Source of the DNA: an uncultured Clostridia bacterium
Lineage (GTDB): Bacteria > Bacillota > Clostridia > Oscillospirales > Oscillospiraceae
Assembly: GCA_947176425.1 (NCBI GenBank)
Contig: CAMWQV010000001.1
Coordinates: 1 to 49,794, forward strand
DNA length: 49,794 nt
Direction of reading: 5' to 3'
Below the pieces are notes generated by a model. The model searched no databases. It was not told the origin of the DNA and was given only the letters and a program-made list of their open reading frames with translations. A program made the translations under genes and the position numbers. Of the stretch, positions 1 through 49,794 are shown piece after piece. The first letter of the stretch is position 1. Each line of letters begins with the position of its first letter.

Positions 1-147
1 CTCCTGGAGGAAGGCCGCCTGGCTGATTTTAGGATTCTTAAAAATAAAGAACGTTGTTTCGGACTAGAAATAGATCGAAGCTTTTCTTTGTCTATTCTTC
101 CGCAAAATTCTCCGCTCATCTCTGACCAAAGAATTTCAACAAGGAAC

Positions 148-775
148 CTAATCTGTGTGCAAAATTTGTGATGCTTTTTTTATTCTATGCCGTATAACTT
201 CTTTGATTGCTTCAACAAGTAGGTCTGCTTTCATGTCGAGGTATTCAGTTTTGATTCGTACAATTTGCCACTCTTCCCCCAACATTGCAACAATTGCCTT
301 GTCACGATCTGAATCATATTCTTTTCTATGACGATGCCGGTCACCATCAATTTCAAGAATGACTTTCCATGCAGGAATGCAGAAATCACATTGATAATCG
401 CCAACCTTATATTGCGGTTTGCATTCGATTTCATTATCCACCAAAATAATAGCGGCAATCATTTCGTATGCACTATCGAATTTATCAGGATGTTCCTCGG
501 CAAATTCTCTAACGGCGTTAATAGCTTCCTTATAGTCATAGATACATAAATCCTGTCTTTCCAGGATACATACGGCCCGTTCAAACATCAGCTTCTTTTT
601 GAGGCGAACATATTCCGCATGATCCTTCCTGCGCTGTTCCATAACCTTCCTGAAGCAACTATCGCAGTAGCATCTCTGCACATCTTCTTTAAACGGCTCA
701 AAGAAAATTCCTGTTCTTTCCCCAATATTTCTGTGTGTGGTTGCTTGACCACCGCACACCCAACATTGATTCATT
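148..775 (-). CDS. DUF559/Vsr-like PD-(D/E)XK endonuclease-fold protein with N-terminal Cys motif
   Basis: ORF from MNQCWVCGG; CxxC...CxxC N-terminus and 'VILEIDGDRHRHRKEYDSDRDKAIVAMLGEEWQIVRIKTEYL', typical of DUF559-type nucleases. Confidence 0.7.
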
Positions 776-901
776 GTCCGTCCTCCAACGTAATTGTGCA
801 TACTCCGAGTGTTAGAAGCCCTCCGGCTCCATGGGCTTCGCCCATTTTACTTTACTACTCCGGACCATATTTTGTCAAGTTTCACGGCGTTTCACGCCGT
901 T

Positions 902-1300
902 TCAACTTTTGGGGTTCAGGTACCGATGACAGATCAGTTTGACGCTGTTGGCTGTGTTCCGACCACCGAGGGCCTTGGCCACTTGGGACCAGGCCATGCA
1001 GTGGACGAACCGTAGGCGGAAAACCATACGGGTCTGGTCATCCTTGATGGTGTCTATGTACCTCTCCAGTATTTCCTTTTCCTTTGCGCACTCCGATTCG
1101 AGGTGGGAAATCCGCTCCCTCAAATCCTCGATTTCAATGATCAGGCCGCTCACCTGATCCGAAACTCCCGGTGCATGGGGCATCCCGTCAATTTCCTGTG
1201 CCCCCAGCCCCGCCGTTGCGTATAGCGAGGAGAGCATCTGCTTGTTCCGCTCCAACCGCTCATGCAATTTGTAGTAGATTGAAAGTTCCCGCAGCGTCAT
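902..1300 (-). CDS. ArpU/RinA-like phage late transcription regulator (sigma-70 region 4-like)
   Basis: Coiled N-terminus followed by 'IDTIKDDQTRMVFRLRFVHCMAWSQVAKALGGRNTANSVKLICHRYL'. Confidence 0.65.
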   Translation of the reverse strand: MTLRELSIYYKLHERLERNKQMLSSLYATAGLGAQEIDGMPHAPGVSDQVSGLIIEIEDLRERISHLESECAKEKEILERYIDTIKDDQTRMVFRLRFVHCMAWSQVAKALGGRNTANSVKLICHRYLNPKS

Positions 1301-1332
1301 GCCATCAGCCCCTCCGTGTTGCGTAGTTCTTC

Positions 1333-1356
1333 AAAATCCCAGACGTTTGGGATTTT
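1333..1356. repeat. 24-bp near-palindrome, copy 1 (AAAATCCCAGACGTTTGGGATTTT)
   Basis: Read directly; near-identical to 12271-12294, 25662-25685 and 46152-46175. Confidence 0.9.
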
Positions 1357-1359
1357 GCT

Positions 1360-1578
1360 TTATGTCCGTGGTATTCGTTTTTCGTGCTCCCGGCCCAGGT
1401 AGTAGGCACACCAGGCCATAGCCGACCAAGCCAGGGAAATCAGGTCATCCACAAAGCGCGGCTGGACTTCCCCGTAAATCAGCTGCTCCAAGCCCATCCA
1501 AAGGAGGCTGATGACCACGAATGCTACGAGGAACATCTGCACGGCCTCTGAAAACTGTCTGGCCTTCCATCTGTTCAT
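1360..1578 (-). CDS. small membrane protein
   Basis: Hydrophobic 'FLVAFVVISLLWMGLEQLIYG'; tightly packed in the minus-strand operon. Confidence 0.5.
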   Translation of the reverse strand: MNRWKARQFSEAVQMFLVAFVVISLLWMGLEQLIYGEVQPRFVDDLISLAWSAMAWCAYYLGREHEKRIPRT

Positions 1579-1895
1579 TCCGTCACCCCCGTTTCGATGA
1601 ACCGCTGCACCTGGGCGGGGAAGGACACCACGGCAACCTTGCCGCCCGCCGCCCGAATCTCCTTGATGGTTTCCTCCTGGAGTTTGGAGAGCCGCCCAAC
1701 CTCCGGGCGCTTAACCTCAAAGCCGTAGAACTGGCCGTCCAGCACCATGCAGACATCCGGGATACCTCCCCGGCTGTACGGCCCCGCTGCCGCCTTCCAA
1801 ACAAAGGCGTGTGGGTACTGCTCCTTCAACCACTTGATGATCTTGCCCTGGTAGAAGCTCTCCTTGTGGGGCGGTGTATTGCTCTTGCCGCTCAT
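1575..1895 (-). CDS. VRR-NUC domain nuclease
   Basis: 'ESFYQGKIIKWLKEQYPHAFVWKAAAGPYSRGGIPDVCMVLDGQFYGFEVKRPEVGRLSKLQ' matches VRR-NUC pattern. Confidence 0.85.
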   Translation of the reverse strand: MSGKSNTPPHKESFYQGKIIKWLKEQYPHAFVWKAAAGPYSRGGIPDVCMVLDGQFYGFEVKRPEVGRLSKLQEETIKEIRAAGGKVAVVSFPAQVQRFIETGVTE

Positions 1896-1896
1896 G

Positions 1897-2664
1897 TTAC
1901 ACCTCCGGTTTCTGGCGGTAGGCCAGCCAAGCCTTGCCGTAGTCCTTGTTCCTGCGAAGGAAATAAACCCGGCTCTCGCTGGTTGTGGAATGCACCAGAA
2001 TGTAGTCCTCCATGCAAATTACCCAGCATGGATTCCAGTCGGGGGCTTTCTCCAACGGAACAACCCAAAGCGGCTCTCCATCCATTTCCCGAATCTGTTC
2101 TAAAGTCAGGGGCGGGTTGATAGGAGCTGGCATCTGCACCGCCTTGTCATCCCAATACTCCGAAGCGCCAACCTTTCTGGGCGTTGTCCCGAATATTTCA
2201 ATCCACTCCGGGAGGCTCTCGTTCACAGCGTCGAAGGTCAAGCCCCACCGACTACAGGCATCCAGAGCATCCTGAAGGAGCTGACCTTCCCGACAAGTCC
2301 AAAGGATCAGCCCGGCACCATGCCGCTGCCGCTCTTCTTGTGCTCTCGCAATAACAGCCAAATTGGGCGATCCAATTTCCGGGTATGCATCGGTGCAGAG
2401 ACAACCATCGAAGTCAATTGCTATGGCTTTTCGCAAGGCCCATAATTTTTCCACAGGAGCTGGTTCAAATAGTGGACATTCTCTCGTGGGGCCGTAGTCC
2501 TCCGCTGTGTCTGGCCCGGTCATATCAGGGTCGCAGTTGCCACACGCTCCCTTATGGCATTCGAAGGGCATTTTCTTGTCAGTCCTCCAGTTGGCACAGA
2601 CGGGACACAAACAGCCATTTCCGCCCGGTCCACACGGCTTATCCCCTGTGTTGAGTGCGCTCAT
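1897..2664 (-). CDS. Cys-rich N-terminus + HAD-like phosphatase core + phage C-terminal domain
   Basis: Multiple CxxC motifs, 'AIAIDFDGCLCTDAYPEIG', 'LILWTCREG', 'YWDDKAV', then 'LTLEQIREMDGEPLWVV'. Confidence 0.6.
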   Translation of the reverse strand: MSALNTGDKPCGPGGNGCLCPVCANWRTDKKMPFECHKGACGNCDPDMTGPDTAEDYGPTRECPLFEPAPVEKLWALRKAIAIDFDGCLCTDAYPEIGSPNLAVIARAQEERQRHGAGLILWTCREGQLLQDALDACSRWGLTFDAVNESLPEWIEIFGTTPRKVGASEYWDDKAVQMPAPINPPLTLEQIREMDGEPLWVVPLEKAPDWNPCWVICMEDYILVHSTTSESRVYFLRRNKDYGKAWLAYRQKPEV

Positions 2665-2666
2665 AC

Positions 2667-3413
2667 TTACGCCCCCTCACTCAGTGGCGGGGCCTCCTCG
2701 AAGGCCGGCGTCTCGGTGGTGGGATTGTCCGCCAACTCGCCAGCAGAGGCCGGGGCAGGAGCGTCGACGAACATCTCCACATTCTCCTTCTCGCCCTCCA
2801 TAAACCGGCTGGCCATCATGTCCGCTGTCTGAAGGGCGAGGACTGCGGGGTACATCTCGATGCTCTTGCCCACAGCGTTGTCGTTCTCGTAGTTTCCGTT
2901 CATCCCCATGTGGTGCCAGATGGCATACATCTCCTGGCTGGTGAGGGTGGTGTACTGCTTGACGATCATGGCGCTCTTGGGACCGTGGCCCAGCGGCATC
3001 ATGTCGTTCACCGTGTAGAAGGGCACCTTCTCCCACTTGCCGGTGGCCTCGTTCTTCTGGTTCCGGGTGCTGGTGCCGTAGAAATGGGTCTTGCAGATGT
3101 CGTGGAGCAGCGCCATCATGATTACGCTGTCGTCCGAGATGGTGTCCACCACCTTCCCGGCGGCTATGTACTCCCAATACCCACCGCCCTCTTCAGCATC
3201 GACATCCTGCCAGGAGAGCAGCCCCCGCAGGGCGTCCAGGACGTTGAGGCTGTGCTGGAGGAGGCCGCCAGGAGCGGCGAGGTGATACTTGGTGCTGGCG
3301 GGGGCCTTGTAGAAGTCGCTCTTCCGAATGTACTCCAGCAGCTTGTCCATGCCGGGGCGCTGAACTTTGGCCAGTTCCGCCTCAAAGCGGGCGATGTTGT
3401 TTTTGATGTCCAT
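2667..3413 (-). CDS. HD-domain hydrolase-like phage protein
   Basis: 'GLLQHSLNVLDAL...DDSVIMMALLHDICKTHFYG' HD-type metal-binding motifs. Confidence 0.7.
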   Translation of the reverse strand: MDIKNNIARFEAELAKVQRPGMDKLLEYIRKSDFYKAPASTKYHLAAPGGLLQHSLNVLDALRGLLSWQDVDAEEGGGYWEYIAAGKVVDTISDDSVIMMALLHDICKTHFYGTSTRNQKNEATGKWEKVPFYTVNDMMPLGHGPKSAMIVKQYTTLTSQEMYAIWHHMGMNGNYENDNAVGKSIEMYPAVLALQTADMMASRFMEGEKENVEMFVDAPAPASAGELADNPTTETPAFEEAPPLSEGA

Positions 3414-3415
3414 GT

Positions 3416-3793
3416 TTATTTGTCCTCCTCCAAAATTTCCTTGACCGCCCGGAGCTGGGCAAGGGTGTAGTTTTTGATTTTCATCCAGTTTGTGGCCTCC
3501 TGCACCCAGTTCCGTAGGTCATTCAGTTCTTTGTACTCGTCCACTGCATTGGTCGTCAGAAACAGGAGCCGCTTTGATCCATAGTCCTTGTCTTCGACCA
3601 AGTAGGTAGTGCTGTTGATCGGTTCATAGAATCGGGTCTCCACGCGACCTTCTCTGATGGTGACATACCTCCGTCCAACCTTGAAGACCTCCGTCTCTGT
3701 TACGAGGCCCAGGCTGGTCAGATTCCCACCTCCGAGTATGTAAGCGGTCTGGCCGACCTTGAAATCTTTAATTGTCACGGGCAAACGCTCCAT
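3416..3793 (-). CDS. hypothetical phage protein
   Basis: Complete ORF in compact operon; 4-bp-scale spacing to neighbours. Confidence 0.5.
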   Translation of the reverse strand: MERLPVTIKDFKVGQTAYILGGGNLTSLGLVTETEVFKVGRRYVTIREGRVETRFYEPINSTTYLVEDKDYGSKRLLFLTTNAVDEYKELNDLRNWVQEATNWMKIKNYTLAQLRAVKEILEEDK

Positions 3794-4127
3794 TCAGAAT
3801 TTTCTCACCCTTTGCCTTGAGCCCAGGGAATATCTCCTCCTGCTCCTTTTTGATCTTCTCGTACTCCTTCATGTACTTTTTGAAGGTTCGCTCCTGGAAC
3901 CTCTTGGCGCGGGCCGCTTTGATTTTCGCCTGCACCGCTTTCCGCTGCCGAACCAGCTCCCGCATCCTGGAGTCTGTGACGAAAAACAGGTACTTCGCTC
4001 CACAGGAGGGGCAAGTGAAATACTGCACCTCCAGATCGCCCTCTTTGATTGAGGCAATGCGGGAATCGTCTATGACGAACTGCGCCCCGCACTCGTTGCA
4101 ATCAACGGGCTTGTCGAATAGGCTCAT
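3768..4127 (-). CDS. zinc-ribbon phage protein
   Basis: Start refined to MSLFDKPVDC; CxxC...CxxC ('CNECG...CPSCG'). Confidence 0.55.
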   Translation of the reverse strand: MSLFDKPVDCNECGAQFVIDDSRIASIKEGDLEVQYFTCPSCGAKYLFFVTDSRMRELVRQRKAVQAKIKAARAKRFQERTFKKYMKEYEKIKKEQEEIFPGLKAKGEKILNGAFARDN

Positions 4128-4678
4128 GGCGTTTCCTCCTTCAGCTGTGGCGGGTACCGATAATCCATGCCAGTGTAGTCCTGGTTGATCCAGCACCCGC
4201 TTTCGGGGTGGCCCTCCGTCTTGGGCCACCAGAATTTCTTGAAAATCCGGTTGTAGATCCACCCGCTTTCCAGGCGCTTGCAGTGCCGTGCCCAGTAGCG
4301 GTTGAAAACCTGGAGGCGGCGCTCGTAGCCTTTGTTGAGCAGGTCGTGGTATTCCTCCATGTTCAGCCGGTCGATCAGGGCGGCCTGGAACTGTTCAATC
4401 AGGCCGCCGGGTTTCTTCTCCTCCTCGTCAATGATGGCGAGGCATTTGGCCAGCCACTCGTTTCCGGCTGTGTCCTCCGGGTAGGTGGGAAACTCGCCTT
4501 GGGCCTCGATGCACATCCGGTAGAACCTGACCGCCCCGTCCATGACCTCCGCCACCAGCGTGTTGTAGGATCGCTCGTAAGTGGTCTGAAGTTTCTGAAG
4601 CGGAACCTTCTCCCGGTTGCGCCGGAGCTTTTCAAAATCGGCGTGGAACCTCTCAAGCCGCTGGCTGTCACTCTCCAT
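4124..4678 (-). CDS. hypothetical phage protein
   Basis: Start refined to MESDSQRLERF; operon context. Confidence 0.5.
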   Translation of the reverse strand: MESDSQRLERFHADFEKLRRNREKVPLQKLQTTYERSYNTLVAEVMDGAVRFYRMCIEAQGEFPTYPEDTAGNEWLAKCLAIIDEEEKKPGGLIEQFQAALIDRLNMEEYHDLLNKGYERRLQVFNRYWARHCKRLESGWIYNRIFKKFWWPKTEGHPESGCWINQDYTGMDYRYPPQLKEETP

Positions 4679-4803
4679 TTTGGTGCCTCCTTCCGATGCC
4701 CCCTGTGCGGCCACAGGGGGCGCGTTGTGGGCCGTTTCTTTTGGGTGATATCCCTTACCCTCCCGCCGCCGTAAACGCGGCCCTGTGCGACGGGAAAGCG
4801 GCC

Positions 4804-5095
4804 CCTTTCACCTAATTCCGCAAGGCAGGTGAAAGGCCGTAACCTTTTGCGGCTCTAAGCCTCCCGCCGATTCCTTTCACCTTTCACCTAATTGTTTGAA
4901 CTCATACCGTTTTTTTAGAGTCATGTCCGTAAGTCACAAAATCGTGATTTGCAATCGTTTTGCAATAATACCGTGTAATTGGTGAAATTAGGTGTAATAG
5001 GTGAAAGGTAAAGCCGCTACCCTTTGCCGCTCTAAGGCTTGACTGCCTTTCACCTAACCTTTCACCTGGCCTTTCACCTAAACTTAGGCGAAAGG
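4804..5095. other. putative iteron-type replication origin
   Basis: CCTTTCACCT at 4804, 4873, 4880, 5046, 5058, 5070; inverse AGGTGAAAGG at 4827 and 4999; related TTAGGCGAAAGG at 5084; an AT-rich stretch (about 4890-4990) lies between the two clusters. Confidence 0.65.
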
Positions 5096-5097
5096 TT

Positions 5098-7782
5098 TTA
5101 TGCTCTGAATGGCAGTTCCTCACCCTCACCATCAATGGGGTGGAATTGCTGTTGCTCCCACGCAGGCTGTGCGGCCCTGGCATCTGCCAGTTCCTCTGCG
5201 TCGTCTATGGGGTCTTCAGCCTTGGACAATTTCCCGATGTAGAACTCCACAAAGCGGCTACTCCGTGTACCGAACCACTTCATGACGGTGTAGGTTTTTC
5301 GGCCACCGCGCTCAGTGTAGGACGAAATTAAGTCTTTTTCGGCCATGTACTTCATGGTCTTCCGAGGGGAGTATCCCGCCTTCGTCAGCGCCTGGTTCAG
5401 CATGGAGGGGAAAATGTATGCGGTGTTGCCGGTTTCGCTGGTAAAGCCCAGACAGGTGCCCACGGTGTTGGGGCCGAAGTATGCCTTGTTCGACAGAACC
5501 CAGTCCACAATGAACTGCACCGCATTTTCGTTGACGTCGGTGGCGTTGCTCTCCACTTGGTTGACCAGGATGTCCGAGGCCATACGCTTGGCTGCGGCCC
5601 AGGAGTCCTCCCACTTCCCGCCGAAGAACCAGGTGTCGATGAGGGCGTCGGCCAGGGCCACAGCGGAGATGCCGGCGATGTGGGAGCCGTTCTTGCCCTC
5701 GCTGATGCCCCGGACATAGCCCTGCATTTCCTCATAAAACTCCACGATCCGGCGCTCATCCATCTGAAGGATTTTTTCGATAAAGGCTGGGCCAGCCCAG
5801 CCGCAGTCTGTGGCCGATTGCTGGTGCATGAGGGCGGCGTCCGCCTCATTGTCAAAGGGGCCGCCGTAGATTTCCAACACGCGGGTACTGACGCCTGTCT
5901 GCGTAGTTTCTGTGCTGAGAGGCTCCTCGCCAGTGGCCAGGGCCACGGTGCGCCATTGGTGAATGGTCTGGAGGCCCCCGCCCTTATTGCCGCGTATCTT
6001 CCCGGTGCCGCTGGCGATCATGTACACGATTTTCTCCAGCGCACCCTGATTGTTTCCGGCCAGCTGGCGCTCGTCGATGCCGAGGGGGAGGTCGCAGTAA
6101 AATGCCGCCGTCCGTTCCAAGCCCACCTGAGTGGCGTTAAAGCTGACCATGAGCCGCTCCGGGTCGCCCCAGGCGGAGAGGGCCGCCTTGAGGGCTGCGG
6201 TCTTGCCGCCCTTGGAGCCGCCCCAGTTATACACGAAGAATATCCGTTGCTTCACGATGCGGAGCAGCGGCGCCGCGAACCCTGCCGCCAGGATAAAGCG
6301 AAACTTCATCCGCGCCCGGTGGGGGGCCATGTGCTCCACCCACCGTTCCATGGTTCCGTTCTTACAGTAGGCCGCTGCCATGCCCCGCTGGGATGGGTCG
6401 ATGTCCAAGGTCAGGCCGTCATCGTGACCGGGCAGGAACCGCTTTCCCGGCTGCCAGCCGAAGGTGGATGTGGCGTCGTTCTTGGGGATCAGGTCGATGT
6501 TCTCGGCCTCCAGTGCCCCCAGGAAACTAACCACCCGCTTGGCATTTTCCGAAGTAACGGTGCAGCCCAGGTCGGCCAGAGTGGTGATTGACCGGCTGGA
6601 GAAGATGGTGGAGCGGGGGTAGATAGCGGTCTGCCACTGGCCGTCCCGCTTGAATGCCACTTCGATTTTCTCATCGCCCGTTTCCAGGCTCTTGAGGCGC
6701 TGTGTCAGGATGATGGGCGTCCGGCAGACGCCCACAGGGGTGTATGTCTTTTGGTCTATGGCGCTGATGCCCTTTTCTGAATAAATCCAGCCCTCCGGCT
6801 GCCGCAGGTTGATGGGCGCCCCTTCTATGGCCTCCGGGGTAAGCTGCGCATCCAGGTCTATCCGCTCCGCTTTCTTGAGGGCCTCCCTGATCAGCTGGGC
6901 GGCCTCCTCCTTGCCGTGCTTTATGTAGAGGTCGCTGGGATCTTTCGTGCCCAGGCGGTCACATGACCAAATGTAGACCTCCCCGGTGAACCCGCCTTCC
7001 TTCAGCCCCCGGAACATTTTAGTAGTGAAGGTTTCCCCGCCGCCGTCCGGCTCCTTGTGGATGTAGAGTTTCAACCCCTGGACGGTCGCCGCCTGGTAAG
7101 ACTTGAACATGGAGGCCCCGGCCACACCGATGGCGGGAAGGCCCATATACCACAGGCTTTGGGTATCGCTCTCACCCTCCACCAAAATGGCCCAGCCCAC
7201 CTTGCGGATCTCCGGGAGCCGCCACTCACCGTAAAGGCATATCTTCCCGGCGCTGCCCCGCTGCCAGCGGAACTCCTTCTTGCCGTACCGCTTTCGTGTG
7301 GCCGCCTGCTGGCCGTCCTCGGTAAAATAGGGCATCTGGAGACAGGTCAACCCGCCCCGCTCCTTTTTCGTGGTCACCCGGCAGGTTCCGGTGAGAAAGT
7401 CCACCGGGAGGTGCTTGTCAAAGCTGTACTGCTCCACACTGTAGGGCGCAAGGCCAGAGGCGGCGTCACCCTTCTGCTTTGCCGCGGGCCTCGACTGCTC
7501 CTGGGCCACCCCATACTTCGCCAGAATTTCCTTGTACGCCTGCTTGGTGTCGATGTTGTGGTACTTCGCCCAAAAGGTGATGAAGTTGCCGCCCTCATCC
7601 TCCGAAAAGCAGTGCCATTTCCCCGTTTTCAAATCCACCGAAAAGCTGTTCTGCTTGTCCCGGTGGAAGGGGCACAGGCCCACCAGGTTGTCCCCGGCTA
7701 TTTGGAATCTTTCAATGACGGCGGTGTACTCCGCCCGGTAGTCCACTACCCGGTCGAGGTCTACGTTATCTCTTGCCGCCAT
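5098..7782 (-). CDS. CHC2-type primase / DUF927 helicase
   Basis: N-term 'LCPFHRDKQNSFSVDLKTGKWHCFSEDEGGNFITF'; 'GWQPGKRFLPG...VYNWGGSKGGKTAALKAALSAWG...GNKGGGLQTIHQWRTVALATGEEPL' typical DUF927. Confidence 0.85.
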   Translation of the reverse strand: MAARDNVDLDRVVDYRAEYTAVIERFQIAGDNLVGLCPFHRDKQNSFSVDLKTGKWHCFSEDEGGNFITFWAKYHNIDTKQAYKEILAKYGVAQEQSRPAAKQKGDAASGLAPYSVEQYSFDKHLPVDFLTGTCRVTTKKERGGLTCLQMPYFTEDGQQAATRKRYGKKEFRWQRGSAGKICLYGEWRLPEIRKVGWAILVEGESDTQSLWYMGLPAIGVAGASMFKSYQAATVQGLKLYIHKEPDGGGETFTTKMFRGLKEGGFTGEVYIWSCDRLGTKDPSDLYIKHGKEEAAQLIREALKKAERIDLDAQLTPEAIEGAPINLRQPEGWIYSEKGISAIDQKTYTPVGVCRTPIILTQRLKSLETGDEKIEVAFKRDGQWQTAIYPRSTIFSSRSITTLADLGCTVTSENAKRVVSFLGALEAENIDLIPKNDATSTFGWQPGKRFLPGHDDGLTLDIDPSQRGMAAAYCKNGTMERWVEHMAPHRARMKFRFILAAGFAAPLLRIVKQRIFFVYNWGGSKGGKTAALKAALSAWGDPERLMVSFNATQVGLERTAAFYCDLPLGIDERQLAGNNQGALEKIVYMIASGTGKIRGNKGGGLQTIHQWRTVALATGEEPLSTETTQTGVSTRVLEIYGGPFDNEADAALMHQQSATDCGWAGPAFIEKILQMDERRIVEFYEEMQGYVRGISEGKNGSHIAGISAVALADALIDTWFFGGKWEDSWAAAKRMASDILVNQVESNATDVNENAVQFIVDWVLSNKAYFGPNTVGTCLGFTSETGNTAYIFPSMLNQALTKAGYSPRKTMKYMAEKDLISSYTERGGRKTYTVMKWFGTRSSRFVEFYIGKLSKAEDPIDDAEELADARAAQPAWEQQQFHPIDGEGEELPFRA

Positions 7783-7882
7783 GTATCATCACCGCCTGTC
7801 CATTGTAAAATCTTCATCCTGATGCTCCCATTGGTGCATTGTGGGCTGGCACCGCCCGGAGGCGGCACCAGCCCTATGTGGT

Positions 7883-8770
7883 TTAGGCGAAGGGCAGGGG
7901 CGCATCCCCATCGTCGTGGGGCGGAGCCTCCTCGAAGGGATTGTCCCCTCCCATCATGGCAGCGTACTCCGCATCGTCCGGGGTGACATCCACGGGTCTG
8001 CCCTGGGTGGGGGCCGCCGTGTGGGTGTACTCGTCCAGGCTGATGGTCATTTCCTTGTACTTGTCCTTGAACTGCCGGCGCATCTCCTTCGCGGCGGCGG
8101 CGATCTCCGGAGGCAGGATGCCCTTCTTCTCGATGACCACCGTGCTGTAATCAATGCCGTTGGCGTTCGTAGCCTTGGCCAGCTTGAAGGTCAGGAGCAG
8201 GCCGGTGTAGGGCGTGCCCTTCGCCAGGATGCGGTTGAGGGTCTTGTTGACCTCCTTGATAGACGTGGGCGGAACCGTCAGGAGGTAGAAGTTGGGGTCG
8301 CCGTTGCGCATCATGTAGATGCGGCGCATATTCTTGCAGGCTTTCCCCTTGCCGCCCTTAGTGTCGGAGCCGTAGGCGTTGTAGGGGCAGTGTTCGCAGT
8401 CCTCCAGGGCGCCGGTCTGCGTGTTCAGGCCGTTCTTGCCGTCCATGCTGGAGCAGACCGGAATCTTGTCCTCCGGGTTGTTGCTGGTGCCGAAGGCGTT
8501 CGGCCAGTAGCCGTTGAGCCGGTGGGTGAAGATCACCACTCCATCGATCTCCTTGAGGTACTCCTCATCGCCCTCATCGTCCCCCTGGACCTCATAGGCC
8601 AGCTTGCCGCCAGCGGGGATCTTGATCATGCAGCAGGAGATGCCGCTCTCGTCCTCCAAATCCTCCATCTGGTCTTTCAGTTCCGCCAGTTCCTCCTCGG
8701 AAAGGCCCTCGAAGGGGGTCGCAATTCTGAAGTCGCCCATCAGGGCCAGTTCGTTTTTCTTGTTCGCCAT
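7883..8770 (-). CDS. putative ssDNA-binding/replication protein with acidic SSB-like tail
   Basis: Next to primase; C-terminus 'EEAPPHDDGDAPLPFA'; internal 'CEHCPYNAYGSDTKGGKGKACKNMRRIYMM'. Confidence 0.5.
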   Translation of the reverse strand: MANKKNELALMGDFRIATPFEGLSEEELAELKDQMEDLEDESGISCCMIKIPAGGKLAYEVQGDDEGDEEYLKEIDGVVIFTHRLNGYWPNAFGTSNNPEDKIPVCSSMDGKNGLNTQTGALEDCEHCPYNAYGSDTKGGKGKACKNMRRIYMMRNGDPNFYLLTVPPTSIKEVNKTLNRILAKGTPYTGLLLTFKLAKATNANGIDYSTVVIEKKGILPPEIAAAAKEMRRQFKDKYKEMTISLDEYTHTAAPTQGRPVDVTPDDAEYAAMMGGDNPFEEAPPHDDGDAPLPFA

Positions 8771-8790
8771 TGTCTTTTACCTCCGTTTTT

Positions 8791-9300
8791 TTATTGGTCT
8801 TCGGCGGGGGCATCCCCGCCAGCTTCTCCGGCATCCGCCGGCACGGCTTCCTCAAACTCACCGTCCGACGTCAATTCATCCATGGGAGTGCGCTCCGGCT
8901 CCGTTCTCTCCGCTGTGTACAGGTCGCGCAAGGTGCGCTGCATCCTGGCCGCAGCGTGGATGATGATGGTGGCGGCCTCCAGGGTGCTGTTGCAGATGGA
9001 ACTCGTGGCGTCAAGGGCGGGAAGGTTCGGGTCGGAAAGGGTACCGAGCAGGGACGCGGTGTCATCCTTGATGGATTTGACGGCGCCGGAGATCTTCGCC
9101 AGCTGCTCGGCTGCGATGCCGTAGGCTTCGTGGCGGTTGCGGACGAAGGGCGGGGCCACCATGCTCTCAAGGGCCACCTGCCGGTAGTGCTCCTGGATCA
9201 GCTGGCCAGCGTCGCTGACGGCTTTCGCAGAAAGCTCCTCGATGGCGATCTGCAGCTTGGGCCGGGTGTCCAGCTCCATCTGCTCGTAGGGTTCGCTCAC
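8791..9300 (-). CDS. hypothetical phage protein
   Basis: Complete ORF in operon. Confidence 0.5.
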   Translation of the reverse strand: MSEPYEQMELDTRPKLQIAIEELSAKAVSDAGQLIQEHYRQVALESMVAPPFVRNRHEAYGIAAEQLAKISGAVKSIKDDTASLLGTLSDPNLPALDATSSICNSTLEAATIIIHAAARMQRTLRDLYTAERTEPERTPMDELTSDGEFEEAVPADAGEAGGDAPAEDQ

Positions 9301-9737
9301 TTGCGGCCCCCTCCCTTCTTCGCCGTTTCGCGGCGGCGCCCGATGTCATAGGTTTCGTAGACCGTGACCACCTTGGCCAGCTCCTCCGACAGTTCCCCGT
9401 GCTCCTCCACATAGTCCTTCATGGTGGACTGGAGGGTGCGGCTGTCCACCCGCTCTACGATGATGTCCCCCAGGCCCTCCTCCCGGAGGGTGTCGAGGAA
9501 GTTCACTCCGGCCTCGGCCAGAGCCTCCTCCGACCGCTTGCTGTAGATGGTCTTTTCCTGGAGGGTGAACCGGTACCCGCCCGTGGCAATGCTGGGGCAG
9601 TCATCATCCACCATCTGCTGGGCGATCTGGGCCTTCGCCGCCTCGATGGCGGCATTGTTTTCCTTGGTCTGCGCGGCCAGGGCCTCCTTCGTCTCCAGGA
9701 GACTCTGGTAGTTTTTTACCATGTCAAGCAGTTCCAT
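9297..9737 (-). CDS. Gp157-like coiled-coil phage protein
   Basis: N-terminal coiled region (SLLETKEALAAQTKENNAAIEAAKAQIAQQMVDDD) resembling siphovirus Gp157-type proteins. Confidence 0.35.
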   Translation of the reverse strand: MELLDMVKNYQSLLETKEALAAQTKENNAAIEAAKAQIAQQMVDDDCPSIATGGYRFTLQEKTIYSKRSEEALAEAGVNFLDTLREEGLGDIIVERVDSRTLQSTMKDYVEEHGELSEELAKVVTVYETYDIGRRRETAKKGGGRK

Positions 9738-9759
9738 AGTTGTCCATCCTTTCTGCGCC

Positions 9760-10002
9760 TTAAGGGCGTACTCCGTTCAGCACCCTGGCGCATCCCCAGT
9801 TAGCCGGGTTATCATCATCAATGGCAACGATGCCCGATTTGTCTTTGCTAACGGTGATGACAGGGGGCAGATACACATAGGCCATACACTTGTGCCCAAT
9901 GCAGGGCTGGAATCGCTCCCGCTCGACCGCTCTGCCGGTTATGTCATTGCTTTCTCGCTCGACCACCTTCCTGAAGGGGCAGAGCTTCGTTTTTTTGCTC
10001 AC
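9760..10002 (-). CDS. small Cys-containing phage protein
   Basis: ORF with 'CPFRK...CIGHKCMAY...NWGCARVL'. Confidence 0.45.
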   Translation of the reverse strand: MSKKTKLCPFRKVVERESNDITGRAVERERFQPCIGHKCMAYVYLPPVITVSKDKSGIVAIDDDNPANWGCARVLNGVRP

Positions 10003-10015
10003 AGATGTTCCTCCC

Positions 10016-11382
10016 TTAGAAGAATTGTCGCCAGTCGTCCACGATGGTCTTTGCCAGATCTTCCTTGGCAGCCAGCGATTTAAGGATCAGCTCATCCACC
10101 GTCTTCTCGGCCACCAGGTGGATGTATGTGCAGGGGTGCCGCTGGCCAATGCGGTGGATGCGGCTCAGGCTCTGCTCATAGGTGGCGTAGTTGAAGTTCT
10201 CCGAGTAGTACACGCAGGTGTCCGCCGCTGTCAGGGTGATGCCGGTACCCGCTGTGTCGATCTGGCCCACGAAGACCATTGTGGCCGGGTCGGTCTGGAA
10301 CTGCTGGACGATGTCGCCCCGCAGTTCCTTCTTGATGTCCCCGTAGATGGCCACAGTCTGCATCCCGTGCTTGCCGATCATGTCGGTGGCCAGCTTGATG
10401 ATCTCCATCACCTCCGGGATGAACCGGGCGAAAATCACCAGCTTTTTCTTTCCCTCCACCACATAGTCCTGGAGAATATCCGCCAGGGCGTCCAGCTTGC
10501 CGCGGCTCACCAGCTGCGGCTTCGCTGCGTCATCCTCCACCAGGAATCCCCCGGTGAATTGCTGGAGCCGGAGCAGCTTGGTCAGAACCGTAGTGGCTGT
10601 GATGGTGCCGCCGCCGTCCAGCTCCGCATAGCTGTCCCGCCGCAGCCGGTCATAGAGCGTCCGCTCCTTTTTGCTGAGAGTGATGTACCTGTTTTCAAAG
10701 GTCTGCTCCGGCAGGTCGAGCGCCTCCTCCTTGGTCACCCGGTAAGCGATGCTGTGTTCCTTCTTGATGAGTGTGTCCAGGTCGCGGTACTGCACGATCT
10801 GCTTTCGGTTGAAACCGCCCATCACGCAGTACCGGCCGCGGAAGGCGTAGAAGTTCTGGCCGAAAATGGTGGGGTCGAGGAAGCGGTACTGGCTGAAGAT
10901 GTCCACCGCCTCGTTCTGCACCGGGGTACCGGAGAGGATCATCTTGTACCGGGCCTTGTCACCCAGCTGGTGCATGGCCTTGCTCTGTGCCGCATTGTGG
11001 GTTTTGATGCGCTGGCTCTCATCCGCAATGATTAGGTCAGCGTCGAAGGCCAGGAGGCGGTCGAAGATGTCTTCCCGCCAGGTGGACTCGTAGTTGATCA
11101 CCGCCACCTTCAGCGCCTGGAAGGGGAACTTGTCCAGGTCGTCCAGGGCCTTCAGCCGGGATTTCTTGTCGCCCAGCAGCACCTTGACGGTGTACTTGAA
11201 GTCGGCGTAATCGTGGAACTCCTTCGGCCACACCGCACACACGCTGGTCGGCGCCACAATCAGCACCTTGCTGACCTTCCCCATCTGGTACCCGGCCCCG
11301 ACCGTGGCAATGGCCGTCAGGGTCTTGCCTAACCACAGCCCATCTCAAAAAGGAATCCGAACCCTTTACCTTGGGCTGTCAT
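10016..11382 (-). pseudogene. SNF2-family helicase, C-terminal part, frameshifted at Walker A
   Basis: 'VLIVAPTSVCAVWPKEFHDY...LIIADESQRIKTHNA...ILSGTPVQNE...AGTGITLTAADTCVYYSENFNYATYEQSLSRIHRIGQ'; upstream ATG at 11382 reads MTAQGKGFGFLFEMGCG then TAG, while GKTLTAIATVGAGYQMGK is in another frame. Confidence 0.8.
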
Positions 11383-12653
11383 GCGGCATCACCTCCCATC
11401 TGCTCCAACGCAGCCTTCACCGCCTGCCGGAGTTTGGCGGCCTGCTCCTCGTTGTCCTGAGCAATGCGGCCCAAGACCTCTATCATCTTCCCGTAGGTCT
11501 CCTGCCAAGTAGCCCAGCGCACCTTGAACTCGGCCACGTTGGGATCGGAAGCGGCCAGTTTCTTTTCCAGATTGCGGATCTGCTCGGCACCTTCGGCCTT
11601 GGCCTGATTCACCGCCTCGGCGGTCAGGGCATCCTTTTCCTCCTGGGTAAGCTCCCGAACCTCCGGCTCCTTGGCCTTCAGTTCGGCCAGTTCCTTTTGG
11701 GCGGTAGCGAGGGAGTCCTCGGCGGCCTTGCGCTTTTCATCGGCCTGTTTCTTGGCGTCCTTGGCCTTGTTGACCTTCTCCGTCATCTCCTCGATGGCGG
11801 CCTTCCGGGCGGCCTCCACCGCCGCTGTGTCGGCCTCGGCGGGCCGGTTCCGCAGTTCCTCCAGCTCCCGAACCAGCCGGGTGTGCTCATCCTCGGCGGC
11901 CTGGGCCGCAGTGTTGGCCTCGCTCAAGGCATCCTGAAGCCGCTGGGCTTTCTCCCGCTGCTTTTCAAGCGCCTCCTTCGTTTCCCGTGCTTCCCTGCGG
12001 GCCTCGGTCGTTTCCACATCGGCGGCAGTCAGTTTGGCCTTATAAGTACGGCTCTGATCAGACAGTTCCTCCCGGAGCCGCTCTGCCTCCTGCCGGAGCC
12101 CGCGGGCCTCATCCTCGGCAGCGGCGGCCTTTTCCTCGGCCTCATTCCTGGCCTTCAGCGCCTCGTTCAGTTCACGGGTGGTCATGTGTTCAACGTCGTT
12201 CTCGGCAGCAAACCGCGCCCGCTCCTCCTCATCCGGGATGGCAAGCAGGCTCAGCGCCTTGGAGAAGGTCAAATTCCCAAACGTCTGGGATTTCGGGACA
12301 CCGCCGAACAAACTCTGCTGGCTGTCCCCGTACTCCCGGTAGACCTTCATGAAATTCTGTGCGGCAGAGGGGGAGTAATCCAGCTCCCTCTTCAACCACG
12401 CGCCCCACTCGCCGTGGGGGAGCATAGCCTTGGCCTCCTCCAGCCGCCGCCCAATCTCAATGGCATAGCTGAGGATGATGCCCCGCGCCTGGCTCTGCAG
12501 GGTGCGGATCTCGAAAGCCACGGCCCCCGCAGTTCTGGCCGGGGGCTGGGTGCCCTCCAGGGGAGCCGGCGGGCCGCCTACCCCGTATTCCTCGCTAAGG
12601 AACTTCCCGTCGTCGGGTTCGCCCCCGACCGTCTGTACTTCCATTTCGCTCAT
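11379..12653 (-). CDS. DUF3102-like DNA-associated coiled-coil protein
   Basis: 'LSYAIEIGRRLEEAKAMLPHGEWGAWLKRELDYSPSAAQNFMKVYREYG...KSQTFGNLTFSKALSLLAIPDEER' followed by a long coiled coil. Confidence 0.7.
   Translation of the reverse strand: MSEMEVQTVGGEPDDGKFLSEEYGVGGPPAPLEGTQPPARTAGAVAFEIRTLQSQARGIILSYAIEIGRRLEEAKAMLPHGEWGAWLKRELDYSPSAAQNFMKVYREYGDSQQSLFGGVPKSQTFGNLTFSKALSLLAIPDEEERARFAAENDVEHMTTRELNEALKARNEAEEKAAAAEDEARGLRQEAERLREELSDQSRTYKAKLTAADVETTEARREARETKEALEKQREKAQRLQDALSEANTAAQAAEDEHTRLVRELEELRNRPAEADTAAVEAARKAAIEEMTEKVNKAKDAKKQADEKRKAAEDSLATAQKELAELKAKEPEVRELTQEEKDALTAEAVNQAKAEGAEQIRNLEKKLAASDPNVAEFKVRWATWQETYGKMIEVLGRIAQDNEEQAAKLRQAVKAALEQMGGDAA
12271..12294. repeat. 24-bp near-palindrome, copy 2, inside DUF3102 CDS (AAATTCCCAAACGTCTGGGATTTC)
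   Basis: Encodes K-S-Q-T-F-G-N-L on the minus strand. Confidence 0.9.
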
Positions 12654-14410
12654 GCTGCTGCTCCTTTCTTCCTGGGTAATTTCGGGTTGCCCTTCTTATC
12701 ACGCCTGCTGCCCTTTTGCAGCCAGTCCAGCCAGGTATCAATGAACTCCCGGTAGACCTCTCTCGGATCGGGTGCAAAGCGTCCCTTGGCGGTATGTACG
12801 CCCTCGTTTTTGAACCCGTGGATCTGTACCAGCTTGTTTCCGTTCATCTCAATCGTCAGCCAGGGCTCGTTGGGTTTTTTGACCTTCCGCATGAAAAGGA
12901 TGGTCGTTTTCCCCTGGACGTGGCGATCTGCATAGCCGCTCACACAATGCTGGAGTTTGCGGCCCTCTTCCAAAATCTCATCCTTGCCCATGGGAACTCG
13001 GATCACATACCCATCCATCGAAAATCCGTATTTTTTCTCCAGCTTGGCACGGAGTTTTTCGTACTCCTTTTCTGCCTTCTGGACCAGGCGGACGCGCTCG
13101 GCCTCCGCTGCCTCCCTCTGGCGCGCCCATTCCTGCTCCTGGCGCGCCCGCTCACGGGCCAGTTTTTCCCGGTGCTCCTTCGTAGCTTTATCGTGGGCCT
13201 CGCCCAGATTCCTCGGAAGGAGGACATTGTCCCGGTGGAGTTGGTAACCCATCGCCTCGGCGGCGGTCAGGTAGTCCTCCCAAAACCGCAGGGCCGATCC
13301 AATGCTCTGCATCCCTCCGTATTGGGCACATCCCACATAGCCGTCCAAATATCGAATCAGCCTTTCCGGGGCCAGATTCCACTTCTTTGCCGCTTGGAAA
13401 GTCCCTCTGACGTTCAGCCCCCTGGTCATCCATTCCACACACGCTGTCAAGGAAATGCGGCCCTTCAGCTTTTTGTGCAATTCCAAGATTTGAATGTCGC
13501 GGTTTGTACCCAGGAAAATTTTCATGTCCTGGCGGTTCAGCCCGAAGGCTTTCGCCGGGTTGGGCTCATTCCAATCGATGACTGCGGCGTGTTTCACGCC
13601 CCGGTCCACCAAATCTGTGACAACATTCTTCATCCCAGCTTTCATCAGCATCTCAATCTGCCGGGGGTAGAAACAGCAGGCGGTCAGGAACTCCAGGAGC
13701 CGGCTGCCACTCAGGTTGAAATCTGCCGCACAGCAGTAGCGGAAGGGACTCTCTTGGATCTCATCCAGTCCAATCACATCGTAGCCGATGCCATAGTCCG
13801 CATTCGCATAGAATGGAGCGTGTATGCGCCAGCGGCCTTTGGTGAGTGGACCATCCTGCTTTTCGATGTGTCCGAAGTGGCTGTTTCCGTACCAGCTGCG
13901 CGTGGTTTCCTCGGCCAGCCCTGGCCGGAAACGATACACTCCCACCAGCTTGTATGTAGGATCTCCTGCCAAGTCATAGCCCGCCGTATAGTGCTTGCTA
14001 CAGTCATAGGCCCTGGCCCACAATGCTCCCCGGTACCATCGCAGGACTACCGCCCGCCGATAGCTGGAAAGGTTTTCTCGCTTGCCGGTGTATCGCATTT
14101 CCTTCACAATGGCCGGCTTTCCGCAGAAAGGGCATTCCACGCTGGGCTTTGCAGGTTCACACCACCGATTCCTCGGTTCCCGCTGGTGGGGTTCCCACAT
14201 AACCGACATGAAGTTCCGCTCCGGCGTGGTTACCCTCATGTCCTCGATTCCCACCGTTGTGTGCTCATGGCAGCAGGTAGTCCAAATCTCCTCGGTGTAG
14301 GAGCGGCGAAAAATGTAGGTAGGGAACAGGGCGTTGATGGCCTCCAGCTCTCCATCCCGCAGGGGTGGCGCTGACTTCGCAAACCGCTCGGCTTTCTCCT
14401 GCTCTGTCAC
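12650..14410 (-). CDS. PcfJ-like protein
   Basis: 'LQHCVSGYADRHVQGKTTILFMRKVKKPNEPWLTIEMNGNKLVQIHGFKN'; likely GTG start at 14410 (VTEQEKAERF). Confidence 0.75.
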   Translation of the reverse strand: MTEQEKAERFAKSAPPLRDGELEAINALFPTYIFRRSYTEEIWTTCCHEHTTVGIEDMRVTTPERNFMSVMWEPHQREPRNRWCEPAKPSVECPFCGKPAIVKEMRYTGKRENLSSYRRAVVLRWYRGALWARAYDCSKHYTAGYDLAGDPTYKLVGVYRFRPGLAEETTRSWYGNSHFGHIEKQDGPLTKGRWRIHAPFYANADYGIGYDVIGLDEIQESPFRYCCAADFNLSGSRLLEFLTACCFYPRQIEMLMKAGMKNVVTDLVDRGVKHAAVIDWNEPNPAKAFGLNRQDMKIFLGTNRDIQILELHKKLKGRISLTACVEWMTRGLNVRGTFQAAKKWNLAPERLIRYLDGYVGCAQYGGMQSIGSALRFWEDYLTAAEAMGYQLHRDNVLLPRNLGEAHDKATKEHREKLARERARQEQEWARQREAAEAERVRLVQKAEKEYEKLRAKLEKKYGFSMDGYVIRVPMGKDEILEEGRKLQHCVSGYADRHVQGKTTILFMRKVKKPNEPWLTIEMNGNKLVQIHGFKNEGVHTAKGRFAPDPREVYREFIDTWLDWLQKGSRRDKKGNPKLPRKKGAAA

Positions 14411-14423
14411 TGCGTCCGCCTCC

Positions 14424-14813
14424 TTACAAAAAATCCTCAAGGGACAGGATCTTGCGCTCGGCCTTCGGTGCCAGCGTCGGCTTCGGCGTCGGCTCATCCT
14501 CAACCTCGACGCTGGCGCAAAGGTTGACGCTCATCTGGAACCGCACATCCGCACCAGGGAAGTAAAACTGTACCGCCCGGCGGAACGCCTCCAAGTCGGA
14601 GATCGAGCTCCCGCAGCCCTTGGCCACCGCCTTCATGCAATCCGTGAAGGTGCCGCCCTGAACCACCGCCTGGGCAAACTCCGCATCCTGGCGGCAAAAC
14701 CCGTCCAGGGCCTCGCACACGGCGTTCTTCATGGCGCTGGCGTATCTGTCGTAGCTGCCAGCCTTTTTCTCGGCCTCCAGCTTGCTTTTGGCCTGCTCAT
14801 ACCATTCGTTCAT
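14424..14813 (-). CDS. PcfK-like protein
   Basis: 'YDRYASAMKNAVCEALDGFCRQDAEFAQAVVQGGTFTDCMKAVAKGCGSSISDLEAFRRAVQFYFPGADVRFQM'. Confidence 0.75.
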   Translation of the reverse strand: MNEWYEQAKSKLEAEKKAGSYDRYASAMKNAVCEALDGFCRQDAEFAQAVVQGGTFTDCMKAVAKGCGSSISDLEAFRRAVQFYFPGADVRFQMSVNLCASVEVEDEPTPKPTLAPKAERKILSLEDFL

Positions 14814-14830
14814 AAAAAACCACCTTTCTA

Positions 14831-14937
14831 TTGCGTCCCGCCGTGAAAGGTGTTATAATTCCTCTCAGGCAAGGACATTTTTCCTGATGTTTCCCAGCCG
14901 CCTGGCCTCTCCGTGTTGCCGCATGGAGAGGCTTTTT
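14831..14937 (+). ncRNA. putative small plus-strand RNA unit (promoter to terminator)
   Basis: TTGCGT-17-TATAAT (extended TGTTATAAT) at 14831-14859; GCCTCTCC...GGAGAGGC-TTTTT at 14905-14937; no ORF between. Confidence 0.4.
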
Positions 14938-14955
14938 CATGCGCTTTTCATAGCA

Positions 14956-15684
14956 TCACCCCTTTGTATTCTGTAAGGCCAAAGTCGGCACCTCCACCCA
15001 TCGGAGTCCAGTCAGGTCGAGAGTCTCATCCTGTTCTGAAGGTAAATCGTAGTAGCATTCTGTGTGGGGGTCGTTGTACCTGGCACCCATGGCGTCAAGT
15101 TCCGCTCTCGCCCGTTGCAGAGCCTTTCTTACCCACTTGTCATCATCGAAGGTGTAGAGAAAATCGTCCGGCGCAAACACGGAAAATTCAATTGCCAGGG
15201 TACAAAAGCGCCACATGGCATCCTGCCTGTATCCGTTCGCTCTTGCCGCTGCGCTTGAACTGGGGTACGCTTCCACAACGGTCAATCCTCGGTCAATCTT
15301 CAAGACTGGTTTCCGGTTCCATCCTGCAACCTTGCGCCGCATCCGCTCCCGTGAAAGCTCCGACCGAGGGCCAATGCCGATATTGGTCAAAGCGTTATTT
15401 TCGGGATTGTCATCCTTGTGGTATGCTATCCAGCCTTGGGGGATGCTCCCCAAAAAGGTGAGGGCGACCGCCTTGCCAACCTGAACAGTCCTCTGCTTTC
15501 CCTCCCATTTAATCACGATGTGGGTGCCGTATGGGCCCCTTGTGGGGTTGAGTATGGTTGGCGTTTTAAGCCGTGCGCCCTTGCGGTGCTGATCCCGAAA
15601 AGAACGGATGCGGCCCCAATCGCTGACCTGGTACCATCCTCCATAACCAGGCAGGTCCCTCCATTCTTCCATTTGGATTGACAT
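14956..15684 (-). CDS. NUMOD4-containing HNH homing-endonuclease-like protein (HNH appears degenerate)
   Basis: 'EEWRDLPGYGGWYQVSDWGRIRSF...ALTFLGSIPQGWIAYHKDDNPENNALTNIGIG'. Confidence 0.7.
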   Translation of the reverse strand: MSIQMEEWRDLPGYGGWYQVSDWGRIRSFRDQHRKGARLKTPTILNPTRGPYGTHIVIKWEGKQRTVQVGKAVALTFLGSIPQGWIAYHKDDNPENNALTNIGIGPRSELSRERMRRKVAGWNRKPVLKIDRGLTVVEAYPSSSAAARANGYRQDAMWRFCTLAIEFSVFAPDDFLYTFDDDKWVRKALQRARAELDAMGARYNDPHTECYYDLPSEQDETLDLTGLRWVEVPTLALQNTKG

Positions 15685-15690
15685 CCATAT

Positions 15691-16023
15691 TCACCTCCAG
15701 GCCAGCTTCTTCCCACAGCGGTGGCAGAAGGAATGGTTGGGCTTGCACCGCCCGTTGCAGTCGGGGCAATGCCACACACCATCCTTCAAGAAGGCTTTCC
15801 CCGCGACCGCGTGCTTTTGCCGGAGGGCTGCGTCCTGCTTGGCCTGGAGCCGGTAATCGTGAATGATGTCCAAGGCGTCCTCTGCGGTTTTCGCCCCCTC
15901 CTCCGAAATGGCGCAAAGGATGTTGACCGCTGCCTTGCAGGTCTCCGCTGTTTCCTCCGGGCTGGCCGCCCCAATCTGGCCCAGGGTGGTGATGATGCCG
16001 TCCATGGTGATCTTGCTATCCAT
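15691..16023 (-). CDS. hypothetical protein with C-terminal zinc ribbon
   Basis: 'WHCPDCNGRCKPNHSFCHRCGKKL'. Confidence 0.55.
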   Translation of the reverse strand: MDSKITMDGIITTLGQIGAASPEETAETCKAAVNILCAISEEGAKTAEDALDIIHDYRLQAKQDAALRQKHAVAGKAFLKDGVWHCPDCNGRCKPNHSFCHRCGKKLAWR

Positions 16024-16384
16024 TTGCTACACCTCCCTTCGGTGCCGTCCACCCGAAGGTCAGCATGGCCATATTCGCGCCGCGCACCTGGTGCGCATAG
16101 AGCGGCATCTTCACCGGGTACTTGTAGAAGGGGGTCGGCTCCGGGTTCACCCGCTCCCGGTCCACCGCGTCCTGCAGGGCATGGAGCTCCCGCCACCGTT
16201 GCTCCACCGTCGGGGGGAGATGGACGATGCTGGTCAGCTTGTCCAGCAGTTCGATGTCGGCGGTTCCGTAAAGGGACTGGCTTTTCTTGTCCCACTTCAT
16301 CTTGTTCCAACTCTTGATGACGGCGAACTGCACATTGTCCACTTCCACCAGGATCAGGGTGTTGCCCTTCAGTGCCATTTTCAT
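16016..16384 (-). pseudogene. SNF2-family helicase, N-terminal part
   Basis: 'VQFAVIKSWNKMKWDKKSQSLYGTADIELLDKL...FYKYPVKMPLYAHQVRGANMAMLTFGW' resembles the N-terminal domain plus Q-motif of phage SNF2 helicases; stops before any P-loop. Confidence 0.6.
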
Positions 16385-16617
16385 CTGTACCAACCACCCT
16401 TCCTTGGTTCGCGGAGGTCGGCGATCCAGTCCAGAAGTATCCGTTTCCCGACGTAGTACATGATGGGGAGCAACAGAAGAAGATGTTCCCCGCCGAAGGT
16501 TTCCCGGCCCCACTCAGCCATGGCCTCACTTCTGCCCCACACAAACGCGGCGGCAGTTACCAGGAGCACAGCAGCCAGTTCAAAAATCACTGAGGCCAGG
16601 CTCCGTTTGTGTCTCAT
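16381..16617 (-). CDS. small membrane protein
   Basis: Two hydrophobic stretches; overlaps the downstream start. Confidence 0.45.
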   Translation of the reverse strand: MRHKRSLASVIFELAAVLLVTAAAFVWGRSEAMAEWGRETFGGEHLLLLLPIMYYVGKRILLDWIADLREPRKGGWYR

Positions 16618-16639
16618 CGGTAAAAACTCCTTTCTGCGC

Positions 16640-16861
16640 TCAGGCCCGTCGCCGGTAGGCCGTCCGAGTCGTTCTCAGCTCCGGTCTGGCCTGGTGGGTG
16701 GCCCGCGCCAAGTACTCGGCGATAGCCTCATCGGTGATCCAGACCTTGCTACCGGGTTTCCGTTGTATGTAGGCCAGCCGACCAGCGGTGCGCTCAGCGT
16801 CCAATGTTGGCAATGACATCCCCAGCTTGGCTGCGGCTTCTTTACGGGTCATCAGTGTCAT
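16640..16861 (-). CDS. excisionase-like helix-turn-helix protein, copy 1
   Basis: 'MTRKEAAAKLGMSLPTLDAERTAGRLAYIQRKPGSKVWITDEAIAEYLARA'. Confidence 0.65.
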   Translation of the reverse strand: MTLMTRKEAAAKLGMSLPTLDAERTAGRLAYIQRKPGSKVWITDEAIAEYLARATHQARPELRTTRTAYRRRA

Positions 16862-16893
16862 GCAAATTACTCCTTGTCATTTGATTGCCCAGC

Positions 16894-17103
16894 CTAACAG
16901 CCCATCGCACTGGCCAATGCGTCCTCCGCCACACCCATGGATCTGAGTCGGAAGGCGATTGTAATGCAGTCATCATTCAAGATGTTCCAGTACAATGCAC
17001 CCCCCATTGAGTTGCGGAGCTTCACGGCCTGTTTCAGCTTTTCCAAGCCTTCATCCAGGGTCGTAAACTCAAAAATTTTGAAGTTCAATTCTTTGGAGCC
17101 CAT
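16894..17103 (-). CDS. small hypothetical protein
   Basis: Complete short ORF in operon with SD-like GGAGGAATAAGC upstream. Confidence 0.4.
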   Translation of the reverse strand: MGSKELNFKIFEFTTLDEGLEKLKQAVKLRNSMGGALYWNILNDDCITIAFRLRSMGVAEDALASAMGC

Positions 17104-17130
17104 GCTTATTCCTCCTTTCGGATTCTGTAC

Positions 17131-17235
17131 TTGTCAGCCACCAGGAGGATGTGATATAATCCAACTGTGACCTTTTGTTGGTTTTCATTGGGTCGCTGCC
17201 CTGTCAGGTGTCGTTACCACTTGACGGGGCTTTTT
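17131..17235 (+). ncRNA. putative small plus-strand RNA unit (promoter to terminator)
   Basis: TTGTCA-18-TATAAT (TGATATAAT) ending 17160; GCCCTGTCA...TTGACGGGGCTTTTT stem at about 17198-17235. Confidence 0.4.
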
Positions 17236-17443
17236 GATGTCCTCATACTACGCTTGATACATCCCCTTCCCTGCCGCCCATGGGCGGCTTTCTTCATGCG
17301 CTGGACTTGGCTGTGGGCGTCTGGTCGAGGCTCTACAACTGGTCGGCCATCTCCGTGTTGCCCTTTCCACACCGATATGGTAAAATTTTGACGTGGAAAG
17401 GGGGTGATGGCGTGAAAGTCCACTATAGAGAAGGGGTGTGCAT

Positions 17444-17713
17444 ATGAGCATTCGCTTGGAGTCGAGAAAGGTTGCTGATTATTTACTTAATAAAGCAACC
17501 AAATACGGAACCTTCAAGAATACTTACCCTTTGATGTACGACGAACTTGGGGAGGTAATAGGAATCTCACCCAATGACTGCCGTCTTTTCTGCGAATATC
17601 TGGAGAGCATCGGCTGCATAAAGCTGATCGATGTCCAGAATAACGACGAAATATTCCATGAACTCAAAGTGAATCCCGCTATAGTAGATTTCCTCGAAAA
17701 AGACCTTAGCTGA
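17444..17713 (+). CDS. small moron, hypothetical
   Basis: ORF with promoter TTGCCC-17-TAAAAT upstream (ACCGATATGGTAAAAT) and SD-like GAAGGGGTG. Confidence 0.5.
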   Translation: MSIRLESRKVADYLLNKATKYGTFKNTYPLMYDELGEVIGISPNDCRLFCEYLESIGCIKLIDVQNNDEIFHELKVNPAIVDFLEKDLS

Positions 17714-17887
17714 TTTTGAACACTCGATAGAGTACCTTTGCAATCTCCGGCAGAGCCGCAATCTCTGCCGGAGTTGCGTTTTCATTAGCCGTCACGCGAT
17801 GCACAAATTGGACGAGATCATCCGTAACGGCCGCAAGCTGCTTGTCTGTCGGGCTGAACTCCGACCGAGGTTCACCTAATGCTCCCA
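17706..17887 (-). CDS. small hypothetical protein
   Basis: Start refined to MGALGEPRSEF. Confidence 0.35.
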
Positions 17888-17937
17888 TAGCGTTCTCACC
17901 TCCTCCCCCGCGCCCTGCCTCATCAGGCGGGGCTTTT

Positions 17938-18174
17938 TCACGCGCTGCTTTGGCCTGTATCGGATCCTGCCGGATATCCAAAAAGATCATTTGGTGTAGC
18001 ATCCAGAGCGAGTGCGATAGCCATGACATCAACGTCTTTGATGATTCGTCTGCCGGTCATTAATGCACTGAACTGCTTTTCAGAGAATCCAGCTTTAGCG
18101 GCAACTGCTCGCTGTTTTAGCCCCTTATCAGCGATGATGCGTTTGGTGTTTGCAACAATTAAAGATGTTCCCAT
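17938..18174 (-). CDS. Cro-like HTH regulator
   Basis: 'IIADKGLKQRAVAAKAGFSEKQFSALMTGRRIIKDVDVMAIALALDATPNDLFGY'. Confidence 0.75.
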   Translation of the reverse strand: MGTSLIVANTKRIIADKGLKQRAVAAKAGFSEKQFSALMTGRRIIKDVDVMAIALALDATPNDLFGYPAGSDTGQSSA

Positions 18175-18231
18175 TTTGTCACCTCCATTCTATTGGGTTC
18201 TCTGAGGTATATGAATCTTGAACACGATCAC

Positions 18232-18260
18232 AGTATAGTATATAATTCTTGTTCTGTCAA
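18232..18260 (-). promoter_or_regulatory. putative early (cro-side) promoter
   Basis: Minus strand TTGACA-17-TATACT. Confidence 0.6.
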
Positions 18261-18292
18261 GACTTTTTTCTCAAATTCCTTGTACTTTTTTC

Positions 18293-18321
18293 TTGACGAA
18301 ATTGTATCTTTGTGCTTTAAT
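18293..18321 (+). promoter_or_regulatory. putative repressor promoter
   Basis: TTGACG-17-TTTAAT upstream of the cI-like gene. Confidence 0.5.
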
Positions 18322-18342
18322 TAGATTTAGGAGATGATTCTG

Positions 18343-18813
18343 ATGGCGATTGGGAAGAGAATTAAAGAAGCAAGGCTCAAAAAATCACTAACACAGGAAG
18401 AGCTTGCTAAAATAATCGGAGTGACTAAAGGCGCTATTGCCAACTATGAAAATAATACTAGTCACCCCAAAGAACCTGTCATGTATGCGCTTATTGATGC
18501 ACTCGGGGTTGATGCAAACTTTCTTTTTCAGGATTGTGTAAACATTTCACCAAAAGAAAAAGCCCCACTCTTTTCGAGTGAGGCAATGAAACTGGCAAAA
18601 GATTATGATGATCTGGATGAACACGGCCAGCGGATGCTCCGTCTGGTTGCAAACGAGGAAAAATCCCGTTACGCTGAACAGGCGCAGTCCAGCAAGGTTA
18701 TAAAGATTGCCGCCCGTGATGGACACTTTACAGAGATTCGCCTAACAGCTGATCAAATCAAGGGTTTGCAGGCATATATTGACCAGCTCCCCGAGCCTGG
18801 TGATGATTTATAA
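18343..18813 (+). CDS. CI/XRE-type phage repressor
   Basis: 'IGKRIKEARLKKSLTQEELAKIIGVTKGAIANYENNTSHPKEPVMYALIDALGVDANFLF'. Confidence 0.8.
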   Translation: MAIGKRIKEARLKKSLTQEELAKIIGVTKGAIANYENNTSHPKEPVMYALIDALGVDANFLFQDCVNISPKEKAPLFSSEAMKLAKDYDDLDEHGQRMLRLVANEEKSRYAEQAQSSKVIKIAARDGHFTEIRLTADQIKGLQAYIDQLPEPGDDL

Positions 18814-19362
18814 CTTATTTTCTTCTATGTAGGCTGCGAACTGCCGGTACACCTCCCGCTCCAATGGTGAGGAAAGAAATTTATTCCTTTTGTATAGCAC
18901 CTCCATCCGGTCCGCCCGGAACTGCGCCGCCTTATGGCTGATGCCGCACAGCGCCGCAATCTGTTCTGATGTTTTAGCCCCGCAGCCCCACAGGACGCAG
19001 GCCGGGGCGAGCAGTCGGCTTGCAAATACATTTGCCGCCTGCTCTATCGGGCTATCGTTTTGGCTTGGTTCCCGATTGACTAATTTATACTTTCCTACAT
19101 GACCCAGCAAAATATGTCCTAATTCATGTGCCGCAGTAAACCGCTGACGCGGCAATTGTATTTTACTGGATACCATAATTATCGGTGCGTTCTCTACTAT
19201 AAGGCTCTTTCCGTCGTTTTCATCCGCCGGCACATAGAGTTTAATTGTAATGCCCAGCGTTTTGCAAATCCTCCCTATTTGTATCGGCAATTTTTTAATA
19301 TTTTGGTCAATCAGCAGCTTCCATGTTGCGTCTCTTGCATTTTGATAGTCTATAAAGCGCAT
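18808..19362 (-). CDS. ImmA/IrrE-family metallopeptidase
   Basis: 'RQRFTAAHELGHILLGH' HExxH motif. Confidence 0.85.
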   Translation of the reverse strand: MRFIDYQNARDATWKLLIDQNIKKLPIQIGRICKTLGITIKLYVPADENDGKSLIVENAPIIMVSSKIQLPRQRFTAAHELGHILLGHVGKYKLVNREPSQNDSPIEQAANVFASRLLAPACVLWGCGAKTSEQIAALCGISHKAAQFRADRMEVLYKRNKFLSSPLEREVYRQFAAYIEENKL

Positions 19363-19596
19363 AGCAAAACACCTCCACAGAAGATTGTAGAGGTGCGCTC
19401 CTTGAATGTCTGCAAGTAAATGTTGGTATCTTAGTACGATTCTAAGTGGCGAGATTTATTACAATCAAGTTTGTTGCCTTGAATCCAATACTATGTATTT
19501 GCACATAACGGATTATAGCATACTATCCTGTCGAAAAGACAGGGAATCAAGTAATTCTTAGCACATTATTGAAACCTTTGATAGGGGGAATGAAAA

Positions 19597-20589
19597 GTGA
19601 GGAAATTAGCAATTATCTTAGTTTGCATATTGCTCCTTGCCGGATGCAACAATAATGAGGGGAGCAACAGTGTACTGCAGGATGAGCCTTCCACCAGCGT
19701 ATCAAATGTTCCGGGGAATTATGACGGAGAACTTACACTCGATTTTTCGTTTGGGACACGCACTGGTGTTTATTCTGGTGAGATTGATGATAACGGACTT
19801 CCAAATGGTCAAGGCAAATTTACATCCGAAAACTCAACTGGCGAAACTTGGACATATGAGGGAGACTGGGTTGCTGGGCATTGGGAAGGGAATGGTATAG
19901 CTAATTGGGCAAGTGGACAGAGATATACTGGAACATTCTCAAACGATGTACAAGTGGGAGATGGGCGGTTAGATTACCCTGATGGATCATATTTTGAAGG
20001 AACATTTACAGATAATTCAAATGCAACTGGGTTCGTTTATGAGAAAAATTGTCGTTTTTACGCTAAAATAATCGATGACACACTTGTTATTGGAGGGGTA
20101 TGGGGAACAGGTGAATTTGGTGAAGCGTCAGATACTGAGTCTGGGAGCCAGTCCACTTTTGACATGAATCATTACATAGAAATGGTTCGTGAATTTCACA
20201 CTCATGTAGCCACCAACACGCTTGCCCTTGGGAGCATGGGAGTTTGGGAAACAGAGTTTTTAGAAAACCTTGGTCGTACATCAGATGACATGATCGAGAA
20301 AGCATATGATTGGTTAGAGAAAAGTTCAGATTATACAAAAGACGGGGTAATGGCGGAGGATCAAGCTATCATTGACTGTTTTTCGGCTATTGTAACAGCA
20401 ACGACCAGTGATGAGGTTGATGATCTGTTCCTTCTGGTGAAGACCGAATATGATTGTTATGTCTCCCTTTATTCAACGGTAACGGAAATACCATTCTCAG
20501 TTTCTGCCTTTGGACGCGAGATACTGGATAATCTTAATGCTCTAAACGATAGTCTGACTGCTCTAAATGATTATTTTGGGCTTGGCTAA
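19597..20589 (+). CDS. MORN-repeat lipoprotein (cargo)
   Basis: Signal/lipobox 'ILVCILLLAGC'; YSGEIDDNGLPNGQGKF / YEGDWVAGHWEGNGIANW / YTGTFSNDVQVGDGRLDYPDGSYFEGTF repeats. Confidence 0.75.
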   Translation: MRKLAIILVCILLLAGCNNNEGSNSVLQDEPSTSVSNVPGNYDGELTLDFSFGTRTGVYSGEIDDNGLPNGQGKFTSENSTGETWTYEGDWVAGHWEGNGIANWASGQRYTGTFSNDVQVGDGRLDYPDGSYFEGTFTDNSNATGFVYEKNCRFYAKIIDDTLVIGGVWGTGEFGEASDTESGSQSTFDMNHYIEMVREFHTHVATNTLALGSMGVWETEFLENLGRTSDDMIEKAYDWLEKSSDYTKDGVMAEDQAIIDCFSAIVTATTSDEVDDLFLLVKTEYDCYVSLYSTVTEIPFSVSAFGREILDNLNALNDSLTALNDYFGLG

Positions 20590-20612
20590 GGAGTCCAAAT
20601 AGGAGGTGCCGA

Positions 20613-20828
20613 ATGTCGCCACGAAAAAAATTTGCAGAAGTCACTGAGCGAATTGGCGTCATATATGCCCGATACTCCTCCCACAATCAAAAAGAGGAAA
20701 GTATAGAGCAGCAGGTCGAGGAATGTATGGCCTTCGCCTCACTTAACCACATCAAGATTATTCAGGTCTACTCTGACAAGGACCTCTTCGGCAAGACCGG
20801 CAATCGGTCTCAATTTCAAAGGAGATAG
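20613..20828 (+). pseudogene. serine recombinase N-terminal fragment
   Basis: 'RIGVIYARYSSHNQKEESIEQQVEECMAFA' ends after about 70 aa. Confidence 0.7.
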
Positions 20829-20835
20829 AATCTTT

Positions 20836-21573
20836 ATGCTGGATGGTAAGTTAGAATCATTTTTTAGTATTGGCGGGTTTGTGGTAGGTATATTAGGTAT
20901 TGTATTAGCTGTAGTTTTTTATTTGAAAGGGAAAAGCAAAAAAATACTAGCATACCGGATAAACTCAAATCATCAAATTAGATCATACCTTTCTGAAACT
21001 GTACCTGAACTCAAGATATTATTTAATAATAAACCCATTAGTGAGTTGACGCGCACAACCATTACATTTACTAACTCTGGAAATCAAACAATAACTTCTA
21101 ATGATTTTGCTGAACAGGGAAAATTAGTCATAAAGGCCTCTAAGTGTTTTCTTGACAATGAGGCCAATTTCTGGATCAACAAAGATAATAAAAATTCAGC
21201 AGTGTCTATTAAATTATTAGGAGAGAATTTATTATGGGTTTATTTCGATTTTTTAAAGGAAAAAGAGTCCGTTAAGGTGACTTTTTATCATGAAGGAAAT
21301 ATAGATATTTTAGGAGACCTCAAATCTGGAAAAATTTTGGAAAAGATGAATACTGAAGATATAATAATTTCGTTTTATTCGATATTAATTGCGATAATTA
21401 TCGTTTGCTTTGCATTATATTGGCTTTTTTCTCGTCTGTTCCCGATTGAAGGTTTTCAGTTTGCGCTCTCTGTGGTTATTGTTTCTGTATTTGTAGTGTG
21501 TTTAATATATCCTCTTATTTATTTTATTCGGTGGCTATTAAGTAAAATAACTTCAATATTCTCTCGAAAGTAG
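20836..21573 (+). CDS. membrane protein with TM helices at both ends, unknown cargo
   Basis: TM segments 'GGFVVGILGIVLAVVFYL' and 'ILIAIIIVCFALYWLF...ALSVVIVSVFVVCLIYPLIYF'; locally AT-rich. Confidence 0.6.
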   Translation: MLDGKLESFFSIGGFVVGILGIVLAVVFYLKGKSKKILAYRINSNHQIRSYLSETVPELKILFNNKPISELTRTTITFTNSGNQTITSNDFAEQGKLVIKASKCFLDNEANFWINKDNKNSAVSIKLLGENLLWVYFDFLKEKESVKVTFYHEGNIDILGDLKSGKILEKMNTEDIIISFYSILIAIIIVCFALYWLFSRLFPIEGFQFALSVVIVSVFVVCLIYPLIYFIRWLLSKITSIFSRK

Positions 21574-21596
21574 CTATTTAAAAATGAGGTACAATT

Positions 21597-22793
21597 ATGG
21601 CTCGACCGAAAAAACCGACCTATGGATTTGTCGCAAGCCGAGGCGAGTACAGAAAGCGGATCAAGGGGCCGGATGGACGGCGAATCTCTCTCTATGCCAA
21701 GACGCCGGAGGAGCTGACAGAGAAGATTGCCGCTGTCCAGCGGGAGATTGAGGAGGACACCTACCACCGGGAGAACCCCACCGTGGAGGAGTATGCCACC
21801 AAGTGGCTAACCATGCACGGCTCCCATGTCCGCACAACCACCCTTGTGGACTACACCTCCAAGGTGAAGATCTATATCATCGAGCCGCTGGGGAAAAAGT
21901 ACATGGCCGAGGTCACCCCGGACGATGTGAAGATGGCCATCGGTAAGGCCGCAGCGCAGTCAGCCTCGATTTACCGGGGCGTGCAGATGCTCTACAAGAT
22001 GATCTTCAGCTCGGCGCTGGAGAGCCATATCATAGACGAGTCGCCGTGCAAGAACCTCAACCCCAAAGGCGGCAAAACCCCGAAGGAAAAGAAGGCCCTC
22101 ACCGATGAGCAGGTCACCACCCTTTTGGACGCGGTTCGGGGGCTGCCGCCTTACCCATTTATCATGCTGTGCCTTTACTCTGGCCTGCGCCGGGAGGAAG
22201 CTCTTGCCCTCCAATGGGACAGCGTCTTCTTGGACGGGGATGCGCCGCACGTCGTCGTCTGCCGAGCTTGGCACACAGAGCACAACCGGCCGGTGATCCT
22301 GACCGACCTTAAGACAAAGGCTGCCAAGCGAACAATCCCCATCCCGCCCCAGCTGGTGGAGTGCTTGAAGGATGTCAAGGAGAAGTCCACCTCAGACTTC
22401 GTGATTGCCAACCGGGACGGTGCCGCTTTGTCGGACACACAGTGGCGCCGGGTGTGGGGGTATGTGCGAACTCGCACCGTCAGGGAGCGGACGTACTACC
22501 GCTATGTCAACGGCCAGAAGATCCCGCACACCGTGACACCTGTCTTGGGGGAGCGGGCAGCCCACAACAGCGATGTGGTGTACAGCATTGACTTCGAGGT
22601 GACGCCCCACCAGCTGCGGCATACCTATATCACGAACCTGCTCCTGGCTGGCGTCGATGTCAAGACGGTGCAAGTGCTGGCTGGCCATGAGCACGCCAAG
22701 ATCACGCTGGACATCTACGCACACCTGACCTACAACCAGCCGAAGGATCTGATCTCGAAGGTCAACCAGGCATTTGCGAACAATCCAAAATAG
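21597..22793 (+). CDS. int: tyrosine recombinase / phage integrase
   Basis: 'SGLRREEALALQWDSV...TPHQLRHTYITNLLLAGVDVKTVQVLAGHEHAKITLDIYAHLT'. Confidence 0.92.
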   Translation: MARPKKPTYGFVASRGEYRKRIKGPDGRRISLYAKTPEELTEKIAAVQREIEEDTYHRENPTVEEYATKWLTMHGSHVRTTTLVDYTSKVKIYIIEPLGKKYMAEVTPDDVKMAIGKAAAQSASIYRGVQMLYKMIFSSALESHIIDESPCKNLNPKGGKTPKEKKALTDEQVTTLLDAVRGLPPYPFIMLCLYSGLRREEALALQWDSVFLDGDAPHVVVCRAWHTEHNRPVILTDLKTKAAKRTIPIPPQLVECLKDVKEKSTSDFVIANRDGAALSDTQWRRVWGYVRTRTVRERTYYRYVNGQKIPHTVTPVLGERAAHNSDVVYSIDFEVTPHQLRHTYITNLLLAGVDVKTVQVLAGHEHAKITLDIYAHLTYNQPKDLISKVNQAFANNPK

Positions 22794-22802
22794 CAGTTTT
22801 TA

Positions 22803-23085
22803 GGGTGCATACCGGGGTGCATTCCTAAAGCAAACCCGCAAAACACTTGAAAATAGGCGGTTTTTCTGGACAAAGCGCAAGAAGTACGGCCTCAAAGCCG
22901 CCCGTCGTGCGCCTCAGTTCTCCAAGCGTTGATATTCCTGCAAAACCCCGGAGCCGCAACGGTTCCGGGGTTTTTTCATGTAGCAAAGTCTGACAAAATG
23001 GAGCCAAGAAAAACAAAAATAATTGGGGTGCATCCGGGGTGCATTGGCCTTAAAACTGAGTTTTGGGGTGCATAGATGGGTGCAT
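22803..23085. other. putative attP (paired GGGTGCAT arm-type repeats flanking an rpsI 3'-end core)
   Basis: GGGTGCAT at 22803, 22815, 23026, 23037, 23066 and 23078; core 22876-22932 encodes RKKYGLKAARRAPQFSKR-stop. Confidence 0.75.
22946..22976 (+). terminator. intrinsic terminator after the rpsI-like 3' end
   Basis: CCCCGGAGCCGcaaCGGTTCCGGGG followed by TTTTTT. Confidence 0.75.
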
Positions 23086-23314
23086 TCAGGCTCCCAGTTT
23101 TTAACAAATTCAGCAGGTCTCCCGTGCTATACTCCGGCCATAAGGAGAGCGGCTTGATTAGGATTCAATGTCCATCGGGCTTGGCGGGCCTGGATGGGCG
23201 CGGGGGCTGTATATGGACAGAAAAGCAGAGAGGCCCGGCACGGCCTCCCTGCTCCAATAGAATATGCCCCTGCTCTCCCCTCCCCGGACGCTCAAGTGTC
23301 CGGGGCTTCTTCGG

Positions 23315-23857
23315 TCACTGCAATGCCGGGCGGTCGAACAAGCTCATTTGCCCAGGTATCTGCTTGGCAAGCGTGGATGGGACGGGAAAGCCCACAGCAG
23401 AATATGTCTCTTTAATCATGCCGCACACATCCTGCGGGGTGCTTCCAGCGTCCAGCATGGCCCGGCGGGTAACGGAAATCAACCGGGCAAGGCCGCTCAG
23501 GGATACACCCTCCGGAAGCGTGAGCCGCTGAGGTGTGGTCAGTTCCTTTCGCATTTCCTCAAAGGCGGTCACATAGGCCGCCGTGAACAACACGCCCTTC
23601 TTTCCCGTCATCTTGTTGGCAATCATGTCGCAGCCCTTTTTGGTGATGAGGAAGTTGGGGTATGTCCGGTTTTGACCATCGGTATAGGTACTCTCAATGA
23701 AAAAATCGATCTGGGCGATTTCGCCCTGGTCTAAATATTCGCAGTAAGAGCGAATAGTTTTCAACAATGCGTTGTGCTCTCGCTCCACCATCACAGCCAC
23801 ATCCCGGCTGTCAATAACCTTCTTGCCATGGAAGTTGTAAGCTTTCAGTTCGTTCAT
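23315..23857 (-). CDS. Rha-family phage regulatory protein
   Basis: 'VIDSRDVAVMVEREHNALLKTIRSYCEYL...NFLITKKGCDMIANKMTGKKGVLFTAAYVTAFEEM'. Confidence 0.8.
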   Translation of the reverse strand: MNELKAYNFHGKKVIDSRDVAVMVEREHNALLKTIRSYCEYLDQGEIAQIDFFIESTYTDGQNRTYPNFLITKKGCDMIANKMTGKKGVLFTAAYVTAFEEMRKELTTPQRLTLPEGVSLSGLARLISVTRRAMLDAGSTPQDVCGMIKETYSAVGFPVPSTLAKQIPGQMSLFDRPALQ

Positions 23858-24146
23858 GTTCACACTCCCTTTCAATATCAGTTCCAGTTGTTCAGAATAC
23901 CCCGCGCTTCTGTCGTCTCGGGTTGACCGCCACCGCTTTATAAGAAACTTGGTGCGCCGAATGCGTCACTTCTCCATTCCGTGGATACTCAGTCTGGTTA
24001 TTCAGTTGTCGGTACTTGCGCAAATACATAGCCTTGGCGCCAGGGCTTTTATTTATTTTGTTATTTTCGCTTTTTGTATTCTTTAGGTAGGAGGGTTTCC
24101 CCTCCTACCCTTATTCGATCAGATTGCTAATTTCGTATCATGTTAC

Positions 24147-24359
24147 TTAGGCCCACCGCCGCCGGTAAGCCTTGATTTCTGGTCTGGCCTGGCGGGTAGC
24201 CCGCGCCAGGTACTCGGCGATGGCCTCATCGGTGATCCAGACCTTGCAACTGGGTTTCCGCTGTATGTAGGCCAGTCGGCCGGCGCTCCGCTCCTGATCC
24301 AGCAGGTCAACGGATATTCCCAGCTTTGCCGCTGCCTCTTTACGGGTCATCAGCGTCAT
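24147..24359 (-). CDS. excisionase-like HTH protein, copy 2
   Basis: Strongly similar to 16640-16861 ('MTLMTRKEAAAKLGISVDLLDQERSAGRLAYIQRKPSCKVWITDEAIAEYLARATRQARPE'). Confidence 0.65.
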   Translation of the reverse strand: MTLMTRKEAAAKLGISVDLLDQERSAGRLAYIQRKPSCKVWITDEAIAEYLARATRQARPEIKAYRRRWA

Positions 24360-24372
24360 TTGAAATTCCTCC

Positions 24373-24475
24373 TTGAAAATCCAAGGAAGGTCTGATAGAA
24401 TGGATTTATCAAACCTCCTTGGTTTGGTGGCGAAGCAATCCGTGCATGTGGAAGTGGGCGGGTTGCTTCTTATTT
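24373..24475 (+). ncRNA. putative small plus-strand RNA unit, family copy A
   Basis: TTGAAA-17-TAGAAT, hairpin 24381-24422 and a terminator-like AAGCAATCC...GGGTTGCTT followed by a T-rich tract; shares about 45 bp with 43877-43930. Confidence 0.4.
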
Positions 24476-24655
24476 TTTGCCCGTTAATTCGCAGTAAAGG
24501 CGATTTACCATTTCTTCCAAAAGGATAGTTTGGGTTTTTCCGGTCAGTTCAGAACATTTTCGCAGACGATCAACGGTTTTCTCTGTAGCTCTTAATGCTA
24601 TCCGCTTGTTTTTTGGTTCCTCTCCTGTGATTGGGCGTCCAGTCCGTGGACTCAA
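24470..24655 (-). CDS. ribbon-helix-helix-like regulator
   Basis: 'NKRIALRATEKTVDRLRKCSELTGKTQTILLEEMVNRLYCEL'; TTG start with SD AGGAGGTG. Confidence 0.55.
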   Translation of the reverse strand: MSPRTGRPITGEEPKNKRIALRATEKTVDRLRKCSELTGKTQTILLEEMVNRLYCELTGKK

Positions 24656-24673
24656 ATTTACACCTCCTTTTAC

Positions 24674-24703
24674 GGCTAGCCATATATTAACATGAGGCTA
24701 GCC
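24674..24703 (-). promoter_or_regulatory. promoter with paired GGCTAGCC operators
   Basis: GGCTAGCCATA at 24674 and 24696 (22-bp spacing), overlapping minus-strand TTGACT-17-TAATAT. Confidence 0.6.
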
Positions 24704-24832
24704 ATAAGTCAAGAGTTTTTTGAAAAAATTTTCCGCTCATTTCTGAGCGGAGCTTTCTAATCCTATGGACATATGTAATTCCTCTGTCTTAACTTACATA
24801 CGCCCAAAAGGAAAAAAGTTTTTTAAAAACCA

Positions 24833-24861
24833 TTGACACGTGTGTTTATACGTGTTATAAT
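24833..24861 (+). promoter_or_regulatory. hicA promoter, system 1
   Basis: TTGACA-17-TATAAT; spacer carries ACACGTGT...ACGTGT inverted elements. Confidence 0.75.
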
Positions 24862-24886
24862 ACTGACAGTTAAGAGAGGTGGTCAA

Positions 24887-25084
24887 ATGAAAAGCTATTC
24901 CTCCCGAGAGGTTATCCAGATACTCATAGCAGATGGTTGGTATGAAATCGCTTGTGTCGGTGACCACCACCAATTCAAGCATCCGACCAAACCCGGAAAA
25001 GTAACTGTGACACATCCTCGAAAAGACATTCCCCTCCGAACACTAAAAAGCATAGAACGGCAAGCGGGGCTGAAATTCCAGTAA
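24887..25084 (+). CDS. hicA: HicA-family toxin, system 1
   Basis: 'MKSYSSREVIQILIADGWYEIACVGDHHQFKHPTKPGKVTVTHPRKDIPLRTLKSIERQAGL'. Confidence 0.85.
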   Translation: MKSYSSREVIQILIADGWYEIACVGDHHQFKHPTKPGKVTVTHPRKDIPLRTLKSIERQAGLKFQ

Positions 25085-25118
25085 GCCCCGCCCTCTATGA
25101 CAGAAAGGAGTTTCATAA

Positions 25119-25526
25119 ATGTATCCTAACAACTACGAATTTCCCGCTTTTTTCTATTATGACGATGATGGGATTTCGATTGAATTTCCCGACCTTCCCG
25201 GTTGTCTGCCTTATGCGCAAACCTCGGAGGAGGCATTTCACAATGCGAAAGAGGCTCTTGGACTGCATTTATTCGGTATGGAGCAAGATGGTGACACCAT
25301 TCCTTCTCCCACCCCCGTCAAGGAACTGCGGCCCGATGACGGGGCGGTCATCGCTATGGTCGAAGTGTTTATGCCCTCCGTCCGTGACCGAATCAACAAG
25401 AAAACGGTCAAAAAGACCTTGACTCTACCCGCTTGGCTAAACCGCGAAGCGGAGGCCGCTAATGTAAACTTTTCTCTAATTCTGCAAGAAAGTCTAAAGC
25501 GGTATCTTGGAAAGGCCGGGGAGTAA
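25119..25526 (+). CDS. hicB: HicB-family antitoxin, system 1
   Basis: 'FYYDDDGISIEFPDLPGCLPYAQTSEEAFHNAKEALGLHL' plus C-terminal RHH-like region. Confidence 0.85.
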   Translation: MYPNNYEFPAFFYYDDDGISIEFPDLPGCLPYAQTSEEAFHNAKEALGLHLFGMEQDGDTIPSPTPVKELRPDDGAVIAMVEVFMPSVRDRINKKTVKKTLTLPAWLNREAEAANVNFSLILQESLKRYLGKAGE

Positions 25527-25661
25527 TCCCTGGCCTCTTTCATTTTGTCCAGCCGCCCGGAGACGGGCGGGCGCTCATGGGTATACCCCATCGGCACCGG
25601 GGGAGTCAACCGCCGCCCTGTTTATTATATACAGCACCTTGGAAACCGAACAGAGAACGGC

Positions 25662-25685
25662 AAATTCCCAGACGTTTGGGATTTT
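25662..25685. repeat. 24-bp near-palindrome, copy 3 (AAATTCCCAGACGTTTGGGATTTT)
   Basis: Read directly. Confidence 0.9.
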
Positions 25686-25842
25686 CGTCGCCCCGGGGTA
25701 TGAAGAAAACCCCGATACCGGAAATCCGGCATCGGGGCTATGTGAGCTCTATTTGCAGAGGACGGGGACGTGCGGCCCGCTCCCGGGGCGATTCCCGTCG
25801 CTGACAGCCTCTCCACAGGATGCCAGCGACGGGGACAAGATT

Positions 25843-26415
25843 TTATATTACCGGGGTCACCCCGCCCTCCACAGGGCTGTCAGCGTCTCCCACGGGGTTC
25901 ACATGGACAGCGGTGGTTTGGGCGATGGCGGCGGCAGTAGCTGCGGCGGTGACAGCGGCCACACTGGTCACGTCGGGAGCCTCGCTCAGTTCAGCGGTGA
26001 TAGGTTCCCCCAGGGTGATAATCTCGGACCGCTGCTTCTGCGCCCGGACCTCGGCCTCGATCTTGGTTTCCAGATAGGCGTCAAGATCGCCGTAGATTTC
26101 AGCCAGGACGCTTTTTGCGGACTCGGAGAGTAGCGCCAGCGTTTTATCCTTGGACTTCTGCAGTGCTTCCAGCTGGGCCTTCTTGTCGAAAACGCCACTC
26201 TTCTTCAGCGCATCCACATAGGTCTGGCTGGTGTAGGTAACAGCGGTGGCGACCGCCTCCGTTACTTCAGCCAGCAACTCCTTCGTGGTCAGGCTGTCCG
26301 TCTGCGCCCTGATCTGCTTGGACTTCCGCCGAAGGAACTGCACAAGGTATGCCGCACAGACAGGGATGGCGGCGGTGGCAACCGCCTGGAGCAGGGTGGA
26401 CAGGAATTCGTTCAT
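25843..26415 (-). CDS. LLH-type phage holin
   Basis: Start MNEFLSTLLQAVATAAIPVCAAYLVQFLRRKSKQ; single TM then 'ATAVTYTSQTYVDALKKSGVFDKKAQLEAL'. Confidence 0.7.
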   Translation of the reverse strand: MNEFLSTLLQAVATAAIPVCAAYLVQFLRRKSKQIRAQTDSLTTKELLAEVTEAVATAVTYTSQTYVDALKKSGVFDKKAQLEALQKSKDKTLALLSESAKSVLAEIYGDLDAYLETKIEAEVRAQKQRSEIITLGEPITAELSEAPDVTSVAAVTAAATAAAIAQTTAVHVNPVGDADSPVEGGVTPVI

Positions 26416-26434
26416 GATATTTACCTCCTTATTT

Positions 26435-27325
26435 TTACTGCTTGCGCAGATACTGTCCGCTGCAAAAGCCGGTGTATGTAACCTCCAGGTGTGTAGCCTG
26501 CACATACAGCCACTTAACACCAGACACTGCCGTATAGTAGCCATAGCACCGCGCTTGTGTCCCTTTGGGGAGCACGGCAAGACTCGCTTTGCTGGTCCCG
26601 GCCCCAGTGCGGATGTGGAGGCCGGCGCTGGCAGTGATGGTATAGGTCCCGGACAGAGTGCTGTCCTTGGACTTGGCTGCCTCCTTTGCTTTGACCTCCT
26701 TCGGAGGCTGTACCACAGGAGCGGTGGGCGCAGCTGTCACCCCCATCTGCTTTGCCACATCGGCCCGGAAGTCGTCCATGGATTTTCCCATTTTGGGGAA
26801 CCAGTGGAGCACATCTCCGTGGTTGGAAGCGATGCCCCGCCGGTAGCCCTCCTGGTGGCAGATCACCACGCCGTCGGCCAGAGGATTGAGGCTGTACTGC
26901 TTACACAGCATGGCCGTCAACTCCACCGCCTCCCGATAGACGGCAGCGAAGTAGGCGGGATCACTCAGTCCGTCCTCGCAGATTTCAAACCCGATGTGGG
27001 TGTTGTTTCCTGTCCCAGCACAGTGCCAGCCCCGCATAGTCCAGGGCAGCGTCTGGACTGTACCCACTTGTCCGTCCGCAAATTTGCCCACAAAAGCGTG
27101 GACACACTTGTTCAGAATGGTGTCGTATTTCGCTTTCCACTCCGCATTGGTTTGGTTCCAGTGATTGCCGCCGGTGTTGCGGCCTATCTCCTGATCCCCA
27201 GGTACATACCGACTGACCCGGGGGTTGTTGGCCCCTGTGCTGTGTACCATCACGCCTTTTGGCGCGATCTTGCCGCCGCATACATAACAGTAGTTACGGG
27301 TAAGGAGTTGCTGTCTCAGTCTCAT
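26435..27325 (-). CDS. N-acetylmuramoyl-L-alanine amidase endolysin with C-terminal SH3-like domain
   Basis: 'VMVHSTGANNP...HIGFEICEDGLSDPAYFAAVYREAVELTAMLC...VICHQEGYRRGIASNHGDVLHWFPKMGKSMDDFRADV'. Confidence 0.85.
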   Translation of the reverse strand: MRLRQQLLTRNYCYVCGGKIAPKGVMVHSTGANNPRVSRYVPGDQEIGRNTGGNHWNQTNAEWKAKYDTILNKCVHAFVGKFADGQVGTVQTLPWTMRGWHCAGTGNNTHIGFEICEDGLSDPAYFAAVYREAVELTAMLCKQYSLNPLADGVVICHQEGYRRGIASNHGDVLHWFPKMGKSMDDFRADVAKQMGVTAAPTAPVVQPPKEVKAKEAAKSKDSTLSGTYTITASAGLHIRTGAGTSKASLAVLPKGTQARCYGYYTAVSGVKWLYVQATHLEVTYTGFCSGQYLRKQ

Positions 27326-27801
27326 ACCTTGTCCTCCCCGCCGCTCAGGGCGTCTCCGGCCTTATCCACGGCCTCCTTGCTGGCGGCCAGCAGCCGGACC
27401 AGCCAGACGGGTACAGGTGCCCCCATATGTACAGCGTTCTCCGTGATGGAGCCCAGCTCCGTGACGATGTACCACACCAGCACCACCGGGCACACCAGGC
27501 CGGGATAGGCAATAGGCAGGGCCAGCACAGGCAGGTTGGTGAGCACCAGGGAGATCAGCAGATCCGCGCCGGCGGCCACGATGACCACCACGATCATCCC
27601 CGCTTTGTGCCAGATACCGTCCCGGGCTTTCTTGGAGGACCAGTCCCCGTCGTGACAGCCTGCGGCGGAGCCGGTAATGAAGTCCATCGCCATACAGAAT
27701 ATCCAGCCCACCACCAGCCAGCCCAGCCAGCCCCACAGCCCGGTGAGCAGGCCGATCAGAGCGGCCAACGCCGCTTTCATGTTGTTGATCTTATCGTTCA
27801 T
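27322..27801 (-). CDS. phage holin family (TcdE/phi29-type)
   Basis: Start MNDKINNMKAALAAL; 'GWIFCMAMDFITGSAAGCHDGDWSSKKARDGIWHKAGMIVVVIVAAGAD'. Confidence 0.8.
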   Translation of the reverse strand: MNDKINNMKAALAALIGLLTGLWGWLGWLVVGWIFCMAMDFITGSAAGCHDGDWSSKKARDGIWHKAGMIVVVIVAAGADLLISLVLTNLPVLALPIAYPGLVCPVVLVWYIVTELGSITENAVHMGAPVPVWLVRLLAASKEAVDKAGDALSGGEDKV

Positions 27802-27864
27802 CGTGTAATCCTTCCTTTCCATAGGCTTTTCCTCCGCCTGAGTTTTAGGCGGGATTAAATGCGA

Positions 27865-28626
27865 TCACCACTCCTGTGATTCAAATGTAATCTCGGCATT
27901 TGGGCCTGAAATTACAAAATACATATCGCTGCCACCAGGGTAGAACGCTCCTTTTCCATTGGTCAATTGGTATGCGTTGACCAAGTTGGCAACGGTATTG
28001 CTCCCGTATATATGCAGCACAGACCCGACCACGGTATACGCCGTATATCCAGACAAAGATAACGTTATAAAGTCAGAAGACTGATAACCACTAAAGTCAA
28101 TTCCAGGTCGATAATAATCTATCTTTACTTCGTTTGGCATACTTGTGGCCGCAGGCATAATCGTGGAACGGCTACGGCTTTGGGCCAGTCCAATCTTCAC
28201 AGTAGCGCCAACAAACCCTGTTCCCCCCTCATAGGTCCCGGTCACGCCAAAGATGCTGACACCTTCCTTGATGTTCTCCGCCTTCAAGTTGGCGTCGCCC
28301 TTGATGGTTTGGGTCCCGGAAAGGTACTTGCCGGATGCAATGGTTTTGTTGGCGGTTCCGGGGGTAATGGTTTGTGCGGCCTGACTTTGGATGGTCCCGG
28401 TCACCTTGGACCCTTTCACATACGCCGTTTTGCCAGAAAGGATATTCGCGGCTGTGGCGGTGGCGTCGCTGGTGTCGAGCACAGGAAGCGCTTGAATTTT
28501 CGCCGGGAAAGCGGTTGCGGGAATCGTTGCCGTTGTCCCATCCTTTGACCGTATGGCGTTTGCAATACGGTTAAACAGTTCTGAAAGGCTCAGCGATGAG
28601 TTATCACTTATGCTAGAGTCTGCCAT
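27865..28626 (-). CDS. tail-associated protein
   Basis: 'ILSGKTAYVKGSKVTGTIQSQAAQTITPGTANKTIASGKYLSGTQTIKGDANLKAENIKEGVSIFGVTGTYEG' motif. Confidence 0.6.
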   Translation of the reverse strand: MADSSISDNSSLSLSELFNRIANAIRSKDGTTATIPATAFPAKIQALPVLDTSDATATAANILSGKTAYVKGSKVTGTIQSQAAQTITPGTANKTIASGKYLSGTQTIKGDANLKAENIKEGVSIFGVTGTYEGGTGFVGATVKIGLAQSRSRSTIMPAATSMPNEVKIDYYRPGIDFSGYQSSDFITLSLSGYTAYTVVGSVLHIYGSNTVANLVNAYQLTNGKGAFYPGGSDMYFVISGPNAEITFESQEW

Positions 28627-28640
28627 CACGTTCCCTCCCT

Positions 28641-29372
28641 TCAATACGAGGCGTTGATTGCGCCGGCGATTGCCGCTGTTATCGCATCATCCACATACTT
28701 CTTGTTGGCGGCATCGGTATCATCGGTTGGCTGGCGTAAGCCTGTCAGCATTCCATTGGGGGAAAAGGAATCACCTCCATTCAGAATATTTCCAGCAGAG
28801 GTGATTCTGATGCTCCCTGTATCAATATCGCAGCTAAGTATAGCGTAGCCATAATGAGTAGAATCTTTGCTTTGCAGCATTATTTTATCGTCTACGGTAA
28901 GACGTCCGAGTATTTCTCCGCCACTCAGTTTGAGATACCTGTTATCTGCGGCAGCCTGAGTGAGACCTCCAACATCCGCCGCAGTCAGGCTAATGTCCTT
29001 TTCCAAGGCTTTGTTGTTGACTTTTCTGGTCGTGGGCACAGCCCCCACGTCTGCCGCCGTGTAGTCGCCGGCCTTCGGCACGACTGCCCCAGTTCGACCC
29101 TTAAAGCTGGTCACGCCCGTGTCCGGAGCGGCCTGGGGCGTGGGCTTGCCATCCTTGTCAAAGCCCACCACCTGCCCCTGTGAACCGGTGAGCTTGTCCT
29201 GTTTGCTGTCAGACAGAGCCTGAGCCAGCAGCTTGACAAAGTGGGTGTTCTCCAACATTTTCTGGATCAGAGGGTTTACCACCGCTTCCGCGTCCACGCT
29301 GTCAGAGTTTTGTATCCGCCGGATCGCCTCATGGTATTCTGGCTGTTCCGGCATGACATAGGTCTCACTCAT
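28641..29372 (-). CDS. short tail-fibre-like protein
   Basis: N-terminus and 'QVVGFDKDGKPTPQAAPDTGVTSFKGRTGAVVPKAGDYTA' shared with the 30493-32856 fibre. Confidence 0.65.
   Translation of the reverse strand: MSETYVMPEQPEYHEAIRRIQNSDSVDAEAVVNPLIQKMLENTHFVKLLAQALSDSKQDKLTGSQGQVVGFDKDGKPTPQAAPDTGVTSFKGRTGAVVPKAGDYTAADVGAVPTTRKVNNKALEKDISLTAADVGGLTQAAADNRYLKLSGGEILGRLTVDDKIMLQSKDSTHYGYAILSCDIDTGSIRITSAGNILNGGDSFSPNGMLTGLRQPTDDTDAANKKYVDDAITAAIAGAINASY
29056..29179. repeat. 124-bp perfect direct repeat, copy 1
   Basis: Identical by eye to 32381-32504. Confidence 0.85.
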
Positions 29373-29515
29373 TGTGAGTCACCGCCTCTACTGGAGCACC
29401 GTGTTCCATTTTTTGGATCATCGTAAAACGTTCACTCCTTTTATTTTGATTCTCTTGTATTGCCACTCTCTAGACCGATGTGGTAAAATCCATTTACAGA
29501 AGGGGGGGTGAAATT

Positions 29516-30142
29516 ATGTTGCTGTTTCATCTTGACCGTTTGAATACACTTCCAGCACAATCGTCCAAACAGCTCTTGCCGGTCAAAACATGCAACACAC
29601 TCCAAGCATCGGCACACTTTAAAAGCCTGTATCCTTCCGGCGTAAGCAAAACTGGACAGTTCTATCTAAATCCGTTTGATAGTGATCTGTCTGACGATGA
29701 CAGCTTGAAACAGACATGTGAAAACTATCGAATTTATTGCATCGAATACATATTTGAGATTGTAAGGCAAATGTATTTTTCGTGTCTGCCATCTCGCTTT
29801 GAATCATTGTTCGCCTGCAAAAATAAGGACGATATCATTACTTGGAGCAAAATACTGAGCTGTAATTCTATGGATATCTCAAATGCTACGGTTAAAATAA
29901 TCGATGCCAACAATGGCTTTTTTATCGGTGACGCTAAGTGGCGTGATATGCCGCTTAATATCACAGATAGTGCTACTAAAAAAGTTTACCCCGTATTTTC
30001 GCCATTTGCCTATCATGAGTGGGCGATCCAGTACTGGTCTGGTATGCTCACTGATAGACCACGAATGGAAGTACTCTGCAAACTACCCGTTACTGTCGTA
30101 GAGAGCGTACCTCTTTCCGAGTTTCTCTGCGGCCTGATGTAA
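29516..30142 (+). CDS. DUF2441-like moron (possible ADP-ribosyltransferase-fold)
   Basis: 'HLDRLNTLPA...LYPSGVSKTGQFYLNP...IEYIFEIVRQMYFSCLPSRFESLFAC...YWSGMLTDRPRMEVLCKLPVTVVE'; promoter ACCGATGTGGTAAAAT. Confidence 0.55.
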   Translation: MLLFHLDRLNTLPAQSSKQLLPVKTCNTLQASAHFKSLYPSGVSKTGQFYLNPFDSDLSDDDSLKQTCENYRIYCIEYIFEIVRQMYFSCLPSRFESLFACKNKDDIITWSKILSCNSMDISNATVKIIDANNGFFIGDAKWRDMPLNITDSATKKVYPVFSPFAYHEWAIQYWSGMLTDRPRMEVLCKLPVTVVESVPLSEFLCGLM

Positions 30143-30430
30143 ATCTACATCAGACAACGGTCTTGCAAATGGGGATAAAGTATCGTATCTTTGCGCATCA
30201 AGCAGCATGCAGACGGCAAAATCCATCCCTGCATGGTCTGGAGCCCGTAAAGCTCGAATGGCCTCCGCTACCAGCAGATCCACAATTTTTCTGGAAAATA
30301 TATGTAGGTATTCCCTTTCATACTGCAAACTTGATACGGTTGTATCAGCCCGCTTTGCTTCCGCACAAGCGTAAAGTCCTTTTGCTGCATCTCTAACAGC
30401 ATCGCAATAATCATCAGCGGTTATCTCCAT
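30083..30430 (-). CDS. hypothetical protein overlapping the moron 3' end
   Basis: Complete ORF MEITADDYCDAVRDAAKGLY; antiparallel 60-bp overlap. Confidence 0.45.
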   Translation of the reverse strand: MEITADDYCDAVRDAAKGLYACAEAKRADTTVSSLQYEREYLHIFSRKIVDLLVAEAIRALRAPDHAGMDFAVCMLLDAQRYDTLSPFARPLSDVDLHQAAEKLGKRYALYDSNG

Positions 30431-30492
30431 ATCAATATCTTCCTCCTTCTATTGGTTTTTCCGCCGCCCCCACTTAAGGGGGCGGCTATCCC

Positions 30493-32856
30493 TTATCTGC
30501 GGCCTAGTATCAGCACCCGTATATGGGTGTCGTCCAGGCGGGACATGACACGGAAGTCCGTGTGCTCCGCGCTGGCCGTGGCGATACCACCCTCACCCGG
30601 AGCGCACCAGCCGTTGACCTTGCAAGTGCCGTCGTCTACCATCACCAGCTTGCCCACCAGACCCACACAGCCCCACTCAGGCCGTTGGGTGCGGGGAATA
30701 TAAGGCTGACTGTTGTCATAGTCCGGGTTGAGCTTCTGCCGCTGTTCGGTGAGCATGGTTGCCTCGTCATCTCCCATAACCTGCATGGCAACCTCCGCGT
30801 CCTCATAGACTGGCCGTCCAAAAATGTCACGCAGATACATCCCCTGCCACTGATCGTCGTGGACATCGCCCACCACAGAGGGCGCGGCGGAAATGACGCC
30901 CAGGATAAAGTCATCCCCCGACCTAGCCAGCCGGATTTTCTCCCCGTTCAGGGTGACGAACCGGCCCACCCGGTCCTCATTGTCTGGGTTGCCGTCCAGC
31001 CACTCAAACAGCTCGGCATAGTCCGCGCCTGTGGAATTGTACTGCCCGGAGGCCCACACACCTGCGCTGCCGACCCGGAATGCGTTTGATCTGCTCGAAG
31101 TGGTTCCGTTGCCAACAATAAACCAGGCATCCGGGTTGGAATAATCCGGATTATTAGTCCCGCCATTGCGGCCTAGATACTCAACGTTGTATCGGCCAAC
31201 GACATATTGTGCCAGCGCTGAGGCAATCGTACCCCATCCGCCCGCATGGGAGGCCATGCCCTTGGCCGTCGCAGACAGCCCTTCCACATGGGAAGCCTGT
31301 CCGGAAGCCGTAGCGACTGGGCCGGAAGAAGCACTGTTTCCCTCTGCGTGAGCGGCCTTTCCGCTGGCAACGGTGTATCCGCCCTCTGTGTGACTCATGT
31401 AGCCACTGGCAACTGTATTCTCGCCCTCCGCATGACTGCCCATGCCGCTGGCTGTATTCTGGATACCTTCCGCATGAGAAACTTCCCCGCTTGCGATAGA
31501 CCGGTATCCTTCCGCATGACTCGGAATGATAGCATCTTGCCCGTTCGACAAGTTGACCGCAAAAGATGGCGTAAAATTGGAAGCAGGTATCGTCTCCGTT
31601 ACCGTAATACTTTTATTGCTGGTGGAAATAGATGCTACTGTAAAGTCGTTTGATGTGTTCCCGTAAGCCACATTCAAGACCTTTATCCTGTCGCCTACCC
31701 TCAACTTTGCAATCGCAGCGGAAAAACTGCCATACGTGTCATCAAACAAAAACGTTTTCGTAGAGGCGTTATGACTCTTAACCTTGAAAATCTGATCGAA
31801 ATATGCGGCAATGGTCTGATACCCTTCCGCATGTCCGCCCCAAAGATTCGCCGCCACAGTCGATGCACCCTCTGAATGAGATGCAACACCGCAAGCCGCT
31901 GTCTTAAAACCCTCGGCATGGGAATCGTTCCCGATGGCAACAGTAGCTCCACCCTCTGCATGAGCTCTGGCCCCGCTGGCAGTAACATTTTCTCCCTCTG
32001 CCACAGATGCAGTTCCCACATCGGTTCCCGCTTTACGGCCCAGAGAGATACTGCCTGTAAACACTGGGTTGACCTTACGTGCAAGCTCCATCAGATCAGC
32101 AAATTGATATTTGGTGCAATGCTCAATATATTCGTGTGTTGCAGTCGTACCTTTTTCCTCGCCCTGTGTGTATACCACCACACCAATTATGTCGTGGCCG
32201 GTTTTTACAACATCGCCTAGTCCTATGGAGCTACTTGTCTTAGGGATCGCCCCCACATCGGAGGCCGTCAGGGAAATGTCACCACTCAGAACCTTGCCGT
32301 TGACCTTCCGGGCGGTAGGCACGGCGCCCACGTCCGCAGCCGTAGGCGTCCAGTTGTCGGGCCGTGCCCCCACCTGATCCGCCGTGTAGTCGCCGGCCTT
32401 CGGCACGACTGCCCCAGTTCGACCCTTAAAGCTGGTCACGCCCGTGTCCGGAGCGGCCTGGGGCGTGGGCTTGCCATCCTTGTCAAAGCCCACCACCTGC
32501 CCCTTCGTGCCGGTGAGCTTGTCCTGTTTGCTGTCAGCCAGCGCCTGGAACAGTCCGCTGTGGGCAGAGGTGTCCTGGTTATGTGTGCCGATCTGCCCGG
32601 ATACGTCCGGGGTGGGGATAGAATCCAAAGCCGCAATGATATTTTCCGCCGTCTCTTGTCGGATCGCCTCATGGTCCGCCGCATTCTGTTCCGCAATGGC
32701 TTGAGCCAGCAACTTGACAAAGTGGGTATTCTCCAACAATTTCTGGATAAGCGGGTTGAATACCGTTTCCGCGTCCCCAGGGTCCTGCCTGCGCAGCTTT
32801 GGGATGGCCTCGTGATACTCTGGCTTGAGCGGCAGCTTATAAGTTTGGTCAGCCAT
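30493..32856 (-). CDS. tail fibre with YadA-like head repeats and C-terminal peptidase G2-type chaperone/autoprocessing domain
   Basis: Repeats 'ASGxxSHAEGxxT'; 'NAFRVGSAGVWASGQYNSTGADYAELFEWLDGNPDNEDRVGRFVTLNGEKIRLA'. Confidence 0.75.
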   Translation of the reverse strand: MADQTYKLPLKPEYHEAIPKLRRQDPGDAETVFNPLIQKLLENTHFVKLLAQAIAEQNAADHEAIRQETAENIIAALDSIPTPDVSGQIGTHNQDTSAHSGLFQALADSKQDKLTGTKGQVVGFDKDGKPTPQAAPDTGVTSFKGRTGAVVPKAGDYTADQVGARPDNWTPTAADVGAVPTARKVNGKVLSGDISLTASDVGAIPKTSSSIGLGDVVKTGHDIIGVVVYTQGEEKGTTATHEYIEHCTKYQFADLMELARKVNPVFTGSISLGRKAGTDVGTASVAEGENVTASGARAHAEGGATVAIGNDSHAEGFKTAACGVASHSEGASTVAANLWGGHAEGYQTIAAYFDQIFKVKSHNASTKTFLFDDTYGSFSAAIAKLRVGDRIKVLNVAYGNTSNDFTVASISTSNKSITVTETIPASNFTPSFAVNLSNGQDAIIPSHAEGYRSIASGEVSHAEGIQNTASGMGSHAEGENTVASGYMSHTEGGYTVASGKAAHAEGNSASSGPVATASGQASHVEGLSATAKGMASHAGGWGTIASALAQYVVGRYNVEYLGRNGGTNNPDYSNPDAWFIVGNGTTSSRSNAFRVGSAGVWASGQYNSTGADYAELFEWLDGNPDNEDRVGRFVTLNGEKIRLARSGDDFILGVISAAPSVVGDVHDDQWQGMYLRDIFGRPVYEDAEVAMQVMGDDEATMLTEQRQKLNPDYDNSQPYIPRTQRPEWGCVGLVGKLVMVDDGTCKVNGWCAPGEGGIATASAEHTDFRVMSRLDDTHIRVLILGRR
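32381..32504. repeat. 124-bp perfect direct repeat, copy 2
   Basis: Identical by eye to 29056-29179. Confidence 0.85.
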
Positions 32857-32870
32857 TTCTACAGCTCCTC

Positions 32871-33263
32871 TCAGAATTCGTCATCGAACGTAAATGTAAA
32901 CTCTACGCCCTCGTCCTTGCCCTTGGGCAGCATATTGCGGATGGCGCACAGGTTGCCATCTTCGTCGGCCAGCGCCGCCTCACTGATGACAGCTCCAACC
33001 AGCTCGTCCTCCGGCACGGTCACGGTATACCGGGCAGTGGTGGGAATAGGATAGGACGCACCGTCCACCGGGTATCGTCCCAGCTCCTGGTTCAGCTCGG
33101 TCTGGCTTGCGCTGGGGGTAAGCACTTCCCCGTTTTCGTCCACACCTCCGCTGCCCAGCACAACATACTTGATGGGTGACAGAGCGCTGATTGCCCCGCT
33201 GGTGATCTGACACAGGCTCTGCCTGCGGTAGTCGGTTACGACCGAATAATCGCTGTTTGCCAT
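32871..33263 (-). CDS. tail fibre/tail-collar N-terminal-domain protein
   Basis: Start MANSDYSVVTDYRRQSLCQITSGAISALSPIKYVVLGSGGVDENGEV. Confidence 0.6.
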   Translation of the reverse strand: MANSDYSVVTDYRRQSLCQITSGAISALSPIKYVVLGSGGVDENGEVLTPSASQTELNQELGRYPVDGASYPIPTTARYTVTVPEDELVGAVISEAALADEDGNLCAIRNMLPKGKDEGVEFTFTFDDEF

Positions 33264-33265
33264 AA

Positions 33266-34705
33266 TTACAATTCCTCCTTGCTTATTTTCCCGAATGTAA
33301 AGCTGCCGTCGAATTTTCTCGCTCCATCGAATCTGACGCCGCTGTCTTCTAGCATCCCTTTGAAGTGGTATGTCTGGCGCACACTGGCGCGTAGCAGGAC
33401 CTTGCGCATCACACACCCGCCCGGGGCATTCCCGGCTTTCAGCGTCACACAACTGTCTACAAGCCCCGCCCGCTGCTCCAGGCCCTGGGCGTATACACCC
33501 GCTGAGACATTTTTAGGACCGGCTCTTGCCGGCTGTGTAAATGAGGCGCTTAGGGCGGTTTTGCTAAACCAGGTTCGCTCCGGCTCCTGGAAGGGATGTC
33601 CTTTCACTTTCAGGGCGGCAATTCCCGGCTTCTGGACCTGACTCCAGCCTCCAGCGGCAGAAAACATCCGCAGCGCCGGCGCGTCTTCCCGCTCCCGAAC
33701 GATACTGCGTGGAACCACTCTTCCGGTCAGCCGCTCCTGGTTTGGCGCAAGGAGATACACTCCCGCCGCAATGGCACGCGGGCCGGTTCTGCTCCGTGTC
33801 TGATGGACGATCCGGATAGATCCTGCCGATTGTCTCAGCGTTCCCGTCCGCTCCGGCGCGTAGGTCCGCACAATGAAGTCCACATACCGGGGCGCTCTGG
33901 GCCGCTGATCCAGCAGCCAGCTCCCATCCAGCTTATGGTTTCCGTCCAGCCGGACAAATCCGCCCATATTGTCAAAGGCATAGACACCCGCCCGCAGGCG
34001 CAGGGGAATCCGTTCTTCCGTCCGCACACCCAGCCCGCCTATGGCCTGGATAGCAGACGGACCGAACCGGTGGGGCATCCGCACCCTAGTCCTGATCTGG
34101 GTCCGCACCATCCACAGCCGCCCAGTGGCCTGATCCCGCAGCCTCACCCGGAAATTCCGGAAGATCAGCCGCTCTTCCTCTGTAATGGTGATGGGTGGGA
34201 GCTCATACCAAATGCGGTCCATGTGGGAGCGCAGATTTTTGTACCAGGCGATCCGCTCCAGCACCCGCTTGTGCTTGGCCGGCACATACTCCGCATCCAG
34301 TATCTTCACCTTGACGCGGAAGTGGTACGGTTCCCCTCCGTACTGAAACCACTCCTCCACCGACGCCCCCGGGTAAATTGCCGACAGCGCCGTCTCCACC
34401 GCCGCCTTGGTGCCCATCATCCGGTGGACCTTCCAACTTGTTTTCAGCGTCCGCCGCTTCTCTTCTGCCGTGTATTCTGGATCCCACCAGTCCACCTTGA
34501 AATCGCGGGCTAGGATATCCAGCAGCTCCTCGGGCAGCTCGTCGATGTTTGGAATCATGCGCACCCGGTCGATTTCCGCCACCCGTGCCGCCAGCGCCGC
34601 AGCGTCCGAAGACGCCAGCGCCATGATAGATGGGTCGTGGGTCAGAGCAGGCGGTACGATCAGCAGGAGGTTTTCTCTGGTGATTCCCAATCCGGAATCA
34701 TTCAT
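33266..34705 (-). CDS. tail protein I (gpI-like)
   Basis: 'LPEELLDILARDFKVDWWDPEYTAEEKRRTLKTSWKVHRMMGTKAAVETALSAIYPGASVEEWFQYGGEPYHFRV'. Confidence 0.85.
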   Translation of the reverse strand: MNDSGLGITRENLLLIVPPALTHDPSIMALASSDAAALAARVAEIDRVRMIPNIDELPEELLDILARDFKVDWWDPEYTAEEKRRTLKTSWKVHRMMGTKAAVETALSAIYPGASVEEWFQYGGEPYHFRVKVKILDAEYVPAKHKRVLERIAWYKNLRSHMDRIWYELPPITITEEERLIFRNFRVRLRDQATGRLWMVRTQIRTRVRMPHRFGPSAIQAIGGLGVRTEERIPLRLRAGVYAFDNMGGFVRLDGNHKLDGSWLLDQRPRAPRYVDFIVRTYAPERTGTLRQSAGSIRIVHQTRSRTGPRAIAAGVYLLAPNQERLTGRVVPRSIVREREDAPALRMFSAAGGWSQVQKPGIAALKVKGHPFQEPERTWFSKTALSASFTQPARAGPKNVSAGVYAQGLEQRAGLVDSCVTLKAGNAPGGCVMRKVLLRASVRQTYHFKGMLEDSGVRFDGARKFDGSFTFGKISKEEL

Positions 34706-35834
34706 CCTCGTACCCTCCATTGATGATTTCCGGGAGGCCAGACAGCCGCGCAAGCTGGGGCGCGTCTTTCCCGCTGCCGTCTTTCAGCGATGTAAATGCG
34801 GGCTCGATCAGATCCACCCGCTTGATGCCGGTCTCCATCAGCATGGCGATCAGCCGGGACGGATTGATGTCCCGCCCCAGCTTCGCGCATTGCCAGGCGG
34901 TGTATTGCTCCACCTTGTCGCGTACCGCCGCCTCCAGCTCCCCGGCACTGACCGCGGCGTCCTCCTGCGTGTAGTAGGTAAAGCGCACATGGTAGTCCAC
35001 ATTCTCCGGATCCTCCACGGAAACAAGATCGGTCAGCGGGCGTACATCATCGGCGCTGCACGCCGCCAATACCCGCTCCTTCATTTCCTCTGTGGCTGGG
35101 GTCCCATCGTCCATCAGGACATACAGTTTCACTACGCCCGGCGTTGGGGACGCCGCGATCACGTCCGCGATCTCGGTGCTGACCTGCTTGGCAAAGTAGA
35201 TGTACCCGCCCCGCGCTCCGGCGCAGCTGTAGCCGTCCATGGACAGACGCAGCAGATCGTAAAATTCTTCGTCCGTGGCCTCGTCTGCTCCGCCGTCCGA
35301 TTCGGTCAGGTTTTCGCAGGAGAGGAAATAGGCGAACGGGTCAACGATGGAATTGATCTGCCCTTCCACATATCCGTTTCCCTGCTTCCCGGCGGTCTGA
35401 CACTGGACCTTTGTATCTGCGTAATCTTTTCCGATATCCACGTACACGTCTGCAAGCGTTTCCCACACAAGTGTCTTTCCCGCATCCGTTACACGGGTCC
35501 CCTTCGGGATCAGCACAGCGAACGCCTGCGGCTCGGAAATAGTGAAGCGCATGGTGCAGGTCGCGGCCTTGGCTGGGGGACGCTCCTGCGTGTAGAACAG
35601 CTCCGCCAGTGCGTCCAGATTTTCCCCCACCGCCCGGCTGGGGATATTCTGGTTCCCCGTGTAGTTGGTCAGCACTCGCTCCAGGACGATTGCCTCCGCC
35701 ATCCAATGGATGAATTGATTCTCCGGGCTGGCTGGCCGCACGGTAACATCCATAATCTCCTCATACATGGCCGTCAGCCATATAATGATGTCCTCCGGGT
35801 CCGTGGGGATAAATTTGTACTCCGACCGACTCAT
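34698..35834 (-). CDS. baseplate J-like protein
   Basis: 'PKGTRVTDAGKTLVWET...ESDGGADEATDEEFYDLLRLSMDGYSCAGARGGYIYFAKQVSTEIADVIAASPTPGVVKLYVL'. Confidence 0.88.
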   Translation of the reverse strand: MSRSEYKFIPTDPEDIIIWLTAMYEEIMDVTVRPASPENQFIHWMAEAIVLERVLTNYTGNQNIPSRAVGENLDALAELFYTQERPPAKAATCTMRFTISEPQAFAVLIPKGTRVTDAGKTLVWETLADVYVDIGKDYADTKVQCQTAGKQGNGYVEGQINSIVDPFAYFLSCENLTESDGGADEATDEEFYDLLRLSMDGYSCAGARGGYIYFAKQVSTEIADVIAASPTPGVVKLYVLMDDGTPATEEMKERVLAACSADDVRPLTDLVSVEDPENVDYHVRFTYYTQEDAAVSAGELEAAVRDKVEQYTAWQCAKLGRDINPSRLIAMLMETGIKRVDLIEPAFTSLKDGSGKDAPQLARLSGLPEIINGGYEDE

Positions 35835-36160
35835 GCTGAATCACCTGCCTTAATTTCGATTTGCACCGTAAAGCTCAGTTTTCCCGGGCTGGACGGATCA
35901 AAGAAGAGGGTCATATCCTTGAATACCGCCCGGGGCTCCCATTCCTCGATTGCTTCCCGCACCGGGATAACCGCCATGTTTTTTGCCACGTTCATTGGCT
36001 TATCGAGAAAGCTCATGTCCAAACCAAAACTCCGGTCCATAGGGACGCTTCCCTTCGGCGTTGACAGGATAATAGCCACATTGCGCAGGATTTCCTTGAC
36101 TTCGTTTTCTTCGTTCAGACGGATATTCGCAAGGTCTGCGGCTGAAACGGTGTACTCCAT
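35831..36160 (-). CDS. GPW/gp25-like baseplate protein
   Basis: 'EVKEILRNVAIILSTPKGSVPMDRSFGLDMSFLDKP'. Confidence 0.8.
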   Translation of the reverse strand: MEYTVSAADLANIRLNEENEVKEILRNVAIILSTPKGSVPMDRSFGLDMSFLDKPMNVAKNMAVIPVREAIEEWEPRAVFKDMTLFFDPSSPGKLSFTVQIEIKAGDSA

Positions 36161-36172
36161 CGCTGCGCCTCC

Positions 36173-36835
36173 TCAATTCGGTATGGTGAGCACCTGCCCT
36201 GGATAGATCAGGTTGGGATTTTTCCCGATCACGTTCCGGTTGGCATCATAAATTTTTCTGTACTGCGCACCGCTGCCGTAGAATTTTTTTGCAATACCCC
36301 AAAGGCAATCTCCCTTTTTGACGGTGTAGGTTGTCTCGCTGGACGTGCCCCCTCCGCTGGTGTTGACTGCCGCCGGTGCTTGTGCAGGGGGCTTGCTGGC
36401 GCTGCTGGTGTTCTGATCTTCCCCTTTCAGGTATTCCAGCAGCTCCACCGATACTTCCACGACATACATATCCCCGACTTTATCAGTGTAATCTATCTTG
36501 GTTTCATGGGACTTTATGGTCCAGCGGTACTTTCCATATGCTTTCCCGCCAATCACCAGTCCCAACGCCTCACCGTTCCGCTCATAGTCAAAAATCTTGA
36601 CTACCTCTTTCAGCGGGTCAACGCCCAGTGCCGTTGTCAGAAGGATGTCAAACGAAAAGCGGTCCGGGTCCAGTCCGGTAAATTCGGTCAGCGCATGGGT
36701 GGCGTGCCGCTTATGGGTGGTATATTGAGCCGACCCGCTCCACTGCATATTTTTAGGGGTACGGAACACCTCACTGGATACGACAAATTGAATCCCATCG
36801 TCCGCGCTTTTCCCCAGGTATCCAATCAGCGCCAA
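36173..36835 (-). CDS. LysM-containing tail/baseplate protein
   Basis: C-terminal LysM '[50 protein letters not shown]'. Confidence 0.75.
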
Positions 36836-37152
36836 GACGGTACACCTCCCAAAATCACCCCGTCCCCATTGAATATGGGGAAATACAGCACCAGTACCAG
36901 GTCATTGACCTTCGGCATATAGGGCTTGATAATCAAATCATGCTTGTGGCGCGCAAACGCCGCGTCCCCACTGCCGCCCGCTTCATACTCCGTACGCTGA
37001 GGCGTGCCATAACCTGGTATGCAGTCCTGCGTGATCAGCACCGGAAGCCAGTCCGACTCAATCTCCAGGGCGTCGAACCACACCTTTGCAATACGTTTGT
37101 CATTGTTTACGGCGGTCACTTTTCCTTCCCGCGCGATGTCCTCTATCTGCAT
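36826..37152 (-). CDS. baseplate spike/assembly protein V-like
   Basis: '[32 protein letters not shown]...[22 protein letters not shown]'. Confidence 0.6.
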
Positions 37153-38195
37153 CAGTAGTCCAGCACCTTCCGTATTTTGATTTGTGTGGTGTAGCCTCCG
37201 CTTCCTACCGTGTGCACAGCCTGTGTGACGATGTACTTTCCATCCCAGCCGCCCCAGCCCTTGAGCTGGACCGTAACGCCGGCCACAAGTCCAACGTCAC
37301 CCGGCAGTGTGAATACGGCGGTTTTCGCCAGTTTGTTGTGCAGGCGCAGATGTTTCTTCGCCAGCGTCTGCGCTTCCCCGACGCTCCCTACCTTAGCCGT
37401 GACCTCCAGGCATTGATCTCCGGAAACGCTGCTGTCCTCCGCCGTCCCTTCGATACACTTCCCTGTGTGCGGATCCATATAGCGGACGCGGCACTTTGCG
37501 TACTGCGTATCCGCTGATCCGGAGTGCAGCTTGTACTTGATGTACCCGCCCTTGGCTCCCTTCGCGATGGTGAGGACCGGCGGTTTCGCCTCGTATTCCG
37601 CCTGGTCGTACAGCACAAGTTTCCCGTCCGTAACCTTGATGGAGATACCGGCGTCCTGGCACAGCTTCCGCAGAAACGCAATGTCGCTCTGTCTGGTCTG
37701 CTCCACCCGGTCATAGGACGGGTTTGTTTTGGATTCATACAGACAGGTCATGCCGCCACCGGCCGCAATTTCCGACGCGATGCCGGACAGCTTACAGTTC
37801 TTCCACACCTTGGATTTCTTGGTCTGGCGCAGGTCAGAGGAAAACGCAAGGCTGGCGGAGCTGATCGTCACCGTGGCCGGCGGGCCGGAGGCGTCCACGC
37901 TGTCCAGCTCAAACGCCCCCGTTTTCAGCTTCCCCGCTTTCTTCCAGTTTTCCGGCTTGATCGTCGCGTTGATGGACAGCTTGCCTCCAGCGGCGGCTTC
38001 CACCGCCTCTGTCAGCCACTTTTCCTGCCACACCCCGTCCCGGTCCTGCACAACGATTTTCAGATCGTCGGCCAGGTCGTCCGTGTCGTCGGTGTAGACA
38101 AGGCTCAGGAGATAGGGACGGATATTCTCTGTAATATCCGTCCCGCCGAACATAAGGTCAACCGATGTCCGCCGGGCCAGCACTTTTTCTACCAT
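37152..38195 (-). CDS. phage late control D-family protein
   Basis: 'SLVYTDDTDDLADDLKIVVQDRDGVWQEKWL...QSDIAFLRKLCQDAGISIKVTDGKLVLYD'. Confidence 0.8.
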   Translation of the reverse strand: MVEKVLARRTSVDLMFGGTDITENIRPYLLSLVYTDDTDDLADDLKIVVQDRDGVWQEKWLTEAVEAAAGGKLSINATIKPENWKKAGKLKTGAFELDSVDASGPPATVTISSASLAFSSDLRQTKKSKVWKNCKLSGIASEIAAGGGMTCLYESKTNPSYDRVEQTRQSDIAFLRKLCQDAGISIKVTDGKLVLYDQAEYEAKPPVLTIAKGAKGGYIKYKLHSGSADTQYAKCRVRYMDPHTGKCIEGTAEDSSVSGDQCLEVTAKVGSVGEAQTLAKKHLRLHNKLAKTAVFTLPGDVGLVAGVTVQLKGWGGWDGKYIVTQAVHTVGSGGYTTQIKIRKVLDY

Positions 38196-38289
38196 ATTGC
38201 TACCTCTCAAAATATTTTACACAATTTTGTGTATACCTCTTGACTTTTGCGCAAAGTTGTGTATAATTAAAATTGTCAGGAGGAATCAT

Positions 38290-38502
38290 ATGAACCCACG
38301 AAAAGAAACAATCACGCTTTTAGGAGAACACGGATTCATTTTCGCAAGGCATGGAAGCAACCACGATATTTTTTTCAATCCAACAACAAAGGTCACAATT
38401 CCTGTAAAACGGCATGACTTTGACGAGGACGATATGCGGTACATCCTGAAAGAAGCAAAAATCAACCACAGAAAGACTGGCAAGCGGAAGGGCGGCAAAT
38501 AG
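38290..38502 (+). CDS. hicA: HicA-family toxin, system 2
   Basis: 'LLGEHGFIFARHGSNHDIFFNPTTKVTIPVKRHDFDEDDMRYILKEAKI'; promoter TTGACT-16-TATAAT with TTGTGTATA repeats. Confidence 0.85.
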   Translation: MNPRKETITLLGEHGFIFARHGSNHDIFFNPTTKVTIPVKRHDFDEDDMRYILKEAKINHRKTGKRKGGK

Positions 38503-38537
38503 CCCTTCCGCCCCAATAAGAACAAGGAGGTCACCCT

Positions 38538-38924
38538 ATGCGCTATACCTATACTGCAGTAATTACCCAAGAGGACAGCAAATACTATGCCCGTGTCCCT
38601 GACGTCGCTGGCTGTGTTACCACTGGACACAGCATCGAGGACGCTGTACTCCAAATTACAGATGCTTTGAGTGGATGCCTTGTTGTCTGGGAGGACGCAG
38701 GGCTCTCCATCCCGGAGGCAACTCCGCAATCCGGCATTTCTCACGGTGCAAAAGATATTTTGACACTGGTAAGCGTTGATACCATTGCCTACCGGGCACA
38801 GACGGATACCCGTGCGGTGCGGAAAAATGTTTCAATTCCCGCCTGGATGGCGGCTATGGCTGAGCGGCGCGGAATCAACTGCTCCAAAGTTCTGCAAGAC
38901 GCTCTTGCACAACAGCTCTCCTGA
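38538..38924 (+). CDS. hicB: HicB-family antitoxin, system 2
   Basis: 'YTAVITQEDSKYYARVPDVAGCVTTGHSIEDAVLQITDALSGCL...VSIPAWMAAMAERRGINCSKVLQDAL'. Confidence 0.85.
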   Translation: MRYTYTAVITQEDSKYYARVPDVAGCVTTGHSIEDAVLQITDALSGCLVVWEDAGLSIPEATPQSGISHGAKDILTLVSVDTIAYRAQTDTRAVRKNVSIPAWMAAMAERRGINCSKVLQDALAQQLS

Positions 38925-38956
38925 TAAACCGCCCCGATTTGCCGGGGCGGCTTTTT

Positions 38957-39163
38957 CTACCGCTTCCATGGGGGGAGATTCCAACTGGCCTGCTCTGTGA
39001 TTTCTGGCAGACGCAGCGTGATCCCCGCCCGAAAAATGAGCGTTCCAGCGTATTCCAGGTTTGCACTGATCAGCTGGTCGGTATAGCTAGTGCTGCCCAG
39101 CTGCTTATGCGCGATCATGTCCCAGGTATCGCCCTGAGTGGTTTTATAGGTCGATGCTGCCAT
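38957..39163 (-). CDS. tail protein X (LysM-like)
   Basis: 'YKTTQGDTWDMIAHKQLGSTSYTDQLISANLEYAGTLIFRAGITLRLPEI'. Confidence 0.8.
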   Translation of the reverse strand: MAASTYKTTQGDTWDMIAHKQLGSTSYTDQLISANLEYAGTLIFRAGITLRLPEITEQASWNLPPWKR

Positions 39164-39175
39164 CATCCGGTCCCC

Positions 39176-42100
39176 CTATACCAAAGCGCGCCGCATTGCA
39201 TCGGCATCCCTGTCCTCCAGGACATCCACGACCCGATCCACAATATCGTCCGCGAACTCCCGCAGGTCCTGAACCGTTTCCTGGGTGGCGCTGCCCCCGA
39301 TCTGGAACGTCACCTGAACAGGACCGGCGGCAACCCGGGAGCCCCCGCCAGCGGCCAGCTTTGCGGAAACCGCAGGCTCCGCTTTGGCTTGCAGCGCGGA
39401 TGTCTGTGCAGCATTCAGCACCTTCTCGCCGCCATTGAAGAACATCAGTTCCGGACCGTTCTCGCCCACCATGGCCCAGCCGGGCTGCGCGTCCTCCGTC
39501 CCGCTGGCATAGCCGCGGCGGGGACGGTTTTTGTCCAGTACGCGATTGCTGTAGGACACAGGTCCCATGGAATTGAATGCAGCGAGAGCAATCGTTTGAT
39601 AGCCAGACTGCACCTGGGGCAACATATCGTTCACTGCGTTGATATAGCCCTGAATGGTGGCTCGTCCCGCTTCTATGGCCTCGTCGCTCAGGTCCATGGC
39701 CTCAATGTCTGCGGCAAGCTCCTGCTGCAGCTCGTCCATTTGGTTGGAGAAATCTGTTTTCAGGTCCGCTATGCTCTGAGAGGCATCCGATTGAGCCTGC
39801 TGCAGCTCCTGCCAGTTTTCCACCATGGCCGCAAGGTCTTTATCGCTGGCGCTGGCCATACCCGCAATCGCGTTTACGCTGTCCGTACTCCCATCGGCAA
39901 AGCTGGCAATCACATCGCCTAGACCTTCAATATCAGCTGTCCGCTCCCGCAGGGATTCCAGATTTTGATTGTAGTTGTCCCAATAGGTGATCTGGCTCTC
40001 CAAGGCGCTGTTGATGCTCCCGGCACTGGTAGCAACCACCTTGTCCGCTTCATCCCAAAGGGCATACTGCCCCTGAATGGATTCCAGGGCCGCATTGTAG
40101 GCATCGTTATAGGCCTCTGCAAGCCCTGCTATCCGCTCGGCGGTCGTTTCAATGACCCCTTGCAGCTCCTGGGTCTGCCGGGCGGCCTCGGCCTCCGCTT
40201 CGGTCTGCGCCCCGGTCACGCCGGTGAGGCGTTCATACGCTTCCTGGGTGTCATTCAGCACTGCTTCCGCTTCCGCAAGCGCCTCGTTATCCTTTTCTAC
40301 GGCCTCGGTGTAAGTCCTGACCGCATCAACAGCGTCAAGCATTTCGCTGTTGTAGCCAAGTAGGGCGTCCTGCAGCTGGTAATACTCCGCCTGCTCCTCA
40401 TTGGTCAAAGCAGCGCCTTTGCTTTCCAGCTCGTTCATCCGCGCCAGGCCGGCCTCTCTGGCCTTCTCTATTTTTTCCAGCTTGATTTCGGCCTCAGTGA
40501 GCTTGAGGGAGTTGGCGGCTGATTCCGTCATGACCTCGTTGTACTGGCCCATCACGCCATTCATGTACTCCTGGTACGCCTGCGCTTCGGACTTCTTTTT
40601 CCATGCCTCGGTCTGGCTGCGCAGGGCCTCGGTGCCGCCCTCAATCGCGCCGGTTTCCAGGTTCACATATTCGGTCAGCTCCGGCAGAGCATTGCAGAGC
40701 AGAGACAGCGTATTGAGGTAGGCGCGGCTGTGCTCATCGGAGGCGTCGGTCCCCTCGCCCAGCTCCTCCAGCTTGGCGATATAGGTTTCCGCCGCCTGTG
40801 CCACGGCAAGGGTCTGGTTTGCTGTCTGATTATAGGCGGCGCCAGCATCGTCCATGGCGTCCTTCATGTCACGGGTGGCCTCTGTCAGCTCTTTCACAGC
40901 GGGCCCGCCGTCATTGGCGGCAGTGACCAGCCCCACCACTGCGGCGGTCAGGCCCGCCACAGCGGCGGCTCCGCCCAGGATCGCGCCCGCCGGTCCGGTG
41001 AACAGCGCCGCAACATTAAGGGCTTGAAATACCTTCATGGCGGCGCTTGCCCCAGTGATGGCTACCGTGGCGGCCCCCATTGCTCCGGTAAAGGTCATCA
41101 CACCTTTGACCAAAGCAGGATGCTCCTGCACAAATTCGTTGACCCAAGTGAGTACATCGGTGCCGATCTCAGCCGCCCTGCGCAGTTCCGGATTGAACTC
41201 CTCCCCGATGGTGGTTCTCAGCGCATCCCAGGCGGAGTTCATCAGGGTCAGCTGGCCGTTCAGATTGTCCAGCTTGACCGCCGCCATGCGCTGGGCCGCG
41301 CCGGTGCAATTGTCAATGCTGAGGGCCAGGGAAGAAAAATCCTCCTCAGTGGCATTGAGAATAGCCAGCAGGCCGTTGTATCCGCGCTGCCCCGCCAGGG
41401 CCATGGCGTTGTTCACCCGTTCGGCCTCGGTCATCTCCATGAACACGTCCCGCAGCTCCTCTATGGTTTCCATGAAGTTCTTCATAGTACCATCCGCTTT
41501 GATCGCTGTGAAATCATATTCACCAAAGGCCGCGCCGGTCAGGGTGACACCCTCCAGCAGGCCGTTGAAGGTGTTCTTCAATGCCGTGCCGGCGATGCTG
41601 CCCTTAACACCGGCATTGGCCATGAGGCCCACAGCCACGGCTACATCTTCGATGTTGTAGCCCAAAGCTCCGGCGATGCTGGCCGATTGCTTGAACGTCT
41701 CGCCCATAATGCTGACGTTGGTATTGGAGTTGGTAGCCGCCGCCGCCAAAACATCCGCAAAATGAGCTGTATCCGACGCAGCCAGGCCAAAGGCGGTCAA
41801 GTTGTCGGTGACGATATCACTGACCATCGCCAGGTCTTCACCGGAGGCCGCAGCGAGCTGGATCACACCGTCCATGCCGGACATCATCTGCTGTGCATTC
41901 CAGCCGGCCATTGCCATATACCCCATGGCGTCGGCGCTCTCTTTGGCGGTAAACTTGGTAGTTGCGCCCAGCTCCTTGGCCTCCGCCGTCAGAGCCGCCA
42001 TCTCCTGAGCATTGGCTTGAGACAGCGCCTCCACGGTGGACATGGCTTCCTCAAAGTCGCCAGCGACTCCGACGCACTCCAGAAAGGCGTCCGTGATCTC

Positions 42101-42676
42101 CTTCAGCGCCATCGCCACGCCGGCGGTGGCGACAGCCTGTCCCGCTGCCTCGAAGGCTTGAACGGTCTGTTCTCCGAAGCTGGCGGCACCCTGGGCCGCC
42201 CGGTCCTGCTCCTCCTGGAGCTCCTTGATTCTGGCGGTCAGTTCTTGGTCCTTCTGGGCCAAATTCGCCGTGTCCACCCCGGCCTCTTTCAGTTTCGCGC
42301 CGGTGGTCTGGAGCTTTTGGTTCTGCCGTTCCAGGGCCGTTTCGGTGTCCTTGATACGCTGTTCCAGCTTAACCTTTTCCCGTTCCAGTCCGGCAATTGT
42401 GGCAGCATCATGTTCTTCAGCATTCCGCGCTGCCTTGATCTGCTCAATCAGAAGCGCTTCCTGCTGTCTCAGGTTGTCCAGCTTAGCTGTGGTATTTTGG
42501 ACTGCCGCCTGTTGCTTCTGGAAAGAGCTGATATCGCCCTGGAGCCGGTGAAGGTCCTGAATCTCTTTGCCCAGACGGGAGAACTCCGCCTGGGCCTTGG
42601 AGAAGGTTCCGCTGAAACCGCCGTTCATTCTGGCGTTTAAGGCAAACAACATCTCATAGGTTTTCGCGGTAGCCAT
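39176..42676 (-). CDS. tail tape measure protein (TP901-type)
   Basis: 1166 aa; coiled N-terminus; 'ELGATTKFTAKESADAMGYMAMAGWNAQQMMSGMDGVIQLAAASGEDLAMVSDIVTDNLTAFGL'. Confidence 0.92.
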   Translation of the reverse strand: MATAKTYEMLFALNARMNGGFSGTFSKAQAEFSRLGKEIQDLHRLQGDISSFQKQQAAVQNTTAKLDNLRQQEALLIEQIKAARNAEEHDAATIAGLEREKVKLEQRIKDTETALERQNQKLQTTGAKLKEAGVDTANLAQKDQELTARIKELQEEQDRAAQGAASFGEQTVQAFEAAGQAVATAGVAMALKEITDAFLECVGVAGDFEEAMSTVEALSQANAQEMAALTAEAKELGATTKFTAKESADAMGYMAMAGWNAQQMMSGMDGVIQLAAASGEDLAMVSDIVTDNLTAFGLAASDTAHFADVLAAAATNSNTNVSIMGETFKQSASIAGALGYNIEDVAVAVGLMANAGVKGSIAGTALKNTFNGLLEGVTLTGAAFGEYDFTAIKADGTMKNFMETIEELRDVFMEMTEAERVNNAMALAGQRGYNGLLAILNATEEDFSSLALSIDNCTGAAQRMAAVKLDNLNGQLTLMNSAWDALRTTIGEEFNPELRRAAEIGTDVLTWVNEFVQEHPALVKGVMTFTGAMGAATVAITGASAAMKVFQALNVAALFTGPAGAILGGAAAVAGLTAAVVGLVTAANDGGPAVKELTEATRDMKDAMDDAGAAYNQTANQTLAVAQAAETYIAKLEELGEGTDASDEHSRAYLNTLSLLCNALPELTEYVNLETGAIEGGTEALRSQTEAWKKKSEAQAYQEYMNGVMGQYNEVMTESAANSLKLTEAEIKLEKIEKAREAGLARMNELESKGAALTNEEQAEYYQLQDALLGYNSEMLDAVDAVRTYTEAVEKDNEALAEAEAVLNDTQEAYERLTGVTGAQTEAEAEAARQTQELQGVIETTAERIAGLAEAYNDAYNAALESIQGQYALWDEADKVVATSAGSINSALESQITYWDNYNQNLESLRERTADIEGLGDVIASFADGSTDSVNAIAGMASASDKDLAAMVENWQELQQAQSDASQSIADLKTDFSNQMDELQQELAADIEAMDLSDEAIEAGRATIQGYINAVNDMLPQVQSGYQTIALAAFNSMGPVSYSNRVLDKNRPRRGYASGTEDAQPGWAMVGENGPELMFFNGGEKVLNAAQTSALQAKAEPAVSAKLAAGGGSRVAAGPVQVTFQIGGSATQETVQDLREFADDIVDRVVDVLEDRDADAMRRALV

Positions 42677-42738
42677 AAAACACCCCCCTCCTGGAATAGA
42701 AAACGGCCCAAGGCATTTTGGCCTTGAACCGTTTCAAA

Positions 42739-43257
42739 TTATTGCTTTTTCTTCTTGTCTGTAAAAACTTTTTTGCTATTCTCTGACCGTGTAATCCATC
42801 GGCAGTTATCAGGAGAGTAGCCCTTGTCATTGTCAATGCGGTCAATCGTCAGGTCATCGCGGTAACCGTTTGCAAGTGCCCATTTTCGGAATGCTTCATA
42901 GCTTTTTTCCCATTCAGCACATACAAAAATTCCACGTCCACCATACCGATTGTAGCGTTTATTTGACGGGTACTTACACCGTGCTCTCATGTCGTTATAA
43001 ATTCGATACAATCGGCTTGTTCTGGAATCCCCATGTGTGCGCCGGGAGGCAGGTAAGGTATTTTTTCTGACGCATCCGCAATTTGTAGAGTTGCCAGACC
43101 GAAGATTTTTGCCCAAAACTAAAGCAGTATTTCCACAGTCGCATCGACAAAGCCATTTAGTGTCTCTACTTCCGCATGGAGCAATGTACACTGAATCTAC
43201 ACCCATCACCACCAGCCTCCCGAACCGCTGGCCCGTCAGGTCAATCAGTTTGCCCAT
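42739..43257 (-). CDS. HNH/homing-type endonuclease-like protein with N-terminal zinc knuckle
   Basis: 'LTGQRFGRLVVMG...WLCRCDCGN...NCGCVR...RIYNDMRARCKYPSNKRYNRYGGRGIFVCAEW...LTIDRIDNDKGYSPDNCRW'. Confidence 0.65.
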   Translation of the reverse strand: MGKLIDLTGQRFGRLVVMGVDSVYIAPCGSRDTKWLCRCDCGNTALVLGKNLRSGNSTNCGCVRKNTLPASRRTHGDSRTSRLYRIYNDMRARCKYPSNKRYNRYGGRGIFVCAEWEKSYEAFRKWALANGYRDDLTIDRIDNDKGYSPDNCRWITRSENSKKVFTDKKKKQ

Positions 43258-43644
43258 ATCTCGCCCCCGCTAAGGTCTCCTTCCCATATTTGCGGATAAG
43301 GTCATGGGTAAATAGAGCAACAGCAAAGTAGTTTGCCTCTGATTCTGCAAAATCGGGATATTGGTCATAGACCGACTGCCGATAGTCTAGATGGCCGAGC
43401 AGAATATGGCCAAGTTCATGGGCGATAGTAAATCGGGTCTCTTCCGTCCGGCACCCGTCCCTGAAAAGAATCACATAGGTTCCGTCCGTTGCTTTGAAAG
43501 TGATTCCCGGTGTTCTACTCAAATCGAGCCCAATCTTTTTGCCGCTTTTGGGGAACTCGCATAAGAGGAGACTCGGATGCCGTAGTCCTCACAGATTTTA
43601 TTGAAATCGATTTTCCCGAAAAGATCTTTTTTGCCATCAACCAT
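43241..43644 (-). pseudogene. ImmA/IrrE-family protein requiring a -1 frame change
   Basis: ORF from 43522 contains 'TRFTIAHELGHILLGH'; in-frame start MVDGKKDLFGKIDFNKICEDYGIRVSSYAS at 43644 runs to a TGA, and frame changes at CCCAAAA. Confidence 0.6.
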
Positions 43645-43867
43645 ATGTAATCCCTCCATTCATATCACGATACTTAGGCCCGACGCTGCCGATATGCTTT
43701 TTTTGTTTGGCTCTGCGCTCTTTGAGCCATGCTTGGTAGCGCTCCTCTGCTCCCGGCATCGAAAAGACCTGTTCGGTCAGTGCCAGCGCGCCTTTCGCAA
43801 GTTCAATGCGCCGAAAATCTGGGATAGACGCGACATCAATGCTCAGCGTGGGATTTTTATTTTTCAT
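43637..43867 (-). CDS. small hypothetical protein coupled to the ImmA-like gene
   Basis: Stop overlaps the start of the downstream ImmA-like frame (ATATGGTTGA). Confidence 0.5.
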   Translation of the reverse strand: MKNKNPTLSIDVASIPDFRRIELAKGALALTEQVFSMPGAEERYQAWLKERRAKQKKHIGSVGPKYRDMNGGITYG

Positions 43868-43876
43868 GAAACCTCC

Positions 43877-43978
43877 TTGAAAATTCCCGGGAGGTCTGAT
43901 AGAATGGATTTATCAAACCTCCCTGGTTTGGTGTAATAGGGTGTTGGTGTGGTTTGCAAGGCCGCCAACACTCTATTT
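43877..43978 (+). ncRNA. putative small plus-strand RNA unit, family copy B
   Basis: TTGAAA-17-TAGAAT, hairpin 43886-43926, terminator-like GTGTTGG...CCAACAC then T-rich tract. Confidence 0.4.
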
Positions 43979-44056
43979 TTATTCTGCTGTTAAGGTACAT
44001 ATATGTAAAGGGGCGGACTGTTTTCCCCGAACCGTGTGGGTGGCCCACGGTCATTA

Positions 44057-44161
44057 TTGTACACCGTTTAGTTTACTATGTCCATTGTCAGATACACCAA
44101 ATAGTGTACTTTCTTTTCGTTTATTTTGTACATTGATTAGTTTACTATTTTCCCCTATAAT
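44057..44161 (+). promoter_or_regulatory. promoter/operator of the XRE-GIY-YIG operon
   Basis: TTGATT-17-TATAAT (44133-44161); direct repeats TTGTACAnnGnTTAGTTTACTAT at 44057 and 44126. Confidence 0.6.
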
Positions 44162-44190
44162 ACAATCTATCAAAAGAAGAAGGTGGTTAC

Positions 44191-44427
44191 ATGTCTGCGT
44201 CCTCAGCAATTCGTCAGCGGTTAAGGGATATCAATATGTCACAAACACAATTAGCAGAGGCTCTAGGAACCAATAAGCAAAATTTAGGAAATAAATTGAG
44301 AAGAGACAATTTTTCTGCCCAAGAATTGGCAAGTATTTGCAAAATTATCGGCCTAAAGTTGACTATGATTGAAAGTGAACCGGGGAAATACGTTATTGAA
44401 TATGACAGCTCCAACGGGGGAGATTGA
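44191..44427 (+). CDS. XRE-like HTH regulator
   Basis: 'IRQRLRDINMSQTQLAEALGTNKQNLGNKLRRDNFSAQELASICKIIGLKLTMI'. Confidence 0.75.
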   Translation: MSASSAIRQRLRDINMSQTQLAEALGTNKQNLGNKLRRDNFSAQELASICKIIGLKLTMIESEPGKYVIEYDSSNGGD

Positions 44428-44429
44428 TT

Positions 44430-44933
44430 ATGGAGCGAGTCTACATTTTCGATTTCGGTGACAAAATCAAGGCTGGATATTCAACCAATGTACAAAAACG
44501 ACTCAGAACAATTGAACTTTCATCGGGTGTCAAAGCCAAACAGATATACAGTGTTGCGGCGGGGCGAAAAAAAGAAAAACTGTTGCATAGTTGGCTTGAT
44601 AACCGCTTGGAGGGAGAATTTTTTGCCTTTCCATTTACAGATGCAAAAGAGCTTTTAGACAAGATTGCCAACGGAGAAATCACAGATCCGCCAAATCAAC
44701 CAGTATTTCCCATAAAGCAAGGACATATGTCATACCAAAAACTTTTCTCTCTAATGGCAGAAAAAGGGATTAAAAAGTACGACCTTCGCAAAATGGGGAT
44801 ATCGCCAACCATTGTTGACCGCCTAGTAAAAAACAGCGATGTGAACACATCAACAATCATGCGGTTGTGTGAAATCCTTGATTGCCAACCAGGAGACATC
44901 ATGGAATATGTGGAGGACGAAGCGGGGAATTGA
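44430..44933 (+). CDS. GIY-YIG (T5orf172/Mug113-like) domain fused to C-terminal XRE-type HTH
   Basis: 'RVYIFDFGDKIKAGYSTNVQKRLRTIE...EKLLHSWLDNRLEGEFFAF' then 'MAEKGIKKYDLRKMGISPTIVDRLVKNSDVNTSTIMRLCEILDCQPGDIMEY'. Confidence 0.65.
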   Translation: MERVYIFDFGDKIKAGYSTNVQKRLRTIELSSGVKAKQIYSVAAGRKKEKLLHSWLDNRLEGEFFAFPFTDAKELLDKIANGEITDPPNQPVFPIKQGHMSYQKLFSLMAEKGIKKYDLRKMGISPTIVDRLVKNSDVNTSTIMRLCEILDCQPGDIMEYVEDEAGN

Positions 44934-44947
44934 TTCCCCGCTTTCGC

Positions 44948-45136
44948 TTATTTACTAGCGGCCTCCTTCTCCTCAGCTACCACGATGTTATTGGCCTTGA
45001 TCCACTGGCGCAGTTTCCAAAGCGGAAGTGTCAGCCAAAATGGTATTGGAGTGTTGTTGTTCCGCGCCAGGATTATGCACTGTTTCTGGAGCCATAACCC
45101 TCCGTCGCCGGTTACGACCCCGACCGCAGCAAAAAA
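44948..45136 (-). CDS. -1 frameshift extension of tail assembly chaperone
   Basis: Slippery T TTT TTG (45130-45136, minus strand); -1 frame open to TAA at 44948: AAVGVVTGDGGLWLQKQCIILARNNNTPIPFWLTLPLWKLRQWIKANNIVVAEEKEAASK. Confidence 0.7.
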   Translation of the reverse strand, partial: FFAAVGVVTGDGGLWLQKQCIILARNNNTPIPFWLTLPLWKLRQWIKANNIVVAEEKEAASK

Positions 45137-45525
45137 CGCCGGGCACTCATGTAGATGTTCTGATAGTCTCGGATAGGCAGCGCCCGGAGCATATCCGCGT
45201 CCACGATGCGGATACCGTTGTCATCCCGGTTGGTGCAGGCCCGAACAGCCATGCCCGCCAGGAATGCCCCAGTGAGTGCAGGCACCACCAGCGTCTTGCC
45301 GTGGCGGAGCATATCATCTTCGACGGCCTCGAAATCCTTGCCCGTCAGCTCACCCCAGTTAAAAGACAGCTCCGTGACCGTGTGCCCCCGGAACTGGAAC
45401 GGTTCTTTGAAGGTGTGCGTGTAAGTCATGACATCCGGCTCAGCCTTTGCCGCTTTTTCCAGCGCAGTGGCGGCCTCTGCCGCAGCCTCCAATACAGTGA
45501 TGTCGGTTTTCTCCTCAGGACTCAT
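45112..45525 (-). CDS. tail assembly chaperone (unshifted product)
   Basis: Acidic ORF between tail tube and tape measure; 'EPFQFRGHTVTELSFNWGELTGKDFEAVEDDMLRHG'. Confidence 0.75.
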   Translation of the reverse strand: MSPEEKTDITVLEAAAEAATALEKAAKAEPDVMTYTHTFKEPFQFRGHTVTELSFNWGELTGKDFEAVEDDMLRHGKTLVVPALTGAFLAGMAVRACTNRDDNGIRIVDADMLRALPIRDYQNIYMSARRFLLRSGS

Positions 45526-45591
45526 GGGTAATACTCCTTTCCAAAATCAGACAGGCCCCGGACAGCCACGCCGCCCGAAGCCTGTTCATTG

Positions 45592-46113
45592 TTACTTGCC
45601 CAGCGCCTTGCGCACCTCGGCCATGTAGTCCACACCGCCAATGACGCACTTCATGTTGCGCTTGTCGATTTCCCACAGCTGTTCACCGTTCTTGTAGGCA
45701 GCGAAGTAATACACCACGTATTCGCCGGAGCTATCGGCAGAACTCATGGGAGCCACAGTGCCAGGGTCGGTGGTCTTGGGCCGGACAATCATGACATATT
45801 TGTCCGCCCAGAGGCCTTCTTCCGCTTGTTCGACATCCCAGTATTCTTCGGCCACTCTCATATCCAGCTGGTGCTTCTTGGGGGACATTAATTTCACTGC
45901 ATCCCCGTGGGGGGTGAGCCAAGTGATGGTGGTAGTCATGTTGTCCACCATGCCGTACAGCGGAACCTCCATGTTGCCCATCATTCCTGCACCAGAAATC
46001 TGAACACAGGGGAAAGCAATGGGGGGCAGCTTCACCTTGGCCACGCCCAGGAGATTGATGCTGTCCTCATAAATTTCCAAATTAATGTACGCTGCCGGTT
46101 GTTTTGTACTCAT
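45592..46113 (-). CDS. phage major tail tube protein
   Basis: 'INLEIYEDSINLLGVAKVKLPPIAFPCVQISGAGMMGNMEVPLYGMVDNMTTTITW'. Confidence 0.85.
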   Translation of the reverse strand: MSTKQPAAYINLEIYEDSINLLGVAKVKLPPIAFPCVQISGAGMMGNMEVPLYGMVDNMTTTITWLTPHGDAVKLMSPKKHQLDMRVAEEYWDVEQAEEGLWADKYVMIVRPKTTDPGTVAPMSSADSSGEYVVYYFAAYKNGEQLWEIDKRNMKCVIGGVDYMAEVRKALGK

Positions 46114-46151
46114 AGTTTAACTCCTTCTGATTTGGTTCGTCCCTGCCCGGG

Positions 46152-46175
46152 AAATTCCCAGACGTTTGGGATTTT
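46152..46175. repeat. 24-bp near-palindrome, copy 4 (AAATTCCCAGACGTTTGGGATTTT)
   Basis: Flanked by outer inverted repeat CCCTGCCCGG (46141) / CCGGACAGGG (46177). Confidence 0.9.
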
Positions 46176-46202
46176 GCCGGACAGGGAGAATATACCGGAT
46201 TA

Positions 46203-47657
46203 TTAAGCGGTCATCTTAAGGGCGTTGGTCAGGTAGTCCACGTCGAACTCCAGCGTGAAGCGGATCTCCTGCGCCGGGACGGGCGGAGTCATATAAATAT
46301 GAAAGCTGATGATACCAGCCAACAGACCGGTCACCGGATTCTCCGATGCTTTCAGTTCAACTCTGGCGCCCAGCAGATACTCCTGGCTCACCAGGCCGTT
46401 GAGCCAGATGTTGCAGGTGTCCTGGATGTTGTCCAGCAGCCGCAGGTTCATCGGCTTGTCCAGCTTGCTCCAGAACGTCCGAATGAGGGTGTTGGCCACG
46501 AAGTCGAACATCCTGCTCACCGGAATGAACTGATCCTTCACATCGGTGTTGCCGGGATAGCAGGCGGTGTAGTTGTTCCGCGCCGTCCAGCCCATGGACA
46601 TGAAGTTCAGTGCCGTCACGATGCCGTAGCCGGCGACGATGTTGGTCTGCTCGAAGGTCAGGCTGATCTCCGTGCCATCCTCCAAGCAGCAGCCGTCCAT
46701 CTTGAAGTTCTTGTTGGACGGGCTCTCGTAGGGCACACCGCCGTTGTTGGTGTCCACCTGGGCCATCAGGCCCGCCAGCTGGGTACTCATGTGGAACTTG
46801 TAGCCGCCCAGCTTGACCATGGGCCAGCAAAGGATCTGGTCATCATCCACGATGTTGTTCTCGTTCTTCCAGGGCAGCAGATCAGAATACTTGCGGACGC
46901 CGTCTTCGCCGGTATCCGCATCAATCAGAGCCTTGGCCCGGAACAGGCCGTTGATGCCTTCCGCCTTGGTGGCCATGACGGCGGCCACCACACTGTCGTG
47001 CGACCAGCCGGGGGCGCAGATCAGGTCGGGAATCAGACCCACCGTACTCATACAGGCGTTGATGACGCTCAGTCCCTCCACGATGTCAGTCTTCGCCACC
47101 GCATCAGGCTTGACAGCGGCATACTTGATATACAGCTTCGCCTCATCGTAGTACTCGCCGGAGTCCAGCAGTTCCACGACACAGGTGTCCGTGTCCCCAT
47201 CGTAGAGGATACTGTAGTCCGCGTCCGGCTCCAGCACAGCTTCAAAGTCTGAGTCCGTGCTGACCTGGATGGTAGACGCAATGGCATCGAAGGGAATCGA
47301 CGCCTGGTGGCCGGTCACGGGGATAGCCTCCCGACCGTCACCGGCCGCGCTGTCCTTCATGCTGGTTTTGCCGGAATCCAGCACATTGCAGAAAACAACA
47401 GGCTGGCAGCCGTAAAGCTGGAAGTGGGAGTACATGAACTCGCACAGGGGGTACTTCTTCCAGTCATAGGAAAAGCCCAGCCGTTCCACTGCCTCGTCCC
47501 AGCTGGTGGCCAGCACTGGCACATTGGCCTTCGCCGGGCTGCTGGCAGTATGGGCAGGGGCCGCGCCCACAACAAACGGGATACTCACATCCGCCTTGAC
47601 CGGGGTGCTGACCGCCGTTGACTCCTCATGCGCATGAACGCCAAGATTCAAATCCAT
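46203..47657 (-). CDS. contractile tail sheath protein
   Basis: 484 aa directly upstream of tail tube; sheath-like 'DVKDQFIPVSRMFDFVANTLIRTFWSKLDKPMNLRLLDNIQDTCNIWLNGL'. Confidence 0.88.
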   Translation of the reverse strand: MDLNLGVHAHEESTAVSTPVKADVSIPFVVGAAPAHTASSPAKANVPVLATSWDEAVERLGFSYDWKKYPLCEFMYSHFQLYGCQPVVFCNVLDSGKTSMKDSAAGDGREAIPVTGHQASIPFDAIASTIQVSTDSDFEAVLEPDADYSILYDGDTDTCVVELLDSGEYYDEAKLYIKYAAVKPDAVAKTDIVEGLSVINACMSTVGLIPDLICAPGWSHDSVVAAVMATKAEGINGLFRAKALIDADTGEDGVRKYSDLLPWKNENNIVDDDQILCWPMVKLGGYKFHMSTQLAGLMAQVDTNNGGVPYESPSNKNFKMDGCCLEDGTEISLTFEQTNIVAGYGIVTALNFMSMGWTARNNYTACYPGNTDVKDQFIPVSRMFDFVANTLIRTFWSKLDKPMNLRLLDNIQDTCNIWLNGLVSQEYLLGARVELKASENPVTGLLAGIISFHIYMTPPVPAQEIRFTLEFDVDYLTNALKMTA

Positions 47658-47669
47658 GTTGTTTCCTCC

Positions 47670-48008
47670 TTACGCTTTCCCAGCTACACGCTGGTAGTTC
47701 TTGTACAGCGCATTGCCGGGTTTCTTCACCCTCAGCCGGGCCTCCGGGAGTTTCTCTCCAGAGACGATGAGAGTCTTGATCAGGGGATACTTCTTGATGG
47801 CATCATCCCATGTAGCCAGAGCCTTCTTCCGCGTCCCGCGGCAGATGTCGCCGTGCTGGATGAGGCCCGTGATGCTGGGGCCGATGTAACAGAAAAACCC
47901 GGCAGCATCGCCGCCGGACTTTTCCTTATTGATGATGGGGGTATCAGGGGCGCCCGCCTTGGGCTCCTGGGCATCCTCCGCCCCGGTGGTCAATTTGGTT
48001 TTTTCCAT
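47670..48008 (-). CDS. hypothetical tail-region protein
   Basis: Start MEKTKLTTGAED; operon position. Confidence 0.45.
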   Translation of the reverse strand: MEKTKLTTGAEDAQEPKAGAPDTPIINKEKSGGDAAGFFCYIGPSITGLIQHGDICRGTRKKALATWDDAIKKYPLIKTLIVSGEKLPEARLRVKKPGNALYKNYQRVAGKA

Positions 48009-48516
48009 GGGGTACCTTCCTTTCAACGGTGGGGAGATGCCAGGTAGTGATCATCTCTCCAAGATAAAATGGTGAAACCGCGGTTTGGTTCGGGTTGCCG
48101 GGGTACACAAGTGTTTCCACCCCGGCGTCAAGGTCAAGCTTGAACTGTTTTCCGATAACTACTTCTTCCAGGAGGGCGATACGCATTCGCTCCATTAGAG
48201 TCAGCAGCGCCAGCTTGCCCTCCTGCTCGTTTGCGTGGTACACGCAAAAGCAAGTGCGCACCACAGCGGTGGACTGCATAAGCTTCACGCCATTGGGGCG
48301 CTGAACTGCCCCGTCCTTACCTGTGATAATCTCGTGGGTTATGAAGGGGGCTTTTCGGGCGTAGGATCGGAGTTCAGGCAGGCAGGGGGTGTATACCGTG
48401 GCCGCTCTATCCGGCGGGTTCTCGTCATCCTCCTGGGGCTGAACCGGGAGCAGCAGATCTCCAGTATGTTTCTCGCTGAACGCCTCCAACTGCTCCAGCA
48501 ACGTGACTTTTGTCAT
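47944..48516 (-). CDS. tail terminator/completion-like protein
   Basis: Start MTKVTLLEQLEAF; position between neck and sheath genes. Confidence 0.45.
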   Translation of the reverse strand: MTKVTLLEQLEAFSEKHTGDLLLPVQPQEDDENPPDRAATVYTPCLPELRSYARKAPFITHEIITGKDGAVQRPNGVKLMQSTAVVRTCFCVYHANEQEGKLALLTLMERMRIALLEEVVIGKQFKLDLDAGVETLVYPGNPNQTAVSPFYLGEMITTWHLPTVERKVPHGKNQIDHRGGGCPGAQGGRP

Positions 48517-49169
48517 GCCTGTGCCCCCCAACCGCTGAGAATACGTAAGACCTCATGGTCAAGCCGCTCCTCAAACTTTTTCATGGACTCCTGAGCCAGT
48601 TTCTCCGACACTTCCTCACTGCCCAGCATTTGAGAAACAGAGGAACCCATCAGCTCTTTGATTGCGTCTCCGCCATTGCTATCGGCTTTGCCGCTGCGCT
48701 CAAAAATACCAATGTGGCCGGATTTCATCTGCGCTGTAAATGCGTTTCTGAATTGTGTAGGGGATGTGTCTTTCAGCTGGTGCCCCCGGGCGGCGATACT
48801 GGGATGGACCCACCGGTACGCACCGTTGACCATCGCCTCGACCCACTTGCTCGTATCTGGAGTAGGCTGTGCGGGGGCAGCTCCATCATAACGGTACAGG
48901 GGTATCTTGCTGCCGTAAAATATAACTGCGGCTGTTGGCCCATTCTGATAGTTATAGCTGACCCTTACATTTTCGCTGGCCCGGATATTGGCAACAGAAA
49001 TAGCGTACCGTTCCCGGATTGCCTGCGCACTGTGGGACCGAAGATGGGAAACCGCCCTGTCCAATGCGTTTTTGACCGCTTTGTCCATACCACCCTCGAT
49101 ACCAGCCAACAGCTTTTTGGCTCGGTCAAGAGTTTCCTTGCCAGCAACCTCCACGCGAACGGTGCTCAT
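48513..49169 (-). CDS. minor tail/virion morphogenesis protein (gpZ-like)
   Basis: 'KKLLAGIEGGMDKAVKNALDRAVSHLRSHSAQAIRERYAIS...FTAQMKSGHIGIFERSG'. Confidence 0.7.
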   Translation of the reverse strand: MSTVRVEVAGKETLDRAKKLLAGIEGGMDKAVKNALDRAVSHLRSHSAQAIRERYAISVANIRASENVRVSYNYQNGPTAAVIFYGSKIPLYRYDGAAPAQPTPDTSKWVEAMVNGAYRWVHPSIAARGHQLKDTSPTQFRNAFTAQMKSGHIGIFERSGKADSNGGDAIKELMGSSVSQMLGSEEVSEKLAQESMKKFEERLDHEVLRILSGWGAQA

Positions 49170-49531
49170 TGGGCCATCGCCTCCAGTTCAACATGCAGCA
49201 TCCCCATGTGGCTGGTGGACGCCACCACGTAGTATTTCTGAAAGAAACTTCCGCCCTCACGGGTGGCAATCTCCAGGCTGGCCCCCTGTTTCGGCACCTT
49301 GCCGCCCATGTCCTCCTGGGCGCAGTAGAGGACGGCGGTCATCATATGCAGGCCCCGAACATGGTCATCGGTCAGGCGGTCACGCTTTTCCTGCACAGGC
49401 CCTTCCAGCACCACAGGGATGTCCGGGTACTCCTCTCCGTCATAGCGGACGGTGCGGTTCTCGGCAAACTCGTCTGTGTTCAGAAAGACCTTGTGGATGT
49501 CCCGCTTGACCATGTCCTTGAACTTGCTCAT
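49166..49531 (-). CDS. head-tail joining-type protein
   Basis: 'MVKRDIHKVFLNTDEFAENRTVRYDGEEYPDIPVVLEG'. Confidence 0.6.
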   Translation of the reverse strand: MSKFKDMVKRDIHKVFLNTDEFAENRTVRYDGEEYPDIPVVLEGPVQEKRDRLTDDHVRGLHMMTAVLYCAQEDMGGKVPKQGASLEIATREGGSFFQKYYVVASTSHMGMLHVELEAMAQ

Positions 49532-49794
49532 TGCACGATGTCCCCAACGCCGAGGTCAGGCGGGGTATCGCCATCCTCCTCCGGCTCACCAGCCGCCACG
49601 ATCAGCACGGCAAGGTCGTGCTTGTTCTTCGCACCGAAGACAGCCGCAGAATCCACGCCCAGGTCTGCGGCCATCTGTTCCAGATCGGGCCGCTGCATAC
49701 GCTCCAGCCGCGCCACCTCTGCCGCGTCAGGATTGCCCTCCCCGCCGCTTACGGGCGGCTCTGTGGGCGGTTCCTCGCTGGTGGTATCCTGGGG
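49528..49794 (-). CDS. small head/neck protein, 5' end outside the window
   Basis: Reading frame open to the window edge; 'ARLERMQRPDLEQMAADLGVDSAAVFGAKNKHDLAVLIV'. Confidence 0.45.
   Translation of the reverse strand, partial: PQDTTSEEPPTEPPVSGGEGNPDAAEVARLERMQRPDLEQMAADLGVDSAAVFGAKNKHDLAVLIVAAGEPEEDGDTPPDLGVGDIVQ

Follow-up and report, generated by a model that had tools for sequence, protein, structure and literature searches.

The island that separates the tail chaperone from the tape measure in this Clostridia phage is probably a homing-endonuclease accessory cassette, which bears both an HNH and a GIY-YIG nuclease together with its own repressor and has inserted between two tail-module genes. 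The nucleases and the mode of insertion are of known kinds; a multi-gene cassette combining an exchangeable repressor head with a shared, covarying leader was not found in Rfam or in the literature searched. That leader, a two-hairpin element preceding the minus-strand genes, was recovered by our covariance model R1 in about 45 distinct copies (E <= 1e-4) among the collected loci from Clostridia phages and genomes.

The window, i.e., the whole stretch of 49,794 nucleotides analysed here, is one entire contig (C1) of an incomplete metagenome-assembled genome and carries phage genes throughout, including replication genes, an integrase beside an att region at the rpsI end, lysis genes and a contractile-tail module encoded on the minus strand. 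The tail assembly chaperone lies at 45112-45525 (phrog_3140, minus), and in relatives this gene is followed by a -1 frame extension, E', with a slippery T6G sequence. E' ends at 44948-44950 in the window and the tape-measure gene (39176-42676, minus) starts at 42676, hence about 2.27 kb lie between them; the whole insert, as delimited from empty-site relatives, is 42677..44947. Since the chaperone protein retrieved nothing from viral contigs when used as a query, synteny was examined with the tube protein, in viral contigs with 76-92% tail-tube identity (L079, L081, L082, L083, L085 and L090). The junction is closed in all of these, the E' stop overlapping or nearly abutting the tape-measure start; the site is filled in the window and empty in these relatives. 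The island is a real insertion, located precisely between E' and the tape measure, as the initial annotation had supposed when it described a compact insert between two normally adjacent genes. The extent it gave, 42739-44933, holds for the genes, while the true insert reaches about 44947, just before the E' stop. No recognition site was identified at the insertion point, which counts against a homing cassette.

The division into two divergent units that was also proposed holds: HNH, ImmA-like and 76-aa genes lie on the minus strand, and an XRE regulator and a GIY-YIG-HTH fusion on the plus strand. The minus-strand unit runs from the leader through a 76-aa orphan ORF (43637..43867) and an ImmA-like gene (43241..43659) to the HNH gene (42739..43257). 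The latter has an intact reading frame and belongs to a large family of phage HNH endonucleases (phrog_374, 1e-58; PADLOC 'homing endonuclease', 1e-5). The suggestion of an ImmA-like protease is upheld as far as the domain is concerned, the C-terminal piece of this gene (43241-43522) matching the M78 profile PF06114 at 1.1e-8, but its frame is broken as assembled, with the N-terminus in a separate piece (43519-43659), and the island therefore holds no intact M78 protease of the kind expected of an ImmR/ImmA pair. The break resembles the loss of one base in a run of A and could have arisen either by mutation or during assembly. An intact 120-aa relative (62% identity) stands directly behind the same leader in L148, and the full-length ImmA of the phage itself is encoded outside the island (18808-19362, minus). 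PADLOC matches of the ImmA-like piece concern generic M78 domains (RmrA, capP). Assignment of the island to a PADLOC defence system was rejected, the matches being scattered over single domains and none covering a component set. Searches for relatives of the 76-aa ORF in phages, in viral contigs and elsewhere in its own genome returned none. Near its 3' end, this ORF contains an A_AAA_AAG slippery run (43690-43700), after which the -1 frame would end in KAYRQRRA, resembling the end (KAYRRRWA) of an HTH_17 gene at 24.15 kb; the run may correspond to a programmed frameshift or to an indel.

On the plus strand, a 78-aa XRE-family (HTH_26) regulator (44191..44427; PF13443, 1.2e-6), in which profiles detect only an HTH and no cleavable repressor domain is evident, abuts the nuclease gene (44430..44933), its stop codon at 44425-44427 being followed by an ATG at 44430. 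The nuclease joins a GIY-YIG domain of the T5orf172/MUG113 type (PF10544, 4.9e-6, 27.4 bits against a curated cut-off of 20; PF13455, 1.5e-5) to a C-terminal HTH_26 domain (PF13443, 5e-17), and homing-endonuclease domains are found in both units when the phrog_374 match of the HNH protein is considered. Residues of the GIY-YIG active-site type (Tyr, Lys-x-Gly, Arg, Glu, His, Glu), presumably catalytic, are kept, Y5, K14, G16, R24, E49, H53 and E63 being invariant across five aligned homologues. In an AlphaFold model the nuclease part reaches a pLDDT of about 90, and BFVD matches of this model include many viral T5orf172/GIY-YIG proteins at E <= 1e-3; the part is hence predicted to adopt the GIY-YIG fold. 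The invariant active-site pattern, as well as an HNH gene that is both intact and recurrent, speaks against reading the island as an ordinary regulatory moron, in which the nucleases would be inactive passengers and the cassette would be kept for its DNA-binding regulators. We consider that reading unlikely, notwithstanding the broken ImmA-like gene and the many leader cassettes whose cargo is limited to small DNA-binding proteins, Rha/Ant-type anti-repressors or DUFs, all of which would suit it.

L012 and L050 likewise have an XRE gene followed by a GIY-YIG gene. The C-terminus of the nuclease varies among relatives, being HTH_17 in L050, an RHH-like tail in L055 and different again in others. 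The nuclease domain is matched in 7 of 401 genomes of the family, mostly weakly, and this rarity of the GIY-YIG/XRE head is a further argument against the homing-cassette reading. In the phage collection the GIY-YIG-HTH query matched by its HTH part only, no GIY-YIG relatives were found in plasmids, a viral scan with the nuclease alignment produced one fragment (L078), and searches at order and class level yielded mostly weak T5orf172 matches in other architectures.

The C-terminal HTH of the nuclease resembles VanUg (3tyr) as well as stand-alone XREs, with 52-64% identity to those of L014 and L016. A counter-competitor role of the protein is possible: the GIY-YIG nuclease would have captured the repressor HTH of rival cassettes or phages and would cut their operators. 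The stand-alone XRE of L016, which is of the fused-HTH kind, lies divergent to the same leader, and the DNA-binding domain of the nuclease differs between relatives, both of which would fit. So would the precedent of Odn from phage ICP1, a T5orf172 chimera that serves as an anti-satellite nuclease through the replication-origin-binding domain of its satellite (PMC8263062). Odn and the protein studied here both join a T5orf172 nuclease to a DNA-binding domain apparently derived from the regulator of another element; that of Odn is, however, a RepA-type origin binder with a demonstrated target, whereas for the HTH_26 fusion both a target and a recent capture are putative. Moreover, the operators of L016 do not evidently match those of the window in sequence, and self-targeting would have to be avoided. 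We give this proposal little credence.

A different use of the same parts had been put forward in the initial annotation, namely a self-controlled immunity, exclusion or anti-mobile-element switch. On this reading, the ImmA-like protease would inactivate the XRE regulator upon infection and thereby let the nuclease attack incoming DNA. In ImmR/ImmA regulatory pairs of the ICEBs1 type, a gene for an M78 metalloprotease-like protein lies close to an XRE gene. The island likewise has an M78 domain adjoining its XRE gene, but the two belong to different operons on different strands, the protease is of the short 120-aa form and frameshifted, and the 78-aa repressor has no evident cleavable domain. 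A weak PADLOC match of the GIY-YIG protein (PDC-S57, 7.8e-6) and the anti-satellite activity of Odn (PMC8263062) would favour the switch. Nonetheless, the parts occur separately, since ImmA-like genes stand behind the leader without XRE or GIY-YIG in L148 and L151, and no recurrent defence gene set was found, nor any PADLOC set. Leader-cargo-HNH cassettes also recur at other sites without ImmA or GIY-YIG. We thus consider an immunity switch very unlikely and retain the homing-endonuclease cassette as the preferred reading.

That the island has its own promoter and operators, as first noted, is in agreement with the arrangement of its intergenic region, where two promoter-like sites stand back to back: TGGACA-17-TACAAT (44084-44056, minus; 10/12 consensus) for the leader side and TTGATT-17-TATAAT (44133..44161, plus) for the XRE/GIY-YIG unit. 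Promoter-like sites number 7 in this region against 3.2 expected. Both of these sites overlap operator-like 23-bp direct repeats (44057-44079 and 44126-44148, 87% identical), of which a partial third copy lies at 44093-44110, a layout that would fit a single repressor acting on both units. Strong hairpins are found at both ends of the island. One, of 15 bp, is terminator-like with a poor U tract and lies past the HNH gene (42695..42740, minus; -22.8 kcal/mol, z -4.6, reached by 0/200 shuffles), and the other, also terminator-like, has 11 pairs and lies past the GIY-YIG gene (44919..44944, plus; z -4.1). The segment that separates the divergent promoter from the leader contains a peptide-like stretch, GHPHGSG[KN]TVRPF, conserved in the window (43933-44054, minus) and in L016 (about 880-990, minus), with a similar stretch in L012 (about 6750-6830). 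A small ORF or another structured element could account for it.

The leader of the island (43860..43978, minus) comprises hairpins P1 and P2, with loop AATCCATTC, and a Shine-Dalgarno sequence, AAGGAGG. The initial annotation had recognised that it is shared with a site at 24.37 kb, and a second copy is indeed present there (24356..24471, minus), similar over 69 bp (90% identity, E 4e-19); the number of copies recovered elsewhere shows that it is not private to these two sites. Both copies fold better than their shuffles (z about -2.8 and -3.2). Starting from this 69-bp similarity, a pattern search and subsequently the covariance model R1 were used to collect further copies. R1 was built from 13 well-aligned copies, with the structure taken from individual folds because MAFFT misaligned hairpin 1. 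It scores the island leader at 93.7 bits (E 1e-20) and the second copy at 101.7 bits (E 1e-22), its training possibly inflating the fit of the 13 copies though not that of copies found later. There are 12 pairs in hairpin 1 and 16 in hairpin 2, the latter closing a near-constant loop, AATCYATTM. Over these 28 pairs, 88.1% of the cells are paired, as compared to 34.6-45.9% when one arm is slid, and two-sided changes occur at 26 of the 28. Double-change cells number 351 against 103 in shuffles, and the covariation score is 0.62 against 0.175 when shuffled, a comparison inflated by related sequences, and against at most 0.163 when slid, a control that keeps relatedness; the effect is large. On this sequence evidence, the leader behaves as a structured RNA whose base pairs covary across divergent copies. 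Rfam 15 gave no match in the window at gathering threshold, none in the island at E <= 5 and none at the leaders of five further loci, and the leader was consequently rejected as a known Rfam family. R1 is not promiscuous, because 630 kb of control loci, most of them collected for unrelated purposes, contained a single weak match (E 0.02).

Among the 50 R1 matches listed, two look spurious or partial (L203 on the plus strand, and L235) and two pairs are duplicates. R1 recovered copies that the pattern had missed, in L151 (E 4e-18), two further ones in L221 and others in other genomes. In partial samples that each count the genome studied here, the leader is present in 7 of 101 genomes of the family, 5 of 148 of the class and 2 of 150 of the phylum. 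Weak R1 matches lie divergent to other XRE genes in L014, L021, L022 and L037 and are suggestive only; in L021, the XRE gene faces an HNH unit carrying a different hairpin. The variant of L022 (7077-7191), upstream of and divergent from the XRE gene, combines the usual hairpin-1 apex (CCGTGGAAAG) with a different hairpin-2 loop, which suggests a wider leader superfamily. A survey of human microbiomes lists 3161 candidate structured RNAs (PMC8040213), and the leader motif may be among them.

About 35 of 47 inspected leader copies are preceded by a gene of some 58 aa, mostly of the 'MSPRTGRP' ribbon-helix-helix (RHH) type, that ends within a few bases of the start of hairpin 1, its stop codon often falling inside the first hairpin-1 pairs. 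Past hairpin 2 comes a consensus Shine-Dalgarno. Pairing of the hairpin-2 3' arm with the Shine-Dalgarno region of its own copy is computed at a mean of -11.9 kcal/mol (32 distinct copies), the controls giving -4.8 with shuffled arms and -10.4 with the Shine-Dalgarno regions of other copies (0/100 in each control). As this complementarity exceeds both controls, the leader is plausibly an alternative-pairing translational switch, in which switching would follow from the computed complementarity. At -20.1, hairpin 2 is the more stable of the two pairings, and the Shine-Dalgarno would therefore be open by default. Conversely, the leader might act as a DNA feature only, through protein-binding palindromes or as a recombination hot spot, given that it marks cassette borders, recurs with exchangeable heads and consists of perfect hairpins, which can act in DNA too. 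We find this rather doubtful, since nearly all inspected copies have the leader immediately before a Shine-Dalgarno and in sense orientation, G-U pairs occur in the hairpins, and the 3' arm pairs more favourably with the Shine-Dalgarno region of its own copy than with that of another.

Leader copies belong to a recurrent class of cassettes made of a regulator head, the leader, one to three small genes and then often an HNH gene. Genes downstream of leaders code for HTH_17, ImmA-like proteins, Rha/Ant-type anti-repressors and small DUFs, and HNH genes of the same family end the cassettes of L079, L136, L200, L201 (twice), L203 and L221 as well as that of the window; in L055, a GIY-YIG gene takes the place of the terminal HNH. 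The mobility of the class is shown by L079, which is without the insert studied here and carries a 1.3-kb RHH-leader-gene-HNH cassette at a different junction; the two genes concerned overlap by some 10 bp in the window and in most relatives. Another leader cassette precedes the tube gene in L136, two are found in L201 and one in L203. The second cassette of the window has an RHH-type gene at its head (24476..24658, minus; phrog_876 'transcriptional repressor', 2.7e-7) and an HTH_17-type gene behind the leader (24147..24359, minus; PF12728 2.5e-7 in its L012 relative). In L012, the leader and HTH_17 gene are instead divergent from an XRE/GIY-YIG-HTH head, from which we infer that heads are exchangeable. 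The island departs from the common scheme in having a divergent XRE/GIY-YIG pair as its head, in place of the usual RHH gene of about 58 aa. Its exact five-gene set occurs only once, which is another point against homing; the expectation that the set would be met at other loci is borne out for its parts, XRE/GIY-YIG (L012, L050) and leader/ImmA (L148, L151). Several leader copies have neither HNH nor GIY-YIG within 2.5 kb, which also weakens the homing-cassette reading and implies that the leader is not strictly part of homing cassettes. A literature search for RHH, leader and HNH cassettes found nothing. The contigs L221 (8345-10163), L223, L201 and L047 each carry two or three leader cassettes, arranged in tandem or closely spaced, and a TnpB-like (IS200/IS605-type) gene lies downstream of one of the two leader copies of the viral contig L047 (1237-2352).

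In our estimate, the chances are evenly balanced that the leader founds a new cis-regulatory RNA family of gut Clostridia phages and mobile elements, acting as an attenuator-like switch amid a modular exchange of heads, leaders and cargo. The fate of the 3' arm of hairpin 2, which would either stay in its hairpin or block the Shine-Dalgarno, would be set by ribosomes that terminate on the RHH gene where hairpin 1 begins. The switch would have an autoregulated RHH (or XRE) gene on one side and, on the other, small accessory or homing-endonuclease genes.

Homing endonucleases and morons need to be quiet in the lysogen and available at infection. In the cassette studied here, the XRE regulator, and perhaps also the GIY-YIG-HTH protein, would bind the 23-bp repeats and repress both promoters. 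Translation would then be gated by the leader, the Shine-Dalgarno being free when hairpin 2 forms and shut off if its 3' arm pairs there instead. Once expressed, the HNH and/or GIY-YIG nuclease would cut phage DNA devoid of the cassette, as is known of their families, and repair would copy the cassette in. Each of these putative steps, namely repression, translational switching and cleavage with homing, finds support by analogy in the phage homing-gene literature.

Homing genes of phage T4 have hairpins that sequester the RBS, and I-TevI represses itself (PMC2988022). The window's cassette is like the free-standing seg/mob genes of T4 in its intergenic location beside essential phage genes, in its HNH and GIY-YIG families, in its hairpins at the RBS and in its putative self-repression of the I-TevI type (PMC2988022). 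Unlike them, its HNH gene comes last in a multi-gene cassette that has a dedicated repressor gene and a two-hairpin leader of about 45 copies; and whereas T4 hairpins sequester the RBS themselves, hairpin 2 only supplies an arm for a competing anti-Shine-Dalgarno pairing. Homing genes of the T5orf172 and HNH families are also known to adjoin terminase, tape-measure and other essential genes and to swap domains (PMC10448857). The cassette shares with these genes and HEG-islands the joining of T5orf172 to exchangeable DNA-binding domains, a location near tape-measure, terminase and structural genes, and the interchange of HNH and GIY-YIG at one place. The domains are, in contrast, mostly CapR/DUF723/DUF4397 zinc fingers in PMC10448857, and HTH_26, HTH_17 or RHH-like tails in the window and its relatives; the adjacent XRE gene likewise sets the cassette apart, and the bracketing of essential cargo seen in HEG-islands has no counterpart demonstrated here. 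If a single leader does serve dozens of otherwise different cassettes, it would show how gut Clostridia phages standardise this control. R1 provides a search handle with which to find and delimit accessory cassettes in poorly annotated phages.

The tail region around the chaperone is a hot spot for accessory genes (morons). In L097 (8977-11560), an unrelated and independent insert occupies the same chaperone/tape-measure junction and carries an AbrB-like gene and genes for a 288-aa DUF488-containing protein and a 278-aa protein, possibly a defence or toxin-antitoxin cargo. Opposite-strand HicA/HicB-like pairs lie at the tube/chaperone junction in L080, L093, L103, L104, L112 and L121, and such a pair is also found in the window at 24889-25526. 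Finally, the rpsI 3' end in the window (22874-23311) adjoins the integrase gene (21597-22793, plus), with phage genes on both sides, and in the related prophage L012 the corresponding region, 92% identical over 438 bp, lies beside a complete rpsI. One possibility is that the contig contains attP and represents a non-integrated form of the phage.
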